Shown here in pieces: positions 1-64,000 of a stretch of 64,000 nucleotides of DNA (position 1 is the stretch's first letter; each line of letters opens with the position of its first letter). Under the pieces are notes generated by a model. That model was not told the origin of the DNA and did not search any database. It saw nothing but the letters and a program-made list of their open reading frames with translations. The translations under genes were made by a program, and so were the position numbers. The stretch lies in contig NW_026611593.1 in NCBI RefSeq assembly GCF_028502605.1, positions 682,001-746,000 on the forward strand, in the 5' to 3' direction. The DNA comes from Trichoderma breve (lineage: Eukaryota; Ascomycota; Sordariomycetes; Hypocreales; Hypocreaceae).

Positions 1-571
1 AGGTGAAGGATAATTAAAAAGGCATCGCATACACATGCCATGAGCGCTCAAGATGAAGTGCAAGTGGCTGGATTATCATCACCAAGGATGAGAAGATCCT
101 CGGAAACGATGTGAGAAAGGGCCTGGAGCTCGGGATAAATGCTCGAAATACAAGGAGACCAAACAGCTGGGATGGAAGAGTCGAAGTACGCTTTGATGTG
201 TATGACGAAAAGGCTTCCAATTTCGACATTGTCCGTCTCCGTGCGGCTCCTATCATCACGTTTTCCCTTTTAACTTTGGAATTGGGTTTGCCTCCCCCCA
301 GACAAAGAGTATTGCCATGTAGAAATTGTAGCTTTAAACACGCTGTGGCTTTATACCCTGGTGTTTTGCGTAAATCAGCCTAGACATCATCTATGATGAT
401 GGCTGGCACTTACATCACGAGGGAGGTGGTGAAGTTCACTGTGGTACAGACACGATTCAGATTCCAGTTCATGGGCTGTGGGAGTCTGCTTCGTTTCCGG
501 AATACAAAGACTCTGAATCCAAACCAAACAGGTCCGAACTCTTAACAATCGGGCCTGATAGCAGTAGTTAG
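1..571 (+). pseudogene. Protein-arginine deiminase (PAD) remnant, internally deleted and frame-shifted
   Basis: Two pieces of a PAD-like protein lie close together in different frames. The first (about 63-264) reads like the PAD middle domain: WDGRVEVRFDVYD, then VRLRAAPIITF, where PADs have a WDG...VRLRVAPVLTH stretch. The second (about 383-571, ending in TAG) reads DDGWHLHHEGG then GEVHCGTDTIQ. This matches the PAD C-terminus around the nucleophilic Cys of the GEVHCGT motif; the Cys codon is 440-442. In complete PADs some 250 or more residues separate these parts, but here there are only about 120 bp. The frames differ and an in-frame TGA sits at 54-56. I infer a dead gene that lost most of its catalytic domain. 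The 5' part may continue left of the window. Family assignment rests on remembered motifs. Confidence 0.55.
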
Positions 572-1697
572 TAAACAAATTAACTAGAAAGCAATGATCG
601 TGGCAGCATACATAATTATACCGTATTGGCTAGAGTTTCGACGATTAGATGGACCTGAGCCATAGAAATGCCTATGATATACCCTCGGTAGTCTATACCT
701 AGGTATAGTTTGTGGTGGGTTGAAAACATCCGTATGCTAGAGCGCAAACAAAGCACTTAGGCTCATTAGGATATGTTTAGTTAGCAATTGGCATTGCTGA
801 AGACTTCTCCTCTACCAGTATGATTTACCTCTATGCACTCCGTGAAATCGGTCTGTCAACGTTGCCATTCTAGTGCTGCTCTGAAGATTCAAGTCGTCAA
901 CATCCTACGGCGCAGATATTTTTAATTTCTCACATCATCATCCGACAAACAGCTTCGCCTGCTAACCTTCAGACATTCAAACTTATACGAGGTTGGGCAC
1001 TACACAAGCGGCGATGCACTTTGGTTACATTTATAAATCCTTCAGCTCTTGATGCATCCTAAAAGTTCCGCAACATCCGTTTTTACCGGAATGTTTGTGA
1101 GAATATTCAACAAAAGACGTCATTTGGATGTTCCTACATGCAAGTCAGCTGAGTAGCTTATATACATAAACTTACGATAATTTGGAGGTTAAAAGTGTCG
1201 ACTGAGGGGATGCTTCTTACCCCTCATCACCACCGAGGAGCCGACGGAGAAGGATCACGGTTATGCGGCAATAGAGGAAGTTTATGCGCTGGCAGTGCTG
1301 AAAGGAATATATTCCTTCAAATCCATTTTATAAAAATAATTCTTGAGATGACGTTTTTATAATATTCTTATAGAGGATTGAGCCAGGAAACCCTTTTGGG
1401 AATACCTGCGAGTTGATCGATGTTCCGAATGTGTCGATATTTTTGAAGATCCCGGATAATGTGGTGTTACATCTGCACATTCAGTCGAATCCATATTCAT
1501 GCGAAGCCGAGAATACTCATACAAGATGAAATCAATGTGAAATTCTACTCTTTGCTGGATACAAAATGAATATAAATGTCAACGGTCGTTCTCCTCGGAC
1601 CCCAAACAATCACAGCTCAAGCCAGATTAACAACGACAACAGGATACGCAATTCCTCTTAACCACGACTTATATCCAATCTCATTGTTTAATCCAAG
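572..1697. other. Intergenic, upstream of the small secreted protein gene
   Basis: This is an AT-rich stretch with no convincing coding frame on either strand. The only interpretable element is the TATA-like sequence near its right end, listed separately. Confidence 0.5.
1571..1578 (+). promoter_or_regulatory. TATA-like box of the six-cysteine secreted protein gene
   Basis: TATAAATG lies about 120 bp upstream of the ATG at 1698. A pyrimidine- and CAA-rich leader follows, as is usual for highly expressed fungal secreted-protein genes. Confidence 0.45.
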
Positions 1698-2062
1698 ATG
1701 CAGTTTTCAACTCTTCTTTTGGCTATTCCTGCTGCTTTTGTAGCTGCAAGCCCAATCACAGAGCGCCAAGTGGCTTCTGGCTGCTATGCCTTGTTAGTCT
1801 TCAATTACTCTTCTATATGATTAATTTTTTAGCTAACTTTGAGTCAATTAGTGAGGACCCTGGCTGTGGTATTAATTACGCCGTTTGTCAATGTGCCAAT
1901 GGTTCGTACTGCGCTTCAATGATATAGCAGGAGGAGTGCTAACAATAAACAGGGTGGTTTTATCAGTTTAACCAAGACAATGCCAATAACGGAAACTACT
2001 GCAACCCTCCTTGGGGAATCCTTGCAACTAGCGAATCTGGACTTCCAGGGTACAGTTGTTAG
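1698..2062 (+). CDS. Small secreted cysteine-rich protein (84 aa), effector-like; join(1698..1792,1852..1901,1953..2062)
   Basis: Three exons, each too short to stand out as a long reading frame, join in phase. Introns are 1793-1851 and 1902-1952. Both are GT-AG with a CTAAC branch point 10-20 bases before the acceptor, which strongly supports the model. The product has a signal peptide (residues 1-18, MQFSTLLLAI then AAFVAAS), a short linker ending in ERQ, and a compact mature part. The six Cys are at 29, 37, 44, 46, 65 and 84, compatible with three disulfides; aromatic and Asn residues are frequent. No transmembrane segment follows the signal peptide. I recognise no named family. Size, secretion signal and Cys pattern are typical of fungal small secreted proteins used in host or microbe interaction, but function is unknown. 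Confidence 0.85.
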
Positions 2063-2352
2063 GAGAAACAAATGGGATAAGCTTCTATTTGGGGAAATCA
2101 TGCTAGGAAGCTTGAACTTTATTATGTAGCTTCTTTCTATAAATAAAAAATTGGGCCTATATACTCGATGATCCCTATGACGTGGTTTGGATGCGCATCA
2201 GCTCTAACGGTAGGTCAAAATACCTGTAGTGCTATAAGAGACACTACATATTTCTACTGCTTCATCCTTTCTAAGCTACCTGAATAATTAAATACCGTTC
2301 CAACCAAAATTCTAATCTGCAATACGCCCATGCCAGAATACTTTTAAAGACA

Positions 2353-3884
2353 TTAATCTATCTGCACATTTCCAATCACGGACCAGTTTGAGCCATCATA
2401 TTGAACCTCTCTTATGTTCCCATCTACCAAATAATAGCAACGAGCCATGCCGTAGTCCGACAACAAAGATGCCACGGCCCAGAGAGTTGGTGTGAGGCAA
2501 GATATGCCCGTGCCTTTGTCGGGACTACCAAGAGAGGCAGGCATCGATGAGGTTCGCCACCCAGTGCCATCATCTTCCCAAGTCATCTGGAGAGCACCTG
2601 TACTATCTTGCCAGAGGATATAGGTATTCATAGTGCCGTCAGCTGTATCAGGGTCTCGAGGAACGGTGAACGCTCCCATGGCCGCGTTGGCTGGGATAGT
2701 AATGGATGGGGCAGCTGCAGAGGCCACTGCATGAGAAATTTGAGAATTCCAAGACTAGAGGGGGGCTATAAACTCACCAACATCTAGCTTGTCAGTCGAG
2801 TTATCTCTTTCCTCGACAAGTAGCTTCTGATTGTCCTGTTGAAAGATAATCTTCTCACCTCCGAATCTTCCAGCCGTTACAGAATAAGGCACTTCTGCAA
2901 AGGCCGACCTATTCTGGCATTTGAGGCCTACTTCACTCTGTGCCCATGTCAGATTGGCATAGTAAGCCTCCTGTATCTGGTCACTGTTGTCTTGAAAGAT
3001 GACGCTGGGCCAGTATGTTGCAATCTTTGTATCACCTGCTGCTTTCCAACCCTTAGAGGACATGATTCCGCTCCCGTTAAAAGTTCGTGCTGAAGGCGAA
3101 GGCGAGTCCTGCTCTCTGAAATAGAACTCTTGCATCTCGTTTGCTTCGTTGAGATAAAATATTTCGACTTGCGTAAAATTCTACGTAATTGAGCTCGGCT
3201 CACGTTAGCGACAATAGATAAACCATGGAGATGAACAAAAACAAGACTCACATTGCTGCTTGTCATCGGAGTGAAGAAAAAGAATGGTATATTGAAGCAT
3301 GATGCTGCAATTGGGGTGCCTAGTTTGGCATTTGTGCCCGTCAAATTGGCCAGTGTTGACCATTTACCATCTCCAGAGTGGTACTGCATAAGACGCAAAT
3401 CTCCATCGTGTCCCTGGTAGATCAAGCGGATGGTGAAGCTTGATGACCCTGTCCACCAACCCGTGACACCAATGCCTGATGTTGCATAGACGGCATTGGG
3501 CGGCGGATCTGAAGAACGCGGAGGCTTGCCAGAAGCGTCTGGAGCAGTTGCAACTCCTGGTGTTTCTGTAGGAGCCTTGTGAATGTGTCGTGATCCAAGA
3601 ACGCCACCCAATACGGCTCCCACGATCACAAGCAGCAGAGCAATGCCGGCTAGGACGAGCCACAACTTCTTTCTCCGCGGTTTTCGTTCGGTTTCTTTAA
3701 TAAAGCCTTCGGTTTTGATTCCATCAATGCCAGCCTGTGCATTATTTACCACCTCCAAACCATCATAACCCCGAAAAGCTTCCAATCCCTGCGCGATTTG
3801 GGCTTTGGTTGAGACTTCTAGCCCCCCAACATCAGGTGGCCGTACCTCTAATCCGGTATCATCACGGTCGATAATCGTCCTCAT
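2353..3884 (-). CDS. Type II membrane protein with fucose-specific-lectin-like beta-propeller (469 aa); complement(join(2353..2726,2778..3180,3252..3884))
   Basis: Three exons join in phase; the introns (3181-3251 and 2727-2777) have GTGAGT donors. Residues 1-72 form a cytosolic tail with repeated GLEV motifs (residues 11, 21, 33 as GLEA, 42). A basic stop (RKPRRKK) precedes one TM helix (about 75-97, LWLVLAGIALLLVIV). A Pro/Thr-rich linker leads to an extracellular domain with lectin-propeller-like repeats such as GWWTGSSSFTIRLIYQ and LRLMQYHSGDGKW, plus N-glycosylation sequons. This is the layout of fungal proteins with the fucose-specific lectin fold (PF07938, Aleuria aurantia lectin type). 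I infer a plasma-membrane sugar-binding protein, possibly a cell-wall or glycan sensor. Sugar specificity cannot be read from sequence. Start chosen because the cytosolic tail is coding-like from the first Met. Confidence 0.8.
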
Positions 3885-4691
3885 GACAATCCAGTCCGGA
3901 AGATTTCCCGGAGATGGCAGACAAGGAAGAGGAGTGTGTCGAAATTGGGGACAAACAACGCATCGTGAGATTTCTGGTGAAGTTTTAAGGAGCTCACAGA
4001 AATAAAATTGTTCACGATGCGACAGCGAGGCTAATTGGGCTAAAACTTGGTATTCCTACAAGCCATTTGTAACAGCCTGATCGTGACAAAAGCTATCGGC
4101 TATGCGGCAGGACCCTGGCGCTTGACCGTGAAAGATCCTGTAGGATTGCTGCGAGAGCCAATGACGAGGCTGTGGTAGAGAGAGGTGTGGCTCGATACCC
4201 AATAGCGCTTCGCAGTTATTAACATGCGCTCTATAAATGGCCATTGATAGCGCAAGTTATACGAAGCAGAGCCTCATGGTGACATATAAAGCTATATATG
4301 TACCCTGTCTCCTTCGGAATGGGCGGGAATGGCGGCTCCAAGGGAGGCGCAGAAACTCGAGACCCGTGACAGGATTCATGTTGCAATCCAACTGCTCTAC
4401 AAGCGAAGCAAATAATCCAAGTGATAGACCGGATAACTATTAATAATTCAAGACTATCTCATGAAATATAGACAATAGAAAGACTAAATCCATGCTTCAT
4501 AAAAGTACATTTGAACGAAATGAGTAGAGAGAAGTATGTCGTAGCTGCCTCTAACCGTTCGAATTGAGAAGAGTCGGCAACACTCGCACCCCAACTGATC
4601 ATTGCGGCAGACTGAGTTAGTAACCTCATCAAGCATGTCAAATTGTGATCGAAGACCATAAGCACCCTTGACACATCACCTCAACAGCACC
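3885..4691. other. Intergenic between divergent-end gene neighbours
   Basis: This stretch holds the 5' region of the lectin-like gene and the 3' region of the NLR gene. Only short unsupported reading frames are present and no repeat was noticed. Confidence 0.4.
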
Positions 4692-7600
4692 TTATATCTC
4701 CCACTCTTTCCTCAGTGAAGCCAACCACTCCTTCACTGTCACAGTCTCACCTCCGACGCGGACACCATCCACCAATTCTCCGCCTATTTGAACCACGCCA
4801 TCTCGAACCGCCGCGTTGCCCCTCGGATTCCACTTGGGTATTGCCAGCCATTCATGGCCAGGGTTGCACACAATCTTCTTCAACTTGTTTGCCTTCAGTA
4901 GAGGCAAGCATTCATCGCAGAAGCCTACATCCCAGCAGTACTTGCATATGCTCAAGCCGTTGTTGAAGTCTATCGGTTTATCACCACATGTACCGTCGCA
5001 GGTATAGCCAAACTTCTTAGCAATGTCTTTTTCCTCCAACGGCGTGATCGTCACCTCTTCAGAATTGTCGCCTGTCGCATTTGTTTCCGGCGCTTCCACT
5101 GATTCCAAAACAGTGAGTCCCTTCTGAATCTCCTCCAGACGCGCATGTGACTCCTCTAACTCATCTCCTTCTTCGCTCGCTGCCGCCAATCGTGCCTTCA
5201 ATTCGGCTTTCACCGCATTCAATCTGTCAAACTGCGTGGCCCCAAGCGGGCATTTTGTCTTAATAAACAAAGCCATCTCGTCAATAAGCCACTGCTGAGG
5301 TCCTCCGTCAAGATTGAGCGCTCTTGCGACGATATCCGTTTCAATCGGTTCAAGAAGGGACCAGGCCGTCAATGCGTTCAAATAATCTCCACATGCTGAA
5401 AGACATTTAAATTGGATGTACGCTGCCCAGTAATCATTCTCATCCGTGTCATCAGACAGATTTTCGATAGAAATTCGCATGTACTGCTTCACTACTTCTC
5501 TAGCCGCAGTTCTGTCGCCGCGAATAGTGTGGAATGCAGAGGCGAAAATGTCTGCTGCAGTTATCCCTTCAATGCCAGAGAAACGGAAGCCTCGCCTTAG
5601 TTCTTCCAGCTTGGAGTAGAATTCGGAAGAATCTGGCGACTTTCTAGTTTGCTCAAAGTAGTAAAGACTCAAGTGATTGACAATAGTGTCGTAAAAGGAT
5701 TGATATCTATATTTCAGATTATCCTCGTCGTCGTCCTTCCGAATAAGCTGGTCCGTGATTGTATAGCTGTCCTTCCAGAAATCGATCGCTTGCGATGCTG
5801 ACTGAGAGTGTTGCAAATCTTCATTATAAAGAGAAGCTAGGCCGCGGTGGAACAGCAATATGAGGAGCTCGATTTTCAACTCCTGCTTTCGCGCCGCTTC
5901 AATTGCTTGATCCATTGCTTCTCGCAAGGTATCCATGCAACTTTGATGTGAAAGACATATGCTGATCAGACTACGCAGTGGGGAGGTGTAACTAAAGTCT
6001 AATGCTTGACTGAGTATTGTCGAGGTCAATTGGTAGACACCCGGCTCTTTGGAGCTTAGTTTGCTCATCTCAAGTATGAGGTCATGAGTTGCTTGCTCGG
6101 AGCTCGATGCAATAGAGGTGGTTAACATGCCATTGAGAGCGTCTTGGTTAGCCGGGTCTACTTCCAGTGCCTTTTGATAATGCATTATAGCGCGATCTGG
6201 CTGTTGCAAGTGGTTGTACCAAAATGCAAGTCGTAAGTAGATGCTTGTCAGCTCGCCTTCATCTGGTGTCTCGGCTGCGTTAACCATTTCGAGTGCCCTT
6301 TCCATCATCGAACATGCGGAAAGAAGCTCATCGTTGTCGTAGTATGCTTCAGCTAGACTCTTGAAGCAGCTGAGGCTTGGATTATCGCACTCGGTTGCTT
6401 TTGTGAAGTTTGAAATAGCCGAGTCACTGTCCTCAAAGTATTGGGCGGCTTCCCCTATTCGTTCATACCAGAGACAATCGAGTGTTTTCGGCGACAGTAT
6501 CTCCTTACACCATTGCTCGGCTCTCTCTAGCTTTTCAGGTATATGCGTCGGCATGATTGGTTCGGGCTCAGATGGCTTCTCTGGCGGATCCTACAGAGCG
6601 TTAGTACAGCAGTCATGCTTGCTCTTTCAATAAATCTTACCAGAAGCATAAACAGGCGCAAGAAATTGAAACACTCCCCAGCAGACCATTCATTGCCTAG
6701 AAGCCAGTGTTGCGCCACCGTCTTCATCATGGGTGTGAGAAGTTCTCGATTCGGCCTCGGGCTCGTATTGACAGTCCTGAGCCAATCTTTGTCAAGTCTG
6801 CCGAGGTGACCGATTGCGTCCGGGTCCTTCAGCCAATTCCGGAATATTTCAATTCTGTCATCTTGGCCCATCCAATTCATCTCTTGATGAACCTGAAATG
6901 ACCACCAGTGTTTCTCTATCACATCTCCAGAGACAAATAGAGCGAAAAGGCCGTCTCCAATATCCTTCTTGTCAGATGCAAGGATTTCATCATAGCCAAT
7001 TGCTTGATTTAGGTGTTCCAAGTGACGATGAAGTGTTCGAATTATATAGGGGCCTATAAGCTTCGTCCTCTCGTCCGGTGGAGATGTGAGAAAACGCAGT
7101 CCCTGTTTCACTATAGCGAGATGTGAGTCATATTCGTTGACCTGGATTTCCCGGGCAGCAGAACGCGTAGGGCCAGATATAGGTTCAAATTCGAACTTCT
7201 CGACCATGGATTTCTGGAAAAGGCTCCAGAGAAAGTTCTGCACAGTTGTAATGTCGCCGTTGGAGATGGTCAGGTTGAGGGAAATTTTAGGCGCATCCTC
7301 GCTGATCCGTGGGCGGTTCCTTTCTTTGGTAATGAGAGGCTCGATTGATGGCAATATAGCCACATTTCCGTAGTGAGAAAAAAAGAGTTTAGAATACATG
7401 CCCTTCAGCTTGTCCTCAAGTTTCTGTAGAGAGACAGTTCCGAAGCGGAGGAACTAAGAATAAAAAGTGATCAGTTTACCTCATACCTTGCCAATACGCA
7501 ACGACACAACCTCACTTACCCGTACAGCTTCCAGATCGGCAGCGTCAAAGTATACAAAGCCGTATACGATCCATATCAGAAGCTCATTTAGTTCTTCGAT

Positions 7601-9449
7601 GGACTGCGGCTTGAGAGACTGTTGAAGTTCGAGAATGACGTTTTCAGAGATTGTCCTCTTATCTTGGTTAGACTCGTCTAGAATGGTGTCCATCTCAGCT
7701 TCCGAGCCATCGGACATGATCAAGTCCTTGATCTTCTCCAGAGCAGTCTGCACCTTGAGGAAATTCCCCTTGGCCTCTTCAAGTAGCCGATCGTGCACTT
7801 TTGTTCGAAGACGAGTTGTTTCAGACTCTTCGCCTTGCAAAAGATTTGTCTTTTTCAGCTCTTCGTGAATGTACGACGTGATATCTGAACCATTGTATTT
7901 CTCAATCTCGATATTTGGGGCCGATTGGAGAGATTCTCTTTGGAAATTATCGCTTTTGCCACTCACAATCAGCCGTACCCGATTCCCATCGCTGCCAGTG
8001 GACATCTGGCTCTGTATTGTCTCGAAGATATCTAGAAAGTGATTTGCGGCCTCTGGATGCCCTTCAAACAGTCCATCCAGGCCGTCGACAATGATGAAAT
8101 GCATGGTTCCTGGTTTCGGCGTCCCAATCTTCAGCTCGCGCCAAAGATCTTTGCAGGTAGAATCTCTAAAATACGATTCACTGTGTTTCTCATCACAAAA
8201 TGCAGCCATGCTTTTGGCAGTGCCGGAGTCTTGCTCGGCAAGTTGAAATGCAATGTGCTTCACTGCAGTTGCGCCCGGCCGCTTGTCGTCGTCTGCTTTC
8301 TTAGCGAAGAAAGGGAAGAAATAATAAGCAACAAGGGCTCGGGCTGTCGATTGGCCCTGAGATTCGTGGGCAGCCTTCAGCTGGTGTACTATGGTCGACA
8401 TTGCACTTGACTTTCCCGAGTGCGCTTCGCCAGTTAGTAGCAGCAATGGACTTGCATCGTTGGTAGACTTATCAGACCACTTCTGGTAGTCTTCCATGTC
8501 TCGGAGCCAATCCCCACTGTCTGTTATGCATCTTTGCCATATCTTCTCGCAAACATCTTTGGACGCCTTGATGTTCTTCTCATCAATTGCTAATTTAGTT
8601 CGAATCTTTGTGAGGTTTTCTTGTCTCGTCTTCTCCAAGCTGCGATTTGTCTCCGCCTCTTTCAGGTCTAGGATGCCAATCGCAATGTCATCAATCCTCT
8701 TACCAGTCTCACAGGCCTTTCCCAAGATGGTAGCAAGGTCTGCTTTGGCACTCAGAGCCACCTCCAAAGTCAAGGTAGCTTGGACATTCTGCTGCCCCTT
8801 CACAAGCTTCTCAAATTGCTCAATCTCATCCTTCAAGCCAGAGTCATCGTTCAGTAAGGCTTGCTTTGTAGCTGCCTTGAACCGTTTCCACCTGCTGCCT
8901 TTCCGAAGTACTATTGCTAGTGCACAGATGTCGACAAAACTTATCATGACTTTGTGTATAGCAGTATTCAGCTCTGGGTCGATAGTGTTGAACAGTTCAA
9001 TTCTCTCGTAAATCTTGAATTGGCTGAGGGTGGGGCCAACGATTCCGAAGACGGCGTCAATTGTGCCATGAAACTCGTGAATCGACTGTGGAACATCGAG
9101 AAGTAGAGAAATGGCGTTGAAACAAACACCCGCAGGTTGGAATACCTTCAAATCATTAGAAATAGGTAGTTGCGTGTCAAGGAACCTTGTATTCATTCAC
9201 CAACTCCGCTCCTTGAGCTGCTACTCCACCCAAGAGCTTGATACAGGATAGAATGTTTAAGCCGATCCGTTTAGCTCGTTCATGGCCTTCATCTGACTCT
9301 GCCGGAGATGAAGGGTCGTATCGGCGTTCTATCATGTCCCGAATGTCGTCTATACTTTTGGGAGGCTTCAGGTCTAGAGACCTTTCTGTGCGGGCCTGGA
9401 ATCGCCTGCCGGCTTCATCCCACATGCCACGAATGCTGAGATCCGCCAT
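4692..9449 (-). CDS. NLR-type STAND protein: Goodbye - NACHT-like NTPase - TPR - ZZ-like finger (1528 aa); complement(join(4692..6590,6641..7453,7520..9145,9201..9449))
   Basis: Four exons join in phase 0 with GT-AG introns of 50-66 bp. Residues 1-83 (MADLSIRGMWDEAGRRF, later PPKSIDDIRDMIE) match the fungal STAND N-terminal Goodbye domain. The P-loop GEAHSGKSS (about 322-330) and a Walker B-like IIVDGLDG (about 434-440) mark a NACHT-type NTPase. TPR-like helices occupy about 909-1070. The C-terminus (about 1422-1483) carries CDGTC, CKYC, CDEC and CNPGHEW, a degenerate ZZ-type zinc finger. Goodbye-NACHT-repeat proteins are fungal NOD-like receptors linked to heterokaryon incompatibility and non-self recognition. 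I infer a cytosolic signalling ATPase that oligomerises on activation. The start at 9449 is the Met of the conserved MADLS; an in-frame upstream Met at 9527 adds a hydrophobic stretch that is probably untranslated leader. Confidence 0.85.
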
Positions 9450-12400
9450 CGCTGTGGAATCAGCACCAGTGGTTCGCAATAAAAGGCCAAATGTTATGTA
9501 GGGAAAAAAATTAAAAATAAAAGGCAAAGTATTTGTTTTTAAATCCTATTCCCAAATCTCGCACAAGTCCTAGAGGGGAGAATTTAGGCATCTTATGTAG
9601 GATCAAGTGAAAATCGGTGGGAATCCCCTCAAGTGTTGATTGGTTGATCAGCATTTGCAGCTATAATAATACGATGGATATCTGTGCTAAACAACTCGAT
9701 CCTACCTCAACTAAGGTAGCGAAATATTTAACCCTGGCCATGACTGCACCTGACAGTCACTAGATGGATGCACATGTTTGCAAATTACCATACCCCGCGA
9801 GGCGCACAGCAAGCTCGAAACTAATGTCCAAATTGCAATTTAAAGAACGAGGAATGTGTTGAAGCATAACGAAACGATAGGTAAGCGTAAAGAGAATGAA
9901 TGTGAATTATTGGCATAAGGATATAGAATTTCGCAAGAGAAAGAAAGGCATATGGTCATGTTGTTTCGTGCCCTTGTTGATATCAATCATTTGACAGTTG
10001 AGCTGGGTGGTTAAGACCAACCAATATCAGTTTCAACCATAAGGAAGGAAATGTGATTACTGAACATATATGCATCATCACTCCTTCCTAGGCAGCGAGT
10101 GAGCCTTTCCAGCGGCTCTAGTGACCAAGGTTGTAGCAAATAGGAACAAAGGAACAAAGCGGCTAAACAGATGGGTTAAACCGCCAAGGACCCTGCAAGA
10201 CAGTTGAGGCTCAACTGCTGGGTGCGTATATGCACATGATATGAGCTCAACTTCTTTTGGGCGGGCTTACCTACCGTACCTAGGCATCTATTTAAAGGGA
10301 CAATTGTATTTCCAGCTTCCTAACTTTCGGGCTTTCGGGAATAATCTTACAATCGGCTGTGCGGCAACCAGATCGACATTAGGGCAATCTGCTTCCTGAA
10401 AATAGGTAACTTGATAGTTAGAATAGCATCGTGGCTTCCCCTGTAAAAAGCATCGCACAAATTGCCTCGTACAGTAATGTGTAAGCGGAAGTTTACCTCA
10501 GCCCTGTCACCGTCTCGGCTACAAGATCAAATGCAAGCTAGGAAAAACCAGCACGGTGTTTGAAGAGAATCGGATCGCATGACGAAAGAGCGCTGATCCC
10601 TACAAAACAAGTTCCGAGTGCAACGAATGCTGGCCAGTGGGAAAATTCGAAATCGGGTTTCACAACTAACCGCAGAGCCCAAGGATGAATCACAGTTTGA
10701 GGTAAGCGAATCAAAAGTAGCGCGTTTGATCGGGCAAAGTGGTTTTGAGATGCACAGTGGTGAAAGATGAAACGGCACACGCAGTATCAGTGTCGCAGAG
10801 TTGAATCTGGCGGCGTTTTAGAGGCCACGAAGCGCCGCAGAACCACATGCGCTGCGGGGTGGCCCAATAAGGCGGGCGGAGGGGGGGCTGGAATGTTGCA
10901 ATTGCTGCTTCAGGAGTCTTTTTTAGGTCACAACACAAACATAATCGAAGACATTCGATCCCATTGACATTCGATCCCATTGACTGAGTTGGGTCAATGA
11001 GCTCAGGTGATTTTTGAACGTGGAAAGCAGACCGCATTGTTGACCGAGTTTTGGGGGCTGAGGGCGGACAGGAGACGAGAAGCGAGACAGGACAGCGAAA
11101 ATTGAAATTCCAAAGCATGACAGATGATGATTCCATTTTAGACAATGCCTGCAGCCCTGGGCCAAAAGGATTCGTGATTCCAGCTTGGTGGTGGCTGGCT
11201 AGTGATGTAGTCAGCACTCAGCTCACCTGCATCCCGGTTGCTACGGGTAATGGCCGCGGAAACTTATGTACTGCTGCTGCCATGAATAGTGTCAGGGGAC
11301 TATGCAGTTCCTATATGTTACTCGGTATTCATCGAATGATGCGATCCAATGGCACCAAATCTCAACTGCTGGACACTCTTTGAGATGGATTGAGAACTGG
11401 AACCTTTGCCTTGGTACTGCTAGGAGACGATACGTAGCATCCAGATGGACCGCCCATGCAGGGGCCAGATGCGCTAGGCTAGGGCTTTAAAATTGATAAA
11501 ATTAGCAGCAATTGGAGAAATCAGATTCAATTGAGAACATTCGCAGGTCGGCAAAAGTACTCGCACATGTACTTTGAAACATGAACCGTTGGATAGGCCT
11601 AGCCGATGCTTGGCATTTTGAGTTGTTATTCTTTGTCGCACTCGGATTGTTGCGAATGGCCTCCCAGCTTGCATTTACGAGAAGCCACATGGAGGCTGTG
11701 CCAAACCGTTCAATTCCGTAGCCGTTGCGTCAGCAGCTGATCTGTGGCGGCTCAATCAATCCAGGCAAGTTTTTGCACGCCAGACATCATGGTCTACAAG
11801 TCAGAAACTGCCCACGCGGGTTAGCATGGAAATCTGGCGTCCTTTGTAGGGGGGCTGGGGGGTTGGTTGGTTGGATAGAAGAGCCCCATGGCAGCAGGGG
11901 GACCCTCGTCGTATTCGTAAGGCCGCCCGAGGTTCACCTGCATACAACCAGCAAGCAAGCAGGGCTAAGACAGGAATGTTGAGTTGAGGGCGCACGAGTA
12001 AAACTGGATTTGGTTGGGCAACGGGATTGAGCGCAGAGGCTTCAAGGTTCGTATTGCTGTCAGAGCAGAGAGCGCATGTGCCGTTGGTACGCGTATTGAC
12101 GGAGTCTTTTTTTGCACAGCACGAGCTTTTTTATCCATCAATTGCTGTAAGTAGAGTTTATTTATAGCCTCTGTACGAGAAAGTACACCTCGGCGTCACT
12201 TGTGGCGAGTCGTGACTTTGGCTTTAGCCTTTTGGACTTTTGGACTGAGCAAAGATGCATTTGATGTGCATTGGCAGAAGCACTAACCGCCAACCACTTA
12301 CTGGATGCAGTAATAGTCACAACAATAGCAGCAATGATATCAAGATTCCATTGGAGCACATGGCGATGGACATGTAACCTCAACTCGACAACATCATCAC

Positions 12401-13156
12401 CAGCAGATCCTTCTGCAGGCACACGCAGCCGAACGGCCTCTATCGATGTTAACCGCTTGACCTGCATGCAGCACCTCGCTCACTTTCTCCAATCTTTCTC
12501 TAATCCATCAGCTCCAGCCGTTATCTCGGCCCTAACAGTGGTGCACCCAAGGCACCCTCAAAAACTGCGCCACCCCTCACTTTCTCTTGGCTTGGCTAGG
12601 GGCCCCCTTATAGCGCCCAACCCAGCTGGAGCCCAGCCCTGGCAGCTTTCAAGCTCCCCGCCTTCTGGGCTACAGCACATGGGCAGCCATAAACCCCCTT
12701 CAAGCCACATGCGCATCTCCAATACCTAAACAGACGCCCATCGCCGCGCAGCTTATCTTATTCTCTTCAAACTTTCCTATTCAACCTTTACCTCCATCCC
12801 TTGCATAATAACAAACAATTCTCTCGCTGCTTGTGGATTTCTTCTTCTCTTTTCCTCATAGTTTACGCGCCTGCTTCCGATTCGACCCTTTTCCCTGCGC
12901 TCCTCATCGCATTCGTCGTCGCAGCCGCTCTCGATTTACCGCCACTTCGTCGCATCATCATCCTCCCGCACATAGCCACATCGAATCTCTTTGTTCTTCC
13001 GTCGATCCCGCAAACTCGCCCATGTGATCCGGCTCGAATTTGAAACCGATTCTCATATTTCCCCTCCTCCTCTCTCTTCTCCTCTCCTCCTCGCGCTTTC
13101 TCCTCCCACGCCTTCTTCAACTCGCCCAAGCTCGGGCCTGTTGATCGAAACCCACC
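9450..13156. other. Long intergenic region with the NIPA gene leader
   Basis: No reading frame here shows a domain, motif or plausible splice pattern. It contains a perfect tandem 16-mer at 10951-10982, listed separately. From about 12730 to 13156 it becomes C/T-rich on the plus strand, with TCTTC and CTCCTC runs, as expected for the promoter and long 5' UTR of a constitutively expressed fungal gene. Confidence 0.5.
10951..10982. repeat. Perfect tandem duplication of a 16-mer
   Basis: The unit ACATTCGATCCCATTG occurs twice head-to-tail without a mismatch. It lies in non-coding DNA and is most simply a replication-slippage duplication. Confidence 0.9.
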
Positions 13157-15050
13157 ATGGACGATGATCTTCTCTTCGCACGATCTGGCATCGTGCCGGG
13201 AGGTGATGGCTCTGTGCGACCGGGATACTACAAAGCCATCGGCATTGGCTTGGCCATAGGATCGGGTCTTTTTATCGGAACGTCATTCGTCCTCAAAAAG
13301 GTTGGCCTGCTGAGGGCAAACGCAAAGTATAACGAAGTTGCTGGCGAAGGCTATGGTTACCTCAAGAATGCTTTCTGGTGGGGTGGCATGATTCTCATGA
13401 TTATTGGCGAGGTCTGCAACTTTGTCGCCTATGCTTTTACCGACGCCATCTTGGTCACACCGCTCGGCGCCTTGTCCGTCGTCATCACTACGATCCTGTC
13501 GGCCATCTTCCTCAAGGAGCGACTCAGTCTGGTTGGAAAGGTCGCCTGTTTTCTCTGCATAGTAGGCTCTGTGGTCATCGTCATGAACGCGCCGCAGGAG
13601 TCTTCAGTCGCCGATATCCAGCAGATGCAACACTATGTTATAACGCCGGGGTTTCTGTCGTATACGGGCGTCATTCTCGTCGGATCCGTCATTGTTGCCT
13701 TTTTCGTTGGGCCCAAGTATGGTAAGAAGAATATGCTGGTCTACATTTCGATTTGCAGCTGGATCGGCGGCTTGAGTGTCGTGTCGACCCAGGGCCTGGG
13801 TGCAGCCATCATTGCGTGGGCCAGTGGCAAGCCGCAGTATAAGGAGTGGTTCCTATGGGTGCTGTTCGTCTTTGTTATTGGCACCTTGCTGACCGAAATC
13901 ATCTTCCTCAACGTGAGTCTGCCGAAACCACCTCCTGAAAACAAGAGACTGAAACTGACACATCTCTCCCTTGCAGAAAGCCCTCAACCTCTTCAATGCC
14001 GCCATCGTGACACCCACCTATTATGTTTATTTCACTAGTACCACCATCATCACATCTGCAGTCTTATTCCAAGGCTTCAAGGGGACGGCCCAGTCGATAG
14101 TTACGGTTGTGCTCGGTTTCCTGACGATATGCTCTGGCGTCGTGTTACTGCAGCTCTCCAAGTCGGCCAAGGACGTTCCCGACACCGCTGTATTCAATGG
14201 AGACCTGGACCAGATTCACACCATTGCTGAACAGGCACAGCCCGAGACGGAGCCAAAGGCAGATGCAATCCGAGGCGCGGCCGCTATTGTCAGGCGCATT
14301 TCCAACGCGCGACTAAGAATGGAGGCCGAAGAACTGAAACGTCTTCACGAGGAGAAAATGGCTGAAGCCATGGCCCCCATCAGCGAAGATGGACAGCCAA
14401 TGTACGAATGGGATGGCTTGAGGCGAAGACGAACCATTGCGTCCAGTATGCGCACCAGATCAACTAGGCTTTCAACCCCGATACCGGTTTCTCCAGCTCC
14501 GCCAACTCCTCACCCGCCTCTGGGCATGTCGCATTTCCCAACGGAAGAGGAGCTCGCAGAGCATGATCGTCACAACATGTTTGCTAACATTGCGGGCACA
14601 ATCCGCGGCCGCCGGTCCCGCAACCACCCGCATCATGTCCTGGTAGTCAACGAGCAGGATGAGGATGATGACGAAGAGGCCCAGTACGGCAACATCGACA
14701 AGGTCCGCAGCCCGATGCATCCGCTGCCCCTCACCCACATTGCTATGCCCCAGCAGAAGCCCGATGACGAAGCCGGCGCTTATTATGGCCCGACCCGCGA
14801 GCAGACGCACTTCTCTCCAGACACCGCGTACCACGGCGCCACAGGTCAGGTCGATCCCCAGCTTCTTGGTCCAACACCGCCACCCCACGGGAACCGGCGC
14901 ACGTTTTCCTTCAACAAAGTCTTTCGACGAACGCCCCAGCCTTCTGAAGAGGAACAGGTTGGGCTCGTCAAGGAGCCTAGTGGCGACGGCAGAAGAGCGC
15001 CGGGACCACCAGATGGAGGATCACAGCCTCCACCCCCAGCTTTCATCTAG
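13157..15050 (+). CDS. NIPA-family magnesium transporter (609 aa); join(13157..13912,13977..15050)
   Basis: Multi-span membrane protein of the NIPA / DUF803 family (PF05653), which mediates Mg2+ uptake. One 64 bp intron (GTGAGT...CTTGCAG) joins the parts in phase 0. Residues about 23-330 hold roughly nine hydrophobic helices with family-typical stretches: GIGLAIGSGLFIGTSFVLKK, DAILVTPLGALSVV, LKERLS and, after the splice, NAAIVTPTYYVYFT. A hydrophilic cytosolic tail of about 270 residues follows. It is rich in Pro, Arg and acidic residues (DEDDDEEAQYG) and is longer than in animal NIPAs, as is common in filamentous fungi. ATG context CACCATGG is strong. Likely in the plasma membrane or endosomes; metal specificity is inferred from family. 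Confidence 0.92.
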
Positions 15051-15941
15051 GCTGGAAAACTAGGGAAGTGGTGGTGACATTTTGCATTCTGGCGGCGTTT
15101 TTCGGTATCATTTGATGAACATGCGTCTTGCGGTTTTCTGGCTTCGACGCTGCACACCGTGTATTTATCTGTGACGCGTTGTTCTTTTTATGATTGCTTT
15201 TGTTTAATCTCTCTCTCTTATCTCTCTGTTTTTTTCTCTGTTTGTCTCTCTTGAATGGTCCATGGTATAGAGACGAGTGCTACTCTTGGTTTGGGCTGGG
15301 ACGGACAGTCATGACATGGCGGATACCCACATCGCGTGCAAGCAAAGTCAAAGTAAAGGGGCTTGAAGATATATGCGTTTAGCTCTGGGCGTATGGAGAA
15401 AAAAGGGCGGCATCGTGCTTTTGTGCAAACACAAATGACGGTTGGGAAAGGGGGCAATGTGCTTTTGTATATGGGGTATAGAACAGGATAGCTCATGACG
15501 AGCTTGTGCTTGGACTAGCAATACATGATGTACATGATTGGGACAACTATCATTCCTAGTAATATGGTCTTTGAAGAGAAATGTGTTGATCCATTATCCA
15601 TCTGGTAGCAGAAAATAGTGTATTTACAGGCTGAAGTGACAACGCTACCTGCGAGAAACGAAAGAAGAGAATCCTATAAACGCCATGCGATGCCTTTTAT
15701 CACACTGATTGTCAATGCCGCTCCTATACCGGTACCAATTTGAAATTCCACAAGAAGAGAAGCTGGGATCTTTTCGCATCGCCCGCTATAATATAATCGA
15801 AAACATGTCGAAAGAAGAGAAGAGAAGCCATTGTTGTTCGAATGCGCCGAGTGACATCACTCAAGCCACATGAGCTGTCGACGGCGAGAAGAGCGAAAGT
15901 TACCAATCGATGGCTCAGCCATTGTGCGAAAGAGAGAAAAG
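15051..15941. other. 3' region between NIPA and CHIP-like genes
   Basis: The two genes converge on this stretch. Near 15194-15252 it is T- and CT-rich. Close to its right end it contains a diverged copy of the CHIP gene terminus, listed separately. No gene is seen. Confidence 0.5.
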
Positions 15942-15972
15942 CTACCAATCGACGGCCCAGCCATTCTGCTCC
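15897..15972. repeat. Imperfect 42-bp-period direct repeat spanning the CHIP-like stop codon
   Basis: Plus-strand ACCAATCGATGGCTCAGCCA (from about 15902) is repeated as ACCAATCGACGGCCCAGCCA (from about 15945), both followed by TT and a G/C-rich tail. The right copy encodes the last codons and stop of the CHIP-like gene. The left copy lies just beyond the stop, in the 3' UTR. Confidence 0.75.
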
Positions 15973-16885
15973 AGAAACTCCTCGCACGCCTGTCGCAGGG
16001 CTAGGTTGGGCCGCAGGTCGGAGGCGGAGAGAGGCTCGCGGGTGAGGGGGTCGGAGGGGTGGCGGCGAAGATGTTCCATGATGGTGGCACGTTCGTAGGA
16101 TTTGCCTGTTTTTGTCTGCGAGGAGATGTAAGTATACTGTCTCTGTTATATAATTGAATATCCAAAGGGAAAGACTTACAATGACGGGATCGACCATAAT
16201 GTCAAAGCTAATATCGTCAATCGCCCAGTCAGGAACCTCGCGCTTCTTCTGGTTCTGCGTCCTCGAAGCTTCGAAGACACTGCTCAGCGTCGCAATCTTT
16301 TCATTCGCCTCCTCCTCAATCATCCGGCGCTCAATCTCGCTCTCCTCCGCCATGAGCATCTCATCGCGATCCCTCCTTAACAAATCGAGCATGCGCTCCT
16401 CCACCTCGCGCTCCAACCGCAGCCGCTTCTTCTCGCGATCCCCCCAGCGATCCTTCTTGCATTTCAGGACCATGGCCGTGACGGCGCCCAGGGATTTGTC
16501 GTTTGTGGCGGCGCAGAGCTTGTGCGCGGCGAGGGCGTTTTCGAGGGCGCTGTCGAAGTCGCGGATGGAGAGCTGGGCCTGGGCGAGGTAGTAGTGGGCC
16601 TTCATGTTTTGGGGGGAGAGGGACAGGCAGGTCGTGCAGTCGGCAATGACGGATTCCCAGTGGCCGAGCTTGAGCCGGGCCATGGCGCGGTTGGTGTAGA
16701 GGGCTGGGTTTTTGGCGTCGGCGATGATGCTGTGATGTTGCTTTTGTGTGAGATTGGGGTTGAGGAGAGAGAGAGAGAGGTTGGATTAGGACTTACGCTT
16801 TGGAGTAGAGGCCATCGGCGCCGATGTAGTCGCCGGCTTGGAAGTGGCGGTTGCCTTCTTCCTTGAGTTGTAGCGATTTAGACAT
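15942..16885 (-). CDS. CHIP-like E3 ubiquitin ligase, TPR plus U-box (270 aa); complement(join(15942..16115,16180..16729,16797..16885))
   Basis: Three exons join in phase. The N-terminus (MSKSLQLKEEGNRHFQAGDY, then YSKA-IIADAKNPALYTNRAMARL) is a TPR clamp, and further TPR helices reach about residue 110. A charged, coiled-coil-like segment (REKKRLRLEREVEERMLDLL) leads to DISFDIMVDPVI at the end of exon 2. Exon 3 adds TKTGKSYERATIMEHLRRHP, then DPLTREPL and the terminal WAVDW, which is the U-box. This matches STUB1/CHIP, the co-chaperone ligase that binds Hsp70/Hsp90 tails and ubiquitinates clients. Length fits the family (about 270-300). It acts in the cytosol. The long frame that reads past exon 2 is an intron read-through. 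Confidence 0.9.
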
Positions 16886-17982
16886 GTTGGAACGGGAGGC
16901 GATATTTGTATTGTATTATATAAGGTAGGTGGGCGGATGTAGAAGCGAGGACTATATAAACGGGTTTGATCGCAACAAAAAGAGCCGAGGTAGGATTGAT
17001 TGATGTGTATGCCTAACAGCGGGAGAAAGGCGTGCCCACGCACGAGAGGGGATTCGATATGCGCTGCGCTGTTTCGGCCAGCCAAGCCTCCCAGGATTTT
17101 TATATCTCTGCCGTCGTACGTTGTGTTCTTTGTATCACCGGACTTTGTAGAGAGCTGGTGCCCGATTGCGCATCACACACAGGCCGTTAGAGGGGGGTGG
17201 GAAAATCGACTGGTAAATGAACGAACGTCTAGTCTTCACCGAGGCATTGATAAAGAGATGGCCAGCGATTTGATATGTCGCAAGATTTATCGCGTGATTA
17301 GTTTGGCAAGAGCGAGAAGGAACAAAGACAAAGGAGCAGGTTTGGGGTGGCGCCGTGGATGTTTGGCATTTCAAGGTTGATATTGGGAGCGCATTGGATT
17401 GGATTGGAGCTGGGCCAACGGTGGCAGAAAGCGGTAATTGGACCCTGAAATCTACATCGGGCGGCTGTGGCGGGGTCCCGCACTGGCGGAGTTTTGGAGG
17501 GGGATTTCTAATGATAGGAGATGGAACATTCGAGAATGCATTTTGACATTTTGAGGTGGAAGACCGCATGTTTGGATATCGTGGAATACAACTGAGAGAG
17601 ACAGTTTGATACAGATAAAACGAATAGAAAATAGTGCCCGTAGGAGATATTCAGCTGGCTTTCTTTGGGATGGCACAGACGTCAAGTTAATGTAAAGTGC
17701 ATGTGAGGCGAGGCGATCTACATGCTGTCAGTGACTGGAATGTTCCTGTAGAACAAGGTGGAGTACGCCGCCACATGGCCTGGAACCTTGTTGGTTCACT
17801 TCACGACTGAAACTTAGATGATGCACTTAGACAAGTGCCACACATGGAAAAGGATGCTTATTTCAATAAACTCGATGTATTTAAACAACAGGCATTCTAT
17901 TCATTCTCTCATAATACTAGCAATGACTACAAAGTAAACGCTTTTACTCTAATTTGTCTAACAATGCAGCTTCCCTTTTCCC
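16886..17982. other. Intergenic upstream of the CHIP-like gene
   Basis: GC is moderate and no supported gene was found. The open frames here lack domains and intron signals. A TATAAA-like element (ACTATATAAACG near 16950) lies upstream of the CHIP-like ATG on the right-hand side. Confidence 0.4.
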
Positions 17983-19005
17983 TCACTGGTCCATCACCAA
18001 CACGTTCCTGAACCGAGGCTTTCCGGCAATCAAATCATCAATCGCCTTCTGCGCCTCCGCCAGAGGGTATCGCTGAACCAAGCATCGGATCCCGTGTCTA
18101 ACAGCAAACGAAATCGCCTCCTCGCTGTCAATAGCGTGTCCACTTGCCCAGCCGTGAACACTCGTTCCCTTCATCACCAGAGACACAGTGTCAATGGGAA
18201 CAGGTCCGAGAAGAGTCAGGTTCAAGAGCTTTCCTCCAGGCGCCAAGGCCTTGACAAGAGCGCTGATCATCTCGGGGTTGGGAGCGGTTTGTACAATGAT
18301 GTCGGCGCCGCCCAGTTTAAGGATCTCGGCGACGGCATCGGAAGTCTTGGTGTTGATGTAGTGGTGAGCGCCGAGTTCTTTGGCAAAGGTGGCCTTGTCA
18401 TCTCCCGATGAGAGGGCAATCACTTCATAGCCCATCTTGTTGGCGTACTGCACGGCAAGATGACCCAGTCCACCAAGGCCGTTGACAACGACGTTTCCTC
18501 CCTGCTCAACATGCAGCTTGCGGATTCCGTTAAATACAGTGACTCCGGCACACAGGAACGGAGCAATTTCCGCGGGGTCAACCTCCTTAGGCACGCGCAC
18601 AATGGCCTCGTCTCTTAGCAAAACGTACTCAGCATAGCCACCATCAAAGCTAACGCCGTTGACAGCCTGGTTGTCGCAATACTGGAATTGAGAGCGCTGG
18701 CACTGGCGGCAAGTTCCGTCGTGACCACCGTGCCAGGGACCGCCGACTCGCTGACCAACGGTAAGGCGGGTAACATTTTCGCCAACGGCGACAATGTCAC
18801 CGACGAGTTCGTGGCCGGTGACTCGGGGGAACACGGGGCCCACGTGGCCGCTGATGACGGAGACGTCTGAGGAGCAGACACCGCAGGCGAGGACCTTGAC
18901 GAGGACTTGGCCGGGGCCCGGCATCTTGAGCTCGCGCTCTTGTTGAGTGAAGGGGGCGTTGGCCTCGAGGGTGACCATGGCCTTGTAAGTCTTGGGGAGA
19001 GACAT
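17983..19005 (-). CDS. Zinc-dependent alcohol dehydrogenase, MDR family (340 aa)
   Basis: Single-exon MDR enzyme that interconverts alcohols and aldehydes with NAD(P). The catalytic zinc site is visible: Cys44 in GVCSSD, His65-Glu66 in GHE, and Cys152 in FLCAGVTVF. The dinucleotide-binding loop is GLGGLGHL at about 176-183. In the structural-zinc loop the usual four Cys become D96-x2-C99-x2-C102-x7-C110: the first Cys is Asp. Length is normal for the family. No signal peptide is present, so it is probably cytosolic. The nearest neighbour on the left (CHIP-like) is on the same strand but far away and functionally unrelated. Substrate cannot be told from sequence. Confidence 0.92.
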   Translation of the reverse strand: MSLPKTYKAMVTLEANAPFTQQERELKMPGPGQVLVKVLACGVCSSDVSVISGHVGPVFPRVTGHELVGDIVAVGENVTRLTVGQRVGGPWHGGHDGTCRQCQRSQFQYCDNQAVNGVSFDGGYAEYVLLRDEAIVRVPKEVDPAEIAPFLCAGVTVFNGIRKLHVEQGGNVVVNGLGGLGHLAVQYANKMGYEVIALSSGDDKATFAKELGAHHYINTKTSDAVAEILKLGGADIIVQTAPNPEMISALVKALAPGGKLLNLTLLGPVPIDTVSLVMKGTSVHGWASGHAIDSEEAISFAVRHGIRCLVQRYPLAEAQKAIDDLIAGKPRFRNVLVMDQ

Positions 19006-21008
19006 GGTGATGTTTGTGGTGATGTCTTTTGTTAAAATAGGGAGATGCTGTGGTTTGAGAGTATTGTATCACTTGGGTGATGATGTTATAGATTGTGATG
19101 TTGCTGGTTGTTGAGTTTGATCCTCATTTCAACGGTTGACAGTTGGTTGATATATATATGCGTCTTGACATATCATAGATGCCTCTTGTATCCATACACC
19201 AACAGGATAGTCTTTCCAGACATGACAAAGCATCGGAGATGGAATAATTGTAGACACAACAAATCCGATATAACATGCGGAAAAAACGCAATGTCTTAAG
19301 AAAAATAGAAAAATTAACAGCTGAAAGAGCTTCTGGTTCAACCAATGCGCTGTTTCAATATCAGTATTTCCGAGGAACCTTTTGGCAGTAGCGCTAGTTG
19401 CAGGTTGAACTCGGACTTTGAGTTGGTCTGTGTGGGTTCCCAAGCGCGAAAAGTCCGGGCTGAACATGTCAAGGCCAGTAGCACCTTGCACTTGTGCAGC
19501 CCGATTTCGAACAAGGTTAAGCGTAATTCCTATTTGGGTCTTTTTTTTATAGAAGTGTTACTGTGAATGGGTGAGTTTATTGTTGCCCTGGTGTAAGGTA
19601 TGTAGCAGAGCTTTAATGAGGCTGCGTATGCGACGTCAAATCTACAGGTACCTGGAGTGCAGAAATACATATATGGCAAATAATTACCGTTTATTAATGG
19701 ATTCAGGCTTTTCATAACAGTAGATTTTAGAGGAATAGTATCATGTTTTACTTGGCTGACTTGGTGCACTCTGCTATTGCTGCTTTTTCTCATCCAAAGT
19801 TTGGTGGGGGTTCTTAACTCCGAGACGCGAGCTTCTTGAAGGCCACAGTTGAGCTGAAAAAAAATGAATAATCAATTTTATAAATGGATTACAAAGTGAA
19901 GAAATAAATAGTTAAACATTTACGTCGCTCTATAGACAAAATCTCGTGTATTTGACACCTATTAGTTTCATGAAAAGACGATATTCGACTTACACGTCCA
20001 TGAAGAGAGTGGCAAGTGCACGAACTACGTATTGCCTATTTTGCATCAAGGTTAAGCTAGTGCTTAATCATCTGCGGGAGACTTGATGGCGATTCATCTT
20101 GCCGAAGCTTAGTTCAGACGAGCTTAATTTGAATGCAAACGATATGGTAGTGCTTGTTATTGTAGAAGTAGGCGTATTCTCTACATCTCAATCAAGCGTC
20201 CCTTGACTTTGATCACTGCTGCGACAACTGTATTGAGCTTACCCTTGACAGCTACATAGTATGGATGTACTTTTTTATTCGCGCGATACTTTATGAAGCA
20301 GAGCACCTGAGGGATGGAAATCCAATGAATAACGTGATGTACTCGCGGAGGGTATCAGATAATAACATAAATTTCGCTGCATTTGCAGAGACAATGATGT
20401 TTGTATCGAGAAGTCAGTGGAGATCGGATTTTGTTACTGGTAAATATGGAAAAGTGGACCCTCGGGATTCCCTCTACAGGCATTCATGAATGATTCAGCA
20501 ATACAAAAGATAACCTTAAAACACTTTACAAGCCTTACTAAAGTATACTTGACAAGTGAAGCGTCAATGATCTCTGCTGAGCCGTCTTATCCCCGGGATG
20601 ACGTTGATGTTAAAACTTGAGTCTGTTTTGTTTTCTGTGTGGCAACTCTTACTTCCGGTGCGCGAGCCGTACTAGTGACAGGGTTCGGGAATGCTGGCTA
20701 CGATTGTGACTGTAAACCCGACAAGGTCTTATCCCGATCGGCCCCACTCGGGGATACCCTCACGTTTGGTCCATCTCAACGGAAGTCTTTCCTAGCATTC
20801 CGAAGCAGTAAGCAGGAGAATTACACTCATAGAAAAGTAAAATATAAAACATTCGCTGTCTCAACCCGTTGAAGTGATAAAGCAATTAGAATTGACTGAA
20901 TCAAAAGACAGCCATCGTGGTTCAGCACTAGCAGCTAAACTTACATATTCACATACTGTACCATTTACAACTTTCACTCTTCATAGCAATCACATCCAGC
21001 GCCTCAAC
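19006..21008. other. AT-rich intergenic region upstream of ADH and SDR genes
   Basis: The ADH and SDR genes diverge from this 2 kb stretch. It is AT-rich, with A/T runs near 19546 and 19858, and has no convincing reading frame. An in-frame extension of the SDR to 20874 exists but overlaps the TATA-proximal leader. Confidence 0.45.
20843..20849 (+). promoter_or_regulatory. TATA-like box of the SDR gene
   Basis: TATAAAA lies 160 bp upstream of the chosen ATG (21009). It lies just left of the alternative in-frame ATG at 20874, which argues that the longer N-terminus is leader. Confidence 0.4.
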
Positions 21009-21902
21009 ATGTCTCAAGTATATCTTATTACGGGAGCATCTACCGGCTTTGGCGCCCTGGCAGCTCGAGCCATTGCCAAAAGAGGCCATACCGTCTTCGC
21101 GGGCATGTACTCCCACAGCGGAAACACCAAAGAGTACGAAGATGCCATTTCAAAATACGCCAAAGAACACAAAGTGGACCTCCGCGCTGTTCCACTTGAT
21201 CTTCTATCACAAGACTCCGTCAATGCAGCTGTGAATAGCGTCGTTGGATCGACCGGTAGGATCGACGCCGTGGTCCACAATGCCGGCCACATGAGCTGGG
21301 GTCCGACCGAGAGCTTTAGCGCAAAGCAGCTGCTTCAGCTCTACGATGTTAACGTGGTTGGCTGCCAGAGACTTAACCAGGCGGCACTACCGCATATGCG
21401 AAAGGCACGATCTGGACACCTGATTTGGATCTGCAGCAGCTCGACATATGGCGGAAAGTCTCCCATGATTGGGCCCTATTTCGCCGCCAAGGCCGCGCAG
21501 GATGCTCTGGCACAGTCTTATGCTCACGAAGTATCGCTTTGGGGGATTGAGTCTACTTTAGTATCACCAGGAGTATTCACAAAGGGTACCGACCATTTCA
21601 AGGACGCTGCAAACCCTGCGTATCCCGATATCGCGGCCGAGTACGAAGCTGGTCCTACCAAGGGCCTTAGCGAGCAGACGATGAGCGGCACGGCAAGCTT
21701 GCCACCGCCGGATGCTGACCCTTCCATGGTTGCGGATGCGCTGGCTGAGCTTTCAGACATTCCGAGGGGCAAGAAGCCGTTTAGAATGTTTGTCGACCCA
21801 GTTGGGGATGGTGGAGACGGCGCTGCGATGGTGGTCGACAACAACAAAGTCAACTTTTATCGCCGGATGGGAATAGAAAGGTTCTTGAAGGTTCAGTTGT
21901 GA
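21009..21902 (+). CDS. Short-chain dehydrogenase/reductase (297 aa)
   Basis: Classical SDR with Rossmann fold. The cofactor loop TGASTGFG is at 8-15, NAG at 91-93, catalytic Ser around 143-145 (ICSSSTYG), and the active-site pair Tyr157 and Lys161 in YFAAK. The family oxidises or reduces hydroxyl/keto groups with NAD(P)H. The start at 21009 places the beta strand VYLITGA immediately after the Met, as in other SDRs. An upstream in-frame ATG at 20874 would add 45 residues with no similarity. Single exon; the C-terminal part is well formed. Substrate is unknown. Confidence 0.9.
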   Translation: MSQVYLITGASTGFGALAARAIAKRGHTVFAGMYSHSGNTKEYEDAISKYAKEHKVDLRAVPLDLLSQDSVNAAVNSVVGSTGRIDAVVHNAGHMSWGPTESFSAKQLLQLYDVNVVGCQRLNQAALPHMRKARSGHLIWICSSSTYGGKSPMIGPYFAAKAAQDALAQSYAHEVSLWGIESTLVSPGVFTKGTDHFKDAANPAYPDIAAEYEAGPTKGLSEQTMSGTASLPPPDADPSMVADALAELSDIPRGKKPFRMFVDPVGDGGDGAAMVVDNNKVNFYRRMGIERFLKVQL

Positions 21903-22163
21903 GATTCCTTTTTGGAGTTATCTTATTAAATACCCGAATGTTGGGCTGTTTATGTATTTATAAGAGTAATTGTTACTCTTTCTATGTAATTCTATGAACC
22001 GAGAATGACATGTGTAGCCCCATTTAAGCCCCTGCTGTCATGGCGATGTATCCCTTTAGCCAAGCTATCTAATTATGTCCATTGCATATAAAACCACGCC
22101 CACTTCAACTGTGACATGATGTCAGATCGTAAGATTGGCCCATGGCCCCGTGGATGTTCCCAA

Positions 22164-23546
22164 TCAGTATGGGATGCGAGGGGCAAATCGCATTTGCGAA
22201 GCGCCAACGTCATACACAGCCAGCACATTATGTAGCCATGTGGCGCCGAGAATAGATGGCCTACCAGCAGCTGTAGGTTGTACGCCCAGAGCACACATGT
22301 CATCAACTCTCACATTCTGGAGAATGAGATCTTTTGGCGACATGTAGAAAGTCTGGTCCGCGATCTCGATGCCAAACTCGGGTGCAGTGGTGTTGCAGGG
22401 CACAAGGAAATTGCCTAAAGCCTCGGGAGGAGAGACTGGTGCCTCAGGGAATTTCGCATATAGGACTTTAGTTACGGTTGGTGATAGCATTGTGAGGAAT
22501 GTACCGCTGTCGACAACATTAAATATGCCAGCTCCAGGAATTTTTTCATCGTCTCCTTTGGAGTCGCCAACGACGTAGTTTTCCGCAACAATGGTGTAGA
22601 AAGTAAAGTTTGTCCTTCTACGAGCATCTCCGCTGTTCAAATTGTCGGCGATCAGGATAGGAGTGCTGGCAAAACTGGGCTTGATCGGTACTGGGGGCAG
22701 CCCTCCCAAAGCAAAAGTTCCACCGTTGTTGCGCTCCATGGCAATACCGAACAAAGGTGCCGTAAGATTCTTTCGGAAGACGTTGGCTAAAAAGCTGTTG
22801 TATGGAATTGTAGCATTGGCGACATCTGGGGCAAGGACAGTTTCATTGCCAGCGAATGCGCCAGGAAACGCACTCGTGAGCAAAGGATAGGACAAGCCGA
22901 TCAAGCCGTCGACTTGTCCTTGAGCCCCAAAGTTGATGAGATTGGCAATGGAAATCTCCTGGTCGGGGATAGTAATGCCTGCTACAGAAACGGACTCGTA
23001 CCCCAGGCTGCCGGCAACAATCTGACCACTACCATATCTGACGTCAAGATGTTGGTCGCGTATTTCACCTCCCGAATACGTGCCCTTGAAGGTGGTGGTG
23101 AAGTTGCAAACGCTGTTGCTTTGTATGGTCAGATTTGCTGAGACGCACTGGAAATTTTCGCCTGGTATCCAGAGATCACTTGAACCAGTATCGAAGATGA
23201 GCTTCAAAGTCTGGTTCCCAACTGTGACTTCGCCAGCTAGCTCTGTGTTTGAAAAGACTGAAGCGAGAGTGCCCTCTCCGAACTTTTGGAAGGTGGATGA
23301 ACCGGATGTGTCGCTGCGTGAGAGGATCCCCGATGCTTCATGCGCAGATGATGATCGAGCTTTAACGCGAGTGAGTCGGATGGTGTTGGTTGTGACAGTA
23401 TTTGGACTTGGATCCTGGAATGGAGCTGGGGACCTCATTTGAAGCAGTGACTCTGGCTGAGTTTTCTCTATGCTTCGCGGTAGTAGGGGGCTCGACGCGG
23501 CCAAATAGGCCTGCATGAGGACCGACCATGGGAGTACTGTCTTCAT
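22164..23546 (-). CDS. Secreted pepsin-like aspartic protease, A1 family (460 aa)
   Basis: Both catalytic motifs of the A1 family are present: FDTGSSDLW with Asp119 and VVDSGT with Asp346. The flap region is RYGSGQIVAGSLGYESV. An N-terminal signal (MKTVLPWSVLMQAYLAAS) and a propeptide of about 70 residues with Ser/Arg-rich segments precede the mature enzyme. Several N-glycosylation sequons and four Cys in the mature part suit secretion. The family cleaves proteins at acidic pH and is pepstatin-sensitive. No intron. The start at 23546 is chosen because the next upstream in-frame Met (23618) would place a run of Phe from a poly-T tract in the protein. It is convergent with the SDR gene. Confidence 0.92.
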   Translation of the reverse strand: MKTVLPWSVLMQAYLAASSPLLPRSIEKTQPESLLQMRSPAPFQDPSPNTVTTNTIRLTRVKARSSSAHEASGILSRSDTSGSSTFQKFGEGTLASVFSNTELAGEVTVGNQTLKLIFDTGSSDLWIPGENFQCVSANLTIQSNSVCNFTTTFKGTYSGGEIRDQHLDVRYGSGQIVAGSLGYESVSVAGITIPDQEISIANLINFGAQGQVDGLIGLSYPLLTSAFPGAFAGNETVLAPDVANATIPYNSFLANVFRKNLTAPLFGIAMERNNGGTFALGGLPPVPIKPSFASTPILIADNLNSGDARRRTNFTFYTIVAENYVVGDSKGDDEKIPGAGIFNVVDSGTFLTMLSPTVTKVLYAKFPEAPVSPPEALGNFLVPCNTTAPEFGIEIADQTFYMSPKDLILQNVRVDDMCALGVQPTAAGRPSILGATWLHNVLAVYDVGASQMRFAPRIPY

Positions 23547-23575
23547 GGTGGTAATTGAGACGCTCTTTAAGATTG

Positions 23576-23577
<2 letters not shown>

Positions 23578-23602
<25 letters not shown>
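23578..23602. repeat. Homopolymer A tract (T on the protease strand)
   Basis: About 25 consecutive A lie roughly 32 bp upstream of the aspartic protease ATG. On the transcribed strand this is a poly-T tract in the leader or core promoter. Confidence 0.9.
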
Positions 23603-23606
<4 letters not shown>

Positions 23607-23701
23607 GCCAACCTGCAAATGGTGGTGTATTTGTATTTATTCTGATTGAATGCGAATTTGATGATGAACTCCAAAGCTATGATGCTTGGTATAGGTTGTG
23701 T

Positions 23702-23708
23702 TTATATA
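23702..23708 (-). promoter_or_regulatory. TATA-like box of the aspartic protease gene
   Basis: TATATAA on the minus strand sits about 160 bp upstream of the ATG at 23546. Confidence 0.4.
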
Positions 23709-25874
23709 GCAGGACCTATCTTCATCAATCGTCTTGAAACCCAGTTTGGGCTGAAAATAGTTCTATTTTAAGCATCCTAGGACTTGAATAGGGCTGTGGT
23801 TAGCACAGCCATAACTCAATACCCCAGTTCCTGTTGGTAGATCTGGAGCTAGTTCTTATGGGGATCATCGTGATCACCACATCAATTGTCTGGCGGCACG
23901 CTGTGATTGGGTCGGTGATTTGTCATGCTATAATCATGATAATACCGATGTATCAGAACTATTGCATTGGTAGCCCTATGCCCTAGCGAAATACGATACT
24001 TGGGCAATTCTATTATTCTCATCACCATAGTTGTTATATGTGTAGGAATATTTGATTGCGGTGTTTTTACTCAAACAGAGACTGTTCAGGAGTTAGATGC
24101 TCGACATCCTGTCCCTGCCGAATTAATTGGAGGAGTCAACGATAAAATCTCCTTGCTCGTATTATCACTACACTCATTGAGGCTCACATATCTGTATTTA
24201 GTGCCTCCACTGCCCCATCGATCGTCTCCTGATCTTGAAGGCGCAGACACGGTGTGGTGACCAGCAAGCGATTTAAGCGAGTCAAACATATACATAAAAT
24301 TGGCCCAAATAAGCCATGAGCGACAGAGCACACTAAGAATAACAGACGGATGTAGAAAAGGATTGTCGGGCATGGTTCCTAATTTATGAGCAATGCCTGA
24401 CACATTGCTCATTAGCAAAACCTTGACACTTGATTGACGGGATATCATGAGATACGGCTTGCGAGTTGGCTCAAGTTAATTTACCGACCAGTCAAGGGCT
24501 TAGGTTGTGGGCTGATCCGCACAAATTGGGTCAAGCAGAACTTATAAACTGACATAATTGTGGGTAAATCTTAGTTTGATGAATCACCCCATTTTCCGAG
24601 TTGGGGTATAAGATTATAGGATGGAATTGCCTCTGACGGCAAAGTGGAAACGCTGATTAAGATTAGGAATTAACTTAATAGTATCAGCCATGTTGAACAA
24701 TACTCCCCATTAGTGCTCATATATAAATCGCAAAACCGTTGAAAACAGCTTCATTGCTGAATAACATGCATAGCCGCAAGCTGATTAAGTTACGTGGGCG
24801 AAGCCATCATCTGCATCTTTCACTCCTGTCTATTCCTTGACATGGGAAGCATCACGATGGAAGTCTTGCTCAAACTTGATACAATAAAGTTTCCATCTTT
24901 ATTATATATCTTACATAGTTTGGGTAGTATCGAGTTTTGAAATATACTCCTTGTTTCAGAAAACGGGCTTGGCTTGGTATTTTCCCATCGAGCTTAGGGT
25001 AAGCTTCTGCCTTTATAAGCCTATTTTTCAATGTTAATTTCCCTTACCGACATTGTCTCTATGCTTACGAGCTTTTCTGATGGTGTCTGTTTTTGTATCC
25101 GTTGATGTCGCTCTTCAACAGCACCGGTGTGTTGTTCTTTCACGTTCTTTTCTTTTTTCCCCGAATCTCAGTTAGAGCGTCCACTTCATACGCAGTCTAA
25201 CCTTCTCTATAGATATATTCTCCGCATTGACGCACAAAACGACCTTCTTTAACTTGTCATTTCTAGTTCCATGCCTCTAACTCCCCGCAAATTGAACTTG
25301 GTAGTATCAAAGACAAGGCCCCCCTGCTCTTTATCTGCGCGTTCTTTGGATCGCATATACCTACCCCCTACTACTCCATCCTCTGTGTCTCTATTTGGCC
25401 ATAACGCGGGGTGCTCAGTCCCATGATGACCTGCCAGAAGCCGATTATGCGGGGAATGACTTCACATTGTTCTTCAAGATGGTCAAGATAAGTTATAGTG
25501 GCAGATGGAAGGGACCGGGATTCAACGGCTAAATGGGATGGGTGAATTTCATCCCCCATGCAGTGCGACTTCCCCGCAAACTCACCCCACGATCGTTCAA
25601 CCTCCGGAGTACAGGTACCGGAAATCATTGCCGGTCCAGTCTAGACAAATAGGGTGCCCCTTATAATAACCAGAATTCTTTGTTTCTCAGATCTTGAGGT
25701 ACATTGGACCGGGTAAAAAGCAAATGAAAGCAGAGCGTGAACGGCTAATCTAAACTCTCTGGTAAGTGATCCGACATCCAGGGATCGTAGTCTGGCAGAT
25801 GTTACAGTATCATGCCATCAGAGCCGGTGAGTGTCATTGTAACATTAACTAAACTTTTTCTTTTCCTTTTGGCA

Positions 25875-25882
25875 TATAAAAA
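25875..25882 (+). promoter_or_regulatory. TATA box of the GH93-like gene
   Basis: TATAAAAA is 74 bp upstream of the ATG at 25949, a good position for a fungal core promoter. Confidence 0.5.
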
Positions 25883-25948
25883 GACGAGAGAATTCGCAAT
25901 AATGGTCTTGCCAACTTCATTAATCAAGTCCAAGTTTACTCAATCATA

Positions 25949-27161
25949 ATGTGTGGAAGACTTTTGTTCCTGATTCTTTCTCTTGGGGTTGGGGATTCCC
26001 TTGCAAACAAATCCAAGAAGCCTAGACCATGGAGTACTTTTGAGCAAAATGTGATATTCCAGCCAGATAGCAGCCACGGAGTCTCCTACCCACGACTCAC
26101 AGAACTATCTGACGGTACAATTCTTGCAACCGCAGCATACTCTGGAGACAGTCCTCCACATTTCCCTATATTTGCCAGTGAAGATGGCGGTGCGACGTGG
26201 GAATGGCGAAGCAACTTGACAGACCAGGTCAATGGACTGGGCTTTGGGTCTCAGCCTGCCTTGGCTGAGCTCACCTTTAACCTTGGAGGCTTCAAAGCTG
26301 GTACTGTGCTCGCAAGCGGCAACAGTGCTGGAGCTAATGGTACAAACATTGACCTGTACGCAAGTACTGATAAAGGCGAGACATGGAAATTTATCAGCAA
26401 TGTGGCTAGGGGAAGTGCTCCCAGTACTCAAAACGGAAATCCCTGCATTTGGGAGCCGTTTATTCTGTGAGTCTTGAAACTCTTGAGTGTATTGTCTTCT
26501 GAATCTTGGAACTAATGTCAACTGCAGCCCTACCAACAACACAGTCGGTGTGTTTTATTCTGATCAGCGAGATCCCCTACACGGGCAAAAGCTGTCTCAC
26601 CAAGTTTCAACTGATCTGAAGAATTGGGGCGATGTTGTAAATGATGTCGCTTACCCGCTGTATACTGATCGCCCTGGAATGACTGTCATCGATTACATCC
26701 CGCCTCTTAAGAAATGGATCTTGGTCCATGAATTTCCAGGTGGAGACTCATGGTCTGGTGCCGGGTACCCCGTGTATTACAGGCTCTCAGAAAGTCCCTT
26801 TGACTTCCGATATGCCTATGGTTACCCTATCGTTGTCAACGGCGTACAACCTAGCAGCAGTCCATACGTCGTCTGGACACCAGAGGGTGGCATCAATGGC
26901 ACTATCGTAGTCTCAGACGCCGACCATCAGAGCGTCTTTACCAACCGAGCCAACGGTCAGCCTGATCAATGGGAGGAACATAATTCTCCTCAGCCAAAGG
27001 CATACAGCCGTGCCCTCCACATCTTCAGCAAAGACAAGAGTCGACTCATGATCCTCGGTGCAGGTAACTTCCCTGGTGTTGATCCTCCAGGAACAAACCG
27101 ACCACTCTATGCAAGCGTTGTGGAGATTCAGGACATTTTGCGGAACAAACCAGGAGAATGA
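25949..27161 (+). CDS. Secreted six-bladed propeller glycosidase, GH93/BNR-like (383 aa); join(25949..26466,26528..27161)
   Basis: Signal peptide MCGRLLFLILSLGVGDSLA, then a sialidase-superfamily beta-propeller with Asp-box-like turns: SEDGGATWEW at about 73-82 and STDKGETWKF further on. One 61 bp intron (GTGAGT...CTGCAG) restores the frame across WEPFIL-PTNNTVG. Length 383 and the YPRLTELSDGT start resemble GH93 exo-alpha-1,5-L-arabinanases, which release arabinobiose from arabinan. The family call is from memory of the fold and length; a generic BNR-repeat protein is the alternative. Secreted, with several NGT/NLT sequons. It may contribute to plant cell-wall breakdown. Confidence 0.8.
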
Positions 27162-27469
27162 GATTAGTCACAAACTAGATGGATGCTTTGAAGTTGGTAA
27201 GCATCTTTTGTCGGACTCGGAGACTTCATAGCTCTTTTTTAATGTTACAGATTGTTAGCCGTGTTCACAATTTTACCATGGCTGCGGGTGGCTTGATAAG
27301 CTTTCGATGCTGTTACGTCAAAATGGGAGTTAAAACTCGCTACACAACCTTAGAGCCTTAAGGTTTAACCTTAAAGCGACCTCCGAGTTTCCTCTCGTTT
27401 ACTGTAGCCTCAAGGGTAGCCTTCGTATATAATGAAGACTTAATCCTTCCCATTCCAGCGCAGTGGTCT
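27162..27469. other. Intergenic between two converging genes
   Basis: The GH93-like gene and the protease-Reg1 gene end here tail to tail. The stretch contains the palindrome at 27358-27374. A TAG/TAA-rich tail is present and no gene. Confidence 0.5.
27358..27374. terminator. Near-perfect 17-bp palindrome between convergent genes
   Basis: TTAAGGTTTAACCTTAA is self-complementary except for its centre base and sits between two converging 3' ends. It may simply be chance, or a 3'-end/processing element. No such role is established for it. Confidence 0.3.
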
Positions 27470-30400
27470 TCAGGTTTCAACGGGTTTGTTGCTGCTGCTA
27501 CTGCTGTCAGCAGGAAGGGGTAACCAGCCAGGGCTCAGGAGTACCTCTTCATCGTCATCCTCGCCAAATAAGAACCCTGCAGATGGCTTTGATGGTAGCA
27601 TTGTCTCTTGCGAGGACGATGGAGACAAGGGTGGGCTGCGTGGGTGCCTCGTATCTTTGCGGTCCTTAAGGGTTGCTGAGGGAAGTTTGGCAATGATCTT
27701 GTCCTCCATCGACATTGATTTGGCAGTTTGTTTCTTGACCCTGAGCCGATTCAGAATAACGCCATCATCCGAATCGCTGTTGTCACCGTAACGATCTGGG
27801 TATACCTCCATCTCGTCCTTATCATCGGCCCTGACATCAACAGCAATGCACTGTTCAACCTGCTCGTTAAAGCGAATCTGCCTCCGCTTAGCACTAGTGG
27901 ATGTAATTCCAGAAGACTCTGTCGGAGACACCAGGCCGCTGCTATCAACACTCATCCTTTTTGAAGAAAAGGGGTATGCGAAGTCATCGATGGCTTCGCG
28001 CCTGTTGTTGCTGGGTCGCAGGATGCCTTGTGTTTCTTGAGCTTGGATGGTCGCCGCGGCCTGCTCTAAAAGTGAGGTAGTGATCAACGGCCTCTGAAGA
28101 GTGACCTGAGACATGCTCCTCTTCTTTAGGATTGGCTTCTTGTTGAGATTGACCGACAAGTCCGTCTTGGGCAATGAGACGCTTGATCGCTCTGCGCGGG
28201 TATCGTGAATGGGCTTGGTCTCTGATTGCAACGGACCGTACAACCAAGTAACATCGCTATCCTTGAACCTGTGATGTCTCAGTCATTTATCACTCTCAAT
28301 ACAAGGTAAAACAGATACACAACACACCAGTTAATGGTTTCGGCCGAAACGGTTCGTAGATTATTTTTCACCTTCAACCAGGCTCTCCAAGAAGCGTTTT
28401 CCAATCGGGCGCTATTGGGAAAGTCAGCGCGCCGAGTTGCAATGTATCTCCAGGAAGACCTGATATCTTCCTCCTTCCAGTCATGGGACAAGTAGTCAAC
28501 GTGGCGCGAAGGCCTGATCGAAACGGCGGTATCATCTTCGGCGTGCTCAGTGACTGAGGGGGTTCCGGGTCTGGAGGTGTTGTTGGAGCCTCCATCAGAG
28601 CTCTCGTGCTCAGGAGGCCATTCTGTGTGAGAATCATCCTCATCGGGGCTCCGGGGAGGCTCGAGGTTATAATCTGCGTGGATTTTGGGATGGGTAAATG
28701 GCTTCTCCTGAGCAAAAGCGGGAAACAAATTGTGGTCTTCTAGAGAAGTTATGAGAGTTTGAGCGCCGTCGTGCATGGGGGTAATTGAGAAATTAGTAGC
28801 TGGGGTAGAGACACATGAGGTAATGGAGAGATTGGTAGTCGGGGTAGAGATGCAAGAAGTGATGGATGAGCTAGGCATCACATAATGGTCTGCAATGCTG
28901 GGTGTCATCGTGGCTGTCGGTTCGCCGTCTATGTCAAACATACGCCCAAGTTTGGCACTTGCCATATCGACTGTCGTAGCAAGATCAACAAATTGACATC
29001 TCAGGGTATTTGCGATGTTGCGGAATGCTTCAGCTAATGGAATAACGTAGCCTCCGCCAAATGCGTCGGCAGCAACGACGTAGCCGTACACCTCAAGGGT
29101 TGTCTCGTTGACCACCCATGATCCTGAATCTCCATCAAGAATTTCTGCTCACATTTTAGGTGATCGACTCCAAAAAGTAGAATAAACGGAGAGGGTTACA
29201 TACGCTTATTGCCGTCAAGGTTTAAGATGAGTGTGTCGACAAACCCTCTTCCAGGGCCAAGAAGGAGTCTCGAAGGCAAAGCCGATAGAGATCCCCATTT
29301 CAGCCCTTCTGATCCGCTCACAAGGACGACTGGCTGTCTCTTGCCATAACCACTGGACGGCAAGACGGGCATCACGAGTTCATGATCCTGGAAGTTAAAG
29401 ACTCCACCCTCCTGAGTCTCATCGTGTGACATCTTCCTCGGTCGAATGAGGTTCGGCTTGTAGCTGATCATATCGATAAGAGCCCAGTCATAGTAAGCCT
29501 CGGGCTCATCATACTTCGTATCGGTCGCTGCCGATCGATATCGCGGTGAGTCCTTCGAAATGGAACCTATCTTGCTCAACTCGTCGGCCGCCCATGACGA
29601 ACTGACATCTGGCAGAGCCAACGGGAGTTCGTCCATCGTACACAGTGGTTCGGCTTCATCGTCCAGCTCCTCTTCAGCTGAATCATAAGACTCGTCCTCG
29701 CTATCAGAATCCGAAAGCTCGAAGACCCAGTCGTCGGAGCACCTGGACTGGTCGCTCTCCGTGCCGGTTGTCAGTTCATCCTCCAGGTCATCCAGAAGGA
29801 TATGGCCGACGGTCAGCCCATATAACTTGATCTCTCCATTCGACCAAGAAACCTTTATGACACCGCCGAAGGTGCATCTTTTGTCGACACCGGAAGCCTG
29901 TCGGATAACTATGGGCGCTCCGCAATATGTCTCGCTTGTATAGCCCTCGCTCTCGTCAACGATCGGAATGAGGACATCAATGTCTCCTTCTGCCTGTTTC
30001 GTCTCCGGCTCTCGACCAACGACAAAGACTTCGAACGATGGTTGACCGTCTTCGGGCAAGCGCAAAGCTCTGACGGATTTCTTGTCGAAGAACTTTCTGA
30101 CCTTCTTGGACTGCTGCTCCGGACACAACACGACAATGCACGGCTTCGCATCGTCTTCGGAGCGGCCCAAGACCATCAATCTTATGGAAATCGGACACTG
30201 TTTCTTGCGAATCGTGCTGCGAATATACTCCAGCAGCGGCTTCTCAAGCAGCGAATGCACGTGGCGGAAGCGGGAGATCGTGGCATTGTCGACACTCTTG
30301 TCGAACTCTGCGAAGCCGGCGATGGGTGTGGGGGCAGACGGAACGGATTGGCTCTTGCTGTTGACACTGGCGTTGGCGCTGAGGCACGCAATTCGTGTAG

Positions 30401-30512
30401 ACTCATCTACAGATGGCTTGTCGTTGGGCGACGGGAATTGGGTGCTGCTGTATCCTGAATCTTGTCGATCGTCGGTCATCGATGGTCGGACGGATGTGGG
30501 GGTGGTATTCAT
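27470..30512 (-). CDS. Trypsin-like protease domain fused to truncated Reg1-like PP1 regulator (974 aa); complement(join(27470..28268,28328..29144,29204..30512))
   Basis: Three exons join in phase with GT-AG introns of 59 bp each. The first half (about 1-490) ends in a chymotrypsin-type fold: His237 in TVGHILL, Asp342 in YYDWALID, Ser443 in DGDSGSW. The triad is therefore apparently intact. From about 651 the protein becomes Reg1-like: HVDYLSHDWKEEDI, ARLENASWRAWLKVKNNL and, across intron 2, NW-FKDSDVTWLYGPLQ (DUF1752/PF08550). A PP1-docking RVxF-like motif RQIRFNE lies at 838-844. The Reg1 C-terminal tail seems missing: the protein stops after EDDDEEVLLSPGW and a Ser run. Reg1 is the glucose-repression subunit of PP1/Glc7. 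No stop codon separates the halves. Whether one fused transcript or two overlapping genes exist (internal Mets at 497, 505 and 516) cannot be settled here. Confidence 0.8.
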
Positions 30513-30895
30513 TGTTACACCCGCGGTGGTATTACCGACTCAACATGGCAGGGAGAAGAGAGCTGTTGTAAAATAAAAATCCGCGTGTAACTTGAAGCAT
30601 TAAGAGAAGGTCTCATGGGCGAGAGGAGAAATAACAATGGAACGTTTTCCTTCGCGTCGTGCAGGCTTAGCAGCGGGCTCCGAAGCCTTTCGAAATGTTT
30701 GATTGGGCTCTAATAACTCCTAAGCCACAATCCTGTCAATTGAGCCCGTAGGGAAGCCTTACATTCACCTTATGACAACATTGGCCAGTTCGGCTCTCCC
30801 AGCCCCCAAATAATACATGTAAATACGTTGACCTGCCCATATCGAGGGCTTTTTCGTTTTGAGGATAAACTGCTTGTCACATCCAGTCTCCGAGT
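30513..30895. promoter_or_regulatory. Shared 383-bp divergent promoter region
   Basis: The protease-Reg1 chimera starts leftward at 30512 and the membrane-protein gene starts rightward at 30896, so both share this interval. No clear TATA is visible in the central part. Co-regulation is an inference from geometry alone. Confidence 0.45.
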
Positions 30896-32149
30896 ATGAT
30901 CGGCTCTCTGGCATGTCCTTACCCGCTCAAGAGCATCACTGACGCCGAGCTACAGAAGCTCGCCCAAGCACTCTGGAACTGGAACATTTGCGAGGCGTGT
31001 CAGAATGTCGAGACCTGTACAAACTCGGGATGCTCATGGAGGCGCTCAGCTCGGTTAGAGCGCTTCTTTGACTTTTACAAATATGTCACGTCGTCCTATG
31101 TCCCAGATTTGCTGCCTGCCAGCACCCCGGCGTTACGCAACCATGAAGACGTTTTCGATATCATCAGGTTACTCCAGGCTCATCCCGATACGAAGCGCTT
31201 AGAGTTGACGCATGAATACTTCTCTAAGCGGGATAAACCACCTCCGCCCAGTGATCAGCATTGGGCATTCAACCTTGCCGTACAAGTCATGTCCATGGTC
31301 AAATGTTCAGCCGAAAATCAACCCTCCAGTCTGCTAGAACTCGGCACCCAGGCAACCCAGTGGCATTTTGATGAGTCGCTGGCTGAATTCCTATCAAGAG
31401 CGTTTCCGCAAAAGGATACAGGCAATCTCCATATTCACGATGACTCGGGCGAGATTAGAGATATAAAATCGACCTTAACAGCCAGACGTCTGAAGAAGGT
31501 TGCAGGGCTGAGGTTTCAAGGGACTGATGACCTGCGAAATCATCTGAGGATGGACGTCAAAAGGGGAGTTGTGGAGATTTACCATTACACAAGCGTTTTA
31601 AGAGAGCATTTGGCGGCGCCGCAGAAGTTGCACGATTCTTTAGTCTTTGAGGACTCCATCTCGGTATATGATACGGGTTTTGACGAAGCCTGTAACCCTC
31701 AAAAGACAGGTACTAATTGCCTCAATCTCAGAGGAAATATTCCTAGACAGATCGCCCTCGAAGCTCTGGACTCAATACAAAAGATCCTCTTTCCCTTTGA
31801 CTCAGATTCAGAGCAGATTCTTTATGACCTGGTATCCAAAGAATCCTTCGACCCCGATTGTCTGCGATATGATTCGGCCGTGTATCGAAGGGAAGGTGAA
31901 GAAGCTGCATCTTACAACTACTTCGGCGGGCGACTCGTGGACCTATTCAAGGAGCTGGAGGATCCTAGCCCCCGCGGCATCCTGGAGAAATGGCTTCAGC
32001 GCAAAAGCGGCGCTAGGTATATGATGATGGCGACGCTCGTTGGCGTTATTATAGCGATTATTCTGGGTGTTCTCGGCTTGGCTGTTGGGGTATTCCAGGC
32101 TTGGGTGTCGTACGAAGCTTGGAAACATCCTGTGAGTTCTGGGAACTAA
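30896..32149 (+). CDS. Hypothetical protein with C-terminal membrane anchor (417 aa)
   Basis: Intronless gene. A Cys cluster near the N-terminus (C32, C35, C41, C46; ICEACQNVETC) may be a small metal-binding or disulfide knot. A largely helical soluble body follows, and one long hydrophobic helix near the C-terminus (about 376-404, ATLVGVIIAIILGVLGL) is followed by FQAWVSYEAWKHP. A terminal anchor with this AW...W.HP ending recurs in fungal proteins of unknown function. No signal peptide, so it is probably tail-anchored with the body in the cytosol. Its divergent neighbour is the protease-Reg1 chimera. Function is not recognised. Confidence 0.8.
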   Translation: MIGSLACPYPLKSITDAELQKLAQALWNWNICEACQNVETCTNSGCSWRRSARLERFFDFYKYVTSSYVPDLLPASTPALRNHEDVFDIIRLLQAHPDTKRLELTHEYFSKRDKPPPPSDQHWAFNLAVQVMSMVKCSAENQPSSLLELGTQATQWHFDESLAEFLSRAFPQKDTGNLHIHDDSGEIRDIKSTLTARRLKKVAGLRFQGTDDLRNHLRMDVKRGVVEIYHYTSVLREHLAAPQKLHDSLVFEDSISVYDTGFDEACNPQKTGTNCLNLRGNIPRQIALEALDSIQKILFPFDSDSEQILYDLVSKESFDPDCLRYDSAVYRREGEEAASYNYFGGRLVDLFKELEDPSPRGILEKWLQRKSGARYMMMATLVGVIIAIILGVLGLAVGVFQAWVSYEAWKHPVSSGN

Positions 32150-33078
32150 TCCGGTCTCCAAAGCGGTTAAGAGTTTTCACATGCTCTACCCCGGTCGTCT
32201 TAATAGATGCAAAAATACAGGTTCATGTATTCCGTATACTGGCGCCATAAGAACGAAGGTTTGATGGGTTGTAGGGAATGAGCTGGCCGTACCAGAGACT
32301 GCCGCGCTCGAGATTGACAGTCTTGCAGTGGTTTGGAAATATATCGGCTTCGTCTAAGAGGGCAATGTGCTTCAATCGATCTGATAACACAAAATCGGAC
32401 AAGTCGTTCCCTTGCTGAAGGGAGCTCTATTTTCTGGGGAAGGTTCCTTTTGCCAATTGTAGGTATGCTGTCAATGGTTTTCTCTGCAAGTGCTTTCCTA
32501 CTATGAGCTTGTCATGTAGAATAAACATCATGCCTCTACCGTGTTGTTGAAAACCGCCCCATGTTACTGTGAATCTGCACCAAGAATTGGGCTAGCTTAG
32601 GTCTTTTTCGGTGATATAAGGCGAGTCATCGAAAGATGTGGCGTCAAACGTGACCGTAAATAACAAGATGCCCCCTCAAGTAACTCCGCTTGTTGTCTTC
32701 CAATGAGTGTCTAACAACCTCGCATTGTATGTAAGATATTTGTCTCTTGTAGTGAGGATATTCGTTTCGTTCGTTTTGAATGCCCTTCTGAGCTAAGATT
32801 CGTGCGGATGCCTCTGCCGATGATGCTTTGTAAATTCAGCGCTACCAAATATGACTTGGCTATAGATAGAGATTGCAGAGCTTCTTGCCTCGACCCATGG
32901 GTCCCTTATACAGGCTTCTTCGGTAGGATATTTTAACATAATTACAACCGGGGAGTTAGTTGAGCGATGCTCATGGTGATAGCGAGCCATATAAAATTGC
33001 TGATAATACAGGTGTGTATCTCCTCGACGGGGATCCGTAGGAGCAAGTATCCGATGGAGATGCTTGACAAAACCATTG
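32150..33078. other. Intergenic
   Basis: No supported gene. A minus-strand frame of 114 codons overlaps this stretch (to 33137) but lacks any motif and overlaps the end of the next model, so it is not called. Confidence 0.4.
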
Positions 33079-34383
33079 TCACTCCATACCAAATGTAGCA
33101 AAAACACCAGTATTGGACGATATGTTAACCTCCTCAAGCGGCAAGTTCATAAATTTGGACCCAATCTCCATGCTCTTGACCAGGCCTCGCTCCTGTGTGA
33201 CCTCTCTTGCAACTCCGACTGTAGCCGTGCAGATATCTTTCCATGGTCCAAGTTGCTGTAGATCTTGACGCATAACAATTCCGAATTCTTCTATTATAGC
33301 CATGGCTTCGTTAGCTTCCGCTATTGTTATTGGGCTCGCCATGACCATAGATTCTTTGGCGTGAGAATAAATCAACCTTACGTACCACATTATCACAGGA
33401 GAGCGCCAAAACAGATATTCAATTTCCGGAAGGGGAATATGTTGCATTAATACCGATTCATCCGGGTGTGTACGGAAGGCAGCGCGGAGTCTTTCGTTCG
33501 GTGAATCCTTCGCGTCAGAGGAGGGTTGCACTCTGTTGAGATCATACATGTAGGTACATGTACTAGAAAGAGCAATATCGGAATATATCGGGATGCTCTC
33601 TGGACACTCTGTATCGCGGGATTCGCTGCAACTAACACTCCGTGTTCTCATCAGTTCATCCGTCAATATTCGGTATGCTGTTTCGTTTGTGGCTTGGTCT
33701 CGGTCAACGGTTCTGGTAAAATACAGGATGCATGTGCGGGTACGAGCAGCTGTGACACTGGCGGTATGAATGGCTAAAATCTTGCCAGCAATTCGATCAC
33801 ATTACTATCATACAAATGCCCAAGCTACTACCAAATAGAGAAGAGACGAAAGCGAGAATATCTAAGGAATAGCGACTAGTGACCCGATGATTCAAGAGGC
33901 CCGTCGCGTTGCTGATAATGGATCCATCAAAGGCGGGACGAGCCGTCTAATAGCGGCGCCGTTGAGGCTATGGCCGGTTCCGAAGCCGGGGCTCTACCCG
34001 ATGCTAAAGTGTTGTACGGTTCGTCTTTCGGTGATTCTGACAGCCACTTTTCTAGAGCAAAAGGGCGTTCAGCGAGACTTGGCCGATTGTCGACATTCCC
34101 TTTTGAGCTTTGTTGGGGACTGCTTCGCCCATTACTTCCTGCGCCCGGAATCGATCCAGCCTGTCCCTGTGTACTTGCCGCCTCGAGAGAGCTGCTGCGG
34201 CGAGGCTTGATGACACATGGTTAGCTCTATGCTAAATCAGCGGGTATCTAGCGGATCCAGGCTAGATCCAAGTACCATTGATAGTAGACGCAACCCAACG
34301 GGTAACAGCAGTCCGATCTCTTGGACACACAGATGCCGAGTTTCGGATAAGGTACAGAGTATACTACTTACTGAAGTGCTCAT
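33079..34383 (-). CDS. Probable four-exon gene of unknown family (316 aa); complement(join(33079..33749,33832..33911,34018..34205,34372..34383))
   Basis: A coding-like minus-strand frame at 33079-33749 (AARTRTCILYFTRTVDRDQ, later IPLPEIEYLFWRSPVIMWY and WKDICTATVGVAREVTQERG) extends upstream. A GTAGTA...CACAG intron joins it to NATGLLNHRVTSRYSLDILA. A GTACAA...TCAG intron joins that to a Ser/Pro-rich segment, SPQQSSKGNVDNRPSLAERP. A GTAAGT intron with branch point GCTAACC then leads to a tiny first exon, MSTS. All four pieces add up to a multiple of three with matching phases. The tiny first exon and the GTACAA donor are the weak points. An alternative end for exon 2 at the TGA at 33927-33929 would give a separate short protein. 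No domain is recognised. It could be a pseudogene. Confidence 0.4.
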
Positions 34384-36400
34384 GGTTGGTTTTACGGTGT
34401 GTGAGGGTAGATATCTTTGAACTTGGGTGTGGTAAGCTGAAAGGCAAGTATATGCAGTCAAGAGTAAAGGTCAGACAGACAAACTGCTCGCCTCGATGGC
34501 ATTCCGTCTAATGGAAGAGATCATTGCCAGCTTTTATCATCCGCGCACGCTCTACATCCATCCTGGCAGCATCATGAAAGGCCTTTGGAGAACTTCAACC
34601 AAAACTTTTGCGTGACTGCATCTGTAAATTCCTCAGACTTCGAACCCATCTGTAGATCTTTTGTCATGGTGGCCTTTCGCCCCAGCTTCCCGAAGATCTA
34701 GCCTTACCTAAAAGCACTTAGCCACTCTACCCCTGGCGGTGCTTCTATTGGACCTTGTCAAGATTCTTTGCTTGGTCAGGTATGGGTCCAATTCGTCTTG
34801 TTCTGGATAGCCCTCCTCCAGCCACTCGTTTCACAATCTGCACCACTGCACCACGTCGACGCTGCAATCCAATGAAGACGCGTCGTTCATTTGGTGAGCA
34901 ATTAGAGAACGACATGGGCACTGCAGAAGTGGCTGTGGGCATAGCGGGAGGCAGACACTGTAGCGATCTGGGATTGGAGGCTCGGACTTGACATACCATT
35001 AAGAGCGTGCATCACAGCAACACCAGTTTGGGAGGGGGGCGATAGGTGGAGACAGAGAGAGAGCGATGAGTACATGTATGTACATGTACAGATGAAGGGT
35101 TGTGTCCCAGCTCCTGTTTTCATGATTTCCACTTCTTTCCTACTTCTGGCGGCACCGCACGTGGTACCAGTACCACTTATGTCTCTCCGAGGGCGGTAGG
35201 CCAGTGGGGGGGTTTGTACGGGCTGTGCTGTCTTGATCAACTCAACTGGGGGGTCAACTGGGCTGTCTTGGCCAACTGCGTAGTACTTCTTTCAACTCCT
35301 CAGGTTAGATACTAAAGTACTTTGTATGATAGACAGAGACTTCCAGTACTTATGTCCACACATATTTTACAAAAGAGCCGAGGGAAACACCTACCTGTAC
35401 AGGGACCAACGTCAGCGCCCTAAATCTGCCATCCCGCACCCCAAAGATCTCCTGCAGGTGCTTTATTACGGTGACACCTTTACTAAGGTAGAAGCCTGAA
35501 TGGCTTTACAACATTGCATTGGATTCGTTGTTACTAAGCCACACTGCCTCAACAGAGAGATACCCAACGGGACCTTTTCAAACAAAACAGTTGAACCCAA
35601 AAGTGCTGATCGGCTTCCTCACCTTTTTGTAAAAAAGAAGATGAAAAGATTTATGGATTTTGAGCTTCAAGTTGATTTCTTTTAACCCTTTTGTTGTCAC
35701 CTCATTACGAAGCTCTTGTCTTTTATTTTAGAGTTGGAGTCAGTACTTTTTGGTTATTCTCTTCGTTGGCATCAAATGCCATACATTTGCCAAATGCCCA
35801 TAAGATCCACGGATCTCAAGCCGACAGCGGCCCTTCGAATGACGTCCCCCTTGTTCACAAGCCAGGCAATCCCATCTCTCTCTTCCCCCATCCCACTTCG
35901 GCACCTTGGCCAAGCGGAAAAGTACGAGTACGGCAGCATATTCATGACATACCAACCAATGGCTAAGCTTGTTGTTTCCATATGCCCGTACTCCGTGCTT
36001 AAGCGAGAAATCGAAGAGACCCACAGAGGATATTGAAGTCTTGAGATAGTTGGTTGAAGGGCTGTGCAGGGGCAGGGGGGGCTTTTCGCTTTCTCCACTG
36101 TCCAGCGATTGACTTGGCGTCGTACCCACTGATCAAAGATCCATATTCCAGTTCCTTTGTCCGTTTGCTGGCCCCAGCGCCCAGCGTGGTCGTCGGACTC
36201 GTCAATTTCCGCCAACGGTCAGACTATGTCGCTGTGGTTGACGAGCTCGCCCGGCCTGCTCCTCAAGTCACCGCCTGCGTATAGTCTCGCTGCCACGCAG
36301 GCTCATCATAAAACCTCCATCCCCCGACTTAGAATGCGTCAGCACTTCCAAACCTTCTCGTCATTCATCACCCGCCCTCGATAATTCTCCCCACTACGCC
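34384..36400. other. Intergenic / promoter of the Clr5 gene
   Basis: Two kilobases without a supported gene. At 35071-35088 the 8-bp palindrome TACATGTA occurs twice, separated by two bases. The last few hundred bases before 36401 are C/T-rich on the plus strand and suit a promoter and leader. Confidence 0.45.
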
Positions 36401-38582
36401 ATGGCTGGGCAGTATCCAGGCCATAACCATCACAACTTCTGGAATGAGTTGTATGACAATGACCTCAATGCTCTCGCGTCGGAGACCAGCGGCGACACCG
36501 GCCTAGTCACGACGCAATCGATTACCAGAGACGATATCATGATGTCTTTGTGGCAACACTCTACATCTGGCCATGTGAATGAGATTTTGATGAGTGAGCT
36601 TTTGACCCCCGGCAACGGGGCGCCACCTCCCCGCCCGGCTCACCCAGCTGAGATGGCGGGATCTCTCAATGAAGTCGGTAGTCAATTCGACAACCAGCCC
36701 ACCGGAGATGCCGCCTATGCCTCCGCCGAAGCTCTTTCTACGGCCGTTGATGGAGCCCAGGATGCGCCGCCCCATGTTCAAACCAACACACCTGCAGCCG
36801 CCGCCGAGCAGCCTCCCAACCAACGCAGGCCCCGTGCGCGGCCGCCGGATCCTCAAGTTTGGGAGCATCACAGGGATGCCATCTATTCTTTCTATATGGA
36901 GCAGAACTTTACTTTAGCAGCAACCATGCAGCTGATGAAAGATCATCACCAGTTTCACGCAACGTAAGTGTCAGACAGCTATTATTAGCATTCAATAGAG
37001 AATACAGTAGTCTAACCGACTTCCAGAGAGAAGATGTATAAAGACAAGTTCAAACAATGGAAGTGGTCCAAGAATCTACCAAAAGCCATAGCTGCGCGTA
37101 TGCTCAACATCGCCAAACAAAGGCGACCAAAACGTACCATTTTTAGGTGGAATAACCGAATATGGCCCATCGAGCGGATCAAGAAGCTATTGAGCAGACA
37201 TTCCGCTGAAGAAGACTCGTCCCTACAGGACGGTAAGTCGGCCGCCCCATACCCCAGGCTGAAATAAACCCAGGCATTGCGCAATCTGACACCATATAAA
37301 AGACTCCTCCATACCTGACGATTTCACCTACGGGACACCGCCATCTTCTGGCATTACCGACACCGAGAGCGTCCTCGAGAACTCACGTGGCACTGATGGT
37401 GATCTCGAGATGGCTGATGCAGCCACTGCCGATACCACCGAGGACTTGTGCAAGTTCCTTGCCGAAGGCCGTTGTCGCACAAATTCTACACCAGAAGAGC
37501 TCTACTCCCGCGCCCAAGAAGCCCTGAAAGCGGCCGAGGCAGGTACCTGTAATCACGAAGAGGCAGAATCAGCCTTAAGAGATGCGTTTTCCTACTTCAG
37601 ACACCACTGCTCGTCAACCCAGGGCAAGACGCTGGAGATTGGCTATTTGATGGCCCATTTCTATGTCAAAATAGGGCGTGTCAATGATGCCCATTGCATC
37701 CTTGACTGGATGACCAAAGAGCTCTGTGGAGATACCAAGTCTTGCCACGACAGGACTGTAACTCATATGCTCAGCACCATAACCATCCTTCGCCGAACAC
37801 AAAGGGATGAAGAGGCAAATTTACTTACAATCCTGCTCTTGAAACATCACCAAACTCCAAAGGCGGAGCATTTCCTCCTGCAAAACCCTTCTGAGCCTTA
37901 TGTCGGGTCGAATGAGATGATTGAGAATCTGCTAGCATCGAGCGAACCCGAGAAGCTAGCGTCCATGCCAAGGATTTTAGAACGTCTTTCAACTGATTCC
38001 AACAACCATGTGTTACTCCAAGATCTACTCTCTCGGTATATACAGAAGTGCGACCAATCGACGCTTGAGAAACAAGCTATCCACTCTAGATGCATTTTTG
38101 CGGCAGTATTAGCTAAGAATGCTTCATTTGGGGGGGCTATAAACATTCTCAAGGAGGCGGAGCGGCTCTTGGATCCGTTCTTGAGGGGGAATACTAAGTC
38201 TTATTGCCTCTTAGAGCCCTCAACACTCGAATTGGCTCGGCGTCTTGCTTTTACATTCGGCGATGCAAACGATTTAGATGCATGCTTGAGAGTACTAAGC
38301 ACCGCATTAGATCATATGGCTTTTGACGAACTCATTGATATGGGCACTGGGTACGGCCACACGGTGTGCGATTTCCTCATGTCGACGGCATCTGAACTCC
38401 ATGCAAGAGGTTTCTGCGAGCTAGGTCGTGCTTGGATGGACCAAGCTCTCTCCAAATGTCATGACATGTTTGGGGATGATCATAAATGTACGAAGTGGGT
38501 AAAAGGAGTGATGGAAGCTTGCACCATGGATATTTTCGTGAATGATTTCTCTGGGACAATGGATGTTTTATACTGGGAATAG
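36401..38582 (+). CDS. Clr5-domain protein with helical-repeat C-terminus (682 aa); join(36401..36963,37027..37232,37303..38582)
   Basis: Three exons join in phase (introns of 63 and 70 bp, both GTAAGT donors). Residues 152-205 form a Clr5 domain (PF14420), split by intron 1: PQVWEHHRDAIYSFYMEQNF, then KMYKDKFKQWKWSKNL. The domain is a putative Myb-like DNA- or protein-binding fold first named after a fission yeast heterochromatin factor. A basic stretch (AKQRRPKRTIFRW) and an acidic linker lead to a C-terminal region of about 390 residues with helical, TPR-like periodicity (YLMAHFYVKIGRVNDAHCIL). No DNA target can be stated. Many Sordariomycetes carry expanded sets of such proteins, sometimes near incompatibility loci. 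Confidence 0.85.
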
Positions 38583-39155
38583 CGGGGTCTTGTTAGAAGC
38601 GAAGTCATTTCATCATACGGACCTGCATACATATATGCAAGATGAAATTTTTGGAGTTTTGTCGGAAAGACGGTTTTTAGATCGGGATGCCGGGTATCAA
38701 AGGTTGCTCGTTTCAGGGTAAACATTGGGAATGTAATGAGGAGACGGGTAAGACGACTTCATGTCGGTATCATGGAAGCAACAGCATTTATTGGATTGGC
38801 CTACAAGATTGATTAAAGCAAGCGGCGGCGTATTTGATGGATAGTCATGTTTTGTTTAGCACTTTTACACATCCTAATTTGCTCTCTTGATACTTGTTTG
38901 CTTTTGACTTGGGTACGATGCTCACTTACAGGTTTGTAATGGATAATGACAAAATGAAGCGCATTCTGTAAGAAGGAATGAAATGATGCCAGTTATGCGT
39001 CCAGTTATACACTTTGTCCAAGATAAAACAGGCAATCTGTGTGTCATTACGTGCTAAAGCGATATTGAGATGTTAACCTTTATCATTGTGACACATGCAA
39101 AGCCACGAATCTGCTTTCCGGTCTCGAATAAATAATTCAAGCTGGATTATATTCA
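38583..39155. other. Intergenic
   Basis: AT-rich 3' region of the Clr5 gene. Nothing further is recognised. Confidence 0.4.
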
Positions 39156-39431
39156 TCATATAGACTTTGAAAACATGCTAGCTAAAGCTGAGGCCGTTGG
39201 TAGTTGAACGTACGCCTTCTGCAGCTCAAGCTCAATATACCCTGCAACATCTCCCGAGTAAACATTTATCTGTTGGTCAAACACTCCCTCGTTTCGATTC
39301 TCGGAAATCCACAAGTGGCACATTTCTTCGTAGCCTAGAACTATTCCACGGCCAGTCAAGCAGATAATAAGTTCGTTCACCAGAAGGAAAGTGAAGTCTT
39401 TCGGCGATAAATTGAATGCTCTGAACCGCAA
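39156..39431 (-). pseudogene. Coding-like fragment of unknown family
   Basis: About 91 codons read as credible protein (SPKDFTFLLVNELIICLTGRG, then VLGYEEMCHLWISENRNEG and FDQQINVYSGDVAGYIELEL). There is no ATG at its beginning and two stops (TAG TGA) lie just upstream in frame. Only about 80 bp separate it from the stop of the next gene on the same strand. I infer a remnant of the C-terminal part of a larger gene, or a lone 3' exon. Family not recognised. Confidence 0.35.
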
Positions 39432-39509
39432 GCTTCACTAGCACATACCTATTGTGGCGGTGGGAACGAAGCGATGTATTCTTCTCATCATCTATGTTTG
39501 GCTTCCTAT

Positions 39510-40609
39510 CTAGATATCACTGACGTGTACATTCGGTCGTGTTGGATTCTTTCCAGCCCCATACTCGTCAATAATGTCGTTGATCTTATCGGCATCCAAT
39601 CCCTTAACAATCTGAAAGGGAGTCGGCTTGAAAACTCCCTTCTCAACAAGGTCAGGGAAAGACTTCCAAAAGATTGTCGAGAGCTCTTTTCTATCATCTT
39701 CATGTGGACGGCAGAGGAAGCGTCGCAAGTCGTATCCTGCCTGTTTGTTGAGTTTGCTGTCATCAACTTCGCCAGCTGTTAAAGGAACCAGGATTCCCTT
39801 CTTGCTATTTGACAAAAGGTTGGCACCTAGTGTCAGGTCTTTCGCCTGAACTGCGGTGCACACGTGTAGAAGGTCATCTCCAACAATACTTCGTACTTTT
39901 GCTTCAATGTCGCTGTCGCTCAGTGTTCTGTCGATGACATGGGTGGCTCCGAGTTCAACAAGAAGATCGGATTTAGCCTTGCCCGCGATCGCGATAATGG
40001 TACCAAATCCAGCCCACTTGGCAATTTGAATGGCAAATTTTCCGCAGTTGGAACCACCTCCAACAATAGCTAGGGGTGTGTTCTTGTAATCGAATGACTG
40101 TCCTTCTGGCGTCAAAGGAGAAGGGATAGCGTGAGTAGATGGATGGAATAGAGCAATGTACATGGTAAGTACATTCAGCGGTAATGTCGCGGCCTCGTCC
40201 TGTGTGATTGAGGAGGGAACCCGACCCATGAAACTGACATCCATGATTGCGTACTCTTGGGTGCCCATGTAATCTCCCTTGAATGGATCGCCATTACCAA
40301 ACACCACATCGCCAACTTTGAACTTGTCGACATCTTTGCCAAGAGCATGTACAACGCCAACGAGATCAATTCCAAATGGAGAGGGCACATTGTCGCCAAT
40401 GAAGTACCCCAAATCACGAACATACTGATCGTGAGGATTTACTATTTTGGTCAGTCATGCTAGCAAAGCTCTGGAGCATCATCATACGAACATCCTGCAA
40501 TGTTGACCTTCACCAAGACTTCATTGGGTCCAGGAGTCGGTACTGGTCTGGTGTGCAAGGCAAGTCGCTGACCACGCCCTGTAATCACTACTGCTTTTTG
40601 ATCCGCCAT
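39510..40609 (-). CDS. MDR oxidoreductase, trans-enoyl-reductase / ToxD-like (349 aa); complement(join(39510..40441,40492..40609))
   Basis: Zinc-lacking MDR protein of the type annotated as ToxD-like or trans-acting enoyl reductase in fungi. Exon 1 gives MADQKAVVITGRGQRLALHT, then PGPNEVLVKVNIAG. A 50 bp intron (GTTCGT...AAATAG) joins it to LNPHDQYVRDLGYFIG. The GroES-like half carries PFGIDLVGVVHALGKDV and the cofactor half IVGGGSNCGKFAIQIAKWAG. The GC-CG-type acid/His zinc ligands of classical ADHs are absent. Enzymes of this type reduce C=C or carbonyl bonds with NADPH. No polyketide synthase lies in the window, so a biosynthetic role is not supported. A TATA-like element (TATAAATA) is at 40713-40720. 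Confidence 0.85.
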
Positions 40610-42108
40610 GGCTGTAGTTGTAGGATTGCGCGTTTCGTGCTAACTGATAAGGTAGAGTTTTGTGCTAGAATGACAATTTGGATATTCTAGACTTTAGTTG
40701 GGTTTTAAGAGATATTTATACTGCCACCTCTATAGCTAAGCGGTTGTCAGTTCCGTATTTAGATCACATTTTATTGGTGTGTTCATTAATCATGAACTGG
40801 GACCTGGAATCATTTTTGATTCCATGCCCGTTTTATCAAGCCATCAATGTCATTATTGAAAGAGGAGTTACTCGCATATGAGCGCGTCATGTTGCTGAAT
40901 GGTCATTTAATAATCAGGAGAGTATTCAGATTAATATACAATCCCCAATCTCATATCATTTGCAGCACATTTCCGCTAAGATCCCAGTCTCAGGTAACCT
41001 AACTTAGTCTTAGTACGCTATTTGCCAAGCGCATGATTTCAAAGCAACTCTTCTTGTCAAGCAATGCCCTTCTTATACTCTGTGATACGGTCTCGAATGC
41101 GTCGACGATTTACTAAGCATACGCTGTAAGCAATCGATCGGCTGGCACAAACCCCCGCGCTGGGTCCGGAGAATAAACCACCCGGGCAATGATTTGTAGG
41201 GCCATTAATCCGCAACTCCGCGTAATGCTCCTACTCCGCACCAGATGAAGAGCTAAATGGGTGTCCAGCCTCCAATTTTCTGACTCTTTTGGCCCAAATC
41301 TGGTCTGACACAGATCGCTCTAGAGCAACTTAATTGTCTACAGTAACGCTCATATCTCCTTAAATACCAGCTTAATCCTCTATGTGAGATCTCTTGATTT
41401 CTTCAATTTCTTCGGCATTCTCGTATTCTATCCCACTCAAACTTGCAGGCTGTAACTAAGCATTACTAAATGTAACAGTCACAAGCTAGGTGTAGTGACA
41501 AGACTGGCTAGGCACCTTGGTGAGACAAAATGACTTCTGCTCAAGGCAACCTCGAGAGCATGATACTATATGAGTCGAAGCAGCATCAATTGAATCGCCG
41601 TTTGCTTCCATTATGCATTGACGGACATGAATACCACGGCGACAATCATAACACGTTCACTCCACTTCCATCTAGTGATGAGCATAAGGAAAGTTATACG
41701 ATCGGCGGGGCCAGGCATATATTTGTCGTAGATTAGCTATTTTCTCGATGCACGTCTATAATTAAACACAGCCTTGAAGTCCTAGGCTAAGCATTAGGCA
41801 GATCATTGAGTCCAATCGCCAAAATTTTAGCGCTTACTTATATGCATCAGGCAACAAAACATCAGTTTATCTGCCTTGTCGACCTCGTGTTTAGCGGTCA
41901 ACTAAGCCACGGAGGTAAACGATATAATACTACCTGGGTAGAGACACAGCAACGGACATGCAACTTTCAAACTGGAGGATACAAACTCGACTCAAACTCA
42001 ACTACTTTTACAAACTAACTTTTCCCCCTCGTAAAACTGAGTCGATCGCATGGTTCGATTGCCACGGTAGCCCTCAGTTCTTCACCCCTACAACTCTACA
42101 CCAACATC
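40610..42108. other. Intergenic upstream of the NACHT-ankyrin gene
   Basis: The two flanking genes diverge from here. A 68-codon frame at 41530-41736 has a fair start context (ACAAAATG) but no signal peptide, motif or homologue I know, so it is not called. Otherwise AT-rich with no recognisable structure. Confidence 0.4.
40713..40720 (-). promoter_or_regulatory. TATA-like box of the ToxD-like gene
   Basis: TATAAATA on the minus strand, about 105 bp upstream of the ATG at 40609. Confidence 0.4.
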
Positions 42109-45100
42109 ATGGGATCAGGAAGCCAGGCCAGTGAAGAAGACATTGACGCTGTCTTGATTGGCCGAGATGATGTCAGTGATTACAATCCGGGGCAATTGCT
42201 GCCCGAGCTTCCAGAGGTCATCGCAAAGATTCGAGCCTGGCTGCAGCCAACAGCATACGACATTGCTGGGGGAGAATACCGCAGGCACTTGTCGTCTCAC
42301 GTTGCCGGCACAGGGCACTGGCTCACTTCAAGTAAACAATATCAAGAATGGATGACAAATGAAGAGCATGGAATGCTCTGGATCAAGGGCATTCCAGGAT
42401 CTGGAAAGTCGGTGATGGCGGCCAATCTAATTAACGAAATTGCCAAGTCGAATCCAGGTTGTCCAGTGTTATACTTCTTTTTCCGCCAAATCATCGACGC
42501 CAATCATGAGCCTCGGGCTTTACTACGAGATTGGATGGACCAAATCCTGAGTTACAGCCCACCTTTACAGAAGCAACTGAAAAAGTATGTGGAAGAGAAT
42601 CGATCCCTTGACAGCATATCTCCGGAAACTATGTGGAATCACTTGCGCCTAGCCTTTGTTGGTCTTCCTGGAAAAGTCTTCTGCGTCGCTGATGCACTTG
42701 ATGAGATGGATCGTGGCAACGAGGGGTTCCTCAAGACACTTGGAGACATTAGCCAGTGGCGACCAAAGACGGTCAAGTTCTTGATCACCAGCCGTCCAGT
42801 GTCAAGTGTAGAAGTGCCACTAAGAAAGACCCCTTGTCTGCATATTCGGTTACAGGAAGCCTTGGTTGATGTTGACATTTCAACCTATGTCCATTTCGCT
42901 CTATCAAGATCTAATATCCCAGAGAGTGATTGGAAAACGATCGCAGATGCAGTCCCAGGCCGTGCGAATGGTTTGTTTCTCTACGCCAAGCTAGCCATGG
43001 ATGCGTTTCTCGAGCCAAACGTCGATATCAATACAGTTCTCTTGAAACTTCCAACAGATTTGAACGCCTTATATACCGATCTATTGAGCGAGCATGCAAA
43101 AAGATCTGGTGTGCCGGGTAACATCCAGCACCTCATTTTGCAATCCGTCACTCATGCTACCCGCCCCTTGCGACTGCTCGAGCTGGCAGAAATGATCAGG
43201 ATCAGCATGTTTAACGACTCCAAATGGGATATAAAAGCTACCAAGGGACTCATCAGAGCTGCATGTGGCCCGTTGCTGGAAATACTACCTGATGAAACAG
43301 TTTCGGTTATACACCACTCTTTTACTGAATACCTTAAGGGCACTACACGACCGGGCGAGGGCCAGCACATTGGGTATCCTGTCCTGCAGATGGGCTCAAC
43401 ACACGCTCAACTTGCTCTGCAGTGTATTCTGTACTTGAAATCTGGATGCTTAAATTCCATCACCCTTAAGACGGACGAAGAAATAGCCGACATGCCACGC
43501 ACCCAGTGGGAACGTGGCGGTGGCTATTTCAAGATTAAGCGCACAGTAGAAGAGATGGAAGTCGAAACCAGACTTCAGTACCCATTCTTTGAATATGCGG
43601 CCAGCAATTGGTACCAGCATATTGCAAAATCTGAAGCTGCCGGCCAGGATCAGAAAGAGATCAACGCGAAACTTGACGAACTATTTGGACTCGATAACAA
43701 TATGAGGGCATGGCTCCAGATGAGGTGGCCAGAATACAGCCTGGGCGCTAGAAGTGTCACACAGCTTCATATCGCCGCCAAAAAAGGCCTGGTATCATAC
43801 GTGAAAGAATTACTTGGAAGCTTCGACATAAACGTGCCGGATTTCTACGATAGAACACCTCTGTAAGCCATGGCTCTCTCCCCTCTAGACTGACTACTAC
43901 TAGAATAGTGGTGAGCTTCTTAGCAGCACATTACTAACATCAACACAACGTCTAGTTGGTGGGCTGCTTCTGAGGGACATGCGGAAATTGTTTCGATATT
44001 GATAGAAGGCGGTGCAGATCCAGATCGACCTGACAGTTACTCTGGCCGCAGGCCTCTTCATGTAGCGGCCAGCCACGACCACCCTGAAGCCGTAACAACG
44101 CTACTGAAAGCCGGGGTCAGCCCTTCAACGAAAAAGACTCTTGAAAATCCTTGGTTTAGGAGTCGTCGTTCCCCATCAAGCATTGGCGACACGCCGGTCC
44201 AGTATGCTTGTAATGGGCATTTCAAGGCACTAGAAGCATTTCTACCCTTTATAAGAGACGATTTAGATTTGATGCACCGTGCCTTGGCGTGGGCGGCCGG
44301 ATTGAGATCATCAAAATGCGTTGATTTGCTGCTTCAGCAACAGGGCGTGGATATCAACAAAACCATTGACGGCCAGACGCTACTTTATAGAGCTTGTGAA
44401 GCAGTTGATGAAGGGATGGTAGCAATGTTATTGAAGGCTGGAGCAGATGTTAGCATTATATGCGATGCTGGTGATGATGCGACTTGGCGATGGAAATATT
44501 CGCAGGATGAGCCCGCCAAACTGACCTGCTTATTTGCTCTTTGTAATCGACACGGCAGTGAATATTACAACGACAAACTGCAAGTTATATTCAGGCTTTT
44601 GGTCGAGGCCGGAGTTGACATTCACTACCGGACGCCATTAGGTGAAACAGCATTACACAACGCCGCTCATTGTCCTGTCCTCATCAAGTTACTATTAGAA
44701 GCTGGGCTTGATGCGAATGCCACCGATATCGATGGCGCAACTCCACTTCACTTTATGCGCTCGGGAATGGTTCCATTGATACCGTCCATAGAACTCTTTG
44801 TTGAGCAAGGACATGTTGATATCAATGCTGCAAAGGAATGCGGGCGAACGATTCTTCACGATCTTATCCTCAATGGTGACGAGCCATCAACTATGAGATT
44901 CCTGGAATATGGACCAAACTGCAATGCAGTTGATAACATGGGCAACACTCCATTGCATACTCTCATGCAAGTACCTAAGCCAACGCCAGAAATGGTCAAA
45001 GCCCTACTCGCTGGAGGAGTCGATCCAAATGCACGAAATCACGACGGCATGACTGCATTACTGCTCTGGAATCGATCCAGCGACAGTCGGACGGATATTC

Positions 45101-48100
45101 TAGACATGCTTCTCGAGGCGGGTGCCGATATCAACACGGTTGACAAGGATGGAAACAACCTAATCTTTCGATCGCTCTCCGTTTTCTTGTTTATGAATGC
45201 GGAAGATCCACACAAAGATATTAAATATCTTATCGATCGAGGAGTTTCACCGTTTCAACGCAATTTCCGCGGCGAAACAGCTCTCCACTACGCCATGAGG
45301 TGCCCCCACGCCTATGAGTCGAGACTTATGGCCTCCAATCCTGTGACGAGGGTTGATTTCCTCATTAGTTTAGGCCTCGACGTCAAGGCTGTTGACTATA
45401 ACGGAAATAACCTCCTTCATACAGTTGCCGTGTTGGATGTAAACCACAGCTCTTATGAAGGCCCGCGGTTACTGGACCTCTGGGAGAAGCTTCTCGCTCT
45501 GGGCTTAGACTTGGAACAGAAAAACCATGCCGGCCGCACGCCACTACACTTCTTATGCGCATACAGTAATCGTTGGTTGCGCATGCCGTCGGGGGAGACC
45601 ATGCCCATTGATCTCGTCATTTCCCGAACGAAGAATGTCAATGTCCCCGATGATGATGGCATCGCCCCTCTACATCTAGCTGTATCTACTTGCGGGGAGG
45701 TGTATGCCAAAAAGCTGATTGAAGCTGGCGCGAATCCTCTGGTTTCTACTCATGAAGGGCTCACTCCTCTTCATCTTGCTGCGCGGGGCAGAGACAGCAA
45801 CAATGTCGGCCTACTATTAGATGCACTAAGGAAACGACAACAAGGCCTACCAGATATTGATATCACACAGTCAGGACAAGCTAATAGTTCAACTTTGAGC
45901 AAAATGAATGACCGCCGGGCAGTAATGGGCGTGAATGCGAAAGTAACAACTGATTCGGACGCTTATACACCTCTTTACTACGCTTGTAGGTCTGGGAGAC
46001 CTGAAACAGTGTCTCTGCTGTTGGAAGCCGGAGCTGATGCTAAACTCAAAGGCATCTTCGAAGGTTGTCTTGAATTTGAAGAGGAATGCGAACGATGGAA
46101 GCATCCTCGTCCGCAACAAGATGGTGGCGAATACCAATACAAGGCAGCTCTAAAACTGCGTGACCCATACCGTACCGATGGATCTTGCCAGTGCCACAGT
46201 ACAGTTAAAGGGATCGGTATAGGCCATATAGCGAGGCTCGAAGAGATTGTTGACATGCTTGTCGAGCATGGAGCCGATATTTCTTTGCTTGTAAACCGTC
46301 CTGGGAGACACAAAGAAGGCATCATCAACACAGCTGTCGAGAAGCAAAGGAATTATACGGCTGCCTGTTTGATGCACGCTCTCGACACGAGCACTACCGA
46401 AGGGCTAGATGAGCTCACAAAGTTCGCCCAAGTTGCGCGTCGCCATGAGCAAGAAGCTGCATTTAAGGCCTTGACATCTTCAGCCCTTATTCGTCCCGGA
46501 GACAAGGATCAATCCGTGCCATTGAATTTTGTCACGCGGTTTTTGATTCGGAGAGAGTATCATCTGTTAGAAGAACTTTCTCGGCTGGGAGCGACATTTC
46601 TTCCTAAATTCACTCCAGGTGTTGACTACGTGCCAAACGAGAACGCCACCCTGGAACATCTTATAAAGCTTGGCTTCACGTCGCTTGTTGACAAGATAGC
46701 GACCATTGAGACGGAGGCACAGTTAGAAAAGGGAGAATGGCATGCGTTTGGTGACAAAACAAGGCCGGGTTTGTTCTTCTCAAAGAGGGATGGTACTTCA
46801 GCTTCTTTTTCGCCATTCCTTCTTACCGCTGTTCAGAGGGAGTTGCCGAACATGGATATGGTGCGATTGCTTGTTGAGAAATTTGCGGTCAACATCAATG
46901 AGACTGATACAGACATGGAATCCGCTCTCTTTTGGGTCGCACGAGGTAACTGCTGGTGGCAAGTCCACCAAGCATTGCCTTATCTGCTTGATGCTGGCGC
47001 AGATATTCATATGCGAAATGCAAAAGGGAAGACGCCACTCCATATGGCTCTCCAAGGAGACGGCGAATATCTAGGACCATTTAACTGGGACGCAGCCAAG
47101 ATACTGATCGAAAGAGGAGCGGATGTCAATGCGGTCGATAGTCAGGGCCAGAGCTGTCTCGCGTGCGCACAGCATAACGTTGACATGGTCAATCTTCTTG
47201 TCAAGCATGGAGCAATTGTCACACTGGACTCGATTTTTGGCGCCATTGAGTCCGGCAATGCAGAAGTTCTGCAAGCGCTCTTATCTAGCGGTATAAGCCT
47301 AAATGCTCTTGGAGACGCGCCGCCCAGGGAGGAAGACGAGAGGAGGAGGAGGAAGGGCCTTAAAGTGCCGGAGACACATAAAGAGTTTCCACTGCATTAT
47401 GCCGCCAGATATTTGAGCTTGAGTTGGACTAACTCGAACAGTTTTTGTCGGGAACTCCCCGCTAGAATGAAGATCATTGAGATACTCATTCAGCATGGAG
47501 CTGATCCGTTTGCAAAATTCCTCAAAAAGGACAAAAGGCCCGAAGACAAGTCCAGTCTCTCAGAGACACAAATCGCCACTATCGATGTGCCTAAAGGCTG
47601 GAGTGAATGTACCCTATTACATGAGGTACTTACTTCAGATATAATAGCAGATCCGTTTCTTCAAATTCCAAATCTCGACGTCAACTATCGAGATGCCAAA
47701 GGCCGCACTCTTCTCCATGCGATCTGCCATAATAAGGGTGGCTATCATGATGGTGGTGGCCCTGATCATATCATCGGATCAGACACGAATAAGGACGTGA
47801 TTACGCCAGAGGAGCGAGTTAGCTCATTTGAGCGACTTTTGTCTCTCGGTGCAGAATTGGAGGCGACAGATAACTTTGGCCGAAACGTCATTCATTATAT
47901 GTTTGCTGGTGGTGAAGAGCACACTTATTATTTTGGCTTGTTCCGGAAATCCTTGGCCTATATTCTTGAAGAGGCCCCCAATTTGATGAACCAGGCGGAT
48001 GGAAATGGCGATACTCCATTTCACTATGCCGTAAGACGGGACACTGCCGACGAATTAGACATGCTGTTGGCGGCGGGAGCAGATCATACAGTTGTCAACA

Positions 48101-48531
48101 ATAAGGGAGAAACTCTACTACATATATTGATAAAGAGTATTTCTCATCTGGCTTTACGCAACTTCTTTCACACCTTGGTTGATCGAGGTATTGATATAAA
48201 TGCTCGCAACAACCGTGGGGAGACGGCATTGTTTTCATTCTACAGTTTGCCAAAGACGGAGCGTTGGCTTGGTTTAGACGATAGCGACAAACCTAGACCT
48301 GAACTTGTCAAGCCAATGCTGGAGAATCTAGGTGGCGACTTCTTTGCTAGGGATAATCGAGGCCGGGGTCTCTTACATGCCGCTGCGGCCGGGGATGTCG
48401 AACGATTTCAGGAGCTTATGGATATAGGGCTCGATCCCATGATGGAGGATAGCGCCCAGCAGACGGCGATTGACGCGGCTGCTGCGTGTGGAAACAGAGA
48501 TGTTTTGGAGCTATTTGAGAAGAAGGAATAA
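42109..48531 (+). CDS. NLR-type NACHT-ankyrin protein (2109 aa); join(42109..43862,43956..48531)
   Basis: One 93 bp intron (GTAAGC...TCTAG with ACTAAC branch point) joins two long exons in phase. A short N-terminal segment ends in EYRRHLSSHVAGTGHWL. The NACHT NTPase follows, with P-loop GIPGSGKS (94-101), Walker B-like VFCVADALDEMD (about 190-201) and FLITSRPVSSVE. A helical region (about 300-570) leads to some 1500 residues with many ankyrin repeats, recognisable by TPLH, ALH, LLEAGAD and VDIN motifs (for example GETALHNAAH and GRTPLHFLCA). The repeats continue nearly to the end. NACHT-ANK proteins are fungal NOD-like receptors; the repeats bind ligand or partners and the NTPase drives oligomerisation. 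No N-terminal effector domain (HET, HeLo, Goodbye) is obvious. The gene probably signals in the cytosol, trigger unknown. Confidence 0.92.
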
Positions 48532-48746
48532 GGAAGGCAATGCTTATTAAATGTTGAGCACAGAGAAGGGTCTACATCTGGAATCATTCATTACGTAGTA
48601 GCGCTCTATATTTCCCCCACTACATATGGTCACGGAAGTGACAAGAGGAGATTAGAAAAAGTCAATTGGTACTGTTCATTCATATGCAGTAATGCAGCAT
48701 TGCAGAGACTAATACTTCTATGCAAGCCCTAAAGGAGCTGGCTGGT

Positions 48747-49316
48747 TCAGTTGCAGATATAAAAGTTGTTGTCGCCAGGCTTCGTCTTGTGGGCGTAAGT
48801 ACCGCAGTATCTTTGAACGTTAGCAGTATTCACATAGTGCCACCTATGGGTTCGTTCGAGCCTACCTCGCCTGCCAAGTATTTCCAACCTTTTGGAAGGT
48901 GAAAATACCCCTAACGAGTCCAGGGTCTCCTCCCATGTAGGGAATTGTCCAGCTGAGCGGGAACCCATAGAGATCACCGGGGCAGTCGGGACGATCAAAG
49001 TGATATATATGAGGATATTTCCGGTCCCCTATGGAAGTAATGTTAGTGATTTAAATCATCGCCGAGCCCCAAATCTTTGGGTTTTCACTCACCAATAGGA
49101 CTATCCTTATGTTGAATAGCGGCGTTTCCAGCGTTCTCAATATCCGAAGGCTTGAAGGCGCGGCTGACACCACCTAGGAAAAATAAGAATGTGTTATTTT
49201 TCACTTGTTTGTTTGGAAATCTTACTGCATTTCACGTCTTTCGTAGGAAGATTGGTCACCGTGGCATTAATTCCCGAGGCAGCGAGAAGCACGGTGAAGA
49301 ATGAAAGAGGCTTCAT
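48747..49316 (-). CDS. Secreted RNase T1/N1-like protein, probable pseudo-enzyme (132 aa); complement(join(48747..48810,48866..49028,49093..49173,49226..49316))
   Basis: Four short exons join in phase. Introns are GT-AG; the last two have ACTAAC and GCTAAC branch points. The signal peptide is MKPLSFFTVLLAASGINA. The mature part aligns with fungal guanyl-specific ribonucleases: KYPHIYHF holds Tyr62 and His64 (T1 Tyr38, His40), YMGGDPG matches YSGGSPG, Arg97 (T1 Arg77), His119 in YAHKTKPGDNNFYIC (T1 His92), and Phe128 (T1 Phe100). The base Glu58 in the T1 motif YEWP is replaced by Gly79 in YGFP. Four Cys (30, 73, 114, 131) allow two disulfides. I infer a secreted protein with the RNase fold and impaired or no cleavage activity, perhaps an effector. 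A TATA-like element lies near 49407-49415. Confidence 0.8.
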
Positions 49317-50951
49317 TGTGAAAGTGGTTGAGCGAGGATAGGTATGAGTGAATTGATAGAGTTGGTTCTGACCCAGATTACATTGAAGACCCGGGAGATA
49401 TACCAACTATATATACTTCTCATTATAAGCATGGGCCATATACAATTACATCATTTGTTTTACCAGCCAGAACACAAGACGACTAATACGGTCGCATTGG
49501 TCTCTCATTTTCCGGTGGCTTGCATAACTGTATGCCCGTCCCGAAATCTTCAGACCTGTCACATTCACATGCTTAACATTTATCGTGGTAGTTTGCACTC
49601 TGCTGTTAATGCGTTTTATGCCACAACATGACGGGGACCCCTTTGTAACACTTGACAAACACTGTCCCACCTGTCGGTCAGACTGTCTCACCGAAACTGT
49701 CTCGGAAGTCGGCTGCTCAGCGGCAATCAAGATAGCTTTTAAAAAATCGTGATTAACTATAATTGAGAAATATCAGACGTTAGGAAATATGCATCATACC
49801 AGATTATACAATGGCCGACAACAGTAAACTGTAACAATGGCGGGTTGAAGCTTTGACGTGGGTAAGATGACGAGGTTGGTAGTATGGGCGGGAACTATGA
49901 TGGAGCTCATGTTGCACTGTTCCGCAAATATGCACGGCACGATCATGTCATGAAATGTGGCGAGCTGAAACTGAGTAGACACATGGCCCATGTAACACTA
50001 GACGGGAGCCACCTTGCAGCCTTTATTGAGAAGATGAATTCTCCGCAACACTGCCATGGTTTACATAGAGCAGACACTGACACCGAAGAAAAACATATTT
50101 AGCAATTGACCTCTCCAGAGGCATGGGAGTGGAGTTATCGAGCTTAATAGTCATTTGGCTTTGATGTTGAACACGAATAGCAGCACCCTGTTGTACGAGC
50201 TGTCTGTATCATCAGAGATCCACAAGATATAGACTAAGGAATTATCAGGTACAGTAATATATCTTGTCCCATGTAACTCATTTTTGCCACCTCCTCTGCT
50301 CTGGAGATGAAAGACATGCATAGACTTTGGCCAATGGGCTCACATCCGCATGTTGCACCAAGGCATTCGGCAAGAAAGGTATGGGGCGGGATGAACCCGG
50401 CCAGCTTTTGTGGCCACCATAATATCCATCGTCGGCCAACCATTTCCCCAGCGGCATTGAGCGGTTTGAACACAAGCGTTTAATATTCTTGATTGAGCCA
50501 TGCTCTACTATTATTGTTGAATATTATTAATGTGAATCAATAATTAAAATGCAAGAAGTCGAGAAACTGATAACGGACGCCAAACGTACCACGTGGCCGC
50601 GTTCAATAGGAAAATACAATCCAATCCGAGACTATCTGGCCGCGACCATTGTAGGAGAAGTTCATGTAAGCTTTGGAGAGCGTAGAGACTCCCGCCGTCT
50701 GGATCGGATTATTCCGCAGTTGCTGGTGTGTTTCCTCGCTAGGGCTGCCTTTCCTCTTGGACTGTTTCCGGCTTCCAGTAATGACAAGAGAGTTTCTGGT
50801 CGTATGAAAGAGTCCCAGAACATGATATCACAACCGATCCTTTCCGTCGTTTTTGCATACAGCTTCGAATAGATCCCTCATCATCTCTCGTCTACTTAAC
50901 TACGGATGAGATAGCCGCTGCCGCGGTACAGTAAACTTAACCGCTGGTTCT
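49317..50951. other. Intergenic
   Basis: No supported gene. A plus-strand frame at 50549-50872 and minus-strand frames near 50234-50475 have no motif. The right end borders the transposase remnant. Confidence 0.4.
49407..49415 (-). promoter_or_regulatory. TATA-like box of the RNase-like gene
   Basis: TATATATAG on the minus strand, about 95 bp upstream of the ATG at 49316. Confidence 0.4.
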
Positions 50952-51476
50952 TCAGACTTGATCACCTTCTTCCGGTCTTTCAAGGGCCAATACGTATGGG
51001 CTAGGCGCTGATTCAGCTGGGCCTTCTTTCATCTTCGTCCTCGGACCGCGCTTCTTTATTGGCCTAGACTTCCGCAGGCCAATATCTTTCAACACCTTCC
51101 ACACCGTCGTAAATGATACAAGATGACCTGCTTGTGTTATCTCGGCAGCTATGTCAGCACATGACCTTTCCCCGTTGCGACTATCGCGCTTGTAGTTTTC
51201 GGCGATAGCTTGTTCAACTTCCTCAGTCCGCTTTTTGGGCCTTCCACTCCTCGGTCGGTCAGACACAAAGGAATTGTTTATTTGTAACGGCCAGACCGAT
51301 GGGTCGAAGCCGTTCTTGAGGCACCGGCTGTAAATCCGGTTCACCTGACGGACCGACAGGCCTAGCACGGCTGATATCTCTGACGAAGACCAGGTTGTTG
51401 AAGCTTTTAGCGCTAGAATAGCACCTCTCATAGCTTCATCGGACTTTTCACGACTTATCGCGTTTGTTGCGCTCAT
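50952..51476 (-). pseudogene. Decayed Tc1/mariner-type transposase: DNA-binding half only (174 codons)
   Basis: An open minus-strand frame with two helix-turn-helix segments typical of Tc1/mariner transposases. The first is at about 28-55 (TWSSSEISAVLGLSVRQVNR), followed by a basic SGRPKKR hinge. The second is at about 106-135 (CADIAAEITQAGHLVSFTTV), ending in GLRKSRP. The DDE catalytic domain is absent. After residue about 150 (near 51020) the frame departs from the family. One frame over, the sequence reads RLAHTYWPLKDRKKVI, resembling the start of a transposase catalytic domain (LAHxxWTLEDWKxVIWSDE), before a stop. This indicates a one-base frameshift and loss of the rest. No terminal inverted repeats were found nearby. 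A standalone DNA-binding protein remains possible since the first frame is intact. Confidence 0.7.
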
Positions 51477-51600
51477 TGCAATGGCTATAGCTGTTGAATA
51501 TAAGGGGATGTTGGTGGTGTTGCGTCGCGCCGTGTTTTTGCTACCCGACCCCTGCTAACATGCTAGGCCTGTCTCACATACAAAAATTACCCTGCCAACT

Positions 51601-52716
51601 CTACTTCCCTCGATACTTCAAGATACCCCAAGATATCTGATACATGATTATTAGAACCGGTATAAAGACTAGTAATGCCGAGGATAAAGCTGCAAATAGC
51701 AATGTCAAGACAGAAAACCACCAAAAGATCAACTGCACTGTCCGAAGCCCGCCTTCCTCAATTCCCCCAGACAGCAGCGAATCTTCGGGCACACTGAGCA
51801 TCACTTGCATAGAAGAGAGAATGAGAGATACACTAGCAAATATGAACGCCAGCGGTACCGCGGCATTCTGAACGAACGCCAATGCCGACCATGGGGACTC
51901 GTGGTAGAATCGTAATCTGTTACCAGCGCTTTTGGGCCGAAAGATGAAGATCGCCCAGTTTAAGCGCGTAAGGCGAATCTGGCCATAGTGATACCGTCTT
52001 GCTACATTGTCATCATTCAAAAGGCGAAACCCGTGGATGAACTTGGACCACCCAGCCCAGGTGATATCCTCCGGTATAAGGCCGTGCTCCTTTGCGATTC
52101 GAAGATCTGATTGATGCTGAATGAGATGAGAATATGATCTCAAAAATCCCAGAGCCATTGCCCGATAGGAATCTGATTCAGGCAATATTACTCTTGGGAT
52201 GTGCAAATCCGATGCCAGATATTGCGTCCAGAAGTTGTAATTGAGCAAGCAAACCGGTATTGGCTTTATGAAAACGCTTTTCTCCTCTCGTACGAGATGA
52301 AACCGAGGATTCTCAACCGGCACAATTCTTCTGCCCTTGAAATTTTGCACGTGGAGCGCATCGATGTTGCTACCAAGCTTCCTTGCGAATATATGCAGCA
52401 CGTTGTAAAGCTCATCCAAAATCGGTGTGGCAAGCTCCCTTTGCAAAAAGTCTTCAATCTCAGCCAATGGTATTGCTGGTTCTCCCGGAATATGGTCAAC
52501 GAAGCCGTACTCTTGCTGCGGGGTATGTGGTGAGGCTGGAAAATCTGTGTTGAGGACTCGTTCATGAGATTCTCCAAGACGGCTATCATCAAGCGCATCT
52601 GTTTTGGCGAAAGGAGGCTCATTTATACATGTAACTTTTGCCATTGCCACATTCTCTGAATTGTGAGTCAACTGGTTTAGGCCCGCAGTCGCAGCATTGA
52701 ATAGGGCTGAGTTCAT
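51601..52716 (-). CDS. Fungal orphan-family protein with two C-terminal TM helices (371 aa)
   Basis: Intronless. The soluble part contains a conserved block seen in many filamentous-fungal proteins of unknown function: IEDFLQRELATPILDELYNV, NIDALHVQNFKGRRIVPVEN, and FIKPIPVCLLNYNFWTQYL. Two hydrophobic helices lie near the C-terminus (about 284-307, ALAFVQNAAVPLAFIFASVS; about 329-360, LIFWWFSVLTLLFAALSSAL). No signal peptide, so the body probably faces the cytosol. Members of this family are sometimes labelled subtilisin-like proteases in databases, but no protease motif is visible here. Function is unknown. Confidence 0.8.
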   Translation of the reverse strand: MNSALFNAATAGLNQLTHNSENVAMAKVTCINEPPFAKTDALDDSRLGESHERVLNTDFPASPHTPQQEYGFVDHIPGEPAIPLAEIEDFLQRELATPILDELYNVLHIFARKLGSNIDALHVQNFKGRRIVPVENPRFHLVREEKSVFIKPIPVCLLNYNFWTQYLASDLHIPRVILPESDSYRAMALGFLRSYSHLIQHQSDLRIAKEHGLIPEDITWAGWSKFIHGFRLLNDDNVARRYHYGQIRLTRLNWAIFIFRPKSAGNRLRFYHESPWSALAFVQNAAVPLAFIFASVSLILSSMQVMLSVPEDSLLSGGIEEGGLRTVQLIFWWFSVLTLLFAALSSALLVFIPVLIIMYQISWGILKYRGK

Positions 52717-53455
52717 TCAGCGTAGGATTGCCGAAATAAATAGGTGTTACAGGGTATTATCGCCACCACTTTGAGAGCAAGTTTTTCAGATAGCCATCGA
52801 GCGTAAGTAACATCTTACGTATGAGATTGGATTCGACCTATATCAATTCTAGTCTCTGGTAGCATCACACCATCTGCTGTCTCAGTTTAGTCAAAGCTTT
52901 TGCTCCCTACCGCGCAATGTGAGACCTCGCAAATGCAACCCACGAGTCACTTGCTGCACAATGAAATCCCGAAGTCGGATATGAGCAATATCCAAAATAC
53001 GTTCGGATACAATACACCCGGTATAAATTCTAGCTTTTATACATTATATATCAATCCAGCAACTTATATATATATATAATATAACCGTCAGCGACGGGAT
53101 TCAAGTGGAGCAAAGCATTTGGGCGGCCGGAGTTCCGGCGGGGTCTTGAACAGTCTTGGTCGGAGTTGGAGCGGGTCCCGGAACTCTAAGCAATCGTATT
53201 GGTGCTTTTGTAAGAGGTATCTATCGAGAATCATCTCGACGACTCTTATTAAAGCCTATAAAACACATTATATTCACCAAATATTCATATTTTACAGCAC
53301 ATTCAAGTCAATTTCCAGCCGATTCGGTCCCGATTATACGTCAAGTGCTAATAAGATTGAGGTATAAATGACAGAGCATCCGACTTTCCCATCTTCTCCC
53401 TTCTTTCCTCCTCAATTACATCTCTTCAAACTCACAAAACTCAACTACATTCGCA
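52717..53455. other. Intergenic with (TA)n tract
   Basis: AT-rich promoter region of the Gal80-like gene. A short TATATATATATA run lies at about 53066-53078. No gene is seen. Confidence 0.45.
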
Positions 53456-54635
53456 ATGGCTCCCATCCGTGTCGGTATCGTTGGACTCAGCCCTGAACCA
53501 GCAGGTGCCGGTCAAGGCAAATGGGGTGTTTCCGCTCACCTGGCCTCGCTCCGTCCGTCCCCTCATTACGAAATCGTCGCCATATGCAACTCGTCGGTTG
53601 AATCAGCTCGTCGTTCAATCGAATATCACAAGCTGCCTTCATCTGTCAAGGCATACGGCAGCGTAGAGGACCTAGCCAATGATCCCGATGTTGATCTCAT
53701 TGACGTGTCCATTGTGGTTTCGAGGCATTTGCTCGCCGCCAAGCCTGCCCTATTGGCCAAGAAGGAAGTCTTTGTGGAATGGCCTCTGGGTGCCAGCACT
53801 GCACAAGCAGAGGAGATGCTTCAACTGGCTATAGAGTCCAATTTGAGGACGATAGTCGGGACACAGTTCTGCGCAGACCCATGGCTTGCAAAAGCCAAAG
53901 AGTTGATTGAGAGCGGAGCGATTGGTAGAGTAACCAGTTCCGACGTCCAGATTTCGCCTCCCACTGGACCGATCCATACGTGGACCGCAGAAGCTGAGTT
54001 TTACCTGGATTTTGAGAGTGGCGGGGACGAATACCATATCACGTTTGCCCACTGTGAGTACTCTTTTCGTATACAATGATTTTGAAACTGACTTGCATCT
54101 GAAACAAGTCCTAAGTGGCTTTGTCCATGTGCTCGGTGATTTCGCTAGTGTCAAATCGACTTTCGCCGTCCAGCAACCAATCGTCAAGCTCATCAGCAGC
54201 AAGACCGGAGAGGTCGTCAATCCTGAGAGAAAAAGGACCTCACCCGATCACATCTTCATCCAGGGCATGCTAGAAAGCGGAGCTGTTGTGAGCATCTCCA
54301 CGCGCACACCTCCACGACCGATAGACGGACAAGGCTTCCGCTGGCTCATTTCCGGAGCCGAAGGAGAGATAGAGCTCGCAACTAAGGGTAGAGGGTATCA
54401 GACGGGGTCGAATGTAAGGACTCTGCGCCTTGTTACAAAGGACGGAGAAGTGAAAACAATTGACTGGGAGCAAGATGAGCCCAGCCATATCAAGAATGTT
54501 CCTCCACCTGGCGCCAATACTGCAAGATTATTTGAGGCATACGCGCTCAAAAAGGATTGCTATTCCGATTTCGAAAAGGCCGTCAAGCTCCATAAACTTT
54601 TGGACAGGATCGCAAAGGATGCCGGATACATGTAA
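53456..54635 (+). CDS. Gal80-like Gfo/Idh/MocA oxidoreductase (374 aa); join(53456..54053,54109..54635)
   Basis: One 55 bp intron joins the halves in phase across TFAH-FLSGFVH. N-terminal Rossmann fold: IRVGIVGLSPEPAGAGQGKW, then VFVEWPLGASTAQAEEML in the position where Gal80 has FVEWALACSLDQAE. The C-terminal half carries DHIFIQGMLESGAVVSI, again like Gal80. Yeast Gal80 is an NAD(P)-binding repressor that inhibits the Zn2Cys6 activator Gal4. Filamentous fungi hold several related proteins, most likely enzymes or sensors. The classical EKP motif of Gfo/Idh enzymes is replaced by EWP (Lys changed to Trp), which favours a sensor over a dehydrogenase. A Zn2Cys6 factor lies 157 bp away, tail to tail. 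Confidence 0.85.
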
Positions 54636-54792
54636 AATAGATGTACACCACAGAAGTCTACTGTGGTTCATAGTCGATGCCTTTTTGGCAGAGGATTGGA
54701 ATCGTGGCACTTGCATCTACTCCATTGCTTGCATGATTTCGTGCCGTGATAATAACGAAAGATACGACTCTGTACAGCAAATTAGAACATGC

Positions 54793-56594
54793 TCAAATGA
54801 AAAATCTGTGGCAATACGTACGACCGATCTGCCATCGGCGTCCAAGAATCTCCATCCCATGCTTGATAACGTGCAACTTATCAGCAATAGTATCGCTAGG
54901 AGTAGATTTTGAAGCGCGCAAATAGATCAGTGCCACCTTGTACAGCATATGCAAGAGGAATGGGGATGCAAAGTCGTGAATTTTCTTAAAGGGCTGCTGC
55001 GCGATGTACATGGACATCTGCAAAGCCGTTTGAGAAATCAGATTGCTTTCGGTAGATAGCTGGTCAAGAGATATGCCAGAGGTGTCTGTGTTGCCCTTAT
55101 TTTTTGACTGAGAACAATCCAGCAGAAGTATTCCACTGGTAGCCGTTAGTGGGAAAGATGAATTGATCCATTCAAATACACATACCAATAACACACAGCT
55201 GTTTGAGCGCAAAACTCCAGTTGCCTCAAGTGTGCTTCCAGCTTTGAAACGCTGACCAGAGAAAAGATGGTGCGCCTCAGCTGTGCCGTCTCGCTCTCAC
55301 TAAATCCTTCGGCAACGTGTCGAAGAACCTGACCGATTAAATGAGCAGCTTGTGCGAAACGGGCGAATCGGCCTAGATCAAGTGCGGTGGCTGAGCCGAG
55401 TGTATATGCATCTTCAGGTCGGCAAGTCTAGAGATATCACATTAGATTGGATTCGTGGCACATTGTATATTATTACTCACTCCATTATTAAACGGGGCAT
55501 CGTCAACCGGGAGGATATTCTCCAAGATGGGGTCAGGCGTTACCAGGTGCCGACTTGGGTCCGACAGGTTTAGAAATCTGACACTACAGTTAGTATAAAT
55601 ATGTCATGAGGAAAAGATAAAGGGAGCAGTACCTGTCTAACACAAGAATTGCCCACCACACTCGACGACGCTCCTCCAATTCGTTCCTCGAGACTCCGTT
55701 CAAATCTCGGCACAGAATTGACTTGTCAATCCCCAAGGCGGTAGCATAACGAGCACACTCAGAAATAGACAAGAATGCCGATGGATAAATGCCATGTCCC
55801 ATCTCATAAATGGCTATGAGAACCGAGGCCTGAATCACCTGGAGAGACAAAGCCCCCGAATGCTCAATTCGAAACTGCAAATACTTTGTGATTTGGTAAA
55901 GCGGCGTTCTCGGCCCCGAAACTTGCTCACAGGACAATTTCATGGCGAGGATGAGAAAGAAGAGCTCGGCGCGCTTATGGGTCAACCAGCTAACCAGGTT
56001 GGCCAGGAACTGAGTTTTTGATACGATTGGCATCCATTCTTGAACAGAGGAAAAGAATTGATCAGATATCGCCTTGATGTTTGCAACGTCGCCGACCAAG
56101 TCTGATACATCTTTCGTAATTAGGTAGTCGATATCTGGTTCCGGTACCTTGAGCTGAGCACTGGTAAAAGCTTCCGGGTCAAGGAAGCGCTCAGTGAGAA
56201 AGTTGGCCCCAGCAGAATGAGAGGGCACAAGATGGAAGTTGTCATAGTCCGGGCTTGCTTGCGAGGTCTCGGCTGTGGCTGAAGCTTGATCTGTAAGTAA
56301 GCCGGAAGTGGGAGAGACGACAGCATTGGTGGTGGATGGTGACTTTCGCTCTCGCTTTTTACGACGGTAGGGATAGTCGCACACAATCCGCTTCCTATAA
56401 GGGTGTCGCCGATTAGTAAAGGGGCACTCGAAGAGCGCTTGTACCTCGAATATGTAATCAGATGAGTAGAGCTCTCACTGGAGACAGCCTTTGCACTGAG
56501 GAATGGCCCGGTCGCATCGCCGCTTGGAGTCCCGGCATGCCAAACAGGCGAACGGCGCCGGCGTCGTTGCAAGAGCCTCATAACGCCGCTCCAT
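54793..56594 (-). CDS. Zn2Cys6 transcription factor (519 aa); complement(join(54793..55135,55186..55427,55481..55577,55633..56394,56479..56594))
   Basis: Five exons join in phase with GT-AG introns of 50-84 bp. The zinc cluster is split by intron 1: CLACRDSKRRCDRAIPQCKG then C-LQKRIV-C, giving the exact spacing C-x2-C-x6-C-x6-C-x2-C-x6-C (residues 17-44). A basic segment (RRKKRERK) and low-complexity linker lead to the fungal transcription factor middle homology region (SVQEWMPIVSKTQFLANLVS, GIYPSAFLSISECARYATAL, RRRVWWAILVLDRF). The protein ends with LGRRWQIGRTYCHRF at 54793. It is rather short, and a further 3' exon cannot be excluded. Binding targets are CGG half-sites by family, but specific targets are unknown. 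The neighbouring Gal80-like protein could be a partner. Confidence 0.85.
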
Positions 56595-57089
56595 GGTGAA
56601 ATAGGGACACACTATGCGTACTCAGTGCACAATGACAGCGGTCGGGCGTTTGCAGTACAAGTTTGCTAGTTGATCTGCGGCATATTGCGGACAGATGCAG
56701 GGAGATATCACCGCTCAAGTGCGGGTGGCCCGGTATGGGTGAAAAGCTTCTAAGGTTGCTGACAAATGGTTGACTAGAGCTGGAAATACCGAGGTCGATG
56801 AATATTGCGTGGAGACAGTGAGATGTGGCTGCGATCTAAATCTGATGAGATCCAAGATGCTGGTATTTGCATGGTTCTGCATGGCCTCGGCCTAGGCTAG
56901 AGTCTGAGTTGTATATTTGATACATGTAGCCATTTATACCAATTCACGTAATATAGCAATGGATTGTTAATATGCGCGCGTGTGAACTATTTACCTGTAC
57001 CTGTATTTCTAATCCTAAAAGAGAGCTCTCTATACACTAGACCTTGTATGTAGGACACACTCATATCGAACATTGAGTCCCAACAATGT
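56595..57089. other. Intergenic
   Basis: Leader and promoter of the Zn2Cys6 gene plus the 3' region of the tartrate dehydrogenase gene. Nothing else recognised. Confidence 0.4.
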
Positions 57090-58274
57090 TCAAGGTTTCC
57101 ACTTGCCGTTCTTTATCGCTGTCTGCCAAATCTCATCCTTAATGGCGTCTCCAAACTTTTTTGTTGTCCCCTTGCCACCCATATCAGGCGTAACAACCTC
57201 TGCATCAGCGCGAGCCATGACGGCCTCGATTGCTTTAAGCAATGCGTCTGCCGCCTCGCGATGCTCAAAGTGGTGCAGTAACATCTGACCAGCCCAAATC
57301 ATGCCCACTGGGTTCGCAATGCCCTTTCCAGCAATGTCCGGAGCGCTTCCATGTACTGGTTCGAAGAGGCTTGGGAACTTGCCATCGGGGTTGATGTTAG
57401 CTGACGGAGCGATGCCAATGGTGCCAGTGCATGCAGGGCCGAGATCTGACAGAATATCGCCAAACAGGTTGCTGCCGACTACGACGTCGAATTTCTTGGG
57501 CCGTTGGACAAAATGAGCTGTCAGGATGTCGATGTGGTATTTTTCGACGGTGACGTCTGGATATTTGGTAGACATCTCCTGAACCCTGGAGTCCCAGTAA
57601 GGCATGGTGATGCTAATACCATTACTCTTCGTTGCGCTGGTCAACAGCTTGCGCGGTCGGCTCAGCGCAAGATCAAAGGCATATTTGAGTACGCGATCCA
57701 CTCCCGTCCTTGACATGATCGTTTCTTGAATCACAATCTCACGGTCCGTCCCCTCATACATTTTCCCTCCAATGCTGCTGTACTCTCCCTCGGTGTTCTC
57801 CCGCACAATCCAAAAGTCAATATCGCCCGGCTTGCGGCCAGCCAATGGACTCGGGACACCAGGCATTAGGCGACAAGGGCGGAGGTTGATATACTGATCA
57901 AATTCGCGGCGAAACTTAATCAAGCTACCCCATAGGGATACATCGTCCGGAACGAGATCTGGCATACCCACGGCTCCAAAGTAGATGGCGTCAAACGGAA
58001 GAAGCTTCTCCTTCCAGTCGGGGGGCAGCATTGCGCCATGTTCCTTGTAATAGTCACAGCTCGCAAAGTCGAAATGTTCAAACTCTAGCTTGATCTTGTA
58101 GATTGAAGCAATGCTTTCCAAACACGTGACGCCAAATTCCATCACCTCTTTTCCGATGCCATCGCCAGGGATGACGGCGATTTTGAGAGACTGGCGGGGT
58201 GCCATCTTTGCTTCTGCTTCTGGGGGTGGTGCAGGTGGAGGACGACGCGGTAGCAGCTTAGCCAAAGACTTCAT
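57090..58274 (-). CDS. Tartrate dehydrogenase / isopropylmalate-dehydrogenase-family decarboxylase (394 aa)
   Basis: Single exon. Beta-decarboxylating dehydrogenase family, NAD- and Mn/Mg-dependent. Visible motifs: IAVIPGDGIGKEVMEFG at the N-terminus, FRREFDQYINLRPCRLMPGV (substrate Arg residues), IVRENTEGEYSSIGGK, the Lys in TSATKSNGIS, and the metal-site Asp residues in GDILSDLGPACTG; the adenine-binding part is EPVHGSAPDIAGKGIANP. The VRENTEGEYS motif fits tartrate dehydrogenase/decarboxylase rather than LeuB. I use the Met at 58274, which gives a basic Pro-rich leader (KSLAKLLPRRPPPAPPPEAE). The Met at 58205 (MAPRQSLKIAV) gives 371 residues, closer to family length, and is equally plausible. 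Longer frames upstream are leader. Confidence 0.88.
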   Translation of the reverse strand: MKSLAKLLPRRPPPAPPPEAEAKMAPRQSLKIAVIPGDGIGKEVMEFGVTCLESIASIYKIKLEFEHFDFASCDYYKEHGAMLPPDWKEKLLPFDAIYFGAVGMPDLVPDDVSLWGSLIKFRREFDQYINLRPCRLMPGVPSPLAGRKPGDIDFWIVRENTEGEYSSIGGKMYEGTDREIVIQETIMSRTGVDRVLKYAFDLALSRPRKLLTSATKSNGISITMPYWDSRVQEMSTKYPDVTVEKYHIDILTAHFVQRPKKFDVVVGSNLFGDILSDLGPACTGTIGIAPSANINPDGKFPSLFEPVHGSAPDIAGKGIANPVGMIWAGQMLLHHFEHREAADALLKAIEAVMARADAEVVTPDMGGKGTTKKFGDAIKDEIWQTAIKNGKWKP

Positions 58275-58862
58275 CAAACAAGAATAGAAGTAGAGAAAAT
58301 TATGGGAGAATGAATGATGATAAAGCGATGGATATGAAAGGTAGAAGAAATGAGAGAAATAGAAACAGATTGCATCACGCAGCAACTGATCAGCATATGT
58401 GCCACGCTTGTTCTTTCTTCCGCAGTTTGATTCGCATACAGAAGTAGCCGACGAGTTACAGCGCGGGGTATTTTGTTGCCAGTTGAGGTGCATGTCTCGG
58501 AAGAGTTTAAATAGAACCCGAACAACAATCTTCCGCGTATTAAATCTCGTTGGATCGCCTTTATCGTAAATTTTTACCGAATTCTTCAATGGAAATTACG
58601 GCATAAACTATCGCCCAGCATTTGATTGACTATAGCAAGCTGGATACTTGAGGCGGATGCTTGAAAGCTCAAGCCCCAGATTCCTATTCGGGTAATCATC
58701 TGCCGCTGTGACAGACTGGGGCAGTTCCGCAAACTCATTCTCATTTCAACATTCGCCTATGGATTAAAAGCTTGGTGCAAACGATGAAGTGTTATTCAAA
58801 AAAGACACCAGTTTAACTTGATACAAGTTTTTTTTTTTTTAAAAAAAAAAAAAAATGGCTGC
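58275..58862. other. Intergenic between tartrate dehydrogenase and hydrolase genes
   Basis: Carries the promoter of the tartrate dehydrogenase gene (read leftward) and the T/A homopolymer junction at 58828-58855. No gene seen. Confidence 0.45.
58828..58855. repeat. T13/A15 homopolymer junction (perfect AT inverted repeat)
   Basis: Thirteen T are followed directly by fifteen A, which makes a perfect self-complementary stretch only 8 bp from the stop of the hydrolase gene. On the gene strand it is also T-run then A-run, and may assist 3'-end formation. Confidence 0.85.
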
Positions 58863-59762
58863 TTAATGCAGAAAGTCTAGGATGTTGGATACAACTTCAT
58901 CCGGCACGTCCTCCGGGATGTAATGCCCCGAATCAACGTCATGACCATCGACATAGGCATTGCTAGCAGCTTTCCATTCCTGCACGGCATCAAAACACTT
59001 TCCAATGACACCATGCCTAGCCCATATGACCCTCAATGGATTTTGAATCAATTTCCCTTGCTTTGCATCTTCCTGCGCTGCATCCAAGTCGAGCGTAGCG
59101 CTTGCTCGATAATCCTGACACATAGAATGTATCGTCGCGGGGTCCTCGAGATTCGAAACATAGGCTGCCAGACTCTCTTTCTCAAAGATTTCAAGCCCTC
59201 TCTTCTGTCGGCCTCCCATGAATAATTCCGCAAACCGCTTGGCGTTTGTAGAAATGAGTGTCTCGGGCAGTGGCTCTCTCTGGATCAGAAAGAACCAATG
59301 CCAGTAAGACTTGGCAAAGTTGGGATCCTTGACCGAGTACATCGCGAGGGTAGGACATATATCCAGGAATATGGCCTTGCGCACGCGATCAGGATGGTTG
59401 ACACATAATTTGTGAGCAACTCTTGCACCGCGGTCGTGAGCGCAAATGAAGAATGGCTCTGTGATTCCAAGCTCGTCCATCACTTTTACGGCATCAAGAG
59501 CCATGAGACTTTTCGCGTATTGCGACACATCCGCCGGTTTGGACGAATTTCCGTATCCGCGCAAGTCAATCATGACAATATTGTACTTGTCTTTGATCTG
59601 TGCTGCCACGCGGTGCCAGATGCGGTGCGTCTGCGGGAAGCCGTGGAGGAGTAACAGCGGCGGCCGTTTCGATGACGATGCATCGCCACTCTTGATGCCG
59701 AAGATTGAGACATGCGGCTCATCCTGTGTTGTGATGGTGAAGGGATCGAAGCCTTCCAACAT
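58863..59762 (-). CDS. Alpha/beta-hydrolase, fluoroacetate/haloacetate dehalogenase-like (299 aa)
   Basis: Single exon. The residue set known for bacterial fluoroacetate dehalogenases is present at matching positions: nucleophile Asp110 with Arg111 and Arg114 in HDRGARVAHK, His155 and Trp156 in YWHWFFL, Tyr218 in QDYRAS, and the base His280 in SGHYIPED. The oxyanion-hole motif is LLHGFPQTHRIWH. Such enzymes hydrolyse C-F or C-Cl bonds in haloacetates; epoxide hydrolases are the near relatives but carry different cap residues. No signal peptide, so cytosolic. The start at 59762 (MLEGFDPF) gives a family-typical N-terminus; a Met at 59831 adds 23 unsupported residues. Substrate activity is inferred from residues only. 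Confidence 0.88.
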   Translation of the reverse strand: MLEGFDPFTITTQDEPHVSIFGIKSGDASSSKRPPLLLLHGFPQTHRIWHRVAAQIKDKYNIVMIDLRGYGNSSKPADVSQYAKSLMALDAVKVMDELGITEPFFICAHDRGARVAHKLCVNHPDRVRKAIFLDICPTLAMYSVKDPNFAKSYWHWFFLIQREPLPETLISTNAKRFAELFMGGRQKRGLEIFEKESLAAYVSNLEDPATIHSMCQDYRASATLDLDAAQEDAKQGKLIQNPLRVIWARHGVIGKCFDAVQEWKAASNAYVDGHDVDSGHYIPEDVPDEVVSNILDFLH

Positions 59763-61403
59763 GGTGAACAAATTCAATTGTATTCTTGGAGATTGAAAAC
59801 TAATTACGAAAACAATAGAATTTGACGTCAACGTTGGAAGCTTAAAAAGCTGAGGCGGTCATTCATAGTTGGCTTACATACGGAGTACTGACCTAACCAT
59901 TCGGTAATAAGTACTGAGGTATTCGTCGTTTGGCTGCATCTTTGAGCTTCGGCAAAAATATTAGGCGCCTTACATGATTTAGCCGTCGATGTGTTTTTTT
60001 TTCATATGTGAACCATTCGCATCGCGGGTTTGCGAATAGGTAAAACTTGTGTTTATTGACTTGACTGTGAGTAAGGGAGAAATTTTTTCCGTTTAATCTC
60101 ATAATTGTCTCATACAAGCTGTCAATGGGATGGCGGTTGACCAAGCCCACCGGTGGCTCTGTTCCATCCTTGAGTGAGTCGACTTTCATAAGGAAACAAC
60201 TCGAGTAACTCTTCCTATTTCCACAAGTGTGCATCATCGTCTCATAAGGAAGCTACTTACAATCAACAAGTCCATATATCCTGTTCTACCTTAATAAAAA
60301 GGGTTGCCCGGATACAATACCAATGCATCACGACTGATAGGCGTACGAAATGACACTGAAGATTGTCATGCCGCATGATAAATCAAGGCGCCATTCCAAG
60401 AGTCAGCGACAAGAGATAGTACGTACACATAATGCATCAAATAATTACAAAAGCATGATTGACTCAAAGCTGACTATATGTGATGCACTCATGCGTATTA
60501 TACAAGCAACTGTCATCAAAGTTCGTCATCGGCATTATTCACCAGAGGATGAAAAGAGTCCTACCAGACTTTACGCGCCCGACACCTATTTCCTGATGAA
60601 GACATTTCACCCTTCAGCTAACAATATCGAATATCCCGAACAGACGAGCTGAGGATATTGATTCCTCACGACCAACGAATCCCGGTGGCTCCATTATCCT
60701 AATAAGGCAATCAACACCAAGACGCTAGCATCAGCCATGTCCATTCGAAGCAACCCAAAGCCGTTCCAAGACAATCCACCCAGATTATTAATCTCAGTAA
60801 ATCGCACCGAACTCGAATACTAATCGGGCCCATGGGCACTAAGAACCTTAGAAGCTCGCCCATGAAACTCTGGCGGACAGTTCGGCATTTTCATTGCCTT
60901 TTTCCCGCTAATCCCCGTCGCAGCGCATTATGTAGGATCAAGCACCCACTTGACCTTTCATAATCCACGTCTCTATGGCGCAACTGAGCGTATTCCGAGG
61001 TTCGGTTACGATCTTCGATTTGAGAGACTAATGTCACGGCGCGAACCGCTGGCCCAGCCTGACAAATCAGCCCTTCCCCTTGTCTTGCAAAGCATGAGAC
61101 TATCAGGCTGGCTGGATGGAGGAATGAATCCCATGGACAAAGTGGGCAACCGCCCGGACCAACAACGGCGGTACGCATAATTAGTGCGGTGTTTCCGGTC
61201 TTCAGGATCAATCCTTTGGCTGGGTTTTTGTATAAATACTTTAGGTAGCATCGAGATCTTTTCAGCTTTTAATTCAAGACAGTAGGATATCGGGCTTTGC
61301 TTCATATCCAAGTTCATTTCGTGAGATTTATATAACCCATCACAATATCCAGTCCAACGAACACATTCACCAACTCAACCAGGTCATATTAACCCCAACC
61401 ACC
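59763..61403. other. Intergenic
   Basis: Frames here (for example 60350-60652 and the minus frame at 59893-60237) have no motif, splice pattern or start context worth calling. TATA-like elements at about 61230 and 61330 precede the ketoreductase gene. Confidence 0.45.
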
Positions 61404-62583
61404 ATGGCTGGCGAACTCGTTCTTGTTAGTTATCACTGTTGCTTTGCTCCATTCATTCATATGCACATATCTAACGGCTAACAACTTAAAGATCACCGGA
61501 GCCACTGGCATGATCGGCTTCCGAACCTTGGTCTTCCTTCTCGAAGCAGGTTACAAGGTCCGCGCCGCTGTGCGAAACCAAGCCGGCTTTGACAAAATTT
61601 CACAACTCAAGCCCGTTGCTCCATATGCCTCACAGTTGACCAGCGTCATCGTACCAGACATTACCGTTGATGGAGCTTATGATGAAGCCGTCAAGGGCGT
61701 TGAGTATGTCGTGCATGTTGCTTCTCCTCTAGCAAGCAACGCTCCTCCGGGAATCGACTATGACAGCTACATGATCCAGCCTGCTATTCGAGGCACTGTC
61801 GGCATTCTTGAATCAGCAGCCAAGACCACAGGAGTCAAGAAGGTTGTTATCACTGGATCTATTCTCTCTTTGGTGAATGCAAAGACCTTGGGCTCGGGTG
61901 ATTACATTAATGGTAAGTTTATATACCATATTCCCCTTTGATCGCAGAGGAAACGCCTACACTTGCCGTATCAATAAATTACATCATAATAACATGATAC
62001 AGAGGAATCACGAACCACAACTGCTTCTGGCCCGTTCTCAAGCCATATCGAGGCCTACGCCGTTTCCAAAGCTACCGCATTTAACAAGACCAAAGAGTGG
62101 GTTGCAGAGAAAAAGCCTTCATTTTCTGTCAACCACGTCTTCCCCGTCTTCGTCCTAGGACGTGATGACACCGTCACAACCGCCGAGCAAATCGTCAAGG
62201 GCACCAACAACATGCTCATGGGTCCGCTTTTCGGTTCAACACGACCTCCTATCCCCGGTGGCTCTGTCCACCTTGATGATGTTGCCCGACTTCACGTCCT
62301 TGCTCTGGATCCCAAGGTAGAAAACGGCCAAGACTTTTTGGCCGCGTCTCAGCCTCTTGAGTCGTTTGAATGGAGCGATGCGGCTCGCATTATTAAGAAG
62401 CACTTCCCTAAGGCGGCTGCCGATGGAATCTTCCAGTTGGATCATGTTGAGAAGGTGGTGACGCTCCAGACAAAGGTGGACAGCACAAAAGCAGAGAAGC
62501 TTTTCGGATTCAAGTTCAAGAACTTTGAGGAGCAGGTTCAGTCTGTCGTGGGTCACTACCTGGAGTTGAAGGGCAACAACTAG
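61404..62583 (+). CDS. NAD-dependent epimerase/ketoreductase of the extended SDR family (340 aa); join(61404..61424,61492..61912,62003..62583)
   Basis: Three exons; the first is only 21 bp (MAGELVL) and a 67 bp intron interrupts the nucleotide-binding motif, giving LVL-ITGATGMIGFRTL. Intron 2 (90 bp) joins GSGDYIN-EESRTTASG in phase. The Gly motif, YVVHVASPLASN and the catalytic Ser/Tyr/Lys set (VVITGSILSL and AYAVSKATAF) mark the cinnamyl-alcohol/dihydroflavonol reductase-like (GRE2-like) group. That group reduces aldehydes and ketones with NADPH. The C-terminal segment PGGSVHLDDVARLHVLALDP is typical. Substrate is unknown. The ATG context ACCATGG is strong. Confidence 0.9.
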
Positions 62584-63009
62584 AAGATGGTCATGACAGA
62601 TGATATATGTAGAGTTTACTTATAGATTACAACATACATATGCTATCATTCAAAATACAAAATAAAGTTGAAAAATATCTCCGAATTACATTATGCCCCA
62701 ACGCACATGGACTATCCCTACAAATTACAGCTTTAAGTCCGCGCAGCTCGCCTGCCCCATCTAACACGTCCCAACATGGAAGTTAGAATAATAATATGAC
62801 AGGTTTCAATTCACACATAGCTAAGCACAATGCGTCTCGTTAGTTGCTTTAGTTTCGAAACAAATCTGAGGTCAGACGCCTAGTAAATGGACCCTTATGC
62901 CGATCCCGCCTTGCCCGCCCACGATTACTACACATTACAATTGGAAAGGGGTTGTTAACTCGCTCTCGATCTTTCTTTTCCAATTCACCGCCCACCACAC
63001 AAAGCAATC
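62584..63009. other. Intergenic
   Basis: 3' region of the ketoreductase and promoter of the acetyltransferase-like gene. Nothing else recognised. Confidence 0.4.
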
Positions 63010-63776
63010 ATGGCAATCCGACTCATGACAATTGACGATGTCCCAAAGGTCATGGACTACGTGGTCGAATTGACCTGGCAAGACGGCTTTCATAAGTACT
63101 TCTTCCCTGGCAAGTGGGAGCATCCATTCGCTTTCAGGAGATGGTGGACTCAATACGTGCGCAACTTGGTACTCAAGCCCGGCGTCTACGTCTACGTGCT
63201 TGAAGAAGACTCCAAGATATTAGGATGGGTGACACTGGTTCCCGGAGACAATCCCCCGCCGACAGGAGTGGACCTAAGCAAAAGTTCGCCTCGCGAGAGT
63301 GAGTCCAAATTGCTTTCCTTTTAATCTATCAATTCAATGCAATCATTATTGTTCAAATGAGGACCACTAACACACGACTGCGAAAAGAGCGTCTCCGGAG
63401 ATTCTACCGCCACCACGATAGCATCTTAGAGAAGCTCCGCCCCAACCGCGCAGTGCGAAATGAGCGGGTGGATTATTTCCGACAGGTCGCCATGCCGGAA
63501 GTCCGCAAGACGGTGATGAGTGGTGAAAATAGCCATCACTGGATGATTGTCGAGTTCCTCGTTGATCCATCACTGCCGCGATTACAGAGGGAAGATGTTT
63601 GGAAGAAGCTGATTGATGTTGGTCGTAAGCAGTGCCAAGCGGATGGAGTGCAGTTTTGGGCTGGTGTTGAGAGGTCGTTGGTGGAAAGGTTCGAGACGCA
63701 TGGATTTGAGAACAAGATGTGGATGGAGGTTGGGACGGTGGATTTTGCGGCGATGAAATTGGATATCAGTCAATAG
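63010..63776 (+). CDS. GNAT-type N-acetyltransferase-like protein (225 aa); join(63010..63298,63388..63776)
   Basis: One 89 bp intron (GTGAGT...AAAAG) joins the two coding parts in phase 1. N-terminus MAIRLMTIDDVPKVMDYVVE is the usual start of the GNAT fold, and VYVYVLEEDSKILGWVTLVP forms the central strands. After the splice, HHWMIVEFLVDPSLPRLQRED resembles the strand leading to the acetyl-CoA loop, although the classical Q/RxxGxG/A motif is replaced by a non-canonical sequence. RSLVERFETHGFENK is the typical last helix and strand. It probably acetylates a small molecule or protein, or has lost activity. Substrate is unknown. Confidence 0.75.
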
Positions 63777-64000
63777 AATGGCCGATGCTTTCTCTCAGTA
63801 CGAACGAGAAGTGTTATCAAAAATCATATCATCAAAATCACCAATCATGGCTTTTCCTTGTCCTTCTGAAGTTCAACAGAGCTGCATTCTGTTCGTCTGC
63901 CAATATCCATGCAACTAAAGATCATTCTACATGTTGGTATATCCAAATCATTACCAAATCCTCTGATGCAAAATAAAAAAGTGCAAATTCCCAAACCCGC

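What the first reader, a model, noticed from the sequence alone, without database searches (positions are those of the whole stretch)
27470..30512. In-frame chimera of an apparently active trypsin-like protease and a truncated Reg1-like PP1 regulator
The reading frame runs without a stop from a chymotrypsin-type domain with an intact-looking triad (His237, Asp342, Ser443 of GDSGS) into the Reg1 signature (ENASWRAW..., DVTWLYGPLQ across an intron) and an RVxF-like PP1-docking motif RQIRF. The Reg1 C-terminus appears lost. I know of no described protein with this layout. It could be a retargeted phosphatase regulator released by proteolysis, or a decoy or guard that couples protease activation to glucose-repression signalling. 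Alternatively a second Reg1 copy landed next to a protease gene.
Basis: partly seen in the sequence, partly recalled or inferred. Interest (0 to 1): 0.85.

Follow-up and report, generated by a model that had tools for sequence, protein, structure and literature searches.

The report
Protease carrying a swappable regulator bait
In the fungus Trichoderma breve one gene joins a predicted protein-cutting enzyme to an extra copy of the sugar-signalling regulator Reg1, beside a gene for a predicted membrane protein; relatives in other fungi carry different attached parts, so the attached part likely serves as an exchangeable bait in a defence-like sensor.

Summary
The chimera is real. The window gene (minus strand, 30512-27470, three exons) equals a 974-aa public Trichoderma breve protein. 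Exon 2 alone runs from GDSGSW into the Reg1 core without a stop. Ten records (six Trichoderma, four Clonostachys/Bionectria) carry both halves; a normal full-length Reg1 lies elsewhere in the genome.

Two things go beyond the finding. (1) The protease half belongs to an ascomycete family, predicted fold closest to rice NAL1, whose members carry different attached parts: Reg1, Clr5, Zn2Cys6, Myb, TPR, muHD, PigL_N and, in this same genome, peptide N-glycanase and La. (2) It lies head-to-head with a predicted membrane-anchored protein gene (30896-32149, +); for 18 of 48 relatives that partner is adjacent or on the same contig, and the two proteins' distances co-vary (r 0.97, 16 pairs).

The attached Reg1 is of Nectriaceae type, not Trichoderma type (AU p 1.8e-77), so horizontal transfer is likely. 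It evolves far faster than the normal Reg1, yet 13 of 13 copies keep the PP1-docking motif.

Best reading (inferred): a two-gene sensor/executor module with Reg1 as exchangeable bait. No transcript or assay was available.

The parts
29204..30512 (-). exon 1: N-terminal alpha/beta domain (from about residue 75) and first part of the predicted protease (H237 at 29802-29804, D342 at 29487-29489)
   Evidence: coordinates computed from the exon ends
29145..29203 (-). intron 1 (GT-AG, 59 bases), acceptor as in the public protein
28328..29144 (-). exon 2: nucleophile S443 (29125-29127), end of protease (about 28930), disordered linker with the fusion junction, Reg1 core (SSWRYI from 28458, ENASWR from 28401)
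   Evidence: one open frame, 0 stops in 271 codons
28269..28327 (-). intron 2, at the same position as an intron of the normal Reg1 gene (…NW|.KD.DVTWLYG)
27470..28268 (-). exon 3: DVTWLYGPL, KKRSMS, PP1-docking motif RQIRF (27869-27883), early stop relative to normal Reg1
30513..30895 (.). 383-base region between the two divergent coding sequences
30896..32149 (+). partner gene: 417-aa reading, mostly helical predicted fold, C-terminal hydrophobic helix (375-410); an intron-like stretch near 31665-31735 is absent from many relatives

Best explanation
The window gene reads as one 974-residue protein in which a predicted NAL1-like serine protease runs in frame into a second, Nectriaceae-type Reg1 copy, and it is likely the sensor half of a two-gene module in which the Reg1 part would act as an exchangeable bait and the neighbouring membrane protein would be the executor. 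Shown by sequence: the fusion; the paired partner; the exchange of the attached part between relatives; the foreign origin and fast change of the attached Reg1; the kept PP1-docking motif. Inferred: something that attacks or binds the Reg1/PP1 complex (an invader's effector, or a non-self partner after hyphal fusion) would touch the attached Reg1, alter the protease, and the protease would then cut or release the membrane-anchored partner, leading to a local response such as cell death. Each inferred step is untested.
For: Fusion in one exon and in ten records of two genera. Family of 48 hits with attached parts Reg1, Clr5, Zn2Cys6, TPR, Myb, muHD, PigL_N, inserted homeodomain (public gene models), and, read from this genome's DNA, peptide N-glycanase and La plus zinc fingers. 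Normal copies of both Reg1 and peptide N-glycanase (70% identity) lie elsewhere. Clr5 forms sit inside the Trichoderma Reg1-bearing group; holding the 11 Reg1 rows together without them is rejected, p 0.024. Partner: 18 of 48 relatives have it adjacent (11 by consecutive locus tags, the window itself) or on a contig of the same length (6); Mantel r 0.966, 0 of 9999 permutations, 16 pairs; further divergent pairs on C1, C4 and C6. Triad kept in 43/44/43 of 45. PP1 motif in 13 of 13. Analogy: fungal gasdermin/protease two-gene clusters with multidomain protease sensors (PMC10197012, section 15 read). Two STAND/NLR-type genes lie in the same window.
Against: No expression, cleavage or cell-death data. 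For 30 of 48 relatives no partner was identified next door; in at least six species (e.g. P0028, P0041, P0050, P0067, P0128, P0139) the listed partner relatives are on other contigs. About half of the relatives have only a low-complexity tail and no recognised attached domain, so bait is not universal. The partner has no match to any solved fold, so 'executor' rests on its membrane helix and on analogy. The whole module evolves fast, not the Reg1 part alone, so fast change does not by itself mean an arms race; Reg1 N- and C-terminal parts are lost, as relaxed constraint would also give. The C4 and C6 proteases are weak matches.
Confidence: 0.45

Rival explanations
1. The attached part is a targeting arm, not a bait: Reg1 docks PP1/Glc7 (and other regulators in relatives), bringing the protease to that complex so that it trims a native regulator, as plant NAL1 removes TOPLESS-type corepressors.
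For: PP1-docking motif kept in 13 of 13; core residues invariant in 42 native Reg1s are kept at 0.86-0.89 in the fused clade over residues 560-800; many attached parts are DNA-binding or transcription-type domains; nearest solved fold is NAL1, reported to degrade TOPLESS-like corepressors (PMC12915138, passages).
Against: Does not explain why unrelated attached parts are exchanged at one locus type, why the attached Reg1 is foreign and changes much faster than the normal one (72.9% against 97.8% identity for T. breve/T. compactum), or why a membrane partner comes along.
Confidence: 0.25
2. A selfish or competition pair: the protease is toxic and the membrane partner is its antidote or carrier, spreading horizontally between mycoparasitic fungi.
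For: Nectriaceae-type Reg1 in both Trichoderma and Clonostachys; protease identity between T. breve and C. solani (82%) is as high as between T. breve and T. velutinum (85%); tight divergent pairing.
Against: No sign of a mobile element was looked for beyond the gene pair; attached host-like regulators are not needed by a toxin; partner and protease are kept together over very long divergence, which also suits a host function.
Confidence: 0.13
3. The attached Reg1 is a passenger: a chance fusion that drifts and has no function of its own.
For: Fast change, loss of both ends of Reg1, several truncated records; fused-clade conservation follows native conservation only loosely (Spearman 0.31).
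Against: Open frame in ten records, motifs SWRYI, E[NT]ASWR.W, D[VI]TWLY.PL and the PP1 motif kept in 13 of 13; the same kind of fusion happened repeatedly with other conserved proteins.
Confidence: 0.12
4. Annotation or assembly artefact joining two neighbouring genes.
For: P0022 (C. rosea) and a few other records are annotated as separate or cut genes.
Against: One stop-free exon spans catalytic serine and Reg1 core; independent genomes agree; intron 2 falls where normal Reg1 has its intron.
Confidence: 0.03

Closest known systems
Rice/maize NAL1 (NARROW LEAF 1) trypsin-like proteases
   Different: No sequence-level match to any solved chain; plant NAL1 has no attached Reg1-type domain or paired membrane gene in the passages seen; substrate here unknown.
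Reg1/Hex2, PP1 regulatory subunit of glucose repression
   Same: Core signature, shared intron, RxIxF PP1-docking motif; tree places it inside Nectriaceae Reg1.
   Different: Fused to a protease, lacks normal N-terminus and (in T. breve) C-terminus; a normal Reg1 coexists.
Fungal gasdermin / HET-Q2-like protease two-gene clusters (PMC10197012)
   Same: Neighbouring pair of a multidomain protease and a membrane-acting protein; attached domains vary.
   Different: Protease is chymotrypsin-type by predicted fold, not S8 or CHAT; the partner shows no gasdermin match; attached parts are copies of conserved regulators, not only repeats.
Plant NLRs with integrated domains (recalled)
   Same: Conserved host proteins built into a fast-evolving protein and exchanged between relatives.
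   Different: The carrier is a protease without a nucleotide-binding domain.

Membership tests
NAL1-type trypsin-like protease | two-domain fold with trypsin-like barrel | tested here: met
   AlphaFold model and fold comparison
NAL1-type trypsin-like protease | catalytic His/Asp/Ser | tested here: met
   43, 44, 43 of 45 relatives; geometry not measured
NAL1-type trypsin-like protease | recognisable sequence homology to solved NAL1 | tested here: inconclusive
   no hit by profile or single sequence at E<=1 (NAL1 not among hits)
NAL1-type trypsin-like protease | proteolytic activity on a corepressor | not testable with these tools
   needs an assay
Reg1/Hex2 PP1 regulator | Reg1 core signature (Pfam GATA_AreA stretch, ENASWR, DVTWLYGPL) | tested here: met
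Reg1/Hex2 PP1 regulator | RHIHF-like PP1-docking motif | tested here: met
   R/K-x-I-x-F in 13 of 13; yeast motif from PMC12520357 passages
Reg1/Hex2 PP1 regulator | full-length Reg1 with its own N- and C-terminus | tested here: not met
   N-terminal ~70 residues and, in T. breve, the C-terminal tail absent
Gasdermin / HET-Q2-like cluster | S8 or CHAT protease | tested here: not met
   no such Pfam match; predicted fold is chymotrypsin-type
Gasdermin / HET-Q2-like cluster | gasdermin partner | tested here: inconclusive
   no Pfam family above cut-off and no fold match for the partner
NLR with integrated domain | NACHT or NB-ARC domain in the carrier | tested here: not met
   none in P0001 or in the other relatives scanned

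The most novel reading that the evidence does not exclude
Filamentous ascomycetes have a protease-based counterpart of integrated-decoy immune receptors: NAL1-fold proteases that capture copies of conserved cell proteins (Reg1, peptide N-glycanase, La, transcription-factor domains) as exchangeable baits, each wired to a dedicated membrane-anchored executor encoded head-to-head, and passed horizontally between fungi as a two-gene unit.
Probability: 0.35. Interest if true: 0.92.

Novelty: new variant of a known kind. Interest (0 to 1): 0.78.

Why it matters
If right, it gives fungi a sensor class that is neither NLR, HET-domain nor gasdermin/S8 protease, and its attached parts name the conserved pathways (PP1/glucose repression, peptide N-glycanase, RNA-binding La) that enemies or non-self partners may attack. 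It also gives an uncharacterised NAL1-fold protease family and its partner a testable joint function, and a clear case of a domain-swapped gene pair moved between Trichoderma and Clonostachys.

Full report
Observation. The gene lies on the minus strand, 30512-27470. Its reading with introns 29203-29145 and 28327-28269 (candidates) equals the public T. breve protein T069G_10412, 974 aa. Exon 2 (271 codons, 0 stops) holds GDSGSW at its start and ENASWR near its end, so protease nucleophile and Reg1 core share one exon. Intron 2 falls where the normal Reg1 gene of the same genome has its intron, so the attached Reg1 came from a genomic copy, not from a processed transcript. The normal Reg1 (574 aa by my splice) is on contig C1.

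How widespread the fusion is. One search scored 7981 candidates, found 502 at E<=0.001 and listed 120. Ten listed records carry both halves over most of their length: T. breve, T. sp. SZMC 28011, T. aggressivum, T. harzianum, T. velutinum, T. afarasin, Clonostachys solani, C. byssicola, C. rhizophaga and Bionectria ochroleuca (P0001-P0010). The T. harzianum record P0004 lacks the GDSG stretch. P0011, P0012 and P0013 carry partial versions, and P0022 (C. rosea) is the Reg1 part annotated alone. That these Trichoderma species belong to one clade (Harzianum) is recalled. Normal Reg1s of T. virens, T. asperellum and others are, but no protease relative from those species is among the 48 hits (capped at 7992 candidates).

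Origin of the Reg1 part. In a tree of 55 Reg1 sequences (12 fused, P0022, and 42 natives: 41 chosen and the window genome's own) the fused set plus P0022 is one group at 100/100, beside Mariannaea, Neonectria and Ilyonectria (99/99); eight native Trichoderma Reg1s form another group. Holding fused and native Trichoderma copies together is rejected (lnL 113 worse, p-AU 1.8e-77); the same for Clonostachys (98.6 worse, p 4.3e-8), there with a single native row, P0060, which has a long branch. The protease halves of T. breve and C. solani are 82% identical, about as close as T. breve and T. velutinum (85%), whereas normal Reg1 is 87-98% identical within Trichoderma and 68% to the one Clonostachys native. 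Horizontal transfer is the likely reason; direction is open.

Rate and constraint. For T. breve against T. compactum the attached Reg1 is 72.9% identical and the normal one 97.8%; path lengths are 0.44 and 0.022. Against SZMC 28011 the protease is 95.4%, attached Reg1 81.7%, partner 91.8%; against C. byssicola 80.8, 67.1 and 82.5%. So the whole module changes fast and the Reg1 part fastest. Residues invariant in the natives are kept at 0.86-0.89 on average over residues 560-800 of the fused set and at 0.71-0.76 after that; 70 of 203 native-invariant columns are changed in most fused copies, largely at both ends. SWRYI, E[NT]ASWR.W, D[VI]TWLY.PL and R/K-x-I-x-F are in 13 of 13. In yeast the RHIHF motif of Reg1 is needed for Glc7 binding (PMC12520357, passages); T. 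breve has RQIRF, keeping the I and F.

Exchange of the attached part. Pfam finds, after the protease: GATA_AreA (the Reg1 stretch), Clr5 (P0014, P0015), Zn_clus (P0042), TPR (P0067), Myb (P0124), muHD (P0127), PigL_N (P0130); in P0138 a homeodomain sits before the protease. These rest on public gene models and some may be prediction errors. P0028 and P0050 carry a Cys/His-rich tail without a Pfam match, and about half of the family has only a low-complexity tail. Two cases were read from DNA in the window's own genome. On C1 a relative (37% identity) runs in one open frame from GDSGSW into peptide N-glycanase (ORF 5090-5848 of L018, then 5785-6663); the enzyme part matches yeast peptide N-glycanase at 1.3e-55, and its normal copy is on C2 (70%). 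My splice uses one GC-AG intron, at the position of the normal gene's intron. On C4 a 1647-aa frame with a weak protease match (E 7e-5, GDCGGW) carries La (6.6e-19), DUF7896 and Zn_clus. In the protease tree (45 rows: 44 records and the C1 relative) the two Clr5 forms fall inside the Trichoderma group of Reg1 forms (100/99), with Clonostachys Reg1 forms outside. Holding the 11 Reg1 rows together without them is rejected at p 0.024 (group named after the tree was seen). Exchange of the part on a kept protease is the simplest reading.

The partner. The divergent ORF 30896-32149 has relatives (155 at E<=0.001, 120 listed). A hydrophobic C-terminal helix is the hydrophobicity maximum in 95 of 99 relatives of at least 340 aa. 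Its model is good (pLDDT 86) but matches no solved fold and no Pfam family above cut-off. Of the 48 protease hits, the window's own is next to it by direct reading, 11 have consecutive locus tags with a listed partner (for example Triagg1_9/_10, CFAM422_001630/001629 with Clr5, HRG_000266/265 with muHD, G6O67_004519/004520), and 6 share a contig of the same length: 18 of 48. For the other 30 no neighbour was identified; lists are capped and clustered at 90%, but in at least six species partner relatives were listed on other contigs only. Distances of 16 pairs correlate at 0.966 (0 of 9999 permutations; relatedness inflates this). In this genome divergent pairs also stand on C1, C6 and C4, the last two by weak matches.

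Mechanism. Fungal gasdermins are mostly encoded beside multidomain protease sensors (PMC10197012, section 15 read; PMC12881547, passages). The present pair has that layout with different parts. Attached copies of conserved proteins, exchanged and fast-changing, on a kept protease with a membrane partner, fit a bait-sensor best. In support, two STAND/NLR-type genes lie in the window (42019-48528 with NACHT and ankyrin repeats; 4692-9196 with a Goodbye domain and TPRs), and on C3 a weak protease relative (E 0.002) overlaps the end of a frame with a HeLo domain (1.4e-6); HeLo as a cell-death domain is from PMC12881547 passages. None of this shows function. Targeting of the protease to PP1 complexes is the main rival.

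Verdict. Observation confirmed and more general than thought; interpretation partly supported; mechanism inferred.

Noticed in passing
window 42019-48528 (+) and 4692-9196 (-): Two STAND/NLR-type genes (NACHT/NPHP3_N with ankyrin repeats; Goodbye/NPHP3_N with TPRs) in the same 64 kb.
   Followed up: partly
L018 3877-6663 (G000 C1:7493376-7496162): A second protease chimera, carrying peptide N-glycanase, with its own divergent partner gene; both normal and attached glycanase have GRVGEW where the catalytic Cys is expected (position recalled). A reference title in PMC2872674 says the Neurospora orthologue is essential without enzymatic activity.
   Followed up: partly
L028 1400-6343 (G000 C4:4161899-4166842): 1647-aa frame: weak NAL1-like protease with GDCGGW, La domain, DUF7896 and Zn2Cys6, divergent from a partner-like gene.
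   Followed up: partly
L029 3790-7448 (G000 C3, - strand): HeLo-domain frame overlapping a frame with a GDSGAW protease-like stretch; possibly one gene by splicing, not verified.
   Followed up: partly
protease family, N- and C-terminal tails: Motif DSGY[SGDANV][STM] near the N-terminus in 27 of 45 relatives and after the protease in 20 of 45, in none of the Reg1 or Clr5 forms after the protease. It looks like a DSGxxS phosphodegron (recalled).
   Followed up: no
window about 31665-31735 (+): In-frame stretch of the partner ORF, with intron-like end (TACTAAT...CTCAG), absent from many relatives of about 395 aa; splice status unclear.
   Followed up: no
P0138 (Xylographa pallens): Homeodomain inserted between the N-terminal domain and the protease, with Cys in place of the catalytic Ser.
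   Followed up: no
window 25949-27161 (+): Neighbouring two-frame gene that looks like a secreted sialidase/BNR protein by eye; no call tested it.
   Followed up: no
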